Assembly (NCBI GenBank): GCA_947625625.1
Contig: CANQPC010000008.1
Coordinates: 1-46,892, forward strand
Direction: 5' to 3'
From: an uncultured Bacilli bacterium
Lineage (GTDB): Bacteria; Bacillota_I; Bacilli_A; RF39; UBA660
Length of the DNA stretch: 46,892 nt
How positions within the stretch are numbered: the stretch's first letter is position 1; every line of letters begins with the position of its first letter. The notes beneath the pieces are model-generated. The model saw nothing but the letters and a program-made list of their open reading frames with translations. It did no database searches and had not been told where the DNA came from. Below, piece by piece: positions 1-46,892 of this stretch. The translations under genes were made by a program, and so were the position numbers.

Positions 1-3
1 CTT

Positions 4-52
4 AAGGGCAAGTACTCAACTCGGCAAAGTTAAGTCTTCCCTTTTTTATTTT
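4..52 (+). terminator. Rho-independent terminator of a plus-strand gene left of the window
   Basis: A long stem with small bulges is visible: AAGGG (4-8) pairs with CCCTT (39-43), AAG (10-12) with CTT (36-38), ACT (14-16) with AGT (33-35), and AACT (18-21) with AGTT (28-31). It is followed on the plus strand by TTTTATTTT. The gene it serves would lie before position 1 and is not in the window. Confidence 0.6.
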
Positions 53-83
53 ATGCAAGTTTCCTTGACAAATACATCATAAC

Positions 84-111
84 ATAAAAACGTGCTTTTA
101 TCAAGTACGTT
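84..111 (-). terminator. Terminator downstream of tRNA-Thr
   Basis: Read on the minus strand, AACGTACTT and AAGCACGTT form a nine-pair stem with one mismatch and a short loop, followed by TTTTTAT. It lies about 40 bases after the tRNA 3' end and probably ends the greA-tig-uppP-tRNA transcript. Confidence 0.6.
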
Positions 112-150
112 ATCTATTTTTACTCGAATTTTCCGAGTTTGGTATCTATC

Positions 151-224
151 TGGTGCCGAATGGCAGAATTGAACTGCCCTTTGAAGCTTACCATGCTTCC
201 GTACTACCACTGTACTAATTCGGC
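151..224 (-). tRNA. tRNA-Thr (anticodon GGT)
   Basis: The minus strand folds into a complete cloverleaf. The acceptor stem GCCGAAT pairs with ATTCGGC and is followed by discriminator A and an encoded CCA (151-153). The D-stem is GTAC/GTAC, the anticodon stem GAAGC/GCTTC with loop ATGGTAA, and the T-stem GGCAG/CTGCC with loop TTCAATT. The anticodon is GGT, reading ACC and ACU, so threonine. It begins 13 bases after the uppP stop, so it is probably cotranscribed with that gene. The variable loop is only four bases. Confidence 0.93.
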
Positions 225-237
225 AAGAAAATTAATA

Positions 238-1038
238 TTAAAAGAATATTAATTTTACAAAAACAATTATGGAAAGTAATACTCGGTAGAAGGCAAAGAC
301 AGAAAAATCATGTTTTTTAATATAACTAAGTAAAAATTTAATAGCTAATATTCCTGTAGCAAAAGATACAATAATACCGATAATTACTTCTTTAGTAAAA
401 ACTAAATCGCCTAATTTAAGGATGGCCGCTCCACAAATTACTGGAACAGATAAAAGAAAAGTAAACTTTGTAATAGCTTCTTTTGATATACCTTGAAGTC
501 TTCCTGCTAAAATAGTCGTTCCACTGCGAGAGAAACCAGGTATTACTGCAAAAGCTTGCGACACGCCAATAATTATAGCCTGTTTTAAAGTAATATTTTT
601 AAAATCTGTCTCTTTCTTATAATGCTTACTGGCCCATTTATCTCCAAGAAAGATAAATAAGCCCATAATAGCAAGAGCTAAAGCAATAATCCATATTTTA
701 TTACGGATGACATTTTCGATAACATCATCTAAGAGGACGCCAACTAAACCTGCCGGTATAGTAGCGGCAATTAAATACCAAAACATTTTTCCTTCAGTAC
801 TTCTCTTTTTGGTCTTAATATCTTTTATAGCTCCGATAAATAAGTTCCACCACTCTTTAAAGAATAGCAATAATACTGCGAGCATCGTTCCAAAATGAAG
901 GGCTACATCAAAGGCAAGGCCAGATTCCTTCCAGCCAAGTAAGTAGGGAATAAGAATTAAATGAGCCGATGAAGAAATAGGTAAGAATTCCGCGACCCCC
1001 TGAATAATACCTAAAATAATTGCTCTAAATATGCTCAT
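238..1038 (-). CDS. uppP: Undecaprenyl-diphosphatase UppP (BacA)
   Basis: This integral membrane enzyme removes one phosphate from undecaprenyl diphosphate and so recycles the lipid carrier of peptidoglycan and wall polymer synthesis; overexpression is known to give bacitracin resistance. The 266-residue length is normal. The N-terminal motif QGVAEFLPISSSAHL (residues 13-27) and the second motif PGFSRSGTT are the two conserved family signatures that line the active site. Several hydrophobic helices follow. The start is preceded by AGGTGAAG inside the end of tig, with 10 bases between the two genes, so it is the distal coding gene of the greA-tig-uppP operon. tRNA-Thr follows directly. Confidence 0.95.
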   Translation of the reverse strand: MSIFRAIILGIIQGVAEFLPISSSAHLILIPYLLGWKESGLAFDVALHFGTMLAVLLLFFKEWWNLFIGAIKDIKTKKRSTEGKMFWYLIAATIPAGLVGVLLDDVIENVIRNKIWIIALALAIMGLFIFLGDKWASKHYKKETDFKNITLKQAIIIGVSQAFAVIPGFSRSGTTILAGRLQGISKEAITKFTFLLSVPVICGAAILKLGDLVFTKEVIIGIIVSFATGILAIKFLLSYIKKHDFSVFAFYRVLLSIIVFVKLIFF

Positions 1039-1048
1039 TTTTCTTCAC

Positions 1049-2290
1049 CTAATTATTCTCTTTTAATACGTCGATGGCCTTACGCATAAGTAAATCGTAT
1101 TTAATAACTTCGATCGATTCTAATTCTTTAAGTAAGTCTTCTTCGGACATATGATAATTTTCACTAAGTTTCTTTAGTTCTTCCTTAGCTTCTTTATCTG
1201 ATACTTCAAGCTTCTCCTCTTTGATAATAGCTTCTAGTAAATATCTTTCTTTTACTCTATTTTCAGCTTCAACTGAAATATCTTTTAAGACATCTTCTTT
1301 TTTTAATCCAGAATAAGCAAAATATAGTTCTTCACTTACACCTTGCATTTCCAATCTTTTAGTGAAATTTTTATACATATGATTAGCTTCATCATCAATA
1401 ATTTCTTTATCTATCTCCACTGTCATATTCTTAATAGCGGCTTTAATTAAGTCATCAGTAAATTTATTTTCTACATCACTCTCTTTTTGAGCTATAAGTT
1501 CTTCTTCGATAGTCTTATTTAACTCTTCCTTGTTAGTTACTCCTTCCATATCTAAATCTTTAAAGAAATCTTCAGTTAAATCAGGAATAACTCTCTTTTT
1601 GATGTCATGTAATGTAACATTGAAGACAACTTTTTGACCCGCTAAATCTTTTGCCATATAATTTTCAGGAAAAGTAAGTTCAATATCTTTGCTTTCTCCT
1701 TTTTTCATTCCAATTATACCCTCTTCAAAGCCAGGAATAAATGAATGACTACCGATCTCTAAAGAATAATTTTCGGCACTTCCTCCTTCGAATGGCTCAT
1801 TATCTTTAAATCCTTTGAAGTCGATAATAGCGGTATCTCCTTCTTGAACGTCTCCTTCTTTGGTTACAAGTTCGGCATATCTGTCAAGAATATGACTTAC
1901 TTCATGGTCAATTTCTTCTTTGGTAACTTTTACTTTATCTTTTTTCACTTTTAGTTCTTTATATTTTCCAAGTTTAACTTCAGGAGCAAGAATGAATACC
2001 ATATTTACTTCAAAGCCCTTATCATCAGCCTTGACAATTTCTAATCTAGGCTCGACGACAGGAATTAATTTCTCTTTTAAAATTACTTCATGATATCTTT
2101 TATCAACTAAATCTTCCATTGCTTCACTGATAATATCTCCAGTTCCAAACTTCTTTTCAAAAACACTTCGAGGAACTTTCCCTTTACGAAAACCGTCGAC
2201 ATTAACTTTCTTTACAAGTTTCGCAAAAGCGTTATCTTTAGCCTCTTCCCATTCTTTTCCACTTACCTTATAATTGATTTGCTTCTTCAT
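1049..2290 (-). CDS. tig: Trigger factor, ribosome-associated chaperone and prolyl isomerase
   Basis: Trigger factor binds the ribosome at the exit tunnel and shelters nascent chains. The 413-residue product has the usual three parts: an N-terminal ribosome-binding domain with the loop GFRKGKVP, an FKBP-type prolyl isomerase domain at about residues 140-235, and a long helical C-terminal domain. I place the start at MKKQINYK (2290) because GGGAGG lies just upstream; an in-frame ATG eight codons earlier falls in the greA end and lacks a site. greA ends 10 bases before, and uppP starts 10 bases after, so the three are one transcription unit. Confidence 0.95.
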   Translation of the reverse strand: MKKQINYKVSGKEWEEAKDNAFAKLVKKVNVDGFRKGKVPRSVFEKKFGTGDIISEAMEDLVDKRYHEVILKEKLIPVVEPRLEIVKADDKGFEVNMVFILAPEVKLGKYKELKVKKDKVKVTKEEIDHEVSHILDRYAELVTKEGDVQEGDTAIIDFKGFKDNEPFEGGSAENYSLEIGSHSFIPGFEEGIIGMKKGESKDIELTFPENYMAKDLAGQKVVFNVTLHDIKKRVIPDLTEDFFKDLDMEGVTNKEELNKTIEEELIAQKESDVENKFTDDLIKAAIKNMTVEIDKEIIDDEANHMYKNFTKRLEMQGVSEELYFAYSGLKKEDVLKDISVEAENRVKERYLLEAIIKEEKLEVSDKEAKEELKKLSENYHMSEEDLLKELESIEVIKYDLLMRKAIDVLKENN

Positions 2291-2300
2291 AATTACCTCC

Positions 2301-2768
2301 CTAACAAATTTCAACTATTTCAACTTCATATTCTCCATTTGGACTTTCAACTTTTCTCTTTTCTCCTACTTTAGCATTCATAATAGCTTTAGCAATTGGA
2401 CTTTCGTTAGAAATTTTATTGTTCGATGGATCAGCTTCTTTAGAACCGACTATACGATACTCTTCGATTTCATCATCATCGACATATTTAATTTTAACTG
2501 TCGTTCCAAGAGATACTTTATCAGTATCTTTCTTCTGAATAATGTGAGCATTCTCCATAATTCTTTCTAATTCTTGAATTCTACCTTCAACTTGAGCTTG
2601 TTCTGCTCTTGCAGCATCATAGTCAGCATTCTCCGATAAATCTCCCAAAGCACGTGCTTCCTTTAATGCTTTAATAACTTCAGGTCTTCGAACATTCTTA
2701 AGTTCATTTAATTCTTCCTCTAGTTCGAGAAACCCTTCATCTGTCAAATATACTTTATTATCTTTCAT
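2301..2768 (-). CDS. greA: Transcription elongation factor GreA
   Basis: GreA enters the secondary channel of RNA polymerase and stimulates cleavage of backtracked transcripts. The 155-residue product has the N-terminal coiled coil, with the conserved tip GDLSENADYDAA carrying the acidic residues that act at the polymerase active site, and a C-terminal FKBP-like domain. The ATG at 2768 has GAGGTG eight bases upstream; an in-frame GTG at 2780 overlaps that site and is less likely. It is the first gene of the greA-tig-uppP-tRNA operon behind a consensus promoter at 2901-2929. In Bacillus subtilis greA also follows the yrrMNO cluster, as here. Confidence 0.96.
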   Translation of the reverse strand: MKDNKVYLTDEGFLELEEELNELKNVRRPEVIKALKEARALGDLSENADYDAARAEQAQVEGRIQELERIMENAHIIQKKDTDKVSLGTTVKIKYVDDDEIEEYRIVGSKEADPSNNKISNESPIAKAIMNAKVGEKRKVESPNGEYEVEIVEIC

Positions 2769-2900
2769 TATTATTTTCACCTCATATTAATTTTCTTTTT
2801 AATATATTATAAAAAACAACGACTATGAACTTAATCATAGTAATTTGTCTTTATAATCTAATTTTTTATCAAAATTCATTCCCCGTTACTACAATTCACA

Positions 2901-2929
2901 ATTGTACTAAATTTTTATTTTTTTGTCAA
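2901..2929 (-). promoter_or_regulatory. Consensus sigma-A promoter of greA-tig-uppP
   Basis: On the minus strand TTGACA (2924-2929) is separated by 17 bases from TACAAT (2901-2906). The predicted transcript start near 2894 leaves a leader of about 125 bases before greA. The leader contains a seven-pair hairpin ACTATGA/TCATAGT (about 2822-2841), followed a few bases later by a run of six T; it could be a weak attenuator. Confidence 0.8.
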
Positions 2930-2931
2930 GC

Positions 2932-2981
2932 AAAATATTACTTAAATATTATATTAAAAATATTACTTAAATATTATATTC
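2932..2981 (-). repeat. Two tandem 25-bp AT-only repeats between trhP2 and the greA promoter
   Basis: Two adjacent copies of a 25-base unit (2932-2956 and 2957-2981) differ only in the last base. Each contains AATATT-x5-AATATT, able to form a small A/U hairpin followed by T's on the minus strand. They may be duplicated weak terminators for the trmR-trhP1-trhP2 operon, or UP-element-like DNA just upstream of the greA -35 box. Confidence 0.6.
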
Positions 2982-2996
2982 TAAATAGATATAAAA

Positions 2997-4202
2997 TTAA
3001 CTAATTTTTACTCTGATAATATCATTTTCGTATACTTTTTTATCAAGTTTAAATTTTAAAATTTCTTCAGGATGTCTTGCTACGTTCACAATATTGTTGT
3101 CGGCATCATATATATCTGGCATAGTAAAACTAAATGTTTCAATATTTGGGCCAAATATTTCCACTTCATCACCTTTCTTAAAATAGTTTCTTTCCGTTAT
3201 TGTAACCATCTTTTCTTGCTCGTCATAACCAGTTACAATGCCTAAAAAATCTTGGTTAGAGTTTTCACTTCTACCTAAATAGTACTGCTCATTTTCCGTC
3301 GGAAGTTTATCCCAAAATTGAATAGTGGCTTCTCTATTAGCTACCCTATTTAGAATTTTACGATATTTTCTTATTTTTTCTTCCGTAAGTGAATTATTAT
3401 AATAATCGTCAATTAATAGGCGATAAGTATTAATTACTGTAGCTATATAATAATTACTTCGCATACGGCCTTCTATTTTGATACTAGTAATGCCAATTTC
3501 AATCATCTCACTAATAACATCCATCATCATGAGATCTTTAGATGAGGCAGTAAATTTAGTGTCACTGATAACTTCTTCTAAATTTTTATCGTATAAAGGA
3601 AACTCCCACCTACATATTTGAGCGCACCCTCCGCGGTTAGCATCACGACCCGTAAAGTAATTAGATAGCGTGCATCTTCCCGAATATGAAGAACACATTG
3701 CTCCATGAGCGAACACTTCAACTTCGATACCTGTCTTATCAATTATCTCTTTGACTTCATCTTTAGATAGTTCTCTTCCTAAAACTACTCTGGTAACTCC
3801 TAAACTTTTCCAAAAGTCAACCATTTCATAATTAAGTGAAGAAGTCTGAGTCGAAATAAATATTTTTAAATCCATCTTATACTTATTAATAATTTCAATA
3901 ACCAATGGATCGGAAACAATGACAGCATCTACTTTATATTCCGCTAATTTCTTTAAATAATCGACAAGTCCATTGACGTCTTCGTTGTGAAAGACAATAT
4001 TGACTGTCACATAAACTTTTTTACCGAGATTATGGGCGTAAGTAACTGCCTCTGCGATTTCTTCTAAACTAAAATTTTGAGCATTAGCACGAAGTGAATA
4101 CTCTCTTCCACCGATATAGCAAGCATCGGCACCATAAGCAAAAGCAAACTTTAACTTTTCTAAGTTACCAGCGGGTGCTAAAAGTTCAATCTTTTTTTTC
4201 AT
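2997..4202 (-). CDS. trhP2: tRNA hydroxylation protein TrhP2 (U32 peptidase family, YrrO-type)
   Basis: Members of this family (YegQ/TrhP in E. coli, YrrO in Bacillus) act with prephenate in making 5-hydroxyuridine at position 34 of tRNAs, later methylated to mo5U. The 401-residue product has the U32 signature, with HGAMCSSYSGRC followed by GGCAQICRW, supplying four cysteines that could hold an iron-sulfur cluster. The start at 4202 (MKKKIELLAPAG) has AAGGTGAT upstream; a longer frame begins inside trhP1 without a site. It overlaps trhP1 by 17 bases. The order trmR-trhP1-trhP2 close to greA matches B. subtilis yrrM-yrrN-yrrO-udk-greA, but udk is absent here. Confidence 0.88.
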   Translation of the reverse strand: MKKKIELLAPAGNLEKLKFAFAYGADACYIGGREYSLRANAQNFSLEEIAEAVTYAHNLGKKVYVTVNIVFHNEDVNGLVDYLKKLAEYKVDAVIVSDPLVIEIINKYKMDLKIFISTQTSSLNYEMVDFWKSLGVTRVVLGRELSKDEVKEIIDKTGIEVEVFAHGAMCSSYSGRCTLSNYFTGRDANRGGCAQICRWEFPLYDKNLEEVISDTKFTASSKDLMMMDVISEMIEIGITSIKIEGRMRSNYYIATVINTYRLLIDDYYNNSLTEEKIRKYRKILNRVANREATIQFWDKLPTENEQYYLGRSENSNQDFLGIVTGYDEQEKMVTITERNYFKKGDEVEIFGPNIETFSFTMPDIYDADNNIVNVARHPEEILKFKLDKKVYENDIIRVKIS

Positions 4203-5010
4203 TCTTATCACCTTTAACTTTATATGTCGTCTTCGTATCAAAAAAACCAATGTATGTATCTTTAACTTTTTTATGATTTAGGAAGTCATCTATTATGTTA
4301 ATGTCTTCGGTAAAAGAAAGGTCAATGACAAAATAATCAAGATTACTTATCTTTTCTAACTCATTAATTAAATTTATCAGAGGACTATAAATAATTGTAC
4401 CAAATTCTCTTTCTTTTATCATATATAAAAGTTCGTTATTTTTAATATAATAGAGATTATCTTTCATCTCTTTATCGATATATTTAAAATAGTTAGTAAG
4501 AAGTCTTCTTCGCGAATAAAAAATTGGCAAATAACCGTATACTGTATAATAGACTTTCATTTTAGTATTTTCTTTAATATCTAAAATTTCTCGATAAGTA
4601 ATATCAGAAGTTATAAAAGTGGAAGTTATTTCCTTTTCGTAATAAAATTTATTACTGTCGATACTAGCATTCAAATGCTCTAGTCCAATAATAAAATCTT
4701 TTTTGATATTCATTTTCTTAGCCATATTATAAATGCCTAAGTCATAGAAGAGAATCTTATCGATTTTACTATCTTTTATCTTTTCCAGTACTATCTTAAC
4801 TAGAGGAAGACCACTATTGTGTATCATTTTATTTATTGCTATAATGACTTCTTTGTCAGTCTCTTTAGCAATTTCGATAGCTTCCTCGATCGTAAAGCAA
4901 GCTTCATATGTCGATAAATTTTCAATTCCTAATATTATTCCTTTAATATCTTTCTGTAAAATATTTTTAACTTCCTCTTTTTTATTAGGAACTACTATTA
5001 AATTACTCAT
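4186..5010 (-). CDS. trhP1: Short U32 paralogue TrhP1 (YrrN-type), no signature cysteines
   Basis: This 274-residue protein is a shorter homologue of the following gene product. The region YGYLPIFYSRRRLLTNYF aligns with HGAMCSSYSGRCTLSNYF in TrhP2, and both cysteines are replaced (by P and R). It therefore probably cannot bind the cluster itself and may act as a partner subunit of TrhP2 in tRNA U34 hydroxylation; in Bacillus yrrN and yrrO are likewise adjacent. ATG 5010 has AGGAG eight bases upstream and overlaps the end of trmR by eight bases; its own end overlaps trhP2 by 17 bases, so the three genes are translationally coupled. The function is inferred from gene order and homology. Confidence 0.8.
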   Translation of the reverse strand: MSNLIVVPNKKEEVKNILQKDIKGIILGIENLSTYEACFTIEEAIEIAKETDKEVIIAINKMIHNSGLPLVKIVLEKIKDSKIDKILFYDLGIYNMAKKMNIKKDFIIGLEHLNASIDSNKFYYEKEITSTFITSDITYREILDIKENTKMKVYYTVYGYLPIFYSRRRLLTNYFKYIDKEMKDNLYYIKNNELLYMIKEREFGTIIYSPLINLINELEKISNLDYFVIDLSFTEDINIIDDFLNHKKVKDTYIGFFDTKTTYKVKGDKNEKKD

Positions 5011-5584
5011 CACTACTTCTCCTTTTCGATATTGATATCGTGTCTCCTACCTTAATATACTCCGTTATAAATTCTTTGTTATTATTTAAAAAAGTTATAT
5101 AATCGCGAATTTTATTTACAATACCACGCTGATTTTTAGTCATAATTAAATTATCATCTTCGACAAGTCCATGAAAAGATAGATTATCGGTAATTATTAC
5201 TCCATTTTTAGTTAAATTATCTTTAAACTTTTCAAAAAAGAGCTTGTTCTTTCCTTTGGCTGCATCAATAAAAATAAGGTCAAATTTTTCATCAAAACTT
5301 ACATTCGAAGCATCATCATTTATTATGCTTATCTGTCTTTCTAAATGGTATTTTTTTATATTTTCTTTAGCGATATGGTATCTTTCTGTATCTTTTTCGA
5401 TAGTAGTTACTTTAATATCACTATTTACCTTTGCCATCATCAGAGAAGAATAGCCAATAGCACTACCTATTTCCAGTATATTTTTAATATTATTATCTTT
5501 AATATATTCAGTTAGATATAAAATACCATCTTTTTGCATAATAGGTATCTTATTTATTTTTGCGTACTCTTCGATATCTTCCAT
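5003..5584 (-). CDS. trmR: tRNA 5-hydroxyuridine methyltransferase TrmR (YrrM-type O-methyltransferase)
   Basis: A class I SAM-dependent O-methyltransferase of 193 residues. Motif I is ILEIGSAIGYSS (about residues 36-47), followed by the acidic TTIEKD and by LIFIDAAKGK, a metal- and substrate-contacting region typical of O-methyltransferase family 3. In Bacillus TrmR methylates 5-hydroxyuridine 34 to 5-methoxyuridine in tRNAs; the two U32 proteins that make the hydroxyl group are encoded next. It is the first gene of the operon, with a promoter at 5607-5635 and GGTGG before the start. It is slightly shorter at the N-terminus than Bacillus homologues. Confidence 0.85.
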   Translation of the reverse strand: MEDIEEYAKINKIPIMQKDGILYLTEYIKDNNIKNILEIGSAIGYSSLMMAKVNSDIKVTTIEKDTERYHIAKENIKKYHLERQISIINDDASNVSFDEKFDLIFIDAAKGKNKLFFEKFKDNLTKNGVIITDNLSFHGLVEDDNLIMTKNQRGIVNKIRDYITFLNNNKEFITEYIKVGDTISISKRRSSDE

Positions 5585-5606
5585 ATTACCACCATTTCAC
5601 AAACAT

Positions 5607-5635
5607 ATTATATATCATTTACTAATTGCATGCAA
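5607..5635 (-). promoter_or_regulatory. Promoter of the trmR-trhP1-trhP2 operon
   Basis: On the minus strand TTGCAT (5630-5635), a 17-base spacer and a perfect TATAAT (5607-5612) lie about 22 bases before the trmR start. Confidence 0.6.
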
Positions 5636-5644
5636 GCTATACTT

Positions 5645-5676
5645 TAAAAAAATTAAGAAGGTATGAGCCCTCTTAA
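5645..5676 (-). terminator. Terminator of the 149-residue protein gene
   Basis: A nine-pair minus-strand stem (TTAAGAGGG against CCTTCTTAA, one G-U pair) with loop CTCATA is followed by seven T's. The gene's TAA stop lies inside the stem. Confidence 0.85.
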
Positions 5677-6122
5677 TCGTTATTGTCTTCCGAGTCTTTT
5701 TTGAGAACTTTCTTCTTAATATCTTTTCTTTCTTCTTCTAAAGAATTAGTAACTGTTTCTTCTTCCCCAAAAGAAAATGAAGAAAAACTTGTATCTAGGC
5801 CATACTTTTCGGCCATTGATGTATCATATTTTAATAGTCTACCCTCGATTAAAAATTGCCTACGGTATCTATAACTATTTATTTCAATTTTTTTAACTTC
5901 GGAAGGTAATATTTCAATACAACCATTTGTATAGCAAATTAAAAGATTAGAATTAAAAAGTCTTATATATCTTATATCGGAAGAATTATCTAATCTTAAA
6001 TAAAAGTGTTTATCTCTGTCCCATAAAATATTAAAAATAAATTCACTTTCATCATCCATAGTAACCATAATATAGTCATTAAACTGTATTGAATCTAACT
6101 TCTTGTCCCCTAAGTAAAACAT
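5673..6122 (-). CDS. Unrecognised small cytoplasmic protein, 149 residues
   Basis: I do not recognise this family. The first 95 residues read as beta-rich with alternating hydrophobic and charged residues and contain no signal peptide or membrane segment. The last 50 residues are highly charged and rich in E, K, D and S, so probably a disordered tail. It is monocistronic: it has its own promoter (6143-6171), a CTGGAGGG ribosome binding site and a terminator overlapping its stop. That autonomous, well-formed unit, together with a normal start, supports a real gene. Confidence 0.75.
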   Translation of the reverse strand: MFYLGDKKLDSIQFNDYIMVTMDDESEFIFNILWDRDKHFYLRLDNSSDIRYIRLFNSNLLICYTNGCIEILPSEVKKIEINSYRYRRQFLIEGRLLKYDTSMAEKYGLDTSFSSFSFGEEETVTNSLEEERKDIKKKVLKKDSEDNND

Positions 6123-6142
6123 AATGTCCCTCCAGTTCTAAC

Positions 6143-6171
6143 ATAATACCATAAAATTATTATTTAGTCAA
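6143..6171 (-). promoter_or_regulatory. Promoter of the 149-residue protein gene
   Basis: Minus-strand TTGACT (6166-6171), a 17-base spacer and TATTAT (6143-6148), about 20 bases before the start. The -35 box lies within 10 bases of the ATPase stop codon. Confidence 0.65.
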
Positions 6172-6175
6172 TTAT

Positions 6176-8785
6176 TTATACCCCCGAATTCATCTTCATT
6201 TTTTTCAAAATAGTCTTTCTTAAAAAGTCTACGGGAATTATTGTCAAAGAAAGAAGAAGAACAAAAATAAATTCACCGAGTGATATTGGTGTAGTCCGAA
6301 AAATAGTAAATCCAGAATATATTATCCATATTTGAACTAAAACTATAAAGGAGATAATAATTAGAAATACTTTATTGTCTTTTAAATGAGCAAATATATT
6401 TAACCTGTGGCTTCGAGCATTAAAAGCATTAAATACTGCGAGAAAGATAAAGAGACTAAAAAAGGCCGTCATAAAATGTCCTTCGGAGGAAAACATACTT
6501 TTAATAAAAGATGACTTTAAAAAGATAAGACAGATAATAAGACTATATATTCCTCCTGTGAGTATTTGATTAAACATATACGAATTAATAATATTTTCAT
6601 CTTTCTTTTTAGGCTTTTCGGCCATATATTCTTCTCTTGGTACTTCGTAGGAGAAAGCAAGGCCCGCTAGTGTATCCATAACCATATTAATCCAAAGCAT
6701 CTGAATAACAGTAATTGGTGAAGGAACACCGATAAATGGTCCTAAAAGAGATAGGAGTACAGCAGCAATATTTACTGTAAGTTGAAAAATTATAAACTTT
6801 CGAATATTTTTGAAAGTCGTTCGGCCATAGAGAATAGCTTTCGCTATCGATAAGATATTATCATCTAAAATCACAATATCGGAAGCTTCTTTAGCTACCT
6901 CTGTTCCACTTCCCATCCCAAAAGAGACGTCGGCCTTCTTAAGTGCTATCGAATCATTGACACCATCTCCCGTCATACCCGTTACGAGATTCAATTCTTT
7001 ACTTAAATTAACAAGTCTTTTTTTATCTTCGGGAAGAGCTCGCGATACTACTTTTAGATTAGGAATTATCTTCTTTACTTCTTCATCAGTCATCTTCGCT
7101 AATTTATCGCTATTTAAAGAAATATCATTTTCATTATTTAATATTCCTACCTCTCTAGCTATGGTCCTCGCTGTACTCATAGAGTCTCCAGTTATCATGA
7201 CAATATTTATACCAGCATCCGAAATAAGTTTAACTCCATCTTTAGCTTCACTTCTAATATCGTCTTTAATAAAAATAATCGCTAGAAGAGTATTTCTACG
7301 AAGACTGTCTACTGGATAAATACTTTTAGATACTGAAACGGCAATAGCTCGATAACTTTTTTCGGACATCTTATCGATATAGGCAAATAATTTCTGTCGA
7401 TCGATCTTTTGAAGATGCCCCATACTATCGATATACTCATTACTAAAATTAATTATTTTATCGGGAGAACCTTTTATTAATTTTAATTTTTGACCTTCTT
7501 TATCTATTACTACCGTCGAATATTTATTTTTACTATTAAAAGCTAACTTATCTACCACTTTAATATTAGGATTTTTTTCTTTATTAATAAACTTGAGAAG
7601 GGCTTTGTCGGTAAGGTTTCCGCCAATTATTTTTTTCGTATCGATATCAAATTCTGAATCGTTATTGTATAGGAGAGCATCTTCTAATAGAGTGCGAAAT
7701 TTACTTGGCATATTATCACGCTGATATTCATTTATAGAGCCATCGATAAGGGACATAACTTCCATCTGTCCTTTGGTAATAGTACCGGTCTTATCGGTAT
7801 AGAGAATATTTAAAGAACCCGCTGTTTCAATTCCTACCATCTTTCTAACTAGAACATTATCTTTAAGCATCTTTTTCGAATTAGTCGACAAAACGAGGGT
7901 TATCATCATTGGAAGTCCTTCGGGAACGGACATGACTAAGACTGATACTGCAAGGGTCATAGCTTCGAGCAAATAGCCTAAAAAGACGGTCAAAGTAATA
8001 TTTTCTTTAATTAAATTGCCACTAAAATTGTTTTCGATAACTATCTTGGAAAAAAGATAAGAAAAAGCTATCATTATAGCGGCCACATAACCAATTCTAC
8101 TTATAATCTTGGCAAGATTTCGAAGACGCATTTTAAGTGGCGAAGTATCTTCTTCGACAGTTAATTCTTTAGCCATCTTACCATAGAGAGTTTCCATTCC
8201 TACTTTAGTCGTAAGGACGATTGCTTCGCCATCATAGATTGTCGTTCCTCGGTAAACTCTATTTTTTTCGTCGGCATAGTTTATATTATCTGTCTTTTCT
8301 TTATAAGTTTCTTTCGCCTCTCCATTCAGAGAAGACTCGTCGACCGATAGTTTACCGCTGACGATAATACCGTCAACTGGTACTTTATCGCCCGAAGAAA
8401 GAACAACTAAATCACCGACAACTGCTTCTTCGATAGAAATTTCCTTAATTTTTCCATTTCTCTTGACGCGAATATTTATTTTTGACGATTCTTCTTGCAT
8501 CCTTTCGAAAGCCTTACTAGAACCATATTCACTTAATGCTGATATTATAGAGGCTACTAAAATAGCTAGGACAATGCCAATTGTTTCAAAATAATCAAAA
8601 TCTTTAAAAAGGAAGATAGTCTTAATAGCGAGTGCAATTAATAATATTTTGATAATTGGATCTCCTAATGTTTCGATAAAAAGACTAAAAAAAGTATCTT
8701 TTCTCTTACCACTTATACTATTATTTCCATGTTTTTTTCTACTTATCTTTACTTCTTCATCACTTAGTCCACTGATATTGTACAT
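6176..8785 (-). CDS. Calcium-transporting P-type ATPase, PMCA-like (P2B)
   Basis: An 869-residue cation pump that couples ATP hydrolysis to ion export across the cell membrane. The N-terminal cation ATPase domain is followed by the actuator loop (LNGEAKE at about 152-158, where the usual TGES is NGEA but the glutamate is kept), the M4 motif PEGLP (288-292), the phosphorylation site DKTGTIT (D331) and the hinge TGDGVND. The M6 sequence WINMVMDTLAGLAF resembles plasma-membrane calcium pumps (NLIMDTLASLAL) more than SERCA, hence the P2B call. AAGGAGG precedes the start. I saw no clear terminator after it; the next gene has its own promoter. Substrate specificity is inferred from motif similarity only. 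Confidence 0.88.
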   Translation of the reverse strand: MYNISGLSDEEVKISRKKHGNNSISGKRKDTFFSLFIETLGDPIIKILLIALAIKTIFLFKDFDYFETIGIVLAILVASIISALSEYGSSKAFERMQEESSKINIRVKRNGKIKEISIEEAVVGDLVVLSSGDKVPVDGIIVSGKLSVDESSLNGEAKETYKEKTDNINYADEKNRVYRGTTIYDGEAIVLTTKVGMETLYGKMAKELTVEEDTSPLKMRLRNLAKIISRIGYVAAIMIAFSYLFSKIVIENNFSGNLIKENITLTVFLGYLLEAMTLAVSVLVMSVPEGLPMMITLVLSTNSKKMLKDNVLVRKMVGIETAGSLNILYTDKTGTITKGQMEVMSLIDGSINEYQRDNMPSKFRTLLEDALLYNNDSEFDIDTKKIIGGNLTDKALLKFINKEKNPNIKVVDKLAFNSKNKYSTVVIDKEGQKLKLIKGSPDKIINFSNEYIDSMGHLQKIDRQKLFAYIDKMSEKSYRAIAVSVSKSIYPVDSLRRNTLLAIIFIKDDIRSEAKDGVKLISDAGINIVMITGDSMSTARTIAREVGILNNENDISLNSDKLAKMTDEEVKKIIPNLKVVSRALPEDKKRLVNLSKELNLVTGMTGDGVNDSIALKKADVSFGMGSGTEVAKEASDIVILDDNILSIAKAILYGRTTFKNIRKFIIFQLTVNIAAVLLSLLGPFIGVPSPITVIQMLWINMVMDTLAGLAFSYEVPREEYMAEKPKKKDENIINSYMFNQILTGGIYSLIICLIFLKSSFIKSMFSSEGHFMTAFFSLFIFLAVFNAFNARSHRLNIFAHLKDNKVFLIIISFIVLVQIWIIYSGFTIFRTTPISLGEFIFVLLLSLTIIPVDFLRKTILKKMKMNSGV

Positions 8786-8853
8786 TTCTTCCTCCTTACA
8801 ATAAATAATACTTAGGAAGAAAATAATTTAGAAGTAAGATAATCTGACAAAAA

Positions 8854-8889
8854 ATTTAAAAAAATAAGAGCATCTTAATCACTCTTATT
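8854..8889 (-). terminator. Terminator of the HEFGH protein gene
   Basis: Minus-strand AATAAGAG (8882-8889) pairs with CTCTTATT (8863-8870) across an 11-base loop and is followed by a T-rich stretch. The left arm overlaps the stop codon of the upstream gene. Confidence 0.8.
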
Positions 8890-9869
8890 TATCGAATTAA
8901 TTTTTTGGCATTTTTAGTAGTATAAACTAGTTCTTCTTCGGTAATTCCTATCTTCTTTAATAACTCCAAAAATGGTAAATGGGGATTGTTTTTCTTAAGA
9001 TAGTCCATTTTTAATTTAAAGTCGCTGTCATCTTTGCGAAGATAGAGTAAAAAAGCGACTATACTGGCATACATAAAAGAAATTCTATCTACTAAAAAAG
9101 TAAACGGGTATATGTAGCGGCAATTATCTCTAGAATAATAATTTTCTAAGTAATTAATTGTATAAGTATTAAAAAGTTTAGTAAACTCTTCGAGCATTAA
9201 ATCTTTATCATTTTCTGTTTTACTCGAAATATATAAAAGTTCATATACTGTCGCGACGACCTCTTCCATGACATGGTCGAAGCTACTTTCCTTTCCGGCC
9301 GCTAAAAACTCTGACACGTGACCGAATTCATGAATAGTATTTTTGACAGTTTCCAAGTCTAAATTTTTTTTATATAAAATTTTGATATAGTAATCATTAA
9401 TATCTCGAAGAAGAAGACTACTTTCTTTTTGATTAAAAAAGCTCTTTACTTGGATTCTCTTTCGGTCAAAGGCATCCTTAACTAAGGATAAATCTTCTTC
9501 GAAATTGTTAGTAAAAAATGATTCTATTTCCGTATAATACTCTTCTTTAGTAAGTGATGGATTGACTATATTATAACTTTTACTTGCACTTCTTAAAAAC
9601 TCTCCCCAATAGAAGCAAAGCTCACTAGTAAGGGGATTAATATCTTTACAAGCTTTGACGTGATTATCTATTTCTTCTTGCAAGACCGAATTATAATTAT
9701 CAGGTTTTAAATGACGAACACTCTTTTTTCTCTTTAAAAAACGATTAAAAGATACTAGTTCTTCAAACATTCTTACTTTTTCATAAGGCCTATCTTCTTT
9801 TGAATATATTGCTAATAGTTTGCTATAATCATCATCTATTTTTTGATTATCGAAAGTGTATAATTCCAT
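8889..9869 (-). CDS. Putative zinc metallopeptidase with HEFGH motif (M3-like)
   Basis: A 326-residue protein without a signal peptide or membrane helices. The zinc-binding motif HEFGH is at residues 180-184 and a candidate third ligand is the glutamate pair at 202-203 (MEEVVAT), an arrangement like M3 oligoendopeptidases (HEFGH, then a downstream E). It is much shorter than typical M3 enzymes, which are about 600 residues, so it is a minimal or divergent member, probably acting on cytoplasmic peptides. It is transcribed alone from a consensus promoter at 9892-9920, with AAGGAGAAG before the start. Family placement beyond the zinc motif is uncertain. Confidence 0.65.
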   Translation of the reverse strand: MELYTFDNQKIDDDYSKLLAIYSKEDRPYEKVRMFEELVSFNRFLKRKKSVRHLKPDNYNSVLQEEIDNHVKACKDINPLTSELCFYWGEFLRSASKSYNIVNPSLTKEEYYTEIESFFTNNFEEDLSLVKDAFDRKRIQVKSFFNQKESSLLLRDINDYYIKILYKKNLDLETVKNTIHEFGHVSEFLAAGKESSFDHVMEEVVATVYELLYISSKTENDKDLMLEEFTKLFNTYTINYLENYYSRDNCRYIYPFTFLVDRISFMYASIVAFLLYLRKDDSDFKLKMDYLKKNNPHLPFLELLKKIGITEEELVYTTKNAKKLIR

Positions 9870-9891
9870 TGTAACTTCTCCTTGTCCTATT

Positions 9892-9920
9892 ATTATACTG
9901 AATTATAATGCTCGTGTCAA
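9892..9920 (-). promoter_or_regulatory. Consensus promoter of the HEFGH protein gene
   Basis: Minus-strand TTGACA (9915-9920), a 17-base spacer and TATAAT (9892-9897). The -35 box begins directly after the stop codon of the NlpC/P60 gene. The expected leader is short (about 17 bases) and contains the ribosome binding site. Confidence 0.85.
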
Positions 9921-9921
9921 A

Positions 9922-11187
9922 CTAAAAAATTAATATTTGCCGGTCAATATTTTTTAGATAACTAGACGTCTCAGTAAGTTCTTCATAGGTAACTTTCATC
10001 TTACTACCCGAGGCGTGAATAATGTAGTCGTGGCCGTCTCTTCTTCCTAAATAAATCATAACATGTCCGGGCTGATAAAGGAGCGACGGAAAGTTTTCCT
10101 TCAGTACTTCTCTTTTTTCAGGAATATTTTTATTACTTAAATCGATTATTTTTCCCGCGCTTATCTTTTGACTGGAAGTATTTCGAGGTAAGATAATACC
10201 AAAAGTTTTAAGAACATTTGAAACATAACTAGAGCAGTCTACTCCATAGTCCATTCCACCCCAACTGTAAGGAATTCCTTCGTATTTAAAAGCTTCGATA
10301 TAAATATTTCTGACCGTATAAGGTAAATAGCCTATATGGGCTTTATCACGGGAGACGACAATACTTTTTTTAGTAAGTTTTCCTCTTTCATCTCGAGCGG
10401 GTAAAATTAATTCATAGCCTTCCGGAGTTGTCTTCACAAAAGGAAGTTTTACTCCCATATCTAAAATAGTATCGGAAATATCTAAAACAGCGGTAGTGAT
10501 TACTGCAAAGGAGGAATTATTTATGAAATAATCCCACTCGTCATCACTGCAAATAACGATATCTTCTTCTTTTACCCATCCAGCATAAGTTTCAGTTACG
10601 ACAAAATTCCATTTTCCATCACTACTTACGTGAAGAATACGAAGAGGAGTATTAACAGAAAGCTCGGTCTCTTGAAGACTATCAAATACTCCTTCTCTTT
10701 CATCAAAAAAGTGATAGTCTGTTGGAAAAGATTTTAAATTCGTTCTTCTTACGATAAGTCCCTTCGAAATGGCATCACTACTTATTATGGCAGATATATT
10801 TCGGTTATCTAATATTTCTTTTTCGATTGAGGCCGTAATTTCTAGTTCACCGTCGTATTTGGGAAGCTCTGGTAGTTGATACTTTTCAATATAAGATAAT
10901 ATTTCTTCTCTAGTTAAACTATTCATGCTATCGATATCGTAGAAGGAATTACTCTTCTTTCGAATCTCTTCATTATAATTTTTAATATCTTTAGAAGAAA
11001 GTAATAAGTCACCGCTGGCAGCATCAATATAGTCCTTAGCATTATCAGGAATAACTTCGATATAGGAGCTATCATACTCTTTAGATAACATACTATCATT
11101 TTCTCTATTATCTTTTTTCTTAGAATTACAACCACAACATAAAATAATTAATAATATTATTATAACTACTTTTTTGAACTTTATCAT
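9922..11187 (-). CDS. NlpC/P60 peptidoglycan endopeptidase lipoprotein with SH3-like domain
   Basis: A 421-residue cell-wall hydrolase. The N-terminus is basic, then hydrophobic, ending in LCCGC (C20), a lipobox-like site to be acylated by Lgt (encoded at 38.9 kb). Residues about 145-215 look like a bacterial SH3 wall-binding domain (RRTNLKSFP, GWVKEEDI). The C-terminal NlpC/P60 domain (about 295-421) has catalytic C318 (DCSSYV), H375 (PGHVMIYLG) and H391 (HASGS), as in gamma-D-glutamyl-diamino acid endopeptidases. Its promoter places the -10 box only six bases before the ATG, with no room for a ribosome binding site, so the mRNA is probably leaderless. The start is supported by the signal sequence beginning there. 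Confidence 0.88.
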   Translation of the reverse strand: MIKFKKVVIIILLIILCCGCNSKKKDNRENDSMLSKEYDSSYIEVIPDNAKDYIDAASGDLLLSSKDIKNYNEEIRKKSNSFYDIDSMNSLTREEILSYIEKYQLPELPKYDGELEITASIEKEILDNRNISAIISSDAISKGLIVRRTNLKSFPTDYHFFDEREGVFDSLQETELSVNTPLRILHVSSDGKWNFVVTETYAGWVKEEDIVICSDDEWDYFINNSSFAVITTAVLDISDTILDMGVKLPFVKTTPEGYELILPARDERGKLTKKSIVVSRDKAHIGYLPYTVRNIYIEAFKYEGIPYSWGGMDYGVDCSSYVSNVLKTFGIILPRNTSSQKISAGKIIDLSNKNIPEKREVLKENFPSLLYQPGHVMIYLGRRDGHDYIIHASGSKMKVTYEELTETSSYLKNIDRQILIF

Positions 11188-11193
11188 AACACT

Positions 11194-11222
11194 ATTATAC
11201 TAGCAAATATTACCTCTGTCAA
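11194..11222 (-). promoter_or_regulatory. Perfect promoter of the NlpC/P60 gene, predicted leaderless
   Basis: Minus-strand TTGACA (11217-11222), a 17-base spacer and TATAAT (11194-11199) match the consensus exactly. Only six bases separate TATAAT from the ATG at 11187, so transcription should start at or next to the start codon. Confidence 0.85.
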
Positions 11223-11253
11223 AGTAAGTATCGATATTTTTGACTCTAAAAAT

Positions 11254-11282
11254 TTGACAAATATCTCTTTTTATAGTATTAT
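11254..11282 (+). promoter_or_regulatory. Promoter of the SleB-like protein gene
   Basis: Plus-strand TTGACA (11254-11259), a 17-base spacer and TATTAT (11277-11282). It is divergent from the NlpC/P60 promoter, with 31 bases between the two -35 boxes. Confidence 0.8.
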
Positions 11283-11313
11283 TTTAATGTTTTGTCGGAA
11301 AGGGAGGAAAACC

Positions 11314-12378
11314 ATGAATAATAAAAATTTTAAAAGAAAAGATATTAGAGTAAAATTATCGGCCATATCACTTGCCACGATATTATTTGTAACTGGTCTT
11401 AGTAGTAGCTTATCAAAAGCGCAATCAAAAGCCAAAAAAAATGCCGAAGTAAAGTCTACTTCTGTCTCATCTTTATTTAAACCAACTATCAGTGGCAATC
11501 TTAAACAAAATAAAACCGCTAGTGACGATAATACGTCTTCTCTTTCTACTTTGCAGATAAATACTCGTAAAAGCTATGCTAATATACCAGAAAGTGAAGA
11601 TTCTACTTATTCTGATATAGCTAAAGATTATCTAATTCAAAATGAAGATAGTACATTAAAGTTTACTCAAATAAATGAATTAACCGAGAATATTGAAACA
11701 GGAAAATTTGATTATAATGAATTTATATCACAATGTATGAATTCTAAACCTACCATAGCGCAAGATAAAAATGAAAAATTTGCTTTTGAAATTATCGAAC
11801 CTAAAAACCCTTATTTAACTAATGATGAAAAATTAGCAATTATTTTAAAGAAATACGACGTTACTGCAGAACAGTTCGATACTATAGTAGCTACTATTCT
11901 AGCGGAAGCTACATTTGGGAATTACAACGAAGCCTACAATATAGCGGGAATATTTTTAAATAGAATATTTAGTTACACTTACAGTAACCAAGTCGAACAA
12001 TACTACGGTGAAGGAACGGGACAAAATATTTATTATCATTGTATTATTCCCGGTAATTTCCAAGTTTATGAGAATGGTATGTATTTGAAATTTTATCAAA
12101 ATGAAGAAGTAAAAAATTATGTCGGTTATCAGGCCATTATCGATTGTTTTTACAGCGAAGAAGTACCACATAACTACGTAGGAATAGCTTTACCAGGATC
12201 AGGTTATGGTCCTATTCTCGAAGGTTGTAATATCGAATTTTACTTTCCTATTAGCGAGTTGGATGTGATTCCTTTAGAGGAAAGAATCACATACAAGATA
12301 ATGCATGAAGAGGAAGAAAAGAATAATAATCAGGCTTCTGATAAAAAAGATTATATAAAAAAGAGAATATTAAAATAA
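11314..12378 (+). CDS. Secreted protein with SleB-like cell wall hydrolase domain
   Basis: A 354-residue exported protein. The start at 11314 (MNNKNFKRKDI) is preceded by AGGGAGG; a longer reading frame would begin in the -35 box and is not used. Residues 1-35 form a signal peptide with an SKAQSKA-like cleavage region, then comes a long serine- and lysine-rich linker. Residues about 195-320 resemble the SleB/Hydrolase_2 fold: TILAEATFGNYNEAYNIAG with a candidate catalytic glutamate, then LNRI, IIPGNFQVYENG and a QAIIDC helix. Such domains cleave peptidoglycan glycan strands. It is divergent from the NlpC/P60 lipoprotein gene, so the pair may be coordinated for wall turnover. The domain assignment is by pattern only. 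Confidence 0.6.
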   Translation: MNNKNFKRKDIRVKLSAISLATILFVTGLSSSLSKAQSKAKKNAEVKSTSVSSLFKPTISGNLKQNKTASDDNTSSLSTLQINTRKSYANIPESEDSTYSDIAKDYLIQNEDSTLKFTQINELTENIETGKFDYNEFISQCMNSKPTIAQDKNEKFAFEIIEPKNPYLTNDEKLAIILKKYDVTAEQFDTIVATILAEATFGNYNEAYNIAGIFLNRIFSYTYSNQVEQYYGEGTGQNIYYHCIIPGNFQVYENGMYLKFYQNEEVKNYVGYQAIIDCFYSEEVPHNYVGIALPGSGYGPILEGCNIEFYFPISELDVIPLEERITYKIMHEEEEKNNNQASDKKDYIKKRILK

Positions 12379-12389
12379 ATGACAAATAG

Positions 12390-12426
12390 AAAAAAAGACA
12401 AATAGAAAAATTATTTGTCATTTTTT
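12390..12426. terminator. Bidirectional terminator between convergent genes
   Basis: GACAAATA (12397-12404) pairs with TATTTGTC (12412-12419) around a seven-base loop. T6 follows on the plus strand (12421-12426) and T7 on the minus strand (complement of 12390-12396). A second copy of the left arm lies at 12381-12388, so two alternative stems share one right arm. It separates the SleB-like gene from the metallo-beta-lactamase-fold gene. Confidence 0.85.
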
Positions 12427-12463
12427 ATACCAAATTATGTTAAATTTATACTTTAATACTTTA

Positions 12464-13084
12464 CTACGAACTAATTAATAGAATACATTCGATATCTTTA
12501 TCTAATAATTTTTTAAATTTATCGCCAGCATCTTTATTTCCCATTAGGCCATAATGGATTGGTATAGCTGTTTTAGGTTTTATTATATTTACAAGTTCGG
12601 CCGCTTCTTTAAATGTCATTGTATAAGTTCCTCCGACGGGAACTAAAGCAATATCACAAGTTACACTTTTATTTTCCTCTGTTATATCAGTATCTCCCGC
12701 TACAAATATCTTTTCATTGTTAACTGTTACAATGTAACCTACCCAGCCATTTTCTTTCGGATGAAAAGGCTTATTTATATTATAGCTAGGAATAGTCTTG
12801 ACTTCATAATTTAATATATTGTAAGTTTCATTAGGTACTACTTTAATACAGTTATAATTATTTAAAAGTTCACAAGATAATTTACCTGGTATTACTAAAG
12901 TAGTATCGTCTTTAATAACTTTTTTAATCGAATCGATATCGAAATGGTCGTAATGATCGTGAGTAATAAAAATAATATCGGCATCATTCATTTCCTTTTC
13001 TATTTTATAAGGATCGAAGTAGATTATTTTATCACTTTCAACTCTAATACTACTATGACAGTTAATCGTAATCTTATTTTTCAT
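12464..13084 (-). CDS. MBL-fold metal-dependent hydrolase, UlaG-like
   Basis: A 206-residue metallo-beta-lactamase-fold protein of the UlaG/YtxP-like group. The metal motif is HDHYDH (about residues 41-46), followed by VAGDTD (a further metal ligand) and the C-terminal IPIHYG histidine. Such enzymes hydrolyse varied phosphoester or lactone substrates in the cytoplasm; the substrate here cannot be read from sequence. It is the last gene of a probable unit with DUF362 and nitroreductase genes (12-base gap to the DUF362 gene). Confidence 0.8.
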   Translation of the reverse strand: MKNKITINCHSSIRVESDKIIYFDPYKIEKEMNDADIIFITHDHYDHFDIDSIKKVIKDDTTLVIPGKLSCELLNNYNCIKVVPNETYNILNYEVKTIPSYNINKPFHPKENGWVGYIVTVNNEKIFVAGDTDITEENKSVTCDIALVPVGGTYTMTFKEAAELVNIIKPKTAIPIHYGLMGNKDAGDKFKKLLDKDIECILLISS

Positions 13085-13096
13085 AATACCATCTTT

Positions 13097-13972
13097 CTAG
13101 ATTTCAATTAATTCATAGTCAGTTGTACCAATTCCAAGTTCTTCGGCTGCTTCGATCGTATGAACTCCCTGTCTTGAATTGATTCTCTCTAAAAGATGCT
13201 CTTTACCTGAATCATCAGAATTGATAACGAGGTCGATACAAGCTCGGTCGATAGCTACTGGATCAGTCGAAGCGAGAATTCCGATATCTTTCATACAAGG
13301 ATCTTCCGCTACATTACAGCAGTCACAATCGACAGACATATTACACATTATATTTATATAAGCAATTTTTCCAGCAAAATGATTGGTAACTGATGATGCT
13401 GCATCAGCCATAGCTTCCAAGAAACTAATCTGATCTGTATGGAACATATCTTCGTATGAACCATTTTCTTTTCCAGCACAGTGTATATATCTCTTTCCTT
13501 TTGAAGATGCTATACCAATCGATAATTGTTTCAAAGCTCCTCCATAGCCACCCATAGGATGACCTTTAAAATGCGATAAGACAAGCATTGAATCATAATT
13601 CTTTAAATGACTACCGACATAATTTTTTTTAATTACTTTTCCATTAGGTACTTCGAGAACTTCATCACCTTCACTATCCATAATATCGACGGTAAAATAC
13701 TTTGACCATTCGTGTTTTTCCATTAATTTTTCATGCTTGGAAGTAGTATCTCTCGCTCCATCATAAGCTGTATTACATTCGGTAATCGTACCATTAACAT
13801 ATTCTACCATCTCTTTTAAAAATTCTGGTCTTAAATAGTTTTGATTACCATCTTCTCCCGAATGAACTTTGACCGCTACTCTTCCTGGTAAACTAACACC
13901 TAATGCCCTGTATATTTCTACGACACTAGACGGTGTCAATTCTCTAGTAAAATATACTTTTGCTTTTTCCAT
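13097..13972 (-). CDS. DUF362 domain protein with cysteine cluster
   Basis: A 291-residue DUF362 family protein, a group often associated with iron-sulfur centres; its biochemical role is not established. The body has the family's conserved KVHSGEDGN region and HFKGHPMGGYGGALKQLSIG. A cysteine-rich segment, CNMSVDCDCCNVAEDPC (about residues 209-225), could bind a metal or cluster. I choose ATG 13972, with GAGAGG just upstream, over an in-frame ATG six codons earlier. It lies between the nitroreductase and MBL-fold genes, suggesting a shared redox-related function, which is inference. Confidence 0.8.
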   Translation of the reverse strand: MEKAKVYFTRELTPSSVVEIYRALGVSLPGRVAVKVHSGEDGNQNYLRPEFLKEMVEYVNGTITECNTAYDGARDTTSKHEKLMEKHEWSKYFTVDIMDSEGDEVLEVPNGKVIKKNYVGSHLKNYDSMLVLSHFKGHPMGGYGGALKQLSIGIASSKGKRYIHCAGKENGSYEDMFHTDQISFLEAMADAASSVTNHFAGKIAYINIMCNMSVDCDCCNVAEDPCMKDIGILASTDPVAIDRACIDLVINSDDSGKEHLLERINSRQGVHTIEAAEELGIGTTDYELIEI

Positions 13973-14015
13973 AATTTTCCTCTCTTTCATTAAACATTCA
14001 TACTATTTTATGTAA

Positions 14016-14537
14016 TTACTCTACATAAAAAACATAATTTTCTTTGCGGGGAGATGCCTCTTTTTCTTCGAGTGGATAACCTAAGATACAATTTCCAATT
14101 CCTTCGTAATCTCCCTCAATACCAAGTGACATTAATATTTCTTTTCCTTCGTCACTAGCAAATACTTCCTTTGCCCGATGAATCCAGCAGCTTCCTATTC
14201 CTAGTGAATATGCAGCATTCATCAAATTACCCATAACTAAACTGCCATCATAAATAGCGGTAGGAGAGTTTTTATCTGCTAAAACGACAAGTACTACTGG
14301 AGCACCATAAAAAGGATCAGCATCATTATTTCCCATAACTTTAGCATTTAATTTAGCTAATTTATCACGGACTTCTTTATTTGTTACCACTAAGATAATT
14401 GGCGACTGCCTATTCATTCCTGACGGAGCATAAGTTCCCGCTTTGACGATTATATCTAGTTTTTCTTTAGGAATCATTTTCTCTTTGTATTTTCTAATAC
14501 TTCTTCGTGATTCTAAACATTTTATAACCTCGTTCAT
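14016..14537 (-). CDS. Nitroreductase family FMN-dependent oxidoreductase
   Basis: A 173-residue member of the nitroreductase superfamily, which uses FMN and NAD(P)H to reduce nitro compounds, quinones or flavins. The N-terminal SRRSIRKYK contacts FMN phosphate, followed by the APSGMNRQ motif and GIGSCWIHR, where the second FMN-binding region lies. The length is typical. AGAGGAGG precedes the start. It is the first gene of a likely three-gene unit with the DUF362 and MBL-fold genes, behind the promoter at 14556-14584. The true substrate is unknown. Confidence 0.88.
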   Translation of the reverse strand: MNEVIKCLESRRSIRKYKEKMIPKEKLDIIVKAGTYAPSGMNRQSPIILVVTNKEVRDKLAKLNAKVMGNNDADPFYGAPVVLVVLADKNSPTAIYDGSLVMGNLMNAAYSLGIGSCWIHRAKEVFASDEGKEILMSLGIEGDYEGIGNCILGYPLEEKEASPRKENYVFYVE

Positions 14538-14555
14538 CTTTCCTCCTCTATTAAT

Positions 14556-14584
14556 ATTTTATCACGATAATAATAGTTATTCAA
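14556..14584 (-). promoter_or_regulatory. Promoter of the nitroreductase operon
   Basis: Minus-strand TTGAAT (14579-14584), a 17-base spacer and TAAAAT (14556-14561), about 18 bases before the start. Confidence 0.6.
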
Positions 14585-14600
14585 TGATACTTTTGATAAG

Positions 14601-14629
14601 TTGTCATTTTTTTGCATTATCTTTATTAT
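14601..14629 (+). promoter_or_regulatory. Promoter of the sorting-signal protein gene
   Basis: Plus-strand TTGTCA (14601-14606), a 17-base spacer and TATTAT (14624-14629). The ten-base sequence TTGTCATTTT at the -35 box is repeated at 14648-14657. The predicted leader is about 135 bases long. Confidence 0.6.
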
Positions 14630-14670
14630 TATTATTATATTTAACTATTGTCATTTTAAACTTGAGATAT

Positions 14671-14711
14671 GATGGTATTAATTACCATCTTGGAAAAAGA
14701 TAGTTCCAAAA
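14671..14711 (+). promoter_or_regulatory. Two tandem hairpins in the leader of the sorting-signal protein gene
   Basis: GATGGTA-TTAAT-TACCATC forms a perfect seven-pair hairpin, directly followed by TTGGAA/TTCCAA, a six-pair stem with an eight-base loop. Neither is followed by a T-run, so they are not terminators. They could be an mRNA-stabilising or regulatory leader, or the first could be an operator. Confidence 0.4.
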
Positions 14712-14770
14712 TTTTACCAAGTATAAGAATTACTTTTCACTTTAAAATATAAATAAGGAGGTGAAAACTA

Positions 14771-15466
14771 ATGAAGAAAAAATTATTAGGTTACATGTCA
14801 GCATTTTTATTTACTGTAGCGGCCATACTTCCATATCACGTTTTAGCGGAAGAAGCTGATTCAACTAAATACGGAAAAATTACTGATATTTCTAAATCAG
14901 ACTCTGTTAAATCTGGTACTGGTGAAGACTTGGATGTAGTAATATCAAATAATGAGACTTCCAATGTTACTGTCGAATATGGTAAAAATAAAGGAATTAA
15001 AATTCAATATTTAGGTAGTAACTCTAGTGGAAGACCTGATAATGCAGCTTGGCTGGGAATTCACGTCACTGTTCCTACAAAGGCCGCTGCTGGTAGTGCC
15101 ACTTTTACTGTAAATGGCGGAACACCTGAAAAAATTGAAACTGACGGCGATTATTATTTTGGTATTACTGTAGACAAACTTAAAACAGCAGCTTCAAAAA
15201 ATACGCCAATTACTTATACATACGTATTTAATTGGGCCGATGGTATTAAACAGACAGTAAACGTAAAGATTTACCCTAAACAAATTGCCCTATTAGATAA
15301 AGAAGGAGATACTAATCTTTGGACGCCAGAAGATTATGCAAAATATGCTAAACAAGATGATATGCCTGGAACGGGAGATACAACTTCTTATTTCTTTGTC
15401 TCAGTAGTAGTTTTATTAGCATGTGCTGGAATTTATAACTTAGTATTAGCTAATTCTAAGAAATAG
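14771..15466 (+). CDS. Cell-wall-anchored surface protein with MPGTG sorting signal
   Basis: A 231-residue secreted protein. Residues 1-26 are a signal peptide ending VLA, a good signal peptidase site. The body (about 27-175) is probably beta-sandwich and carries no family I recognise. The C-terminus is a textbook sorting signal: MPGTG at 198-202, a hydrophobic span of about 22 residues and a short basic tail ending SKK. It differs from canonical LPxTG in its first residue. The ribosome binding site AAGGAGGTGA (14756-14765) is perfect, so high expression is expected. The next gene encodes a class B sortase, its probable anchoring enzyme; a strong terminator separates the two. Confidence 0.82.
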   Translation: MKKKLLGYMSAFLFTVAAILPYHVLAEEADSTKYGKITDISKSDSVKSGTGEDLDVVISNNETSNVTVEYGKNKGIKIQYLGSNSSGRPDNAAWLGIHVTVPTKAAAGSATFTVNGGTPEKIETDGDYYFGITVDKLKTAASKNTPITYTYVFNWADGIKQTVNVKIYPKQIALLDKEGDTNLWTPEDYAKYAKQDDMPGTGDTTSYFFVSVVVLLACAGIYNLVLANSKK

Positions 15467-15500
15467 GAGTAATTCTCCTATTTTCTTAGAAAATTTTTTT
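15454..15500 (+). terminator. Strong terminator between surface protein and sortase genes
   Basis: The 16-base left arm beginning TTCTAAGAA pairs with a right arm ending TTCTTAGAA (one bulged base), loop TAAT or similar, followed by seven T's. The stop codon of the surface protein gene lies within the left arm. Because no separate promoter is visible before the sortase gene, sortase would depend on read-through. Confidence 0.88.
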
Positions 15501-15517
15501 CATTAGAAAAAACCGCG

Positions 15518-16267
15518 ATGAAAAAGAAAAATATTTTACTAGCTATCATCTTTTTAAGTAGTTCACTTCTCTTTATTTTAGTACATATTTACTACAACAA
15601 AGTTTTAAATCATCAGCCTATTATTAGCGAAACTAAAGTCGTTCCTTCTCATAATGATAATAAAACAGATATTCCAAGTGAAGATGAGCTTAAATTAAAA
15701 GAAATTAATAAATTATATGAAACTAATAGTGACCTATTTGGATGGCTGACAGTCGAGGGAACTAATATTGATTACCCTGTCATGTATACGCAAAATGATG
15801 ATTACTATTTACATAGAGACTTCTATCAGAGGTACTTTAAGGCAGGTTCTTTATTTATCGATAAGCATAATACGACTAATCCTCGCGATACTAATATAAT
15901 TATTCACGGACACAGTATGAAAGATGGAAGTATGTTTCATGATCTTCTTAAATATAAAGATGTAGATTATTATTTAGAACACAAATATATTACTCTTTAT
16001 ACTTTAAAAGCAAAAGAAATATATGAAGTTATCGGAGTAATTATTTCTGAAGTTTATAATAATAATGATAATGTCTTTAAATACTATCAATTTTATAATG
16101 CTACAAATTCTGAAGAATATGATAATTATATCAAAAATATTAAAGAAAAATCGATTATTAGTATCGATACTACTTCGAAATTTAACGGTAATTTAATTAC
16201 TCTCTCCACTTGTGAATATTCCAAAGATAACAGTAGACTAGCAGTTATAGCTAAAAAAATAAACTAA
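15518..16267 (+). CDS. Class B sortase
   Basis: A 249-residue membrane-anchored transpeptidase that cuts sorting signals and links proteins to peptidoglycan. Residues 5-26 are an uncleaved signal anchor. The SrtB fold shows the motif IIHGHSM (catalytic H132), TLSTCEYSKDNSR with catalytic C232 and R240, and the class B helix region DLLKYKDVDYY. It follows its likely substrate (MPGTG protein) by 51 bases. No Shine-Dalgarno sequence is visible before the ATG (the preceding bases are AAAAAACCGCG) and a strong terminator lies upstream, so expression should be much lower than that of the substrate. Confidence 0.9.
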   Translation: MKKKNILLAIIFLSSSLLFILVHIYYNKVLNHQPIISETKVVPSHNDNKTDIPSEDELKLKEINKLYETNSDLFGWLTVEGTNIDYPVMYTQNDDYYLHRDFYQRYFKAGSLFIDKHNTTNPRDTNIIIHGHSMKDGSMFHDLLKYKDVDYYLEHKYITLYTLKAKEIYEVIGVIISEVYNNNDNVFKYYQFYNATNSEEYDNYIKNIKEKSIISIDTTSKFNGNLITLSTCEYSKDNSRLAVIAKKIN

Positions 16268-16303
16268 AATAATAGTTTAAATTAACTGTTATTTTAGTTT
16301 TTC
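16261..16303 (+). terminator. Terminator of the sortase gene
   Basis: A 17-pair stem (16261-16277 with 16284-16300, one G-U pair) ends in five T's. The sortase stop codon is in the left arm. Positions 16304-16536 contain nothing I can interpret. Confidence 0.88.
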
Positions 16304-16536
16304 AAAAGCCTTTAATATCACTAAATATATAACTGCAGTTTCTCAGAAAGTAACTTTAAGCCTTATTAAATAATAGCAACTGTTACAATGTTATAAACTA
16401 ATCTCAATAATTTATTTATTATTAATGATTTTTTATTAGTATTTTTAATATATTAAAAGGTAAAATTAAAATTAATATCAGCAGCAGTATATAAATTTAA
16501 TCATAAAATATATTATTTTAACTTTCTTAATTTTAT

Positions 16537-18381
16537 TTACATATCTTTTTTTCTAATCTTAATCTTTTTCATTTCTAAATTATATTCTTCTATTATTTCA
16601 GGATTATCAGAATTTATATAGGAATCTACCGAATCATCATCAAAGATACTAATAAACCAATTTAAAGTACAAATTGTATACTTTTCTTTCTTATTTAATA
16701 ATTTCCGGTAATAGCCAAGTAATTCTTCATCTGAAGATATTAGAAACCTAGCATAGCGCAAGGAAATTAAAATTTTTTCAATTTCTCGGTAATTAATACT
16801 ACTAGAAGAAGTAAATTTATCTCTTTCATAAACTCTATTATTTTTATCAAAATAGAACTTGTCAGGAATAAATAGTTTTATATCATTTACTGTCTTCCCT
16901 TCTTTTAAGTTTAATAGTCCTTGATAATTATCTATACCATTGTAATATTGATGATTGTTATTTAAAATAGGATTAATAATAAATGGCAAAATATTATGAT
17001 TATATGTAGAGGTATTTTTATTTGAAAGACCGATAATGCTAGCAACAATTTCGTCATCTTCACTATTCATTTTTTCCATTATAAATTTAATAGTCGCGCG
17101 AAGAGCATTATATAATTTTTCTCCATCAATATATTTATCTATCTTTTTGCTTAATTCTATTCCCTGTGCTATCAAAACATTACCATTTCGCATTAATAAA
17201 ACCATACCAAAATCTTTATTCTCTTCTGTAGAAATAGATAAAATACGCATATGTGGATTTGTCAAAAAATTATTAAATAATATAAAAGCTTCACCATTTA
17301 TTCTAAAGCAGTTTCCCGATCGATAACCCATCACTAAATTTCTTACATCATCTAAAGGAAGTAATTCAAAAATAAAGTCTCCCATCTTTGGAATATCAAC
17401 TTTAATAATTGATGATTTATTTTTAAGCTTTAGTTTTGAATAAGCATCCATATTTTTATCAATAATTTCCTTTTCACTATCTGTAATTCCATATTTATGA
17501 TAGTAAGAAGATATCATTTCTTGTAAAATTACCCCATCCAATTCCGGACTTTCTACTCTTGGTGACAAATACCTTTCTTTTAGCAAAATATCAGTCTTAT
17601 GTCTGTTAAGCTTAGTTCCTAACTGCTTGATAAAATAATCCAGATTATTATAAAAATAATCAAAATTTATAAATAGTTCTAAAAAATTTCCCTTTAGCAT
17701 TAATCTCATAATATTATTAGGATCTTTTTTATTACTAAATAAGAATTTTCTAAATATATTAATATTTTGATTATTGATATTAGTAACATTTAAATTATTA
17801 AATAAATAATAAATTATTTCGTAGTCTACTGGTCCATATTTCCCCTCTAAAATATCGATAGCATTATCCGTTCCCACCGATAGATACATTTTTATAGCAA
17901 TTTTTGTAAATTCTTCTAAAGTATTACCGTTACGCCTTCTAAGCCCCCAATTAATTTTATTAATAATTAATTCTTTTAAATTTAATTCATCATTTTTAGT
18001 TTCTATCTTTTTTATCAGTTCTATGATAAATTCAATTTGCTTATTTGGAAGATTGAAATAAGTAAGAGGATCGACAACATATTCAATACCATTTACCCTT
18101 TTACTATCTTTCTTTAAATAACTAATTAAATCATAAATATTTCTACTAGATAACGTTTTAACTAATTCATTATGGTTACCGCTACTGACGCAATATAAAA
18201 ACATCATATAAAATTCATCAGGAAAAGAACTTATATTATAATAACTATCTAAAAATAATTTAGACAAACTAATATCATTAATAGTCATCTTTGCCAATAA
18301 TCTACGCATTTTAATCATGGTACATAAATTTAATTTCTTTGCACTAAAATTTACAAATGTACTCTCGTTATTTGTTTTCAT
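16537..18381 (-). CDS. Unrecognised 614-residue protein, helical N-terminus with conserved-looking NCFR domain
   Basis: I do not recognise a named family. There is no signal peptide or transmembrane segment, so it is probably cytoplasmic. Residues 1-320 look all-helical, like an armadillo or HEAT array. Residues about 345-470 look like a compact alpha/beta domain: GYRSGNCFRINGEA, then LLMRNGNVLIAQGIELS and ASIIGLSNKNTS. The tail is basic. The ribosome binding site AGAGGA precedes ATG 18381. It is a stand-alone gene at the left edge of the accessory region, next to the GntR/ABC operon and the restriction-modification genes. A nucleotidyl- or acyl-transferase role for the NCFR domain is possible but unsupported. 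Confidence 0.7.
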   Translation of the reverse strand: MKTNNESTFVNFSAKKLNLCTMIKMRRLLAKMTINDISLSKLFLDSYYNISSFPDEFYMMFLYCVSSGNHNELVKTLSSRNIYDLISYLKKDSKRVNGIEYVVDPLTYFNLPNKQIEFIIELIKKIETKNDELNLKELIINKINWGLRRRNGNTLEEFTKIAIKMYLSVGTDNAIDILEGKYGPVDYEIIYYLFNNLNVTNINNQNINIFRKFLFSNKKDPNNIMRLMLKGNFLELFINFDYFYNNLDYFIKQLGTKLNRHKTDILLKERYLSPRVESPELDGVILQEMISSYYHKYGITDSEKEIIDKNMDAYSKLKLKNKSSIIKVDIPKMGDFIFELLPLDDVRNLVMGYRSGNCFRINGEAFILFNNFLTNPHMRILSISTEENKDFGMVLLMRNGNVLIAQGIELSKKIDKYIDGEKLYNALRATIKFIMEKMNSEDDEIVASIIGLSNKNTSTYNHNILPFIINPILNNNHQYYNGIDNYQGLLNLKEGKTVNDIKLFIPDKFYFDKNNRVYERDKFTSSSSINYREIEKILISLRYARFLISSDEELLGYYRKLLNKKEKYTICTLNWFISIFDDDSVDSYINSDNPEIIEEYNLEMKKIKIRKKDM

Positions 18382-18506
18382 AAAATCCTCTTATTCGTGA
18401 AAAATATATTAACATAAAAGATAGCAAAAAACAAGTAAAATTATTATTTAAATACTCTACTTGCCTTTAAGTCTCTTTTCATAAAAATTATAATATTAAT
18501 GCTTTT

Positions 18507-19139
18507 CTAAAATTCTTTTTTACTGAATATTTTTTTAGATATTATATAAGATATATAGACCATAAGAATAGCTATAACTATTAAAATTACTACTAAATAG
18601 TTCTCGATAATTGATAATGCTTTTGCAACAAATGAAAAGTTTACATACTGAGAAAGAAAGCCACCTATAATAACTAGAATAAACACAACTAAAAATATAC
18701 CAATTCTTGCTTTTTCGACACCAAATTTATAAATAACTGGATACATAAAAGTTAAAACTAATAGTGTTCCAAAGATTGTACCGAGCATTGACACTAATAT
18801 CTGTTCGTAATTGATCGTTTTAGTATTAACATAAGAAATAATAAAAGATAAAATAGTTACAATAGTAGAAACGATCAGAATTAACAAAATTGTTGTCACA
18901 TATTTTGCTTTTACGCTATTTTTTCTTCCATCAGGTAAGGAAATAGAATAAGCATCCCATTTATTGTAATTATCATAACTAAATGATGAAATCATTATCA
19001 TTACACTCATAAATGGTAAAATAAAAGATATATCTATTTCTTTAAGTAGTCCCATTATAAAATATACAATCGTAAGTATTCCTAATAATTTAAAATTACT
19101 TTTAATCATAGCTAAATCTTTTTTAATAAATCCTAGCAT
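18507..19139 (-). CDS. ABC-2 type transporter permease
   Basis: A 210-residue integral membrane protein with about six hydrophobic helices, matching the small ABC-2 permease subunits of YtrC/BcrB-like exporters. The start overlaps the stop of the ATPase gene (TAATG), so the two are translationally coupled. It completes the gntR-ATPase-permease operon, a common Gram-positive arrangement in which the regulator responds to cell-wall-active compounds. Substrate unknown. I see no clear terminator after it. Confidence 0.85.
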   Translation of the reverse strand: MLGFIKKDLAMIKSNFKLLGILTIVYFIMGLLKEIDISFILPFMSVMIMISSFSYDNYNKWDAYSISLPDGRKNSVKAKYVTTILLILIVSTIVTILSFIISYVNTKTINYEQILVSMLGTIFGTLLVLTFMYPVIYKFGVEKARIGIFLVVFILVIIGGFLSQYVNFSFVAKALSIIENYLVVILIVIAILMVYISYIISKKIFSKKEF

Positions 19140-19996
19140 TATTCTACCCCCTTAATCATTAAAACCATAAGGTCATCTAATGTTAATTTATCGATTATAG
19201 AAATATTATACTTATCTTTAAATTTCTTCTTATTTTCAACCAATATTTCATATTCATATTTTGTTTTTCTATATCTAATATAATCTTTTTTATTTATGTC
19301 ATTAAACTCTTTTTCCGTACATTTTACAATACCATAATTATTTAGTAATTCATCTGTCTCTTTAGATAAAACAATTTCACCATTATTAATGAAAGTTATA
19401 TAATCGGCCACATGTTCTAAATCAGTAGTAATATGACTAGAAAGTAAAATAGAACAGTCTTCTTTTTCTAATATACTTTGAAATATCTGAATAACTTCAG
19501 CTCGTGCAATTGGATCTAAACCGGATGTGGGTTCATCTAATATTAAAAGTTTAGGATGATGCGATAAGGCCGCTACTATCTCTAGTTTTTTTCTCATTCC
19601 TTTAGAAAATGTCTTAATTTGCTTATTAGGTAGTAATGAAAATTCTTTTAGGTAATCATAAAACATTTTACTATCCCAATTCTTATAGATACTTTTCATA
19701 GTATTATTTATATCATTTGGAGTAAGAATTTCAGGGAAAAACATATCATCTAATACTACTCCAATATCTTCTTTTATTTTTTTCTCCTCCATACGATTAT
19801 CTAATCCGAAAATTTTAATTTTCCCGCTGCTAGGATTAATAATATTTAGTATAGCTTTTATCGTCGTCGTTTTTCCCGCACCATTTTCACCAATAAAACC
19901 CATAATCATACCTTTAGGCAAATCAAATGTTACCCCTTTTAGTTCAAAATTATCATATTTTTTACATAAATTTTTAATTTCTAAAACTTTTTCCAT
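19139..19996 (-). CDS. ABC transporter ATP-binding protein
   Basis: A 285-residue nucleotide-binding subunit. It has Walker A GENGAGKTT (about residues 37-45), signature FSKGMRKKLE, Walker B KLLILDEPTSGLDP and the switch histidine in LLSSHITTD. The last 75 residues form an accessory C-terminal region. It starts two bases after the gntR stop and overlaps the permease gene by one base. Together they form an ABC-2 exporter, probably for a lipid- or wall-targeting compound, like YtrBC in Bacillus. Confidence 0.92.
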   Translation of the reverse strand: MEKVLEIKNLCKKYDNFELKGVTFDLPKGMIMGFIGENGAGKTTTIKAILNIINPSSGKIKIFGLDNRMEEKKIKEDIGVVLDDMFFPEILTPNDINNTMKSIYKNWDSKMFYDYLKEFSLLPNKQIKTFSKGMRKKLEIVAALSHHPKLLILDEPTSGLDPIARAEVIQIFQSILEKEDCSILLSSHITTDLEHVADYITFINNGEIVLSKETDELLNNYGIVKCTEKEFNDINKKDYIRYRKTKYEYEILVENKKKFKDKYNISIIDKLTLDDLMVLMIKGVE

Positions 19997-19998
19997 AA

Positions 19999-20376
19999 TT
20001 ATTTATTCTCCTCATACAATATATCTAATATTTTATCCAATGTTTCTTTATTTATATTGTTTATTTTAGCAATAATAACTGCTTTGTCTATCAGTTCTTC
20101 TATCTTGCTTAATTGTTCTTCTAAGGCGAGATTCTTATTTATTTTGGCAACATAAAAACCTTTCGAAGGAACATTTTTTATATAGCCATCTTTAACTAAC
20201 TCTTCATAAGCATTTTTAGTTGTTATGACACTGCATCGTAAATCTTTAGCTAATGTTCTAATCGAGGGCAATAATTCATTTTCTTTAAGTTCATTAGAAA
20301 CTATTTTTGCTTTTATTTGTTCCTTAATTTGTTCGTATATAGGAACTCCATTAGAATTACTTATTATAATCTCCAT
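19999..20376 (-). CDS. GntR family regulator, YtrA-type
   Basis: A 125-residue transcription factor. The N-terminal winged helix (residues about 8-78: VPIYEQIKEQIK through LPSIRTLAKDL and SKGFYVAK) is the GntR fold, and the very short C-terminal part is a helical dimerisation region, as in the YtrA subfamily, not an effector domain. I place the start at MEIIISNSNG with GGAAG upstream; a longer frame would run through the promoter. It is the first gene of the exporter operon and probably represses it by binding the inverted repeat overlapping the -10 box. Confidence 0.9.
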   Translation of the reverse strand: MEIIISNSNGVPIYEQIKEQIKAKIVSNELKENELLPSIRTLAKDLRCSVITTKNAYEELVKDGYIKNVPSKGFYVAKINKNLALEEQLSKIEELIDKAVIIAKINNINKETLDKILDILYEENK

Positions 20377-20390
20377 AATCTTCCACTTCC

Positions 20391-20429
20391 GTATATATAC
20401 ATTATATACAGAATATATGCAGTTGTCAA
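20391..20429 (-). promoter_or_regulatory. Promoter and probable operator of the gntR-ABC operon
   Basis: Minus-strand TTGACA (20424-20429), a 17-base spacer and TATAAT (20401-20406) match the consensus exactly. A perfect inverted repeat GTATATA-x5-TATATAC (20391-20397 and 20403-20409) overlaps the -10 box and the transcript start, the expected position for GntR autorepression. Confidence 0.8.
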
Positions 20430-20433
20430 GGTT

Positions 20434-20466
20434 AATTAAAAAGACTATCATTTCTTTGATAATCTT
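20434..20466 (-). terminator. Terminator of the restriction-modification operon
   Basis: A ten-pair minus-strand stem AAGATTATCA/TGATAGTCTT (one G-U) with a six-base loop is followed by TTTTTAATT. It sits between the HNH nuclease stop (20532) and the gntR promoter. Confidence 0.75.
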
Positions 20467-20531
20467 ATACTAATATAAACATAAATTTAAAAGATACATT
20501 ATAGTAAAATAATGATAAAAAAGTTCCTGAT

Positions 20532-21737
20532 TTATAATTTTTCTTTTTTTTCAGCCCTTAATTTATGAAGATCTAAATAATGTTTCATATTTTCATTAAA
20601 GTCTGTTTCCTTGATGCTAAATGATGATAAATCGTATGAGAAAGTGTCTCCTGCTGTCATACATTCATTAACTTTAGATGACATAAACTTTGTAGTTATA
20701 TTTTTTACATATTCTTTCTGCTCTTCACTTAATCTATTTGAAATAACAAGTTTTCTATCGTCAAAATAAATAAGACCATACTCAAATAATTTATCATGAT
20801 TTGCACATAACCATAAGCCATTATCGCCATCTATTATCTGTTTTTTCTTTTCATCATCAGTTATTGTCTTATCATTTTTAATATCAGTCACTCTATGAAT
20901 ATGTGAAGCAATAATTAGGCTATCAATATCACAATCACACAAATAACATTTCTTATCTCCAAATTTTTTAAATAAATTTAATCTAAATGCTGGTTGATCT
21001 CTTAAATCTTTTTCTGTAGCATTAAGATTAACTCTATTAAACTCTTCACTAATAATACTTTCTCCAAATTCAAAACCATTCTTTAAAAGTATTTTCTTAT
21101 CAGGATTTGATAATGATTTTTGCCCGTGATCTTCCACCTGATATATTACTATTTTCTTTTCAGTTAGCTGTCTAACAACCATAGCCATAAAGACAGATTC
21201 TTTTCCATTGGCACCGTAGCATTTTGCAAAAAACTCTATAAAATCTCCTGTATCACTAAAATAAGAAGAGTTATTTCCCGTATTTCTATCACTTGTCAGC
21301 GATCTAACATTTTTAATTTCTTTGTAAGTAGAAAAAGGGAATATAATTTCATCGATATTTAATAAATTGATTTGTAATGTTTTACAGCATCTATATATAA
21401 ACTTTTGATATGGCAAAAAAGACTCTTCATTATTCATTAAAAGATAAACTTCCATTTTTTTGTTTAGACTATCATCAGTTTCATAACGACAAAAAGTAGT
21501 GCCTAGATATTGAGATAAGAAAGAATTTCTCCCTTTATACTCTTTTTTACTAGCGGATAAACAAACGTAATGAACCTCATCATTTTTTATAAGCTTAATA
21601 TATCTTCCATTAGATCTATTTTCATAAACGATGTTAAATGACTCATCATTAAAAGAACGTTTGCAAATATCTTTTATTATAATCTTGTTTAAAATCTTTT
21701 TTTCTTTAATAAAATTTGGAATAATTACTTTAACCAT
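20532..21737 (-). CDS. HNH restriction endonuclease, partner of the fused adenine methyltransferase
   Basis: A 401-residue protein with a C-terminal HNH domain: C264-x2-C267 and C311-x2-H314 probably hold a structural zinc, with H279 (ASHIH) and the DGDNGLWLC segment (N306) forming the catalytic motif. The first 250 residues have no fold I recognise and probably hold the DNA recognition part. Its ATG overlaps the methyltransferase stop by eight bases, so translation is coupled and protection is made first. Pairing with a double Dam-type methyltransferase makes a type II system with an asymmetric target the best interpretation; the recognition sequence is not visible. Confidence 0.82.
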   Translation of the reverse strand: MVKVIIPNFIKEKKILNKIIIKDICKRSFNDESFNIVYENRSNGRYIKLIKNDEVHYVCLSASKKEYKGRNSFLSQYLGTTFCRYETDDSLNKKMEVYLLMNNEESFLPYQKFIYRCCKTLQINLLNIDEIIFPFSTYKEIKNVRSLTSDRNTGNNSSYFSDTGDFIEFFAKCYGANGKESVFMAMVVRQLTEKKIVIYQVEDHGQKSLSNPDKKILLKNGFEFGESIISEEFNRVNLNATEKDLRDQPAFRLNLFKKFGDKKCYLCDCDIDSLIIASHIHRVTDIKNDKTITDDEKKKQIIDGDNGLWLCANHDKLFEYGLIYFDDRKLVISNRLSEEQKEYVKNITTKFMSSKVNECMTAGDTFSYDLSSFSIKETDFNENMKHYLDLHKLRAEKKEKL

Positions 21738-23601
21738 TTAAATCCTCCCCATTATAATTAACTATTATTACTTCTTTTCGACTCTTTCTTGCTTTTTCAT
21801 CGTATTCTATTACTCTAAAGTTATTCTTTTTTATCCAATTAATTAATAATTCATTTTTCTGTCCCTTGTGTTCTAAAACATTAGAAAGCATAAACTTAAT
21901 ACCTTTTTTATCTATCTTGCCTAAAAAATCTAATAATTTAATCTCATCTTTTTCAGTCCAACCATTAAATCCTCTCTTACCATCATTATAACTTCCTAAA
22001 GTTAATAAATACGGCGGATCTAAATATATAAATGTATTTTTATTAATATGTTTCCACATATCATCAAAGTTTTTTGCCATGAAAACCACATTTTTTTCTT
22101 TTAGATTCCTACAATATGAAATAAGTTTCTCTAGAATTTTATCATTAAAACCAGCTTGTCCTACTGGATTATTATAATCGTATGAAGAATTAAATCTTAT
22201 TTGCTGTTGAAAACCAAATAGTATCAATAAATACAATAATCTTGAATCTCTTTTATCTTTTGGTTGACTATTATATAATTCCCTAATTTTTAGATAAGGT
22301 TCTTTCTTTCCTTTTTCTAATCCATATTTTTTTATCATTGAAATAATATACTTATATAAATCTAATGTATCAGTATTTCTAAACATTTCTAGTAATTCTT
22401 TTACTTTAAAATTACAATCATTATATATAATTTGATTAGCATTGAAATTAATTCCTACATTAAATCCTCCGCCAAATATATCGATAATCCTATCAATTTT
22501 CTTTGGAGCATTTGATTTTAAAAAGGGAACCATATCTGCTTTTCCACCAATATAATTTAATGGTGATGAATAGTTAACATCATCTATACTATTCTTTTTT
22601 TCTATATAGAATAAGTACTCACAGTGTTTTTCATCTTTTTCTGCTTTTGAATTTAAATATTTTTTATACGTAAATTTTCTAAATTCAAATGTTTCTGGTT
22701 TTCCATGTCTCTTAAGTACACTTTCAATGAATTCTTTAGACATTATTCCATCAGAACTGTAACTTAATATAATATATCTAAAATTTGCTTTCGCAATTAA
22801 TTTTTCAAATTCAATATGGACTTCACCAGGTTTAGAAAATTTTGAAGTCTTAGAACTCGTATCTCTAGTACCTGTTTTCCCTTTCAGTTCTGGTTCATCA
22901 TATAAAGCTATTGTCTCAAGTAAATGGTATTGAACTGAATATTGATTTTTAGTATATGGTGGATCTAAATATAAAATATCGCCACTTATATCATTAATCA
23001 GTTCTTCTAAATTCTTATTATAAATTTCATTTTTAAACAAAGATTTTTCTTTTAATTGCTCTACTTTTATATATTTCATCGGTTTAACAGAACGTGGATC
23101 CCAAATTTTTAAATATGATCCATATACTCCAGCAACATTTGCGACTTTAGAAACAGATTCGATTAAACATGCTATCAAGTAATAATATTCACACTTATTA
23201 ATTTTCTCTTCATTAAACCACTTTTCTATAGTTGATCTTATGTAATCTATCCTAGCGGCATTTTCCTCACTAAAGTATTGCCTTTCACTACCACCAGGTG
23301 AAAAATTATTATAAATAAAGCCATATAATTTATTATTCTCATCGTTAAATATTTCAAATGGATTCTTATCGAGTTTTTCAAATTTTAAATCTGGTGTATT
23401 TAATCTAGCATAACTCATAACATAAGAAGTATACAAATTATCATTAGCAATTATTTTAAATCTATCTTTGAAATAGTCTCCTACCGTTGCTGTTCCACTA
23501 AAAGCATCACAGAAAGTATAATTTTCACAATTAATTTTTTTATCAATTATTAATTGTTCAATATAATGTAATATTTTACTCTTATTACCAATATATCTCA
23601 T
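21730..23601 (-). CDS. Fused double DNA adenine methyltransferase (two Dam/D12-class domains)
   Basis: A 623-residue protein made of two complete D12-class N6-adenine methyltransferases. Domain 1 has RYIGNKSK (residues 2-9), the SAM motif FCDAFSGTATVG (30-41) and DPPY (213-216). Domain 2 has NYIGGKAD (349-356), IIDIFGGGFNVG (372-383) and DPPY (528-531). Such fusions are known from M.FokI and M.StsI, where each half methylates one strand of an asymmetric site. The start is MRYIGNK at 23601, with AGGAGG upstream; the longer frame runs into the -10 box. Promoter at 23638-23665; the HNH nuclease gene follows with eight-base overlap. Confidence 0.92.
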   Translation of the reverse strand: MRYIGNKSKILHYIEQLIIDKKINCENYTFCDAFSGTATVGDYFKDRFKIIANDNLYTSYVMSYARLNTPDLKFEKLDKNPFEIFNDENNKLYGFIYNNFSPGGSERQYFSEENAARIDYIRSTIEKWFNEEKINKCEYYYLIACLIESVSKVANVAGVYGSYLKIWDPRSVKPMKYIKVEQLKEKSLFKNEIYNKNLEELINDISGDILYLDPPYTKNQYSVQYHLLETIALYDEPELKGKTGTRDTSSKTSKFSKPGEVHIEFEKLIAKANFRYIILSYSSDGIMSKEFIESVLKRHGKPETFEFRKFTYKKYLNSKAEKDEKHCEYLFYIEKKNSIDDVNYSSPLNYIGGKADMVPFLKSNAPKKIDRIIDIFGGGFNVGINFNANQIIYNDCNFKVKELLEMFRNTDTLDLYKYIISMIKKYGLEKGKKEPYLKIRELYNSQPKDKRDSRLLYLLILFGFQQQIRFNSSYDYNNPVGQAGFNDKILEKLISYCRNLKEKNVVFMAKNFDDMWKHINKNTFIYLDPPYLLTLGSYNDGKRGFNGWTEKDEIKLLDFLGKIDKKGIKFMLSNVLEHKGQKNELLINWIKKNNFRVIEYDEKARKSRKEVIIVNYNGEDLNG

Positions 23602-23637
23602 TATTATACCTCCTGATATATTTTTGTTTTCTACTAC

Positions 23638-23665
23638 ATTATAACACATTTTAATCATATATCAA
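23638..23665 (-). promoter_or_regulatory. Promoter of the restriction-modification operon
   Basis: Minus-strand TTGATA (23660-23665), a 16-base spacer and TATAAT (23638-23643), about 37 bases before the methyltransferase start. Confidence 0.7.
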
Positions 23666-23684
23666 ACATTAATAAGACAAATAT

Positions 23685-23800
23685 CAGGTTAAAGATATGA
23701 AAGTATTTAAAATATAAAATTAGCTATATATAAAGGTTAATCTATAATTTTTAAAAAAAAACGTTTTTTACTTTTTTAATTAAAACAGATTAAAAAACTA
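23685..23800. mobile_element. Degenerate single end of an ISAs1-like element
   Basis: Starting with CAGGTTAAAGATATGAAA at 23685, this stretch resembles the left end of the intact insertion sequence at 39737: the 18-base terminal repeat matches at 17 positions, and the blocks ATTAGCT, ATAAAGGTTAATCTAT and TTTACTTTTTTAA follow in the same order and similar spacing. No transposase frame and no opposite end are present. It lies just upstream of the restriction-modification promoter, so an element probably inserted here and was deleted. Confidence 0.7.
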
Positions 23801-23842
23801 TTTAATTTATTTTAAATTTTGCTACCTAAATGTTACCTGAAA

Positions 23843-25768
23843 TTATTTTTTTAGGCTTGTTAAGTTAATGTTTAAATGTACTGGCTCTGTTTCAGGTATT
23901 TTATTTATTACAGTTGTTTCTACAGATTCTTCATTAAATATCAAATGTTGTAGAGGAAGTATATTAGCATTAATATCTTTATTACTATTCTTCCTCATAA
24001 ATTCTAAAATTGAATAAAACTTTGATGAAACATCACCATCAGTAATTATTTGCATATTCTTTTCATTCATAAATTTAAATATTGAAGCAACTATTTCATA
24101 AGATATGCAAAATATGGTGCTATCTAACTTATTAACATTATTTTCATCTAACCCAGCAGAAAGTAACAATTCATATATTTTTTTATTATTATCTGCATTT
24201 AACATAATAGGCAATTTATAAAGAATATTTAAATTTGAAAAATATTGATAATTACATCTAATATTATCTAAAATCTCTTCATTTGTCGGATTTTCCATAT
24301 TTAGTTGCTTTAACACTTTTAATTGGTTATAGTCTAATACATTAAATATTTGTGGATTATTTTCAATTTCCTTACATTCAATCACTAACTTAAATAATTG
24401 CAATAATTTTGGAGTTGAATAATAATATCTAAAAAATTTATTTAAAACTTTTGGATTTTCTATCAAATAATTATATATTTTTGAGTGCCCCTCTAGTTCC
24501 TTTATAGTATCAACATCTAACCATACCAATAATTTAAATTGTTCTTTAGTTAATTGTATAGATTCTAGTTTATTTATATCTATGTGTTTATTCAAAATCA
24601 TTCTAATCATATCTGTAATATTACTTACGCCATTATTCCTAAAATAATTTACTACATTTAATCTTATGTTGTTATATATCAAAGCATATAGTTCATCATC
24701 AGTTAATGTTTCACTAGCTAGCTCTTTTATCTCATCAACCGATAATAAACTATTAAACACGCATACTTCCATTAAAGAAATACTTTTTGTAATTCTATCA
24801 AGTTCGAATATTTGATTAATTCTATATTTTTCTTTTTGCAATTCATCATTCAATTTACTATCATCTTTATTTTCTAGTACAAAATTTCTAGTTATAATAA
24901 GTGTTTTTTCATTAATACATTGATTTTTAACAAAAGCCAATTCTATGTCTTTAGTTATGTCATCATTATTTACTTCATGAATTAGCTTTATATATTCTAT
25001 CAAATAATTTATTTTATCTAAAACTAATTTAACATCATATTGTTTATTATTTGGATTATTTTCTAAATATCTTAATACAGTAAATGAATCTCCTGATACT
25101 TGAATTATGTGTTCAAACTCTCTTTTATATATATCCATTTCTTGTGGCTTTACATCATTTATTCCTAAATAAGCTCTTTGTGGAAATACAGAAAACTTTT
25201 CTTTTAAATCATCTGGTAAATTGGAATCAATCATAATCTTTCTTTTTATAGAAATCTCTAATAACCTATTAATGTCATTTATAGAATTTGGATATAGCAC
25301 GTTCAATATACTATATAAATACGAATAATCATGTAAAGGTTGAAGTGAATGTTGATCTCTAGCTCGTATAACTCTGTCAATTAATGACTGATCTAAATTA
25401 TAAAACCTTCTTACATCTCTACCATTATTCCCTCTGTCACCAATTTTAAAAATTTGATTTGATTTAAATTCTTCTAATGTTTGAGTTGGATAATTTGTAA
25501 TTTGTTCTAAAAGTAAAACATACTTCATTATTCTTTCACCAACAAATCCAAGTTTGATTAATAATATATCTTTTTGCTCTTTTACAATTTCTTCAATATT
25601 TGGATATAATTTTCTTGTTTTATATGTAATTTCGCCATCTATTAAATGAAACCCATATTTATTTTGAAAGCCCAATAAAGAATTATCAATGTCTTCCATC
25701 ATACTTATTGCTTTTTTATAAAAATCCATAATGTATTCCATTTTTTTATTATAATCAACAATAGTCAC
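23843..25768 (-). CDS. Unrecognised 641-residue helical protein
   Basis: I do not recognise this protein. It is very rich in N, I, L, K and E, has no signal peptide, membrane span or catalytic motif that I can see, and reads as mostly helical. The first 170 residues contain an amphipathic helical bundle. The rest shows repeated helix pairs, like a long alpha-solenoid. GTG 25768 has AAAGGTG upstream; the alternative ATG at 25789 overlaps the stop of the upstream 30-codon frame (TAATG), giving 648 residues. It sits between the IS remnant and a truncated DUF3781 gene, which suggests it was inserted into, or rearranged with, a DUF3781/TfoX pair. Confidence 0.65.
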   Translation of the reverse strand: MTIVDYNKKMEYIMDFYKKAISMMEDIDNSLLGFQNKYGFHLIDGEITYKTRKLYPNIEEIVKEQKDILLIKLGFVGERIMKYVLLLEQITNYPTQTLEEFKSNQIFKIGDRGNNGRDVRRFYNLDQSLIDRVIRARDQHSLQPLHDYSYLYSILNVLYPNSINDINRLLEISIKRKIMIDSNLPDDLKEKFSVFPQRAYLGINDVKPQEMDIYKREFEHIIQVSGDSFTVLRYLENNPNNKQYDVKLVLDKINYLIEYIKLIHEVNNDDITKDIELAFVKNQCINEKTLIITRNFVLENKDDSKLNDELQKEKYRINQIFELDRITKSISLMEVCVFNSLLSVDEIKELASETLTDDELYALIYNNIRLNVVNYFRNNGVSNITDMIRMILNKHIDINKLESIQLTKEQFKLLVWLDVDTIKELEGHSKIYNYLIENPKVLNKFFRYYYSTPKLLQLFKLVIECKEIENNPQIFNVLDYNQLKVLKQLNMENPTNEEILDNIRCNYQYFSNLNILYKLPIMLNADNNKKIYELLLSAGLDENNVNKLDSTIFCISYEIVASIFKFMNEKNMQIITDGDVSSKFYSILEFMRKNSNKDINANILPLQHLIFNEESVETTVINKIPETEPVHLNINLTSLKK

Positions 25769-25788
25769 ATTCAACACACCTTTCATCA

Positions 25789-25881
25789 TTAATTACCATT
25801 ATTATTTAAATCAATTCCATCAATACTTATTTCAGTAGTATGAATTTTATCAATATTTGATAATAATATTTCTTTATTCAT
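25789..25881 (-). pseudogene. Truncated DUF3781 gene (N-terminal 30 codons)
   Basis: A 30-codon frame begins at ATG 25881 with AGAGG upstream. Its first half, MNKEILLSNIDKIHTTE, matches what I know as the N-terminus of DUF3781 proteins (a DKIHTTEL-type motif). The similarity then stops and the frame ends. DUF3781 proteins are about 80 or more residues, so most of the gene is missing. The stop overlaps the ATG of the following large frame, so it may still be translated and couple into it. Confidence 0.5.
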
Positions 25882-25896
25882 ATAATTTAAACCTCT

Positions 25897-26196
25897 TTAC
25901 TTTTTAATTGATAAATCTTTGCAAGTATCAATAACAATTTCTTTTAATAATTCTTTGTTATCTACATCATCAACTAAATACATAGGTTTAGCACTCTCAT
26001 AAGGTATAGATTCTTGCATATTGTATTTTTTATTACTTTCTACTATCTTAACAAGTAATCTATCATCATATATTCCACCAAATAATATTCCATCATAATA
26101 AAGTAAATATTCTCCCATCATTGATTTACAAGTAATCTTATCTAATAAATTTAATTGTTCCAATACAAAATATCTATAATCTTTTGTTGTAGCCAT
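25897..26196 (-). CDS. TfoX N-terminal domain protein
   Basis: A 99-residue protein consisting of a TfoX-N domain alone (MMGEYLLYYDGILFGGIYDDRLLVKI is the core; the glycine-rich strand and YDGI motif are typical). Full TfoX/Sxy in Proteobacteria controls competence, but stand-alone domains in Firmicutes have no established role. The ribosome binding site is weak (GAAAGTGAG). It is 15 bases upstream of the truncated DUF3781 frame, so the two were probably once a functional pair. Confidence 0.8.
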   Translation of the reverse strand: MATTKDYRYFVLEQLNLLDKITCKSMMGEYLLYYDGILFGGIYDDRLLVKIVESNKKYNMQESIPYESAKPMYLVDDVDNKELLKEIVIDTCKDLSIKK

Positions 26197-26261
26197 TATA
26201 TCAACTCACTTTCAAATTACTATTTATCTCACTAAATATTATATCATTAAATTTACTACAT

Positions 26262-26460
26262 CTACTTTTTTCTTGTTACTTCATATTCATTTATTCTATA
26301 TTTGAAATCATATATAGCACAGACAACAAAATCTCTAATAAATTCTTCTTGTCTTTTTTTATCTAAATAATAAATATAAATAAAACTAACACAAATTGTT
26401 AACAATGATAATCCACAACAAGCATAAAATTTGTGGGGTAAATGTGGTGGTAAAGATTAT
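26262..26460 (-). other. Intergenic stretch with a possible gene remnant
   Basis: Between the TfoX gene and Fic there are 500 bases. One open minus-strand frame ending at the TAG 26262-26264 encodes about 60 residues with a hydrophobic patch and a charged end (RQEEFIRDFVVCAIYDFKYR). It has no ATG or ribosome binding site and begins right after a stop. I regard it as a remnant at best. The rest, 26565-26696, shows nothing beyond AT-rich sequence and the element at 26505. Confidence 0.25.
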
Positions 26461-26504
26461 TTTTTAAAATTCACCTATTCGCAAGCTCTTATAAATAAAG
26501 GGTT

Positions 26505-26559
26505 CAACAAAAATGGAGCGCTATTGTGCTCCTTCAGGGGGCGGTTAGTATTCACGCAC
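26505..26559 (-). terminator. Structured terminator-like element, copy A (downstream of fic)
   Basis: Minus-strand CCCCCTGAA is followed by the stem GGAGC/GCTCC and then CATTTTTGTT. It resembles a rho-independent terminator for fic, although it lies about 140 bases after the fic stop. An element with the same flanks and a different but still paired stem lies at 27934-27983. The upstream GTGCGTGAATA is also similar in both. Confidence 0.6.
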
Positions 26560-26696
26560 TTCTAAGTTTATTTAAATACTTTTAACTTTATTTTAAAACT
26601 TTAAAAATTAGTTATTAGACGTAATAATTCAATAAAAGTTTAAAATTTTGGTAGTTGAAAAGGTAATTGAAATTTATTTCTTAACTACCATTATGT

Positions 26697-27692
26697 TTAA
26701 ATTTTATAATACATTTGATTTTTACTAGTTGGTTTATCGGGAATAGTAAGAGCCACTAATCCTTCATTTATGGCGGGATCTAGATAAGTTGATCTTAAAG
26801 TTTCTTTTGATTTAATTCCTAATTTATTCATAATATCATTTGCAGTCATTGGAACATTATAATCCATTACCTGTAATAATTTTCTAATATTAATTGTTTT
26901 TTCCGTGATAGGCATACTAGTAGCAATAACTGATTCTTCTAAAACTTCATCAATCATTTTTAACATAAACTCAATAAATATTGTAGAATCTCCGTTTTTG
27001 TTGCAGTCTGCAATTGCCTTATAATATCCATCTTGATATTTCTTTAATTCTGATTCTATAGGTAAATATTCAAATATTTCTTTCCAATTAGAAAGAATAA
27101 TATTTTGCCATAACCTAGCTGTTCTACCATTTCCGTCTTCAAAAGGATGAATAAATACAAATTCATAATGAAAAATGGATGACAATATTAATGGATGTAT
27201 GTCATTTTTTATTTCTTTCATCCAATCAAACAATTGATTCATTAATATATCTATTTGTTCTGGTGGAGGACACATATGAATGCAGTTACCATTTTCATCA
27301 AATACTCCTTCACCACCTTTTCTAAATTCTCCAGGTCCATTTACGATTAAATATGTCATAGTTTCATGTATTTTTTTTAAATCTTTAATAGAATATGGAT
27401 CTACGTCATTTATCATTTCATAAGCCTTATATGCATTTTTAACTTCTTGAATCTCTTTTTGTGGCCCAATAACTGTTTTGCCAGAAATTAAATCCTTAAC
27501 TTGATTAATTGATAGAGAATTTGCTTCTATTGCCAATGACGAATGGATTGAGCGAATTCTATTGTTTTTTCTTAATATTGGCATTTTATTAAAGTTAACA
27601 TAATTATCTAATTTTCCTATTTTTTCCATAATGCTAGAAACATAATCAACCATTTTATTCGTTATTGTAAATGGTGGTACATAGTTTTTCAT
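26697..27692 (-). CDS. Fic/DOC family AMP-transferase, self-inhibited class II type
   Basis: A 331-residue Fic protein, expected to transfer AMP from ATP to a protein target. The catalytic motif HPFEDGNGRTAR is at residues 182-193, with the catalytic H and the anion-binding DGNGR. The inhibitory motif SSLAIEAN at 51-58 (pattern S/T-x3-E-x-N, slightly altered from the usual EGN) places it in the class with an N-terminal inhibitory helix. The C-terminal 70 residues look like a winged-helix domain. The start at 27692 has GAGGTGA upstream. It is transcribed alone (promoter 27720-27748). No antitoxin gene is adjacent, consistent with built-in inhibition. Confidence 0.9.
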   Translation of the reverse strand: MKNYVPPFTITNKMVDYVSSIMEKIGKLDNYVNFNKMPILRKNNRIRSIHSSLAIEANSLSINQVKDLISGKTVIGPQKEIQEVKNAYKAYEMINDVDPYSIKDLKKIHETMTYLIVNGPGEFRKGGEGVFDENGNCIHMCPPPEQIDILMNQLFDWMKEIKNDIHPLILSSIFHYEFVFIHPFEDGNGRTARLWQNIILSNWKEIFEYLPIESELKKYQDGYYKAIADCNKNGDSTIFIEFMLKMIDEVLEESVIATSMPITEKTINIRKLLQVMDYNVPMTANDIMNKLGIKSKETLRSTYLDPAINEGLVALTIPDKPTSKNQMYYKI

Positions 27693-27719
27693 TAAATTCA
27701 CCTCAATTTTTATATATTT

Positions 27720-27748
27720 ATTATACCATTATTTGTATTTAAATTCAA
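27720..27748 (-). promoter_or_regulatory. Promoter of the Fic gene
   Basis: Minus-strand TTGAAT (27743-27748), a 17-base spacer and TATAAT (27720-27725), about 22 bases before the start. Confidence 0.75.
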
Positions 27749-27933
27749 TATATCTTGCATAATTCTTGCTTAATTCTTACTTAAATTTTGTAAATTGCAA
27801 CAATAGTCAATCGATGGGGCAATTCACTTTAAAATTTTAATGTTTAAATTATCATAAATGAAAGTCTTTCTAAACTAATATAAACTTTTCTAAATATTAG
27901 TAAGTCTTAAGTGAATCATTATAAGTTAAGATA

Positions 27934-27983
27934 AACAAAAATGAGAGCTTTCGCTCTCTTCAGGGGGTTTTGGTTATCACACC
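27934..27983 (-). terminator. Structured terminator-like element, copy B (downstream of recG)
   Basis: Minus-strand CCCCCTGAA is followed by GAGAGC-GAAA-GCTCTC, a stem closed by a GNRA tetraloop, and CATTTTTGTT. It lies about 110 bases after the recG stop. The flanks are the same as in copy A at 26505. Positions 28000-28060 hold two more small inverted repeats (CTAC/GTAG and GTCATA/TATGAC). The rest of the 27702-28093 gap shows nothing else I can interpret. Confidence 0.65.
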
Positions 27984-28093
27984 TACATTATGTCGTAGAG
28001 TGCGGTCATATTTTATTATGACATATTAATCATAATATATTTTTTATAAAAAAGCAATAGTTTTTTTCAATTTATTTTATTTTCAAATTTTAC

Positions 28094-30100
28094 CTATTCG
28101 AGATTTTCAATTTTTTGAAGTTCATTTAAAATCGGAAAATATTCAGGATTTGTTTTAAATGTAAAGAGAGTACCAATAAATTCATCAGCATCTTCTTTAG
28201 CTTTAAGTAACATCTTATAATCCTTTCTTATATTTGCCATTACAAGACCAATTTCGCCACTTTGTCGTTGCCCGAAAAGATCTCCTTCACCTCGTGTCTG
28301 AAAATCATATTCACTAATTTCAAATCCATCGTTTGTTCTTTCCAGCAATCGCAAGCGTTCTTGAGAATCGCGAGCGACAAGGATACAGTAACTTTGAAGA
28401 TCACTTCTTCCTACTCTACCTCGAAGCTGATGCAAAGTAGATAAACCGAACATATTAGCATTAAAAATAACTATCATGGATGCATTAGGAACATTAACTC
28501 CAACTTCAATTACTGTAGTCGAAATTAAAATATTAATTTTCCTATTTTCAAATTGTGACATAACCTTAGTCTTTTCCTTATTATCTAGTTTTCCATGAAT
28601 AACACCAATTTTAGCTATCTTTCCGAAAGCCTTATTCATTTTTTCTTTCAAATCGATAACATTTTCAATAGCTTCCGAATCATCATCTTCGATCATTGGA
28701 GCAACCACATAAATTTGATGACCTTGATCGATTTCTTTTTTCATAAGCTCTAAAACTTCAGTAATTTCTTTCTCTTTTTTAAAGTAAGTAATTACTTCCT
28801 TTCTACCACTTGGCTTACTCTTAATTGAAGTAACATCAGTGTCACCATAGATAGTCAAAGCATATGTTCTAGGAATTGGCGTAGCACTCATCGATAAAAC
28901 GTCGGGAGAATTACCCTTTTCTTTAAATATATTTCTCTGATTGACACCAAATCTATGTTGCTCATCGGTAATAACAAGTCCAAGCTTTTTATATTTAATT
29001 TTTTCTTGAATTAAAGACTGTGTCCCAATAATTAAATCAATATCGCCATTTTCTAAACTAGCATATATTTCCTTTTTTTCTTTGATAGAAGTACTAGAAG
29101 TTAATAATCTTATCGTCATTTTAGTCTTCTCAAATATCTTTAATGCCTCTTCATAATGCTGACGAGCAAGTATTTCAGTAGGAACCATTAATGCCGATTG
29201 ATACTTTGCTAGAAAGTTAGCATAAATGCTAATAAAAGCCACTATCGTTTTACCAGAGCCAACATCACCTTGCAATAGACGATTCATTCTTTTTTTAGCT
29301 TCAAGATCGCCTAAAATCTCTTTCACTGCTCTCTCCTGATCGACTGTCAATGAAAATGGTAATCTTGATATAAATTTATCTATCTTTTCATAATCAATTT
29401 TTCTCGATATAGCCTTCTCATCATCTTCAATCTTTGCCTTTAGATAATTTATTTTTAACATATACATAAATAATTCTTCATACTTAATTCTCTGACGAGC
29501 TTTCTTTAATCTTAAAATATCAGAAGGATTATGTATATTGTAAATAGCTTCCTTTTTAGTTAAAAAATTATATCTTTCTTCCAAATAATGTGGTACAAAA
29601 TTAATAACATCATAATCCATATGGAGAAAGGAAATAATAAATTTAGATAATTGCTTTACCGATAGACCATTAGTCGTATAATAAATAGGTTCAATTTTAG
29701 CACCGGGAGGAAGAAGTCCAAAGCGAATATTAGCGGCTACAACAGTATTTTTTAACTTATCGTATTTTCCAATAATTGTAACTTCTTTACCACTTTTTAA
29801 ATCTTGATATAAATAAATTCTATTATATAAGGTAACATTTAAAATATTAGTTTTCGTATTAATTCTAAAAATTATCTTTTTTAAACTTTTATTTATATAA
29901 ATAATTGTCGGTTGACCTTCGATAATACCATCAATAATAATTCGATCACCATTATTGAGGTTTTGAACATCACTTTTCTTAATAATATCATAACGATAGG
30001 GATAATAATTAAGTAGCTCCTCACAATTATGAATTCCCAGTTTATTCATTAGTTCCTTAGTCTTAGGTCCTATTCCTTCTATTGTTTCTAGTTCTAACAT
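28094..30100 (-). CDS. recG: ATP-dependent DNA helicase RecG
   Basis: RecG reverses stalled replication forks and branch-migrates recombination junctions. The 668-residue length is normal. The N-terminal wedge/OB domain (about residues 1-230) is followed by helicase motif I GDVGSGKT, motif II DEQH (TDEQHRFG), motif III SATPIPRT and the motif VI region HQLRGRVGRS, then the TRG-like QTRGEGDLFGQRQSG near the C-terminus. The start has GGATGTGG upstream and the promoter at 30122-30149. It is transcribed alone between ftsZ and the accessory region, so it marks the conserved chromosome boundary. Confidence 0.97.
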   Translation of the reverse strand: MLELETIEGIGPKTKELMNKLGIHNCEELLNYYPYRYDIIKKSDVQNLNNGDRIIIDGIIEGQPTIIYINKSLKKIIFRINTKTNILNVTLYNRIYLYQDLKSGKEVTIIGKYDKLKNTVVAANIRFGLLPPGAKIEPIYYTTNGLSVKQLSKFIISFLHMDYDVINFVPHYLEERYNFLTKKEAIYNIHNPSDILRLKKARQRIKYEELFMYMLKINYLKAKIEDDEKAISRKIDYEKIDKFISRLPFSLTVDQERAVKEILGDLEAKKRMNRLLQGDVGSGKTIVAFISIYANFLAKYQSALMVPTEILARQHYEEALKIFEKTKMTIRLLTSSTSIKEKKEIYASLENGDIDLIIGTQSLIQEKIKYKKLGLVITDEQHRFGVNQRNIFKEKGNSPDVLSMSATPIPRTYALTIYGDTDVTSIKSKPSGRKEVITYFKKEKEITEVLELMKKEIDQGHQIYVVAPMIEDDDSEAIENVIDLKEKMNKAFGKIAKIGVIHGKLDNKEKTKVMSQFENRKINILISTTVIEVGVNVPNASMIVIFNANMFGLSTLHQLRGRVGRSDLQSYCILVARDSQERLRLLERTNDGFEISEYDFQTRGEGDLFGQRQSGEIGLVMANIRKDYKMLLKAKEDADEFIGTLFTFKTNPEYFPILNELQKIENLE

Positions 30101-30121
30101 TTACTACCACATCCTATTTTA

Positions 30122-30149
30122 ATTATAACATATATGAAAAAATTGTCTA
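30122..30149 (-). promoter_or_regulatory. Promoter of recG
   Basis: Minus-strand TAGACA (30144-30149), a 16-base spacer and TATAAT (30122-30127), about 21 bases before the start. Confidence 0.7.
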
Positions 30150-30177
30150 CTAAGTTCACATACAGTTAATTAAGAAA

Positions 30178-30206
30178 GCAAAAAAAAGATAGTGTAAAAC
30201 TATCTT
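30178..30206 (-). terminator. Terminator of ftsA-ftsZ
   Basis: A perfect eight-pair minus-strand stem AAGATAGT-TTTAC-ACTATCTT (30186-30206) is followed by at least six T's. The ftsZ stop codon overlaps the stem. Confidence 0.92.
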
Positions 30207-31284
30207 AATAATTATCTCTATCTCTTAAGAATGGAGGAATATCTAAATCGTTATCACTATCAGTAACAGCTTCGCGATATAAGTCTTCACGTTTTGTCGA
30301 ACTGAAACTATGATATAATGGCTCACTTGGGTTTTCAAAGCCAGTAGCTATGACAGTGACAATTACCTCATCATTCAAATTTTCGTTAATTACGGCACCA
30401 AAGATAGTATTAATATCTGTATTAGCGGCCGTTCTAATAACCTCGGCAGCTTCTTCAACTTCAAATAAAGTAAGTGAAGAACCACCAGTAACATTAATTA
30501 TAGCATCCGTAGCACCATTGATTGAAGTTTCCAAAAGTGGTGAAGAAACAGCTTGTTTAGCGGCTTCAACAGCTCTATTTTCACCTGAACCAACACCAAT
30601 ACCAATCAAAGCATTACCACGATCTTTCATAACTGTCTTAACATCAGCAAAATCGAGGTTTACAAGTCCCGATACGGCAATTAAGTCAGATATTGACTGA
30701 ACTCCACGATGAAGGACATTATCTACTTCTCTGAAGGCTTCGAGCATAGGAGTCGACTTATCGATTAACTCTCTCAAACGATCATTTGGAATGACAATAA
30801 GTGTATCGACATGTTTTTTAAGTTCGTCTAATCCTGATACAGCTTGAGTCATACGTTTTTTACCTTCAAAACTGAAAGGTTTAGTGACAATGCCGACCGT
30901 TAGAGCACCTAAATCTTGAGATATTTCCGCAATTACGGGAGCAGCACCAGTTCCAGTACCTCCACCCATACCGCAAGTAATAAATACCATATCGGCACCT
31001 TTTATAGCCTCTTCTATTTCAGCTTTCGATTCGAGAGCGGCTTCCCTTCCAATTTCAGGATTAGCTCCCGCACCAAGACCATCGGTAAGCTCCCTACCAA
31101 TTTGAAGTTTAATAGGAGCTAAGGAATTATTTAGAACCTGTAAGTCCGTATTAGCCACAATAAACTCGACTCCTTTAAGTCCAGACTCTATCATTCTATT
31201 GACGGCATTACAGCCACCCCCACCGACACCAATTACTTTTATTTTAGCTAATTGATCCATTTCTAAACCAAACATATTATTCAT
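30205..31284 (-). CDS. ftsZ: Cell division protein FtsZ
   Basis: The tubulin-like GTPase that forms the division ring. The 359-residue product has the nucleotide-binding region [10 protein letters not shown] (21-30), the tubulin signature GGGTGTG (107-113) and the catalytic T7 region [11 protein letters not shown]. The C-terminal tail [12 protein letters not shown] is the conserved peptide that binds FtsA and other partners; the linker before it is short. AGGAGG lies before the start. ftsA ends two bases upstream, so the two are one operon, with a terminator at the ftsZ stop. Confidence 0.98.
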
Positions 31285-31286
31285 TT

Positions 31287-32534
31287 CTAATCCTCCTTAG
31301 TACCAATAAAACTACCGAATATCTTGGTAAATCCCGTTTTTTCCTTTTTATTCTTGCTATTTGGATTAATAAGTTGCTCTTCTTCAAAGCGATCTAACAT
31401 CGAATACTCTTTACCTCTTACTTCCATCTTATCGATAAAGCATTTTATCATTCCAATTGCTGTAATATATTTATTATCTCTTATTCCAAGAGTATCCTCA
31501 CTATATATTATAACATCTTTTCCTAAAATTTCATAGACCAAATTTTTAAAGGCCTTTATTTCAGTTAAGCCTCCAGTTATTACTATATAAGAAATATTTT
31601 GTTTTGTCAATAGCAATATTTGTTTCTTAGCTAGCTTAAGCTCTTCGATTAACCTATCCATAACTATCTCGGTCACTTCAATTTGATTTAGTTTAATTGT
31701 TTCCCCGGCTGTATTTTTTACTTCGTAAACATCATTCAAAGCAATAAATCTTTTATGTGACGAAGCAAATTTTTCTTTGATTGTCCTAGCATCAAAAATA
31801 TTGATATTAAACATATAAGCCAAATCTTTATCGATATTTATTCCTCCGAGCTGAATAGTTTCAGTATTCATAAGTTTTCCTTTATTATATACTGATACGT
31901 TGATTGTTTCATGTCCCATATTAATAATGGCTCCAACTTTTTTATCGAGGCTATTATTTCTAACTTCAAAATAATCTCCTAATCCCGAAACTAAAATATC
32001 GACTACTTCAATTCCAGCACCTTCCATAACCGAAAGAACAGAATATATATTTTTTTTCGGAGCAGATATCATTATCCCCTTAATTCCTAGTTTCTTTCCC
32101 GTTAGGCCTACTGGTTTTTCAACATTTTTACCATCGATAATAAAAGTTAGAGGAATAACTGTAATAAGTTCATATTCTTGAGCTAATTTAGAATATACCG
32201 AAGCTTTGATAACTCTATTGACATCTTCTGTCGTAATTAGTTCATCTTCATCATTAATGCTAACTTCTCCAGTTACAAACATAAATCTAGCATTATAATC
32301 AGGTACATTGACAATAGCTTTATTTATATTAATACCAAATCGATTATTTATTTCCTTAACTCCGTCTTTTATCGAATTAATCACTAAATTAGGATCAACA
32401 ATTAAACCTTTTCTTATTCCTTTTGATTTATTTTCATATGCTGCGATAACATGAACTTTATCTTTAATTTTTTCACATATAACAAACTTAATTGTATCGG
32501 ATCCAATATCAATAGCGGTATATATTTTCTTCAC
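31287..32534 (-). CDS. ftsA: Cell division protein FtsA
   Basis: The actin-like protein that ties the FtsZ ring to the membrane. The 415-residue product has the phosphate-1 motif DIGSDTIKF (residues 9-17), a SHS2/1C domain at about 85-165, the phosphate-2 motif [12 protein letters not shown] and the adenosine motif VITGGLTEI. The C-terminus [13 protein letters not shown] is an amphipathic membrane-targeting helix. It starts at GTG (32534) with GGGAGAG about ten bases upstream. Its promoter lies in the short gap after ftsW and overlaps the ftsW terminator. Confidence 0.95.
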
Positions 32535-32566
32535 GATATCGACTCTCCCTAATATGATACATTCTA

Positions 32567-32595
32567 ATTATAACAAAAAATAAAGAAAATGTATA
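32567..32595 (-). promoter_or_regulatory. Promoter of ftsA-ftsZ
   Basis: Minus-strand TATACA (32590-32595), a 17-base spacer and TATAAT (32567-32572). The -35 box lies in the loop of the ftsW terminator, so the two elements are interleaved. Confidence 0.55.
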
Positions 32596-32605
32596 TATTT
32601 TCTTT
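32574..32605 (-). terminator. Terminator of ftsW
   Basis: Minus-strand AAAGAAAAT/ATTTTCTTT, a nine-pair stem with loop ATATAC, is followed by ATTTTTT. It begins at the ftsW stop. Confidence 0.75.
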
Positions 32606-33740
32606 ATAATTTACTATTTTTTTTATTATTTTCAATAGCTACTCGTTCTACTAGACCTACCGCTATCATAAGACAAATAGCATAACTACCTCCATACGAT
32701 AAGAAAGGTAGAGGAACACCTGTCAGAGGAATCATCCCCATAACTCCCATTAAATTTACCATAATATGTAGGAGAAGATAGGAAAATACTCCATAGCAGA
32801 TGAGAGAATTGCGAAGATTTGTTGCTCCTCTGGCAACTTTAACTATTCTAAAGAGGACAAACAAATAAGAGAAAATAATTATAATTCCCACAAAAAGTCC
32901 CCATTCTTCGACGACGATAGGAAAAATAAAATCGGTATAAGATTCTGGTAAATACAAGTATTTTTGAGTTGAACCACCAATTCCTTGGCCTTTAATTCCC
33001 CCATTCTTAAAGGCAATAAAACTATTACACAATTGGTAGCCCGAATCTTCTTGATACCTTTCGCAAGGGTCGATAAAGTTAAATCTTTCAAGTTGATAAG
33101 ACTGTAAAAACTTTCCGCCCGTCGTTATCAAGATTACTCCTATCATCAGAATAGCTCCAATAAATATTTTATTAAAAATATTTCGGTATTTTTTATTTAT
33201 CGGAACTGCATAAAAGACCATCAAAGTAATTAAAGCAATAATTGCCGAAGTTCCCATATCCGGCTGAATAGCCACTAATAGACAGATAATAATTACGAGT
33301 AAAATTGGTTTTATAATATTCCACTGATTATCGAGATTATTTCTATTTTTATCGTAATAGACCGCAAGATAAATAATAACGATAATTTTGGCAAACTCGG
33401 AAGGCTGAATACTAAATGGCCCTATCGTATACCAACTGTTAGCATTATTCGCCGAATGTCCGTAAATAAGTAGTCCCGCAAGGGAAATTAAAACTACGAA
33501 GATGAGAAAATTAGCAATTTTCTTATAATTCTTGGTCGGTAAAATCAAAATAAATAAGAAAGCAATCAAACCGACCGCTAGAAAAATAGCTTGTCTAATA
33601 AAATAATGATACAAACTATAATTATATCGCATAAAAGACTCCATTGATGAGGCACTAAGTATCATAATAAGACCAAAAATAAAAAAGATAATTGTCACTA
33701 TTAATAGAGGTTTGTCTAATCTAGAAAATAACTTTTTCAT
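32604..33740 (-). CDS. ftsW: Peptidoglycan polymerase FtsW (SEDS family)
   Basis: A SEDS glycosyltransferase that polymerises lipid II during septum formation. The 378-residue protein has about ten membrane helices and the family motifs QPSEFAK (about 113-119), QPDMGTS (about 160-166), DFIFPIVVEEWG and PLTGVPLPFLSYGGS near the C-terminus. RodA is the close alternative; the position directly upstream of ftsA-ftsZ favours FtsW. The start has AAGGATGTG upstream. It has its own terminator overlapping the ftsA promoter. Confidence 0.9.
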   Translation of the reverse strand: MKKLFSRLDKPLLIVTIIFFIFGLIMILSASSMESFMRYNYSLYHYFIRQAIFLAVGLIAFLFILILPTKNYKKIANFLIFVVLISLAGLLIYGHSANNANSWYTIGPFSIQPSEFAKIIVIIYLAVYYDKNRNNLDNQWNIIKPILLVIIICLLVAIQPDMGTSAIIALITLMVFYAVPINKKYRNIFNKIFIGAILMIGVILITTGGKFLQSYQLERFNFIDPCERYQEDSGYQLCNSFIAFKNGGIKGQGIGGSTQKYLYLPESYTDFIFPIVVEEWGLFVGIIIIFSYLFVLFRIVKVARGATNLRNSLICYGVFSYLLLHIMVNLMGVMGMIPLTGVPLPFLSYGGSYAICLMIAVGLVERVAIENNKKNSKL

Positions 33741-33822
33741 TTAGTCACATCCTTATTATAATAATAACATAAAATTATCTTTTTTAAAATCAATTTTTAG
33801 CATTTTACATTTTTATCATAAA

Positions 33823-35715
33823 CTATTTCTCATTAATATATCGATAACCATCTGTTTCGAGCAAAATTCTACTAAAAATTAACTTATTTTGAACCACTCT
33901 ATTTACTTCTTTAACATAATTACTATCTTCAGTACCTCTGTAGCTATTTCTAATACTATCGTAATAACCTCTATCAGATATCCAAGAATAATTATTAAAT
34001 ATAGCAAGTCCCTCACTATCGGAAAATAAGTCTTTTCCAATAAAGAGCCGAGAATCGTAAGGAATATCAAATAGATTGTATATCGTAGGAAGAATATCCG
34101 CTGACATACCCACCTTACTTATTTCTTGTTTATCTAGCTTACTATTCCAAATAACTAATGAATTATGGTTAACTTCAAAAAGAGAGTCTCTTTTATATGT
34201 CGATAGTTCATTTATTTGTTTTAAAGATAAGGCATAAGGGTAATGATCTGCTACCATAACGATAACCGTATCGTCTAATTTTCCTCTTTCCTTAAGTTTA
34301 CTAAGGAGAAGTTCCAGTGCTCTATCTAGTTCTATTTGCCCTGCTAGATATGCTCTCGTATTAGTACTATACGGTAAATTATCGACCTCTTTTTGGTTCT
34401 TAATAGCCATAGCATTATTATAAAAATTATAATCCATATGTCCCGATATTGTCATATAGTAAGTTAAGAAAGGCTTTTCACTATCAATATAGTCATCAAA
34501 AGAATTTTCGATCATTTTGATATCACTTTCAGGCCATCCTTGACATATAAAGTCTTCCGATATATCACAAGCTTTAAAATTATCGAATCCTAGGGCCTTA
34601 AGATATTTGTTTCGGTCTTGAAAATAGCCGCTATGCATATGATAAGCATAAGTATTATAGCCATTTTCCTCAAACTTAGAAGCCATTCCATAAGGAAAAG
34701 CATTTTCTCCATTTCGCCATGTTTTTAAAGTCGCTAAATTAGGATATAATCCAGTTAAAGCTTGATATTCTCCCGCTATCGTACTAAGATAATAAGGAAC
34801 ATAAAAATTATCAAAGACAAATCCACTATTAGTAAGTTCATCCAAAGTAGGAGTAAGCTCTTTACTTACAGCAATCTCGCTGTAGCTTTCAGCAACGATA
34901 AAAATTAAATTCTTATCTTTAAAAAAGCCCGTATAATTATTTTTTTTAGTGCTATCATTATTTTCGATATACATCTTAATATTTTTGTTGAGTGACTTAT
35001 TAGATAAATCTAAATCCAATTCATTATAGTCTTCTTTTTTTAAGAAGGTATCATTATTATCTGTATCTTCCACGACGATTTTATCTTCAAAGTCAAATAA
35101 ACTTTGACATAACTCCCCTTTCATACTAGCTAAAACACCAAGTTTTTGAATACTTAAATTAGTATTATTAACATTATAGTATACGTTGTATAGCGAGTAA
35201 TCTTCTTCTTTATCAATATTGAGATATAACATATAACTTCCAAATAAGATAGGAATAACTATTAAATAAGTAAAGATAATCCTTTTATTAAGCCTAATTT
35301 TTTGATAAATTTTTTTCTTAAATATTAATACTCCGATAACAGGAATAAATAAAATTATAATACCGTAAAGATTTCTAAAAATAATCCGAAATGTCTCTCC
35401 TAAAAAATTTGCAGCTTGATCTCCCAATTTTATTAATGGTAGTGTAAAGAAAGTATGCATCGATGAATAAAAAACAAATTGTAGTGCATACCAAAAACAT
35501 ATCACTCCTAAAAAGAAAAAGTTAACCATATAATTTAATTTATTTTTAAATAGACAAGAAATAAATGTAATTATTGTCGAAACAAAAAATGTATATATGA
35601 TTATTCCTATTAAGCTTTTAAATAATATTTCATCGAAAGTTAGTAATTCAAATATAAGTTCTATTAACATTAACCACAAAAAATTAATTAGATTTAACCT
35701 GATAATTTTTTTCAT
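33823..35715 (-). CDS. LTA synthase-family sulfatase (polyglycerolphosphate transferase-like)
   Basis: A 630-residue membrane enzyme of the lipoteichoic acid synthase family, which transfers glycerol phosphate from phosphatidylglycerol to a growing polymer outside the membrane. Five hydrophobic helices lie in residues 1-165. The extracellular alkaline-phosphatase-like domain follows: metal ligand E276 (VAESYSE), nucleophile T312 (LSTIAGEYQ), the HMHSGYFQDRNKYLKALGF substrate region and VADHYPY near residue 495. Residues 166-265 form a linker rich in N and D. It is transcribed from 35739-35767 with GCAGGGGG before the start. It could modify another polymer instead of making LTA. Confidence 0.85.
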   Translation of the reverse strand: MKKIIRLNLINFLWLMLIELIFELLTFDEILFKSLIGIIIYTFFVSTIITFISCLFKNKLNYMVNFFFLGVICFWYALQFVFYSSMHTFFTLPLIKLGDQAANFLGETFRIIFRNLYGIIILFIPVIGVLIFKKKIYQKIRLNKRIIFTYLIVIPILFGSYMLYLNIDKEEDYSLYNVYYNVNNTNLSIQKLGVLASMKGELCQSLFDFEDKIVVEDTDNNDTFLKKEDYNELDLDLSNKSLNKNIKMYIENNDSTKKNNYTGFFKDKNLIFIVAESYSEIAVSKELTPTLDELTNSGFVFDNFYVPYYLSTIAGEYQALTGLYPNLATLKTWRNGENAFPYGMASKFEENGYNTYAYHMHSGYFQDRNKYLKALGFDNFKACDISEDFICQGWPESDIKMIENSFDDYIDSEKPFLTYYMTISGHMDYNFYNNAMAIKNQKEVDNLPYSTNTRAYLAGQIELDRALELLLSKLKERGKLDDTVIVMVADHYPYALSLKQINELSTYKRDSLFEVNHNSLVIWNSKLDKQEISKVGMSADILPTIYNLFDIPYDSRLFIGKDLFSDSEGLAIFNNYSWISDRGYYDSIRNSYRGTEDSNYVKEVNRVVQNKLIFSRILLETDGYRYINEK

Positions 35716-35738
35716 AAAGCCCCCTGCTTTCGGCTAAA

Positions 35739-35767
35739 AGTATACCATATAATTGTCATAAAGTAAA
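35739..35767 (-). promoter_or_regulatory. Promoter of the LTA synthase-like gene
   Basis: Minus-strand TTTACT (35762-35767), a 17-base spacer and TATACT (35739-35744). Positions 35768-35909 upstream are AT-rich and show nothing further. Confidence 0.65.
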
Positions 35768-35909
35768 GCATAGCAAGTTTTAATATACCTCTATTAAAAT
35801 TAATATTATTATATTAAAAATAAATGCTCGGTACTTTTTTAATATGTCACTTTATATATTTATAACTATTAAAAAAGTATTTAATTTTATCATTAATAAT
35901 TACAATGTA

Positions 35910-35950
35910 ACATAAAAAATTAGCCGAATAATAAGGGCTAATTTTTATAT
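35910..35950 (-). terminator. Terminator of the lemA-DUF2207-ygjP operon
   Basis: An 11-pair stem AAAAATTAGCC/GGCTAATTTTT (35915-35925 with 35936-35946) with a ten-base loop is followed by T's on the minus strand. It begins right after the ygjP stop at 35953. Confidence 0.88.
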
Positions 35951-35952
35951 AA

Positions 35953-36588
35953 TTACTCTTTTAAACTTTTTCTTACTTCTTTATATCTAGGATAATATTT
36001 TGCTACTAAAGTCCAAAAATCTTTAGAATGATTAGGATAGATAAAATGCGAAAGTTCATGGACGATAACGTAGTCTAAAGCTTCCATATCATATTTAGAA
36101 AGTTCTAAATTTAAAGTTACATTCTTATTCTTTAAATTACATACTCCCCACCTACTCGTCATTTTTCTAATTTTTAAATTAGCAGTAGGTATATTTTCTT
36201 CAAAAAGATTATTCCAGTAGTTAAGTCTACCACTATATACATCTTTAATATACTTACTTAGATACTTATTAAAAGTTTTTTCATCTTTGGTAAATATTTT
36301 ATTTTCTTCGATAGAAGTATCATTAAAGCCATAGATGATATCGTAAGAGTGACCAAATAATTTAAAAGAATCATCATCTTTTTTCTTTTCACTTTTGGTA
36401 AGTGCCTTTTCGATAAAAGCTTTATTTGAATTAATTAATTCTTCAATTTTTCTTTTACTAACTAAATAATTTGTCGTAACGATAATTTTATCATCTCTTA
36501 CTCTAAGATATGTATTTTTATTATTTTTTTTAATAATTACTATGGGGTAAGAATGATTATTAAATATATATGTATCAGCGGAAGCCAC
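35953..36588 (-). CDS. YgjP-like zinc metallopeptidase (DUF45/M48-related)
   Basis: A 211-residue cytoplasmic protein of the YgjP/DUF45 family. The zinc motif HELSH lies in YVIVHELSHFIYPNHSKDFW, with a further histidine ligand eight residues on, preceded by the family's SRWGVCN motif. There is no in-frame ATG before the conserved region. I choose the GTG at 36588, inside the glycine-codon tract of the upstream gene, where GGAGGAGG gives a ribosome binding site. A longer frame from 36693 reads the glycine repeat out of frame and is spurious. It overlaps the DUF2207 gene by 14 bases and is the last gene of the operon. Confidence 0.8.
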   Translation of the reverse strand: MASADTYIFNNHSYPIVIIKKNNKNTYLRVRDDKIIVTTNYLVSKRKIEELINSNKAFIEKALTKSEKKKDDDSFKLFGHSYDIIYGFNDTSIEENKIFTKDEKTFNKYLSKYIKDVYSGRLNYWNNLFEENIPTANLKIRKMTSRWGVCNLKNKNVTLNLELSKYDMEALDYVIVHELSHFIYPNHSKDFWTLVAKYYPRYKEVRKSLKE

Positions 36589-38233
36589 CTCCGCCACCTC
36601 CTCCACCGAAGGAACCACCTCCACCGCCAGAAGAGGAAAATCCACCTCCACCAGAGGAATAACTTTGAGCTTTGTCTCTAGCGGTTGTTGCACTGCTCAT
36701 TCCATGATAAGAGATAAAATAAATAAAGTCATAATCGTAATATATTTCTTCAGTTATTACTTCAGGATACATATCTTTAAAGTCTTTCATAACTTTTTTA
36801 GCAATACCAAAAATTGTTGCATACATGAGATATTCGTCCCAAAGATTTACTTCGATAGCACTTCGGTCATTAATATTCGAAAAATCTTTTAAAAACTTTT
36901 TAAGTCCGATAACTTTTTTAGCTTCCTCATCCAATTTAGGAGTAACAGTACATTTTTTCTTTTTACCTTCTCTAATAAGATAGCCTTCCTTTATTAAGCT
37001 TTCCGTCTCTTCATCAATAACATTATTAAACCAAGTAAAAATCTTTTGATAATTTTTCTTACACCAAGATTCAAATTCTTTTTTTTCTAAAATACCATCT
37101 TTTGATGCTTCGTACATCATTTGATATAATTTTATTTCTTTTTCATTTAATCCTCCGCAAGAATTAAGGGCAATCTTTGTCTTTTCTTTATCATTACTGT
37201 CTTCTTTCTTTAACTTTATATTACCCATCTTTAACCATTTAAGAAGAACTGCTCCAAGATAATCAGTCTCACTTACTATAATATTATACTGACTAGCTAT
37301 CCAAAAAGCTCGTGATATTTTTTCTTTCTTATAAGGTAAATCCCTGAAATAAGGAACATTTTCTCCTTTAATTTTATCTTTACTCATAATAATGCGATAA
37401 GTTCCATGCTTAGGCTTAAATTTAATACCTATAATTACTATAATAGTAAGTAACACAAACATACAGATATATAAAATAGATAAGAAAATACCAAGCCAAT
37501 TTGAGGTATCACTATCGTAATGGACTGCTCCTTCTTCAGCCATTTGATAATAATAATCAAAAGTATTATCGACACTACTGAGTAAATCAAATGAACCACT
37601 TGGAAATTTAACTAATAAAGTAATATACTCATTACTATTTATCTTTCCATTTGAATCAACTTCAATTACACCATCATAGACATAAGTAGGCATACCACCT
37701 TTTCCATAACCCCAGACATCAATTGTATCGGCATACTGAAAATCACTGTATATTTTTACTTTTACTTCGGATGGTGAAGAACTGTAATTATATGGAAACA
37801 ACGTCCAATAAATCATCTGATAATTATCGCTAGTATTGACGACAAAATTACTAATGTCATAGGTTAAAGTATACGTATTTAATCCATATTCACTTATGCC
37901 AAAGCATAATTCAACCCCACCGACAATATAATTAAAACCATTCTTATACTTTTTATTACTAAAGGTATCATTAGTATTCCAATCATCAATAAAAGTATAA
38001 TTAATATCATTCATTTTAACATGAAAATTTGATATTATACTATTACCTATATTATAGTAAGGTTTATAGCCTTCCGTACCTTCATCCAATTTAGCATTCC
38101 AAGTTTCTGTTACATGAGCAGTTCCTATATTATCGATATAAATATCTATATTGATATTTTCAATACTATTAGCAAGGACTAAATTAGGAATAAACAAAAT
38201 AATACCTACGACAAATAAATATATTTTTCTCAT
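36575..38233 (-). CDS. DUF2207 membrane protein with glycine-rich tail
   Basis: A 552-residue predicted membrane protein of the DUF2207 family, commonly encoded next to LemA. Residues 1-21 form a signal peptide, then a beta-rich extracellular domain (about 22-235). A membrane helix is at about 248-268. The remainder is a cytoplasmic domain containing helical, charged segments. The last 28 residues are nearly all glycine and serine with a terminal FR, as is usual in this family. Its TGA stop shows that TGA is a stop codon in this genome. The Gly codons (GGN) also form the ribosome binding site of ygjP. The function of DUF2207 is unknown. Confidence 0.87.
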   Translation of the reverse strand: MRKIYLFVVGIILFIPNLVLANSIENINIDIYIDNIGTAHVTETWNAKLDEGTEGYKPYYNIGNSIISNFHVKMNDINYTFIDDWNTNDTFSNKKYKNGFNYIVGGVELCFGISEYGLNTYTLTYDISNFVVNTSDNYQMIYWTLFPYNYSSSPSEVKVKIYSDFQYADTIDVWGYGKGGMPTYVYDGVIEVDSNGKINSNEYITLLVKFPSGSFDLLSSVDNTFDYYYQMAEEGAVHYDSDTSNWLGIFLSILYICMFVLLTIIVIIGIKFKPKHGTYRIIMSKDKIKGENVPYFRDLPYKKEKISRAFWIASQYNIIVSETDYLGAVLLKWLKMGNIKLKKEDSNDKEKTKIALNSCGGLNEKEIKLYQMMYEASKDGILEKKEFESWCKKNYQKIFTWFNNVIDEETESLIKEGYLIREGKKKKCTVTPKLDEEAKKVIGLKKFLKDFSNINDRSAIEVNLWDEYLMYATIFGIAKKVMKDFKDMYPEVITEEIYYDYDFIYFISYHGMSSATTARDKAQSYSSGGGGFSSSGGGGGSFGGGGGGGGFR

Positions 38234-38267
38234 TTCTAACTCCTATCAAAAAAGGACTAATATAGTC

Positions 38268-38831
38268 CTAAAACTTAACTTGAGGTACTTCTTTATCTTT
38301 TTCTGAAGCAGCAAAAAAGTCTATCTTGGTAAACTTAAATAATTTAGCTACGACATTTGATGGAAATTTTTCTCTTAAATTATTATAATTAAGAACAGTA
38401 TCGTTATAGAATCCTCTTGCATAACTAAGTTTATCTTCAGTTTCTTTCAAATCATTTTGAAGAGCTAAAAAGTTTTCATTTGATTTTAACTCAGGATAAG
38501 ATTCAGAAAGAGCAAAAAGTCTATTCAATGCTTTAGTAATATCATCAGATGCCTCTAACTCTTCGTTAATATTTCCTGCCGAAGCCATTTTGTTACGAGC
38601 TTCCACTACCTCTTTAAACGTTTTTTCTTCGTGCTTAGCGTATCCTTTCACAGTTTCCACTAAGTTAGGTATCATATCTCCCCTTCTCTTTAATTGCACA
38701 TCTATCTGTGCAAACTGGTCTTTTACTTTATTTCTAGCATTAACTAATCTATTGTATACTCCTATAACATAGAATGCTAAAAATAAAATAATAGCAATAA
38801 TAATAAGTATAATTATTGTTGGAATTGTCAT
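38268..38831 (-). CDS. lemA: LemA family protein
   Basis: A 187-residue membrane-anchored helical protein. An N-terminal hydrophobic helix (residues 5-25) is followed by VYNRLVNARNKVKDQFAQIDVQLKRR and a long coiled, charged helix bundle. The C-terminal FPSNVVAKLFKFTKIDFFAASE is the family's conserved end. It is the first gene of lemA-DUF2207-ygjP, behind a promoter at 38859-38887 and GGAG. The biochemical role is unresolved; the DUF2207 neighbour is a widespread partner. Confidence 0.93.
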   Translation of the reverse strand: MTIPTIIILIIIAIILFLAFYVIGVYNRLVNARNKVKDQFAQIDVQLKRRGDMIPNLVETVKGYAKHEEKTFKEVVEARNKMASAGNINEELEASDDITKALNRLFALSESYPELKSNENFLALQNDLKETEDKLSYARGFYNDTVLNYNNLREKFPSNVVAKLFKFTKIDFFAASEKDKEVPQVKF

Positions 38832-38858
38832 TTTAATCTCCTTTCATATTATAGATAC

Positions 38859-38887
38859 ATTATAACATTATTTATCATAAAAGTAAA
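38859..38887 (-). promoter_or_regulatory. Promoter of the lemA operon
   Basis: Minus-strand TTTACT (38882-38887), a 17-base spacer and TATAAT (38859-38864). It begins five bases after the lgt stop. Confidence 0.7.
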
Positions 38888-38891
38888 CTAG

Positions 38892-39662
38892 CTATCTTCG
38901 CCTGCGGACAAGATATATTATTCCAATAATACCTATTATAATCAAAATAATGGAAACGATTTGACTTACTCTAAAAATTCCAATATATAAACTATCAGTT
39001 CGCATTCCTTCTATAATAAATCTTCCTATTCCATACCAAATAAAATAGCTGTATACAAGAATGCCAAGATGTTTAAATTTATCTTTCTTTCGAATAATGA
39101 GTAAAATTAGAAAGCCAATCAAGCACCAAATCGATTCGTAAAGAAAAGTAGGAATATAATAATTACCATTAATATACATACCATCAACGATAAATTTAGG
39201 TATCGGAAGTCTTTCAAAATAACTCAAAGTTACCATTGCTCCATGAGCTTCTTTATTAATAAAATTCCCCCATCTTCCGATAGCTTGCCCTAAAATAAGA
39301 TAAGGAGCTAAAGTATCTAAAACTAATAAGACATTCTTTTTCTTTTTATGGCAATAAAAAATAGTAAAGATAATTGCTGCAATTACAGCACCATAGATAG
39401 CAAGGCCACCTTCCCATATCTTAAAAATACTTAAAAAGTCATCTTTAAATAATGAAAAGTTAAAGATAACATAATAAGTTCTTGCTCCTACTATCGATAT
39501 AGGAATTAAGTAAAATACTAAGTCCATGATAAATTCTTTAGTGACACCATTTTTCTCTGAAACCCTCGAAGATGCATAAATGCCAATTAAAACCGCGACA
39601 ATTATTAATACCGAATACCAATAAATAGTAAAAGGCCCAATACTTAAAAACTCTCTATTCAT
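38892..39662 (-). CDS. lgt: Prolipoprotein diacylglyceryl transferase
   Basis: Transfers diacylglycerol from phosphatidylglycerol to the lipobox cysteine of prelipoproteins in the membrane. The 256-residue product has about seven hydrophobic segments and the Lgt signature GRWGNFINKEAHG at 129-141, with R130 and N133 as conserved residues. AAAGGAG precedes the start. It would lipidate the NlpC/P60 lipoprotein encoded at 9.9 kb. Its promoter lies between the gene and the insertion sequence, so the insertion did not cut it off. Confidence 0.96.
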   Translation of the reverse strand: MNREFLSIGPFTIYWYSVLIIVAVLIGIYASSRVSEKNGVTKEFIMDLVFYLIPISIVGARTYYVIFNFSLFKDDFLSIFKIWEGGLAIYGAVIAAIIFTIFYCHKKKKNVLLVLDTLAPYLILGQAIGRWGNFINKEAHGAMVTLSYFERLPIPKFIVDGMYINGNYYIPTFLYESIWCLIGFLILLIIRKKDKFKHLGILVYSYFIWYGIGRFIIEGMRTDSLYIGIFRVSQIVSIILIIIGIIGIIYLVRRRR

Positions 39663-39689
39663 ATTTTCTCCTTTACATACTACTTACTT

Positions 39690-39718
39690 ATCATAGCACA
39701 GTTTTAATCAAATGAAAA
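39690..39718 (-). promoter_or_regulatory. Promoter of lgt
   Basis: Minus-strand TTTTCA (39713-39718), a 17-base spacer and TATGAT (39690-39695), ending nine bases before the insertion sequence target duplication. Confidence 0.5.
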
Positions 39719-39736
39719 GCTACTAGACAAAAAACT

Positions 39737-41225
39737 CAGGTTAAAGACATGAAATTGATTTAAAATATAGAATTAGCTTATATTTTATAAAGGTTAATCT
39801 ATATTTTTTTATTTAAAATTTACTTTTTTAACTTAATGATAAATAACACATTAAATTTACTAATGATTTTTCAAAATTATATGATATTATTTTTCTTATA
39901 CGTCTTAAACTTATATTATTATAAAAACTTTTTACTCTATTTAATATTGCTAAACAAAATTTATTAACAAGCTCTAAATTCATTAATGCTACTTTATTTG
40001 TTGTAGTATTATTATCTTGTTTAAATGTAAAATCTAAATGCCAATGTAATTTATTTTCTACTGACCAATGATTCCTTATTGCTTTTGAAAATAAATCAAT
40101 ATTACAAAATAAACTTGAAATATAATATCGCATTTCTATTTTTATCTCTTTTCCATTATCTATACTTTTCTTTACCACTCCAATAGAATGTAATTTTTCC
40201 CATTTTTTCTTATCAAAATACCAATTAACATCTTCTGTTTGATAGTATTCATAATGTATTGACTGACTACCTCTTTTTTCATAATAATCTAAATATGCTG
40301 ACTCAGAATTTCCAGCCTTAATCATTTCTAATCTTTTCTCATCAAAATAATCAATCAGGTCATTATAAAAATTACTTTGATTGCCTTTAATTGGAACAAC
40401 ATAATCTCCTTTTAATTCTACTACTGTTTTAATATTTTCTATTTGTGTGTTTAATGCATCCCATGTTATTACATTTCCTTTTACATTAAATCTTTTTAAG
40501 ATTTCAGGTATAGTTGGTATTTCGTTACTTTTTTCTTCAATCATTTCACTTGCTAAACAAATTCCATACTTATTTGAATAAGCATTTAATACATTTAATG
40601 GTTTAATTTTATTTTGATATTCAGTTTCTTGTCTTGAGCTTCCTTTGCTAACTCTACCATCAAGATTAATTATATCTTTTTCTAAATTAGATTTAATATT
40701 AAAAGACATAATAAAATCATTTAATATATTTTCTAATTCTTTTGAATTGATTATTGAAAAGACTCTTTCATATATTTTAGCACAAGGTATACCACCAGTT
40801 AGCAATAAAAATTCCCTAATCCATTCATAGTGATGATCAACAAAATCACGAATGTCTTCCCAATCTTGAGCTCCGAATAAAACCGCTAAAATACTGCATA
40901 TAACAATATCCCATATTTTAAATTTTGTTTTTCCTTTTACTCTTGTATCTTTAATTTTCTTTAAATTATTTTTTAATCTTTTCATAGCTGCTTTATCAAC
41001 ATCTTCAATTTTATCAATTTCTAATAATTTTTTTATATAATTTATTTGTCTAATATCTAATTCAAATCTTCTTTTACTTGGTCTAGCCATAAATATCACA
41101 ACCTAACTAAAATAAGATTATCATATATTTGATAAAATTCCAAATTTTTAATAAATATATTTAATTAAATCCATATAAATTAAGTTATAAATTGAATTTT
41201 TAATTTTTTTCATGTCTTTAACCTG
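39737..41225 (-). mobile_element. Intact ISAs1-family insertion sequence with 9-bp target duplication
   Basis: The element is 1489 bases. Both ends carry the same terminal inverted repeat: CAGGTTAAAGACATGAAA at 39737-39754 and its exact complement at 41208-41225, with weaker similarity further in. Direct repeats CAAAAAACT flank it (39728-39736 and 41226-41234). Exact ends, an intact transposase and an identical target duplication indicate recent transposition. It lies between lgt and the first DUF285 gene without breaking a gene. Confidence 0.95.
39828..41090 (-). CDS. ISAs1-family transposase
   Basis: A 420-residue DDE transposase of the ISAs1 (H-repeat-like) group. The N-terminal region KIWDIVICSILAVLFGAQDWEDI is the DDE-associated domain. 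The catalytic core shows LDGRVSKGS, then TWDALNTQ and the C-terminal NHWSVENKLHWHLDFTF, which is the family's typical signature. The frame is complete, so the element is probably active. The start at ATG 41090 (MARPSKRR) lacks a clear Shine-Dalgarno sequence; a GTG at 41099 is an alternative. It spans most of the element. Confidence 0.94.
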   Translation of the reverse strand: MARPSKRRFELDIRQINYIKKLLEIDKIEDVDKAAMKRLKNNLKKIKDTRVKGKTKFKIWDIVICSILAVLFGAQDWEDIRDFVDHHYEWIREFLLLTGGIPCAKIYERVFSIINSKELENILNDFIMSFNIKSNLEKDIINLDGRVSKGSSRQETEYQNKIKPLNVLNAYSNKYGICLASEMIEEKSNEIPTIPEILKRFNVKGNVITWDALNTQIENIKTVVELKGDYVVPIKGNQSNFYNDLIDYFDEKRLEMIKAGNSESAYLDYYEKRGSQSIHYEYYQTEDVNWYFDKKKWEKLHSIGVVKKSIDNGKEIKIEMRYYISSLFCNIDLFSKAIRNHWSVENKLHWHLDFTFKQDNNTTTNKVALMNLELVNKFCLAILNRVKSFYNNISLRRIRKIISYNFEKSLVNLMCYLSLS

Positions 41226-41247
41226 CAAAAAACTACTATTTGTTTCC

Positions 41248-43671
41248 TTAAAAAACTATATTTTCAAATTTAGGAAATCTCTCTAATAACCAATCACTTT
41301 GCTTACTATCTTTAACATAGACAGTAATATTATTGTAATTACCAGAAAACATATTAACATAATTAGTTACATTAGAAAAGTCAGCTTTACTTAAATCTAA
41401 TTTTTCTAATAGTTTACAACCATAAAATATATGACTCATATTTTCTACCTTCGAAGTATCAAAAGTACTTAAATTTAGACTAGTTAAATTAGAGCATCCA
41501 TAAAACATATTAGCCATATTAGTTACATTCGAAGTATCAAAATTACTACCTAGAATTAATTCTTCTAAACTAGAACATCCTTCAAACATTTTACGCATAG
41601 TAGTTATATTTTTCGTATTAAAGTTACTTAAATCTAATTTTTTTAGACTAGAGCAACTTCTAAACATTCCACCATAAGCATATTCATAAGGTATATTCAT
41701 CGAAGTAACTTTGTCAGTATTGAAACTACTTAAATCTAATTCAGTTAAACTTCGGCAATCATCAAACATATCAGTCATATCTGTTACATTAGATGTATCA
41801 AAACTTTTAATATTAAGATTTTTTAATGCATTGCATCTCCAAAATGTCTGATACATACTTGTAACATTAGAAGTATCAAAAGTACTCAAATCTAATTCTA
41901 TAAGAGAAGTACATTCATAAAAAGTTCTATGCATGCTAGTACTCTTAACATAAAAATTACTTAAATCTATACTTTGAAGGCTAGTGCAATAGTTAAACAT
42001 ATCATAAGTTGAAGCCTCTCTAGCACTATTTAAATCATTATTATTTCTTAATGTTATACTAGTTAGATGTCTGCAGCCCTCAAACATATCGGAAAAATCT
42101 GTTACATTAGTAGTATCAAAAGTACTTACATCTAAATCTTTAATATTAGTACAGCCCAAAAACATACCTTGCATGTTTTCTACATTAGATGTATCAAAGT
42201 TACTTAAATCTAATTCAGTTAGCTTAGAGCAACTAGAAAACATGCCAGACATATTAGTAACATTTGAAGTATCAAAACTACTTACATTCAAGCTAGTCAA
42301 ACTACTGCAACCAGCAAACATGTTTACCATATTTTTTACTTTAGTTGTAATAAAATTACTCAAGTCTAAACTTGTTAGAGAAGAACAACCATTAAACATT
42401 ATAGCCATACTATTTACATTTGTAGTCTCAAAACTACTCAAATCCAAGTCTTTTAATTTAGAACATCCCCAAAACATATATGCTATATTAATTGCGCTTG
42501 ATGTATGAAAATTGCTTAAATTTATTCTCTCTAGATTAGAGCAATAGGCAAACATTTGCATCATATTTGTTACTTTTATAGGATTAAAGGAACTTAAGTC
42601 TAATTCTATTAAACCTCTACAACTATAGAACATTTGATACATACCAGTCACATTTTCAACATCAAAACTACTTAAATTAAGATTAGTCAAATTAAGGCAG
42701 CTTCCAAACATATATGACATACCTATTACTTCTTCCGTATTAAAATTACTTAAATCTAAACTTGTTATTTTAGTGCTTCCCGTAAACATACTATTCATAT
42801 TAGTTACTTTAGAAGTATCTAGTTTTGATACATCTATTTTAGTTAAATTCTTTAAATTAGCAAATAAATTACTTGCACTAGTATTTAAATTTATAGTACC
42901 TATTTTGCCTCCCATATATACTTCGTATAGACCATTATTATCAGAGTCTTCATACCAGAGCATTACAGTTTTATCTCCTTTAGAAGATATATCAAATGAT
43001 TTATCTATATTATCTGGTACAATATTATTTTCTACTGTTACGATACTTTCAATTTCTTCTCTCGTAATATCAGTATTTAAAAATTCTGATGTAGCTGAAG
43101 TACCACCTACTGCTCTTATATAGTTTTCATCATAGATAGCATCTGTTCCCTCGCCATAGAGATAAAATCTAAAGTTTTTATTACTCATGGTAATAGGATT
43201 ATCTCTCTTACCATCAATGTATATATATAAGGTATAGGTTAATTCTTTAGTAGTTATTACTTCGTTTTCGACAAATCTAATTGTCTCTCCTTCACTCTTA
43301 CCTTTGAAGTTATCACTTACGATTAGTTCATTTCCTTGATATAATTCATATATAAAAGTTTCTTCTTCTAACTCTTTAGGTAGTAAATCTAAAGACATAT
43401 ACATATTCATAACAGCACTGTCATCATCATGACATGTTTTATTTAATCTAACTTTAATCTCTTTCTTTAAACCATTTTCTTTCGATAAGACTGGTACTAA
43501 GTCTACTCCATTTATCGTTGGTCCTCCGGCAAAAGTAATTGTCGGAGCACATATTTCAAGTTTGACTAGTGCATCAGTAGTACTCTTCCAAATATACCAA
43601 GCTAGTGTACTACTTACTGAAAAGACTAATATACTAATCGAAATAAACATATATAATTTAGCTTTATTCAT
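41248..43671 (-). CDS. DUF285 (BspA-like) surface protein, copy 1
   Basis: An 807-residue secreted repeat protein. The N-terminus has a signal anchor (residues 8-28, SVSSTLAWYIWKS) resembling SipW/TasA-type signals. Residues 30-255 are a non-repeat domain, identical to that of copy 2 up to residue 242. Residues about 265-775 are a run of about 21 DUF285 repeats of 23-24 residues, pattern LDLSSFDTSNVTNMSGMF-x-GC, as in BspA-like surface proteins that bind host matrix or other cells. The end has YVKDSKQSDWLLERF. No sorting signal is seen, so anchoring is unclear. GAGG lies seven bases before the ATG. Expression is probably phase-variable through the promoter tract at 43776-43806. Confidence 0.9.
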   Translation of the reverse strand: MNKAKLYMFISISILVFSVSSTLAWYIWKSTTDALVKLEICAPTITFAGGPTINGVDLVPVLSKENGLKKEIKVRLNKTCHDDDSAVMNMYMSLDLLPKELEEETFIYELYQGNELIVSDNFKGKSEGETIRFVENEVITTKELTYTLYIYIDGKRDNPITMSNKNFRFYLYGEGTDAIYDENYIRAVGGTSATSEFLNTDITREEIESIVTVENNIVPDNIDKSFDISSKGDKTVMLWYEDSDNNGLYEVYMGGKIGTINLNTSASNLFANLKNLTKIDVSKLDTSKVTNMNSMFTGSTKITSLDLSNFNTEEVIGMSYMFGSCLNLTNLNLSSFDVENVTGMYQMFYSCRGLIELDLSSFNPIKVTNMMQMFAYCSNLERINLSNFHTSSAINIAYMFWGCSKLKDLDLSSFETTNVNSMAIMFNGCSSLTSLDLSNFITTKVKNMVNMFAGCSSLTSLNVSSFDTSNVTNMSGMFSSCSKLTELDLSNFDTSNVENMQGMFLGCTNIKDLDVSTFDTTNVTDFSDMFEGCRHLTSITLRNNNDLNSAREASTYDMFNYCTSLQSIDLSNFYVKSTSMHRTFYECTSLIELDLSTFDTSNVTSMYQTFWRCNALKNLNIKSFDTSNVTDMTDMFDDCRSLTELDLSSFNTDKVTSMNIPYEYAYGGMFRSCSSLKKLDLSNFNTKNITTMRKMFEGCSSLEELILGSNFDTSNVTNMANMFYGCSNLTSLNLSTFDTSKVENMSHIFYGCKLLEKLDLSKADFSNVTNYVNMFSGNYNNITVYVKDSKQSDWLLERFPKFENIVF

Positions 43672-43689
43672 AGTACTTCCTCACTTTCT

Positions 43690-43757
43690 AAGCAAAGAAA
43701 AAGACTATGAAAGAAAGGAAATAAGTTATTACTACCTACTTCTTCTTCATAGTCTTT
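43690..43757 (-). promoter_or_regulatory. Leader hairpin (possible attenuator) of DUF285 copy 1
   Basis: In the leader between promoter and ribosome binding site, a 12-pair perfect stem AAAGACTATGAA/TTCATAGTCTTT (43746-43757 with 43700-43711) is followed on the minus strand by TTTCTTTGCTT. It has the layout of an intrinsic terminator with a large loop of 34 bases. Confidence 0.6.
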
Positions 43758-43775
43758 AATACTACAAAATATTAT

Positions 43776-43806
43776 ATTATAAAGATTGAACCCCCCCCCA
43801 TGTTAA
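43776..43806 (-). promoter_or_regulatory. Promoter of DUF285 copy 1 with nine-G tract in the spacer
   Basis: Minus-strand TTAACA (43801-43806) and TATAAT (43776-43781) are 19 bases apart. The spacer contains nine consecutive G's (43791-43799). A second overlapping TATAAT lies at 43771-43776. An inverted repeat TTAAC/GTTAA lies just upstream of or on the -35 box. The tract could change the spacing by slippage. Confidence 0.75.
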
Positions 43807-43891
43807 CCTATTGTTAATACTTCTTTTATTCATGAGAGAGTCACCTTCCTTCTATCTTTACTACATACTAATTCTATCATAAATTTAGATT

Positions 43892-46702
43892 TTAGACAAC
43901 TAATATATTTTCAAATTTAGTAAATCTCTCTAATAACCAATCTCTTTGATTACTATCTTTAACATATATAAGAGAAGTAACAGGGACACCATTAAGCATA
44001 CCATTATAATTAGTTATATTAGAAAAATCAATATTTCTTAAATCGAGCATAGCTAAGCTTTTACAATTCCAAAACATGTTTGACATATTAATTCCCAGTA
44101 CATTATTAAAACTGCTTAAATCCAGACTTATTAAATTAGTACATCCATAAAACATACCACTCATATTAATTACCTTTGGAATAGTAAAGTTTTTTAAATT
44201 AATACTTTGCAATAAAGTACAACCAAGAAACATAGCTTGCATAGTAGTAACACTTGAAGTATCAAAACTACTTAAATCTAGATTAGTTAAACTAGAACAA
44301 CTATAAAACATATAACTCATGTTCTCCACTTTAGGAGTAGTAAAATTTGTTAAATTAATACTTTCTAATGAAGTACATCCATAAAACATATAACTCATAT
44401 TTGTAGCTTCAAGATTATTAAAATTACTTAAATCTAATATAGTTAATGCACTACAGCCATTAAACATGCTTTGCATATTAATTACTTTTTCTGTATTCAA
44501 ATTACTTATATCTAATTCTATTAAACTACTACAGCCATTAAACATGCTGGTAGTTTTTTCTACAACAGAATCAGTAAAACTACTTAAATCGATTGTCTTT
44601 AATTTTTTGCATCCATCAAACATACTAAGCATACTTACTACATTTGTAGCCACAAAGTTTTTACCAAAAGTTAATTCTTCTAAATTATTACATCCCGCAA
44701 ACATAGCATGCATAGAAGTTACATTCTCTGTATTAAAACTACTTAAGTCTAATTTAATTAAATTTTTACATCCTTGAAACAATCCTCCATAAATAACTCC
44801 ATCACCAGAATTCATTCTAATTACTTTTTCTGTATTAAAATTACCAACTTCTAGCTCTGTTAAATTTTGACAATTGTAGAACATTCCCATCATATTCTCT
44901 ACTTTAGAAGTATCAAATTTACTGACATCTAAAGATTTCAACTTTCTACAATTGCTAAACATTAAATACATGTTTGTAACATTTGGAGTACGAAAGCCAC
45001 TGATATCCAATTCTTCTAAACTAGAACAACTATCAAACATTTGAATCATACTTTCTACCTTTCCAGTATCGAAACTACTTAAGTTAAGATTAATTAATTT
45101 AGAACAGCCTTCAAACATGTATGCCATAGTAGTGACTTCCGGAGTATAAAAATTATCTAAATTTAATTTTTGTAAATTAGAACAAGAAATAAACATCCAA
45201 GCCATAGTAGTTACTTTATCTGTTTTAAAATTACTTAAGTCTAATTCTTCTAAACTAGAACAACTATAAAACATACTCTGCATATTCGTAACTTTTTCCG
45301 TATTAAAGCTTTTCAAATTTAAGCTTGTTAAACTAGAGCAACCGGAAAACATAGAGTTCATCGAAGTAGCACTAGATGTATCAAAATTATCAATATTTAA
45401 TTTAGCTAATTTAGTACAGCCACTAAACATTTCTGACATACTAGTTACTTTTTTAGTATTAAAATTACTTAAATCTAGTTCTATAAGTTCTTTACAACCA
45501 GTAAATGTTTCCCACATACTAGTCACATTAGAAGTATCAAAGCTACTTAAGTTTACTTTTTTTAAAGAAGAACAGGAAAGAAACATAGAATTAATGGACC
45601 CTACCTTTGAAGTATTAAAGTTACTTAAATCTAAACTTTCTATATTACGACAATGTTCAAACATACGACCCAAATCAGTTACACTCTTCGTATTAAAACT
45701 ATTTAAATTTACTTTTTTTAAATTAGTACAACCACTAAACATATAACGCAGAGTAGTAACATTTTCCGTATTGAAACTACTTAAATCTAAACTTTCTATA
45801 TTAGAGCATCCTTGAAACATATTTAGCATACTTGTTACTTTCGAAGTATCGATAAATGATACATCTATTTTAGTTAAATTCTTTAAATTAGCAAACAAAC
45901 TATTTGCACTAGTATTTAAGTTTACAGTACCTATTTCTCCTCCCATATATACTTCGTATAGACCATTGCCATCACTATCTTCATACCAGAGCATTACAGT
46001 TTTATCTCCTTTAGAAGATATATCAAATGATTTATCTATATTATCTGGTACAATATTATTTTCTACTGTTACGATACTTTCAATTTCTTCTCTCGTAATA
46101 TCAGTATTTAAAAATTCTGATGTAGCTGAAGTACCACCTACTGCTCTTATATAGTTTTCATCATAGATAGCATCTGTTCCCTCGCCATAGAGATAAAATC
46201 TAAAGTTTTTATTACTCATGGTAATAGGATTATCTCTCTTACCATCAATGTATATATATAAGGTATAGGTTAATTCTTTAGTAGTTATTACTTCGTTTTC
46301 GACAAATCTAATTGTCTCTCCTTCACTCTTACCTTTGAAGTTATCACTTACGATTAGTTCATTTCCTTGATATAATTCATATATAAAAGTTTCTTCTTCT
46401 AACTCTTTAGGTAGTAAATCTAAAGACATATACATATTCATAACAGCACTGTCATCATCATGACATGTTTTATTTAATCTAACTTTAATCTCTTTCTTTA
46501 AACCATTTTCTTTCGATAAGACTGGTACTAAGTCTACTCCATTTATCGTTGGTCCTCCGGCAAAAGTAATTGTCGGAGCACATATTTCAAGTTTGACTAG
46601 TGCATCAGTAGTACTCTTCCAAATATACCAAGCTAGTGTACTACTTACTGAAAAGACTAATATACTAATCGAAATAAACATATATAATTTAGCTTTATTC
46701 AT
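43892..46702 (-). CDS. DUF285 (BspA-like) surface protein, copy 2
   Basis: A 936-residue secreted repeat protein with the same signal anchor and N-terminal domain as copy 1 (identical over the first 242 residues). The repeat region diverges and is longer, about 27 DUF285 repeats (SLDLSSFNTENVTTLRYMFSGC type), then YVKDSNQRDWLLERF. The repeated motif is typical for BspA-like adhesins. It has the same promoter, nine-G tract and leader. Downstream it runs into the copy 1 upstream region. Difference in the repeat part indicates that the exposed surface varies while the anchor domain is conserved. Confidence 0.9.
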   Translation of the reverse strand: MNKAKLYMFISISILVFSVSSTLAWYIWKSTTDALVKLEICAPTITFAGGPTINGVDLVPVLSKENGLKKEIKVRLNKTCHDDDSAVMNMYMSLDLLPKELEEETFIYELYQGNELIVSDNFKGKSEGETIRFVENEVITTKELTYTLYIYIDGKRDNPITMSNKNFRFYLYGEGTDAIYDENYIRAVGGTSATSEFLNTDITREEIESIVTVENNIVPDNIDKSFDISSKGDKTVMLWYEDSDGNGLYEVYMGGEIGTVNLNTSANSLFANLKNLTKIDVSFIDTSKVTSMLNMFQGCSNIESLDLSSFNTENVTTLRYMFSGCTNLKKVNLNSFNTKSVTDLGRMFEHCRNIESLDLSNFNTSKVGSINSMFLSCSSLKKVNLSSFDTSNVTSMWETFTGCKELIELDLSNFNTKKVTSMSEMFSGCTKLAKLNIDNFDTSSATSMNSMFSGCSSLTSLNLKSFNTEKVTNMQSMFYSCSSLEELDLSNFKTDKVTTMAWMFISCSNLQKLNLDNFYTPEVTTMAYMFEGCSKLINLNLSSFDTGKVESMIQMFDSCSSLEELDISGFRTPNVTNMYLMFSNCRKLKSLDVSKFDTSKVENMMGMFYNCQNLTELEVGNFNTEKVIRMNSGDGVIYGGLFQGCKNLIKLDLSSFNTENVTSMHAMFAGCNNLEELTFGKNFVATNVVSMLSMFDGCKKLKTIDLSSFTDSVVEKTTSMFNGCSSLIELDISNLNTEKVINMQSMFNGCSALTILDLSNFNNLEATNMSYMFYGCTSLESINLTNFTTPKVENMSYMFYSCSSLTNLDLSSFDTSSVTTMQAMFLGCTLLQSINLKNFTIPKVINMSGMFYGCTNLISLDLSSFNNVLGINMSNMFWNCKSLAMLDLRNIDFSNITNYNGMLNGVPVTSLIYVKDSNQRDWLLERFTKFENILVV

Positions 46703-46720
46703 AGTACTTCCTCACTTTCT

Positions 46721-46788
46721 AAGCAAAGAAAAAGACTATGAAAGAAAGGAAATAAGTTATTACTACCTACTTCTTCTTCATAGTCTTT
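46721..46788 (-). promoter_or_regulatory. Leader hairpin (possible attenuator) of DUF285 copy 2
   Basis: The same 12-pair stem and U-rich tail as at 43690-43757, identical in sequence. It lies between promoter 46807-46837 and the start at 46702. Confidence 0.6.
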
Positions 46789-46806
46789 AATACTACAAAA
46801 TATTAT

Positions 46807-46837
46807 ATTATAAAGATTGAACCCCCCCCCATGTTAA
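46807..46837 (-). promoter_or_regulatory. Promoter of DUF285 copy 2 with nine-G tract in the spacer
   Basis: Minus-strand TTAACA (46832-46837) and TATAAT (46807-46812), 19 bases apart, with nine G's at 46822-46830. The sequence is identical to the copy 1 promoter. Confidence 0.75.
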
Positions 46838-46892
46838 CCTATTGTTAATACTTCTTTTATTCATGAGAGAGTCACCTTCCTTCTATCTTTAC

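What the first reader, a model, noticed from the sequence alone, without database searches (positions are those of the whole stretch)
14771..16267. MPGTG sorting-signal protein paired with a class B sortase under low expression
The substrate has a perfect ribosome binding site, while the sortase is behind a strong terminator and lacks a visible Shine-Dalgarno sequence. That design would give many substrates per enzyme. The MPGTG motif differs from the NPxTG-type signals of well-studied SrtB and suggests a dedicated specificity.
Basis: partly seen in the sequence, partly recalled or inferred. Interest (0 to 1): 0.6.

Follow-up and report, generated by a model that had tools for sequence, protein, structure and literature searches.

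The report
Dedicated sortase–substrate pair with leaky terminator
A small bacterium carries a two-gene cassette in which a surface protein is followed by a hairpin and then by the enzyme that probably staples it to the cell wall, and related genomes suggest that the enzyme's binding loop and the protein's tail go together as a matched pair.

Summary
The two genes are real: a 231-aa secreted protein with a DDMPGTG sorting signal (14771-15466) and a class B sortase (15518-16267). A stable hairpin lies between them, and the sortase is the only one of 36 window ORFs without a Shine-Dalgarno match. Relatives refine the reading. Sixteen of 18 close sortases in the family sit just behind a PxTG protein, and a T-rich hairpin recurs in the gap (12 of 18 paired loci). 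Met is not the rule: the first position is V, T, A or M, usually after two acidic residues. These sortases form one clade with a 7-8-residue insert in the beta6/beta7 loop, which is known to read this position. Short-loop class B sortases mostly neighbour N/S-P-x-T-G/S tails. One ectodomain family occurs with both tail types, even within this genome. So I support a dedicated enzyme-substrate cassette, probably with excess substrate through partial termination; 'MPGTG specificity' as such is not supported. Weak points: termination and cleavage are unmeasured, the hairpin's T-run is offset, the loop-tail link has essentially one origin, and the missing Shine-Dalgarno is peculiar to this species. 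It is a new variant of a known kind.

The parts
14601..14629 (+). Best promoter-like site upstream of the substrate (TTGTCA-17-TATTAT)
   Evidence: consensus scan only; 40 sites found against 33 expected, so weak
14755..14762 (+). Shine-Dalgarno AAGGAGGT of the substrate gene, 8 nt before ATG
14771..15466 (+). Substrate gene: 231-aa secreted surface protein with a C-terminal sorting signal
   Evidence: no Pfam family over cut-off
14771..14848 (+). Probable signal peptide (MKKK...VLA)
   Evidence: hydrophobic stretch; cleavage site inferred by eye
15356..15376 (+). Sorting signal DDMPGTG, followed by a hydrophobic helix and SKK to 15463
15454..15491 (+). Hairpin overlapping the substrate stop codon
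   Evidence: recurs in relatives
15494..15500 (+). Run of seven T, offset about 3 nt from the stem
15518..16267 (+). Class B sortase gene, 249 aa, no Shine-Dalgarno
   Evidence: predicted fold pLDDT 91.6, Foldseek hit to S. aureus SrtB-substrate complex E 6e-22
15521..15607 (+). N-terminal membrane-anchor helix of the sortase (residues 2-30)
15911..15913 (+). Catalytic His132 codon
   Evidence: invariant in A4
16055..16099 (+). Extended beta6/beta7 loop, residues 180-194 (YNNNDNVFKYYQFYN)
16211..16213 (+). Catalytic Cys232 codon
16235..16237 (+). Catalytic Arg240 codon

Best explanation
The locus is a self-contained anchoring cassette. The substrate is exported, kept in the membrane by its tail, and cut by the neighbouring class B sortase between Thr and Gly of D-D-M-P-G-T-G, then joined to the cell wall. 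The enzyme belongs to a class B clade with an enlarged beta6/beta7 loop that goes with acidic residues and then a small or hydrophobic residue (V/T/A, here M) before PxTG, so the pair works beside a second, short-loop class B sortase whose likely clients have [P/S/N]PxTG tails. Both genes share the substrate's promoter; a hairpin at the substrate stop codon ends most transcripts, and read-through plus weak initiation gives few enzyme molecules per many substrates. Shown: the genes, signal, hairpin, clade, loop insert, and their co-occurrence in relatives. Inferred: cleavage, wall attachment, loop as cause of specificity, read-through control.
For: Class B by model, alignment and fold, catalytic His/Cys/Arg present. 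Adjacency in 16 of 18 long-loop sortases of the family plus two Clostridia loci. Sorting signal P, T, G invariant and Asp near-invariant in 17 tails. Adjacent-tail P4: long loop 16 of 16 V/T/A/M; short loop 4 of 19 I or A, the rest N 12 and S 3 (Fisher p 2e-6, not corrected for kinship); Asp at P6 15 of 16 versus 0 of 19. The ectodomain family, scored without its tail, is found in both tail classes. Own genome: at least 7 other [P/S/N]PxTG proteins and a short-loop class B sortase. Hairpin with T-rich tail in 12 of 18 paired gaps; in family loci 9 of 15 sortase gaps versus 10 of 73 control gaps. Literature: P4 is the likely specificity determinant of C. difficile SrtB (PMC5118464, passages); B. 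anthracis SrtB uses P5 Asp (PMC11987632, passages); internal terminators give substrate-binding-protein excess in Clostridia (PMC9045158, abstract).
Against: Long loop arose essentially once on the tree (2 label changes), so loop and tail type are one correlated event, not many. Eleven of 29 long-loop sortases have no sorting-signal gene just upstream (L058, L068 and nine Clostridia loci). Three short-loop sortases sit by IPKTG tails and one by APKTG, so a hydrophobic P4 does not need the long loop. The simple terminator scan found no site, the T-run is offset, and L057 and L062 have no room for a terminator. The YY pair that holds the P4-contact Tyr is kept in both loop classes, so the insert's role is open. 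G008 carries a close substrate (L006) with no sortase beside it.
Confidence: 0.68

Rival explanations
1. The pair is a minimal pilus: the class B sortase polymerises the substrate, as Spy0129 does with EVPTG pilins, instead of (or before) attaching single copies to the wall.
For: A class B pilus sortase is known with hydrophobic signals, (E/Q/V)(V/P)PTG (PMC3019223, passages); excess subunit over enzyme suits a polymer; Foldseek also matches Spy0129 and the S. pneumoniae pilus SrtB.
Against: One substrate per cassette, no tip or base pilin beside it; nearest solved relatives by sequence are anchoring SrtBs and Spy0129 ranks lower. An acceptor lysine was not looked for.
Confidence: 0.17
2. The substrate is served by the genome's second class B sortase (contig 6), and the adjacent enzyme is redundant or serves other clients.
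For: A second class B sortase exists; one same-genus genome has a close substrate without an adjacent sortase; the window sortase has no SD.
Against: Tail classes differ by sortase type; adjacency kept in 16 of 18.
Confidence: 0.13
3. The hairpin is just the substrate mRNA's 3' end or a stabiliser, and sortase level is set by translation or an own promoter; there is no stoichiometric design.
For: T-rich hairpins are common in this genome's gaps (11 of 32 gaps of 30-200 nt at -8 kcal/mol or lower); scan negative; no efficiency data.
Against: Enriched in these gaps over 73 control gaps; no promoter-like site before the sortase.
Confidence: 0.25

Closest known systems
Clostridioides difficile SrtB and its (S/P)PXTG substrates
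   Same: class B fold; PxTG signal cut between T and G; P4 as likely determinant (PMC4155245, PMC5118464, passages)
   Different: one housekeeping-like enzyme with several clients, short beta6/beta7 loop, P4 is S or P. This genome's contig 6 sortase resembles it more than the window's does (loop 30)
Streptococcus AbpA-SrtB gene pair
   Same: class B sortase next to a single dedicated substrate with its own signal (PMC4974636, abstract and passages)
   Different: LPKTS plus a three-residue tail without a hydrophobic helix; NCBIfam's model of that group scores the window enzyme at 61.6, cut-off 200
B. anthracis SrtB (NPKTG)
   Same: best sequence match; uses Asp at P5 and P2' (PMC11987632, passages), both present in DDMPGTGD
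   Different: P4 is Asn; shorter loop (alignment)
S. pyogenes Spy0129 pilus sortase
   Same: class B with hydrophobic residues in the signal (PMC3019223, passages)
   Different: multi-pilin operon and polymerising function; only 69.7 bits
Internal terminators of ABC-importer operons in cellulolytic Clostridia
   Same: stem-loop after the first gene gives excess of the surface component (PMC9045158, abstract)
   Different: substrate-binding protein and translocator, measured there; here only predicted

Membership tests
Class B sortase (TIGR03064) | score over curated cut-off | tested here: met
   163.9 bits, cut-off 153.75
Class B sortase (TIGR03064) | His-Cys-Arg active site | tested here: met
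   His132, Cys232, Arg240
Class B sortase (TIGR03064) | sortase barrel with a helix in the beta6/beta7 region | tested here: met
   model pLDDT 91.6, helix 198-211; ranks 1-19 in the PDB search are class B entries
Class B sortase (TIGR03064) | transpeptidase activity | not testable with these tools
   needs protein
Sortase substrate (cell-wall sorting signal) | signal peptide, PxTG, hydrophobic stretch, positive end | tested here: met
   the Pfam anchor model PF00746 did not list it in the own-genome search
NPQTN/Isd-type SrtB system | NPQTN-like signal and haem-uptake neighbours | tested here: not met
   signal MPGTG; neighbours are DUF362, nitroreductase-like, metal-dependent-hydrolase-like and NlpC/P60-like genes
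(S/P)PXTG C. difficile-type SrtB | S or P at P4 of the client | tested here: not met
   M here; V/T/A in relatives
AbpA-type SrtB (NF040525) | curated cut-off 200 bits; LPKTxAVK tail | tested here: not met
   61.6 bits; tail differs
Class B pilus sortase (Spy0129-like) | polymerises pilins via an acceptor lysine | not testable with these tools
   needs wall extracts
Intrinsic terminator | stable stem followed directly by a U-run | tested here: inconclusive
   stem met; U-run offset, simple scan negative

The most novel reading that the evidence does not exclude
There is an unrecognised class B sortase sub-class, marked by a 7-8-residue insert in the beta6/beta7 loop (VYxxxxxVFKYYxFYN), that reads an acidic-acidic-[V/T/A/M]-P-x-T-G signal and travels as a substrate-attenuator-enzyme cassette. 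The same surface domain has been re-tailed to fit either this sub-class or the short-loop NPxTS sub-class, so enzyme loop and signal are exchanged as a matched unit, giving two orthogonal anchoring channels in one cell.
Probability: 0.45. Interest if true: 0.6.

Novelty: new variant of a known kind. Interest (0 to 1): 0.45.

Why it matters
How class B sortases choose their clients is still open. Here nature supplies matched sets: one ectodomain with two tail types, and two loop types of enzyme, sometimes in a single 1.2-Mb genome. That makes the loop-to-signal code directly testable by peptide cleavage and loop swaps, and could give orthogonal sortases for protein ligation. The hairpin offers a simple case of substrate-over-enzyme dosing.

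Tried and rejected
Tried, led nowhere or rejected. (1) MPxTG as a genome-wide code: 3 DNA pattern hits, one being this gene, one inside a collagen-like protein, one with no ORF reading MPxTG. (2) Fold of the substrate ectodomain: model pLDDT 69 from 3 sequences, no PDB match at E below 0.001, TM-score by query length at most 0.27 in the 50 rows listed; no function claimed. (3) Rfam element at the locus: none. (4) Upstream box TTACCAAGTATA shared by three loci: not enriched in the genome, 19 hits versus 17 for the reversed control. (5) A haem-uptake role: no such neighbours. (6) Phage or viral copies: one search gave no search because the alignment lacks a conserved stretch; not pursued. (7) Pfam label for the ectodomain: only PBP5_C at E 0.058, below cut-off. 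(8) Literature: nine searches in an open-licence library listed no paper on this cassette or loop sub-class; that is not proof of absence.

Rows dropped before counts: L061 and L063 (PxTG present, hydrophobic tail lost, P4 = V in both) are outside the 16; L112 (sortase cut by the contig end) and L049 (loop 36 without FKYY, outside the clade) are in neither the 16 nor the 19; L013 and L056 are copies of L007, L005 and L052 of L004. Control gaps include one near-duplicate region (L065 and L107). Four further strong sortase matches (G272:C9, G131:C4, G303:C74, G106:C10) were not fetched and are not counted.

Full report
Observation. The first encodes a secreted protein whose C-terminus has DDMPGTG, a hydrophobic stretch and SKK. 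The second is a class B sortase by curated model, by sequence match to solved SrtB enzymes of B. anthracis, Listeria, Clostridium and S. aureus and by a confident predicted fold (pLDDT 91.6) that matches 19 class B PDB chains before any other class. His132, Cys232 and Arg240 are in place.

Between the genes a hairpin covers the substrate stop codon (15454-15491) and folds far better than shuffles. It is the strongest of 32 co-directional gaps of 30-200 nt in about 93 kb of this genome, of which 11 have a T-rich hairpin at -8 kcal/mol or lower. The simple terminator scan did not report it, probably because the seven-T run starts a few bases after the stem; its strength is unproven. The sortase start has no Shine-Dalgarno match; 33 of 36 window ORFs have one of at least 4 nt when the best in-frame start is chosen, and the sortase is the only one scoring 0. 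No promoter-like site precedes the sortase on its strand after 14639.

The genome. The window's genome (1.16 Mb, 92% complete) has four sortases: the window's; a second class B enzyme on contig 6 (TIGR03064 178.9 bits); a class C/D-like enzyme beside a SpaA protein ending in a VPGTS signal; and one fused to its own adhesin. At least seven other proteins end in [P/S/N]PxTG, six of them with the same GDIN...KIA-type tail, in clusters on contigs 2 and 9. They were found through pattern and profile searches, so the number is a lower bound.

The relatives. In 291 family genomes the closest sortases fetched (L053-L068, less the copy L056), together with the window's, L007 and L009, make 18 long-loop enzymes; 16 have a PxTG protein immediately upstream. 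L058 and L068 do not. Two Clostridia loci, L014 and L020, show the same pair. Neighbouring genes differ from genome to genome, so the two genes hold together as a unit. In 17 aligned tails Pro, Thr and Gly are invariant and the Asp before is near-invariant, while the first motif position is V, T, A or, only here, M. MPGTG is one spelling of a D-D-[V/T/A/M]-P-x-T-G signal.

Enzyme and tail go together. These sortases have a beta6/beta7 loop of 37-38 residues between fixed anchors, with VYxxxxxVFKYYxFYN, against 30 in C. difficile SrtB and in the genome's other class B sortase. In a tree built without the loop columns, 29 of 30 long-loop rows form one group (SH-aLRT 93), with 2 label changes against 24.1 in shuffles. 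Among proteins encoded next to a class B sortase (37 rows), P4 is V/T/A/M in 16 of 16 long-loop cases (V 8, T 6, A 1, M 1) and in short-loop cases N 12, S 3, I 3, A 1 of 19; two rows fit neither class. Asp at P6 is 15 of 16 against 0 of 19, Asp at P2' 3 of 16 against 16 of 19. An ectodomain-only profile finds the same surface domain in both sets: with long-loop enzymes as substrate-then-sortase, and with short-loop enzymes in divergent pairs with NPxTS/G tails (10 loci; in one of them, L112, the sortase is cut by the contig end). This genome has both tail types on that domain (the window, and L128 10031-10933 on contig 9), and so does G027 (L054, L010). So the tail follows the enzyme and not the domain. 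This is one evolutionary event in effect, and short-loop enzymes next to IPKTG (L025, L027, L081) show that the loop is not needed for a hydrophobic P4. Eleven of 29 long-loop sortases have no such gene just upstream.

What the loop may do. From the literature, P4 is the likely specificity determinant of C. difficile SrtB and touches beta6/beta7 residues (PMC5118464, passages); swapping this loop changes SrtA to SrtB preference (as cited in PMC3019223, passages); B. anthracis SrtB also uses Asp at P5 and P2' (PMC11987632, passages), both present in DDMPGTGD. In my alignment the insert lies before a YY pair that both loop classes keep, and in the model it forms a long loop before the helix 198-211. 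That the insert shapes the P4 pocket is inference.

Expression. In 18 paired loci 12 gaps have a T-rich hairpin at -8 or lower; L057 and L062 have almost no gap. In family loci with gaps of 20-105 nt, 9 of 15 gaps before long-loop sortases (two of them without a substrate upstream) versus 10 of 73 control gaps have one. Several nearest relatives repeat the element AAATAGGA...TCCTATTT over the stop codon. Seventeen of the 18 loci have some SD match before the sortase; only the window has none. A terminator after the first gene giving excess surface component has been measured for ABC importers of Clostridia (PMC9045158, abstract), which makes the same dosing plausible here. It is not measured here.

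Comparison and novelty. Single-substrate class B pairs exist (AbpA-SrtB, PMC4974636, abstract and passages), but with another tail, and the window enzyme is far below that model's cut-off. The housekeeping-like class B enzyme with (S/P)PXTG clients (PMC4155245, passages) resembles the contig 6 enzyme more than this one. I rate the window cassette as a new variant of a known kind. Nine literature searches listed nothing on the cassette or the loop sub-class in the library held.

Noticed in passing
L132:1288-4287 (+), contig 1 of the window's genome; L147 in a same-genus genome: One 999-aa ORF joins a thioester domain, five SpaA domains, a VPITG signal, two hydrophobic stretches and a sortase domain: an adhesin fused to a sortase. 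A same-genus genome has the same SpaA-signal-sortase layout with VPNTG in a 984-aa frame; the other matches listed lie in frames of about 156-255 aa.
   Followed up: partly
L129 3526-8900 and L128 8510-10933: Four and two tandem surface proteins with near-identical [P/S/N]PxTGDIN...KIA tails but different ectodomains; likely clients of the contig 6 sortase.
   Followed up: partly
L010, L112-L114, L116-L119, L121, L124: Divergent gene pairs: a short-loop class B sortase facing a surface protein of the window substrate's family with an NPxTS/G tail.
   Followed up: yes
L061, L063: Substrate genes next to long-loop sortases whose frame ends soon after PxTG, without the hydrophobic tail: possible frameshift or decay.
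   Followed up: no
window 41248-46702: Two tandem long DUF285/leucine-rich-repeat proteins with the same N-terminus.
   Followed up: no
window 14538-14770: Upstream of the substrate: an inverted repeat GATGGTA-N5-TACCATC and a TTACCAAGTATA box shared with L006 and L007; the box is not enriched genome-wide.
   Followed up: partly
L069, L071, L073, L076, L077, L079: Class B sortases inside open frames of about 540-840 aa, so perhaps with large N-terminal extensions; domains not examined.
   Followed up: no

Follow-up and report, generated by a model that had tools for sequence, protein, structure and literature searches.

The window analysed here, a 46.9 kb stretch of DNA (46,892 nucleotides, 28% G+C) from an uncultured Bacilli bacterium, contains two minus-strand genes for DUF285/LRR surface proteins. 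Gene A (41248-43671) encodes 807 aa (Pfam DUF285, E 1.2e-101) and gene B (43892-46702) encodes 936 aa (Pfam DUF285, E 2.2e-190); a DDE_Tnp_1 transposase (Pfam, 39828-41099) adjoins the pair. Ahead of each gene lies a run of nine G on the same strand, at 43791-43799 (copy A) and 46822-46830 (copy B). From 43806 to 43776, the minus strand of copy A reads TTAACA (43801-43806), a T, nine G (43799-43791), TTCAATCTT and TATAAT (43776-43781), with a spacing of 19 between the two hexamers, and an exact second copy surrounds the tract at 46822-46830. The preliminary description had reported these boxes, their spacing and the nine G at both DUF285 genes, and the letters are as it gave them in both copies. 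Its remark that long G runs are rare here also holds, the two tracts (C9 on the forward strand) being the sole runs of G or C of at least 6 nt in the window.

The two tracts belong to a 915-bp exact direct repeat (42947-43861 and 45978-46892) that extends to the contig end. Their lengths are therefore not independent and amount to one observation, and homopolymer miscounts are possible in metagenome-assembled short-read contigs. The repeat spans the leader, the terminator and the 5′ part of both DUF285 genes, and may mark a place where recombination occurs or where the assembly went wrong. Across the whole genome (1.16 Mb) there are 11 G tracts of at least 8 nt, ten of which are copies of the leader element described below, while the eleventh sits in a promoter spacer (C1:108320).

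The element that contains the tract has a constant anatomy. A promoter scan places TTGTCT-17-TAGAAT, with a TG extension before the -10 box, at 43871-43899 of the minus strand, ∼38 nt 5′ of a leader ATG, and both the position and the class of this promoter are conserved in relatives. It is followed by a 24-nt box, GAAGGTGACTCTCTCATGAATAAA (43825-43848), which comprises the Shine-Dalgarno sequence and the leader start and recurs exactly in 12 copies in the genome (control 0). From there a short, conserved open reading frame with a good Shine-Dalgarno sequence begins MNKRSINNRLTWGG... and runs across the tract; ahead of the tract its codons are ATG AAT AAA AGA AGT ATT AAC AAT AGG TTA ACA TGG, so that the peptides are of the type MNKRSIN..LTWGG and the tract is read as TGG GGG GGG G. 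A GTTAAC motif (43802-43807) immediately precedes the G run, and a related ATTAAC (43813-43818) lies 11 nt upstream of it. The tract is found ∼70 nt 3′ of the -10 box TAGAAT. Between leader and gene, at 43698-43757, stands a terminator hairpin followed by five U, with a folding energy of -22.7 kcal/mol compared with -10.0 ± 2.6 for shuffled sequences (z -4.93, 0 of 200 shuffles as good). The DUF285 gene starts ∼27 nt past this terminator. Copy B has the same leader (46808-46864) and a hairpin and U run of identical sequence (46729-46788), its promoter lying beyond the contig end. An Rfam search of 41000-46892 returned no credible RNA family or riboswitch, only two CoTC matches at E 2.9, far under the gathering score. 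Phase variation within the coding frame of the surface protein itself was considered for the window and rejected, since the tract is outside that frame and the gene ATG is 119 nt further on, in a separate reading frame.

The length of the tract decides where the leader ends. With nine G, as in both copies of the window, the leader is MNKRSINNRLTWGGVQSL followed by a stop ahead of the hairpin (43777-43833 in copy A), and ten G likewise give a stop ahead of the hairpin. With eight G, the frame of copy A would extend over 54 codons (43668-43833), reading ...WGGFNLYNIIFCSIKDYEEEVGSNNLFPFFHSLFLCLESEEVL through the hairpin to a TGA that overlaps the ATG of the DUF285 gene (ATGA). Wherever the sequence downstream of a DUF285 copy in this genome could be read, the frame runs through the terminator as far as the gene start at 8 G and fails to do so at 7, 9 or 10 G. 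Eight G are present in C7, C30 and C34, and nine in the C2 pair, the C8 pair and C9, the last being cut soon after the tract. In C2:476 the frame behaves alike, yet no hairpin was detected by the script, owing to mismatches in the stem. The elements of C10 and C19, which precede other surface genes, differ, and the C10 leader extends to the hairpin with 8 G as well as with 9 G. The C30 element (L031) pairs a promoter of the C10/C19 type (L027, L029) with a downstream part of the DUF285 type, as might be expected if recombination between leaders exchanged their downstream genes.

In all, the genome contains 13 occurrences of the leader's start box, the thirteenth being cut by a contig end, and 10 complete tracts of 8 or 9 G follow the box. 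An unbiased search for runs of eight G within the genus recovered analogous elements with other leader sequences in six genus-mates (G002, G003, G004, G005, G006 and G008), and elements of the leader type make up 31 of the 38 G tracts of the genus when counted by hand. Further elements were found by pattern search in G269, G328, G270 and G320 and in named Bacilli metagenome genomes; outside the genus the search used the GTTAA pattern, which biases the counts there to that motif. A custom script chose the start codons and hairpins. A hairpin was detected in 42 elements; in 40 of these the long frame extends at least to the hairpin start, and in the other two it falls 1-2 nt short. The remaining frames mostly stop within ∼23 nt of the tract. 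When 16 dissimilar representatives are compared with shuffled sequences, all 16 have one or more frames that extend to the hairpin (null mean 0.45, product 9e-7), and in 14 a single frame does so (null mean 0.40). At their present tract lengths, 34 of the 42 elements have the short leader and are predicted to be OFF, and eight have the long leader and are predicted to be ON.

Tract length varies among paralogues and among related species. Near-identical copies differ by 8/9 G in the genome studied, 8/9/10 in G006, 8/9/11 in G004, 7/9/12 in G339 and 8/9 in G341, differences that fit slippage at the tract. Counting tract lengths in related genomes had been put forward as a check on the idea of a phase switch for a surface protein; the range of 7-12 among near-identical copies, with surface-protein genes downstream throughout, supports that idea, and the tract very probably serves as such a switch, judging from sequence comparison. 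Loss of mismatch repair was rejected as the cause of instability, MutS_V being encoded in the genome (E 1.4e-85).

In all likelihood, these genes are preceded by a phase-variable leader-peptide attenuator whose variable part is the G tract. Transcription would start at the upstream TTGTCT/TAGAAT promoter, and ribosomes would translate the short leader frame across the tract. With 9 G, and also with 10, this frame ends 11-16 nt past the tract and ∼20 nt ahead of the hairpin, which would be free to form, so that most transcription of the DUF285 gene would end there (OFF). At 8 G there is no stop until the DUF285 start codon, beyond the hairpin, and the ribosome translating that far would prevent hairpin formation (ON). 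Because the long leader of the DUF285 copies ends on the gene start, translational coupling to the gene may add to the effect. Slipped-strand mispairing at the tract would flip the state, independently at each of ∼12 loci. Termination, ribosome-dependent read-through, slippage in living populations and heritable switching are predictions drawn from this anatomy. In some elements of G341, G269 and G328 (e.g. L346 and L124), a second promoter-like sequence was noticed by eye between terminator and gene; there the OFF state would be weakened, and the leader would modulate the gene and not fully control it. If the attenuator model is right, tract length modulo 3, set against the positions of leader stop and hairpin, would make ON and OFF states readable directly from metagenomes.

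Other mechanisms must be weighed against this attenuator. The preliminary description had proposed a promoter-spacer switch, in which TTAACA and TATAAT act as -35 and -10 boxes and the length of the G tract sets their spacing and hence promoter strength, with the ON state at 7 G. Both boxes are indeed present in the window, 19 nt apart, and the mechanism does occur in the family: the genome has TTGACT-17-TATAAT around its eleventh tract, and tracts of G168 and G027 lie between TTGAC[AT] and TATAAT or TATACT. At the leader elements, a better promoter lies upstream of the tract, scoring 16.4 against 13.6 in shuffles (73 elements), while for a -10 box 15-20 nt past the tract's TTAAC the score is 5.86, compared with 5.92 in shuffles (65 elements). 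Across the elements, conserved -35 and -10 boxes flanking the tract at a spacing near 17 were not found; in paralogues and relatives the -10 box is either missing or no better than chance, and in the genome itself the C10 and C19 copies have none at that place. What is conserved instead is the upstream promoter, the leader frame and the terminator. Given these scores, the promoter first proposed most probably arose by coincidence in AT-rich sequence, a spacer switch at these loci is very unlikely, and the expected ON state moves from 7 G to 8 G, or 8 plus or minus 3. Just as unlikely is a programmed event, in which ribosomes or RNA polymerase slip on a G run of fixed length and yield a constant fraction of long leaders or read-through with no heritable switching. 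Nine G are a plausible slippery sequence, the same leader and terminator would serve, and in about half of the leaders GTTAAC-N5-RTTAAC could fold as a small hairpin ahead of the tract; the lengths of 7 to 12 among near-identical copies are, however, what mutational slippage predicts, and both frame states are present in one genome. Still less probable is a classical attenuator, in which ribosome stalling makes the leader responsive to a drug or to an amino acid (glycine or tryptophan, by its codons), the tract length being incidental. The element does have a leader frame, a terminator and consecutive GGG codons, and TGG is present in many leaders, not in all. Yet the genes controlled code for surface proteins and not for biosynthetic enzymes, the N-termini of the leaders are wholly different between genera while the frame-dependent layout of stops is kept, and inspection by eye identified no alternative anti-terminator pairing.

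Tracts placed in true promoter spacers form a separate group of observations. At C1:108320-108329 (G000; L001 1501-1510), ten G occupy the genuine spacer TTGACT-17-TATAAT ahead of a prepilin-like gene (MKKGFTLIELLAV...). In the related genera represented by G168 and G027 (L390-L397, L408, L409), 57-70 overlapping matches to GGGGGGGG in each correspond to roughly 30 tracts. Most of the G8-G10 tracts read there separate a -35 from a -10 box, both close to consensus, ahead of genes for surface proteins or pilins, amounting to a promoter-spacer phasome.

A hexamer, GTTAAY, lies 0-3 nt ahead of the tract; among 60 distinct leaders it is read in two codon phases, as VN in 20 and as LT or LI in 40. 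A second RTYAAC is found 11 nt upstream in 29 of the 60, and several leaders of G328 and G269 have GTTACC or GTCAAC in place of GTTAAC. Conservation at the amino-acid level was rejected as the reason for GTTAAC, given the two codon phases, the third being an in-frame stop; conservation is at the nucleotide level. The proposal that the motif in its tandem form closes the other two frames is not general either, as several G328 leaders carry GTTACC. In G282 (L129-L133) and G283 (L139), a GTTAA-G tract occurs in the N-terminus of a surface protein with neither leader nor terminator, and from this position the frame alone would switch the protein. In G338 and G339 (L327-L337), a genome titled Gastranaerophilales and a similar one, ATGTTAAGAAATGTTAAC-G(7-12) is repeated at the starts of prepilin-like genes, and these elements resemble those of Bacilli despite belonging to another phylum. 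The layout with the tract inside a surface or prepilin reading frame is present in G282, G283 and G339. Elsewhere, eight G stand at the Shine-Dalgarno position just ahead of a start codon (L059 in G002:C30; L082 in G004:C19), possibly as a switch of translation initiation. A scan of the whole genome collection for GTTAAC-Gn gave matches that, outside gut Bacilli, mostly look like chance, and a viral scan gave scattered matches, with no clear leader element in the four that were read. The recurrence of the same hexamer ahead of tracts in leader frames, surface-protein N-termini and prepilin N-termini, and in two codon phases, raises the idea that GTTAAY and the G8-G12 tract behind it form a transferable module dedicated to phase switching. 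This is rather doubtful; if true, it would suggest a role at the nucleotide level, for example in favouring slippage or regulating the length of the tract, perhaps via a recognising factor.

Several known systems invite comparison. In phase variation of the poly-G/poly-C promoter-spacer type (Bordetella fim; G168 and G027), a homopolymer whose length varies by slippage is likewise located near the promoter of a surface gene, whereas the tract described here is in a translated leader, ∼70 nt past the -10 box. The relatives of this bacterium use three poly-G layouts, in the leader, at the coding start and in the promoter spacer. In Candidatus Mycoplasma girerdii (PMC5476646), too, LRR surface proteins of the BspA/DUF285 kind undergo phase variation through changes in repeat length, demonstrated there by read counts; in that organism dinucleotide repeats are inside the surface gene, whereas here the repeat is in a separate leader frame ahead of a terminator.

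The closest parallel is provided by the pil1 and pil3 loci of Streptococcus gallolyticus UCN34 (Danne et al. 2014, PMC3894217), where a promoter, a short leader frame with a simple sequence repeat and an intrinsic terminator precede genes for surface structures. At pil1, changes in a GCAGA repeat alter the length of the leader peptide: a short leader, with its stop 39 bp before the hairpin, gives low expression, and a stop within or after the hairpin gives high expression, as tested experimentally with start-codon, stop and terminator mutants. Out-of-frame changes of the repeat shift the leader stop from before the hairpin to within or after it, and the same structural features (promoter and leader with ribosome-binding site, repeat in the leader, intrinsic terminator, frame-dependent shift of the stop) are all found in the element described here. 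A literature search found leader-peptide-attenuation phase variation in no case beyond two pilus loci of one streptococcus. The present element is real and conserved, and is most probably a variant of this type of phase variation that employs a homopolymer at many loci. It differs in having a run of G in place of GCAGA pentamers, in the GTTAAY that precedes the tract, in the long leader of the DUF285 copies ending exactly on the gene start, and in being present at ∼12 loci per genome ahead of different surface proteins. The pilus loci are those of a streptococcus in which experiments have been performed, and the present loci those of uncultured gut Bacilli known from sequence. In these bacteria the logic of pil1 appears as a genome-wide system, with ∼12 surface LRR proteins per genome that would be switched independently.
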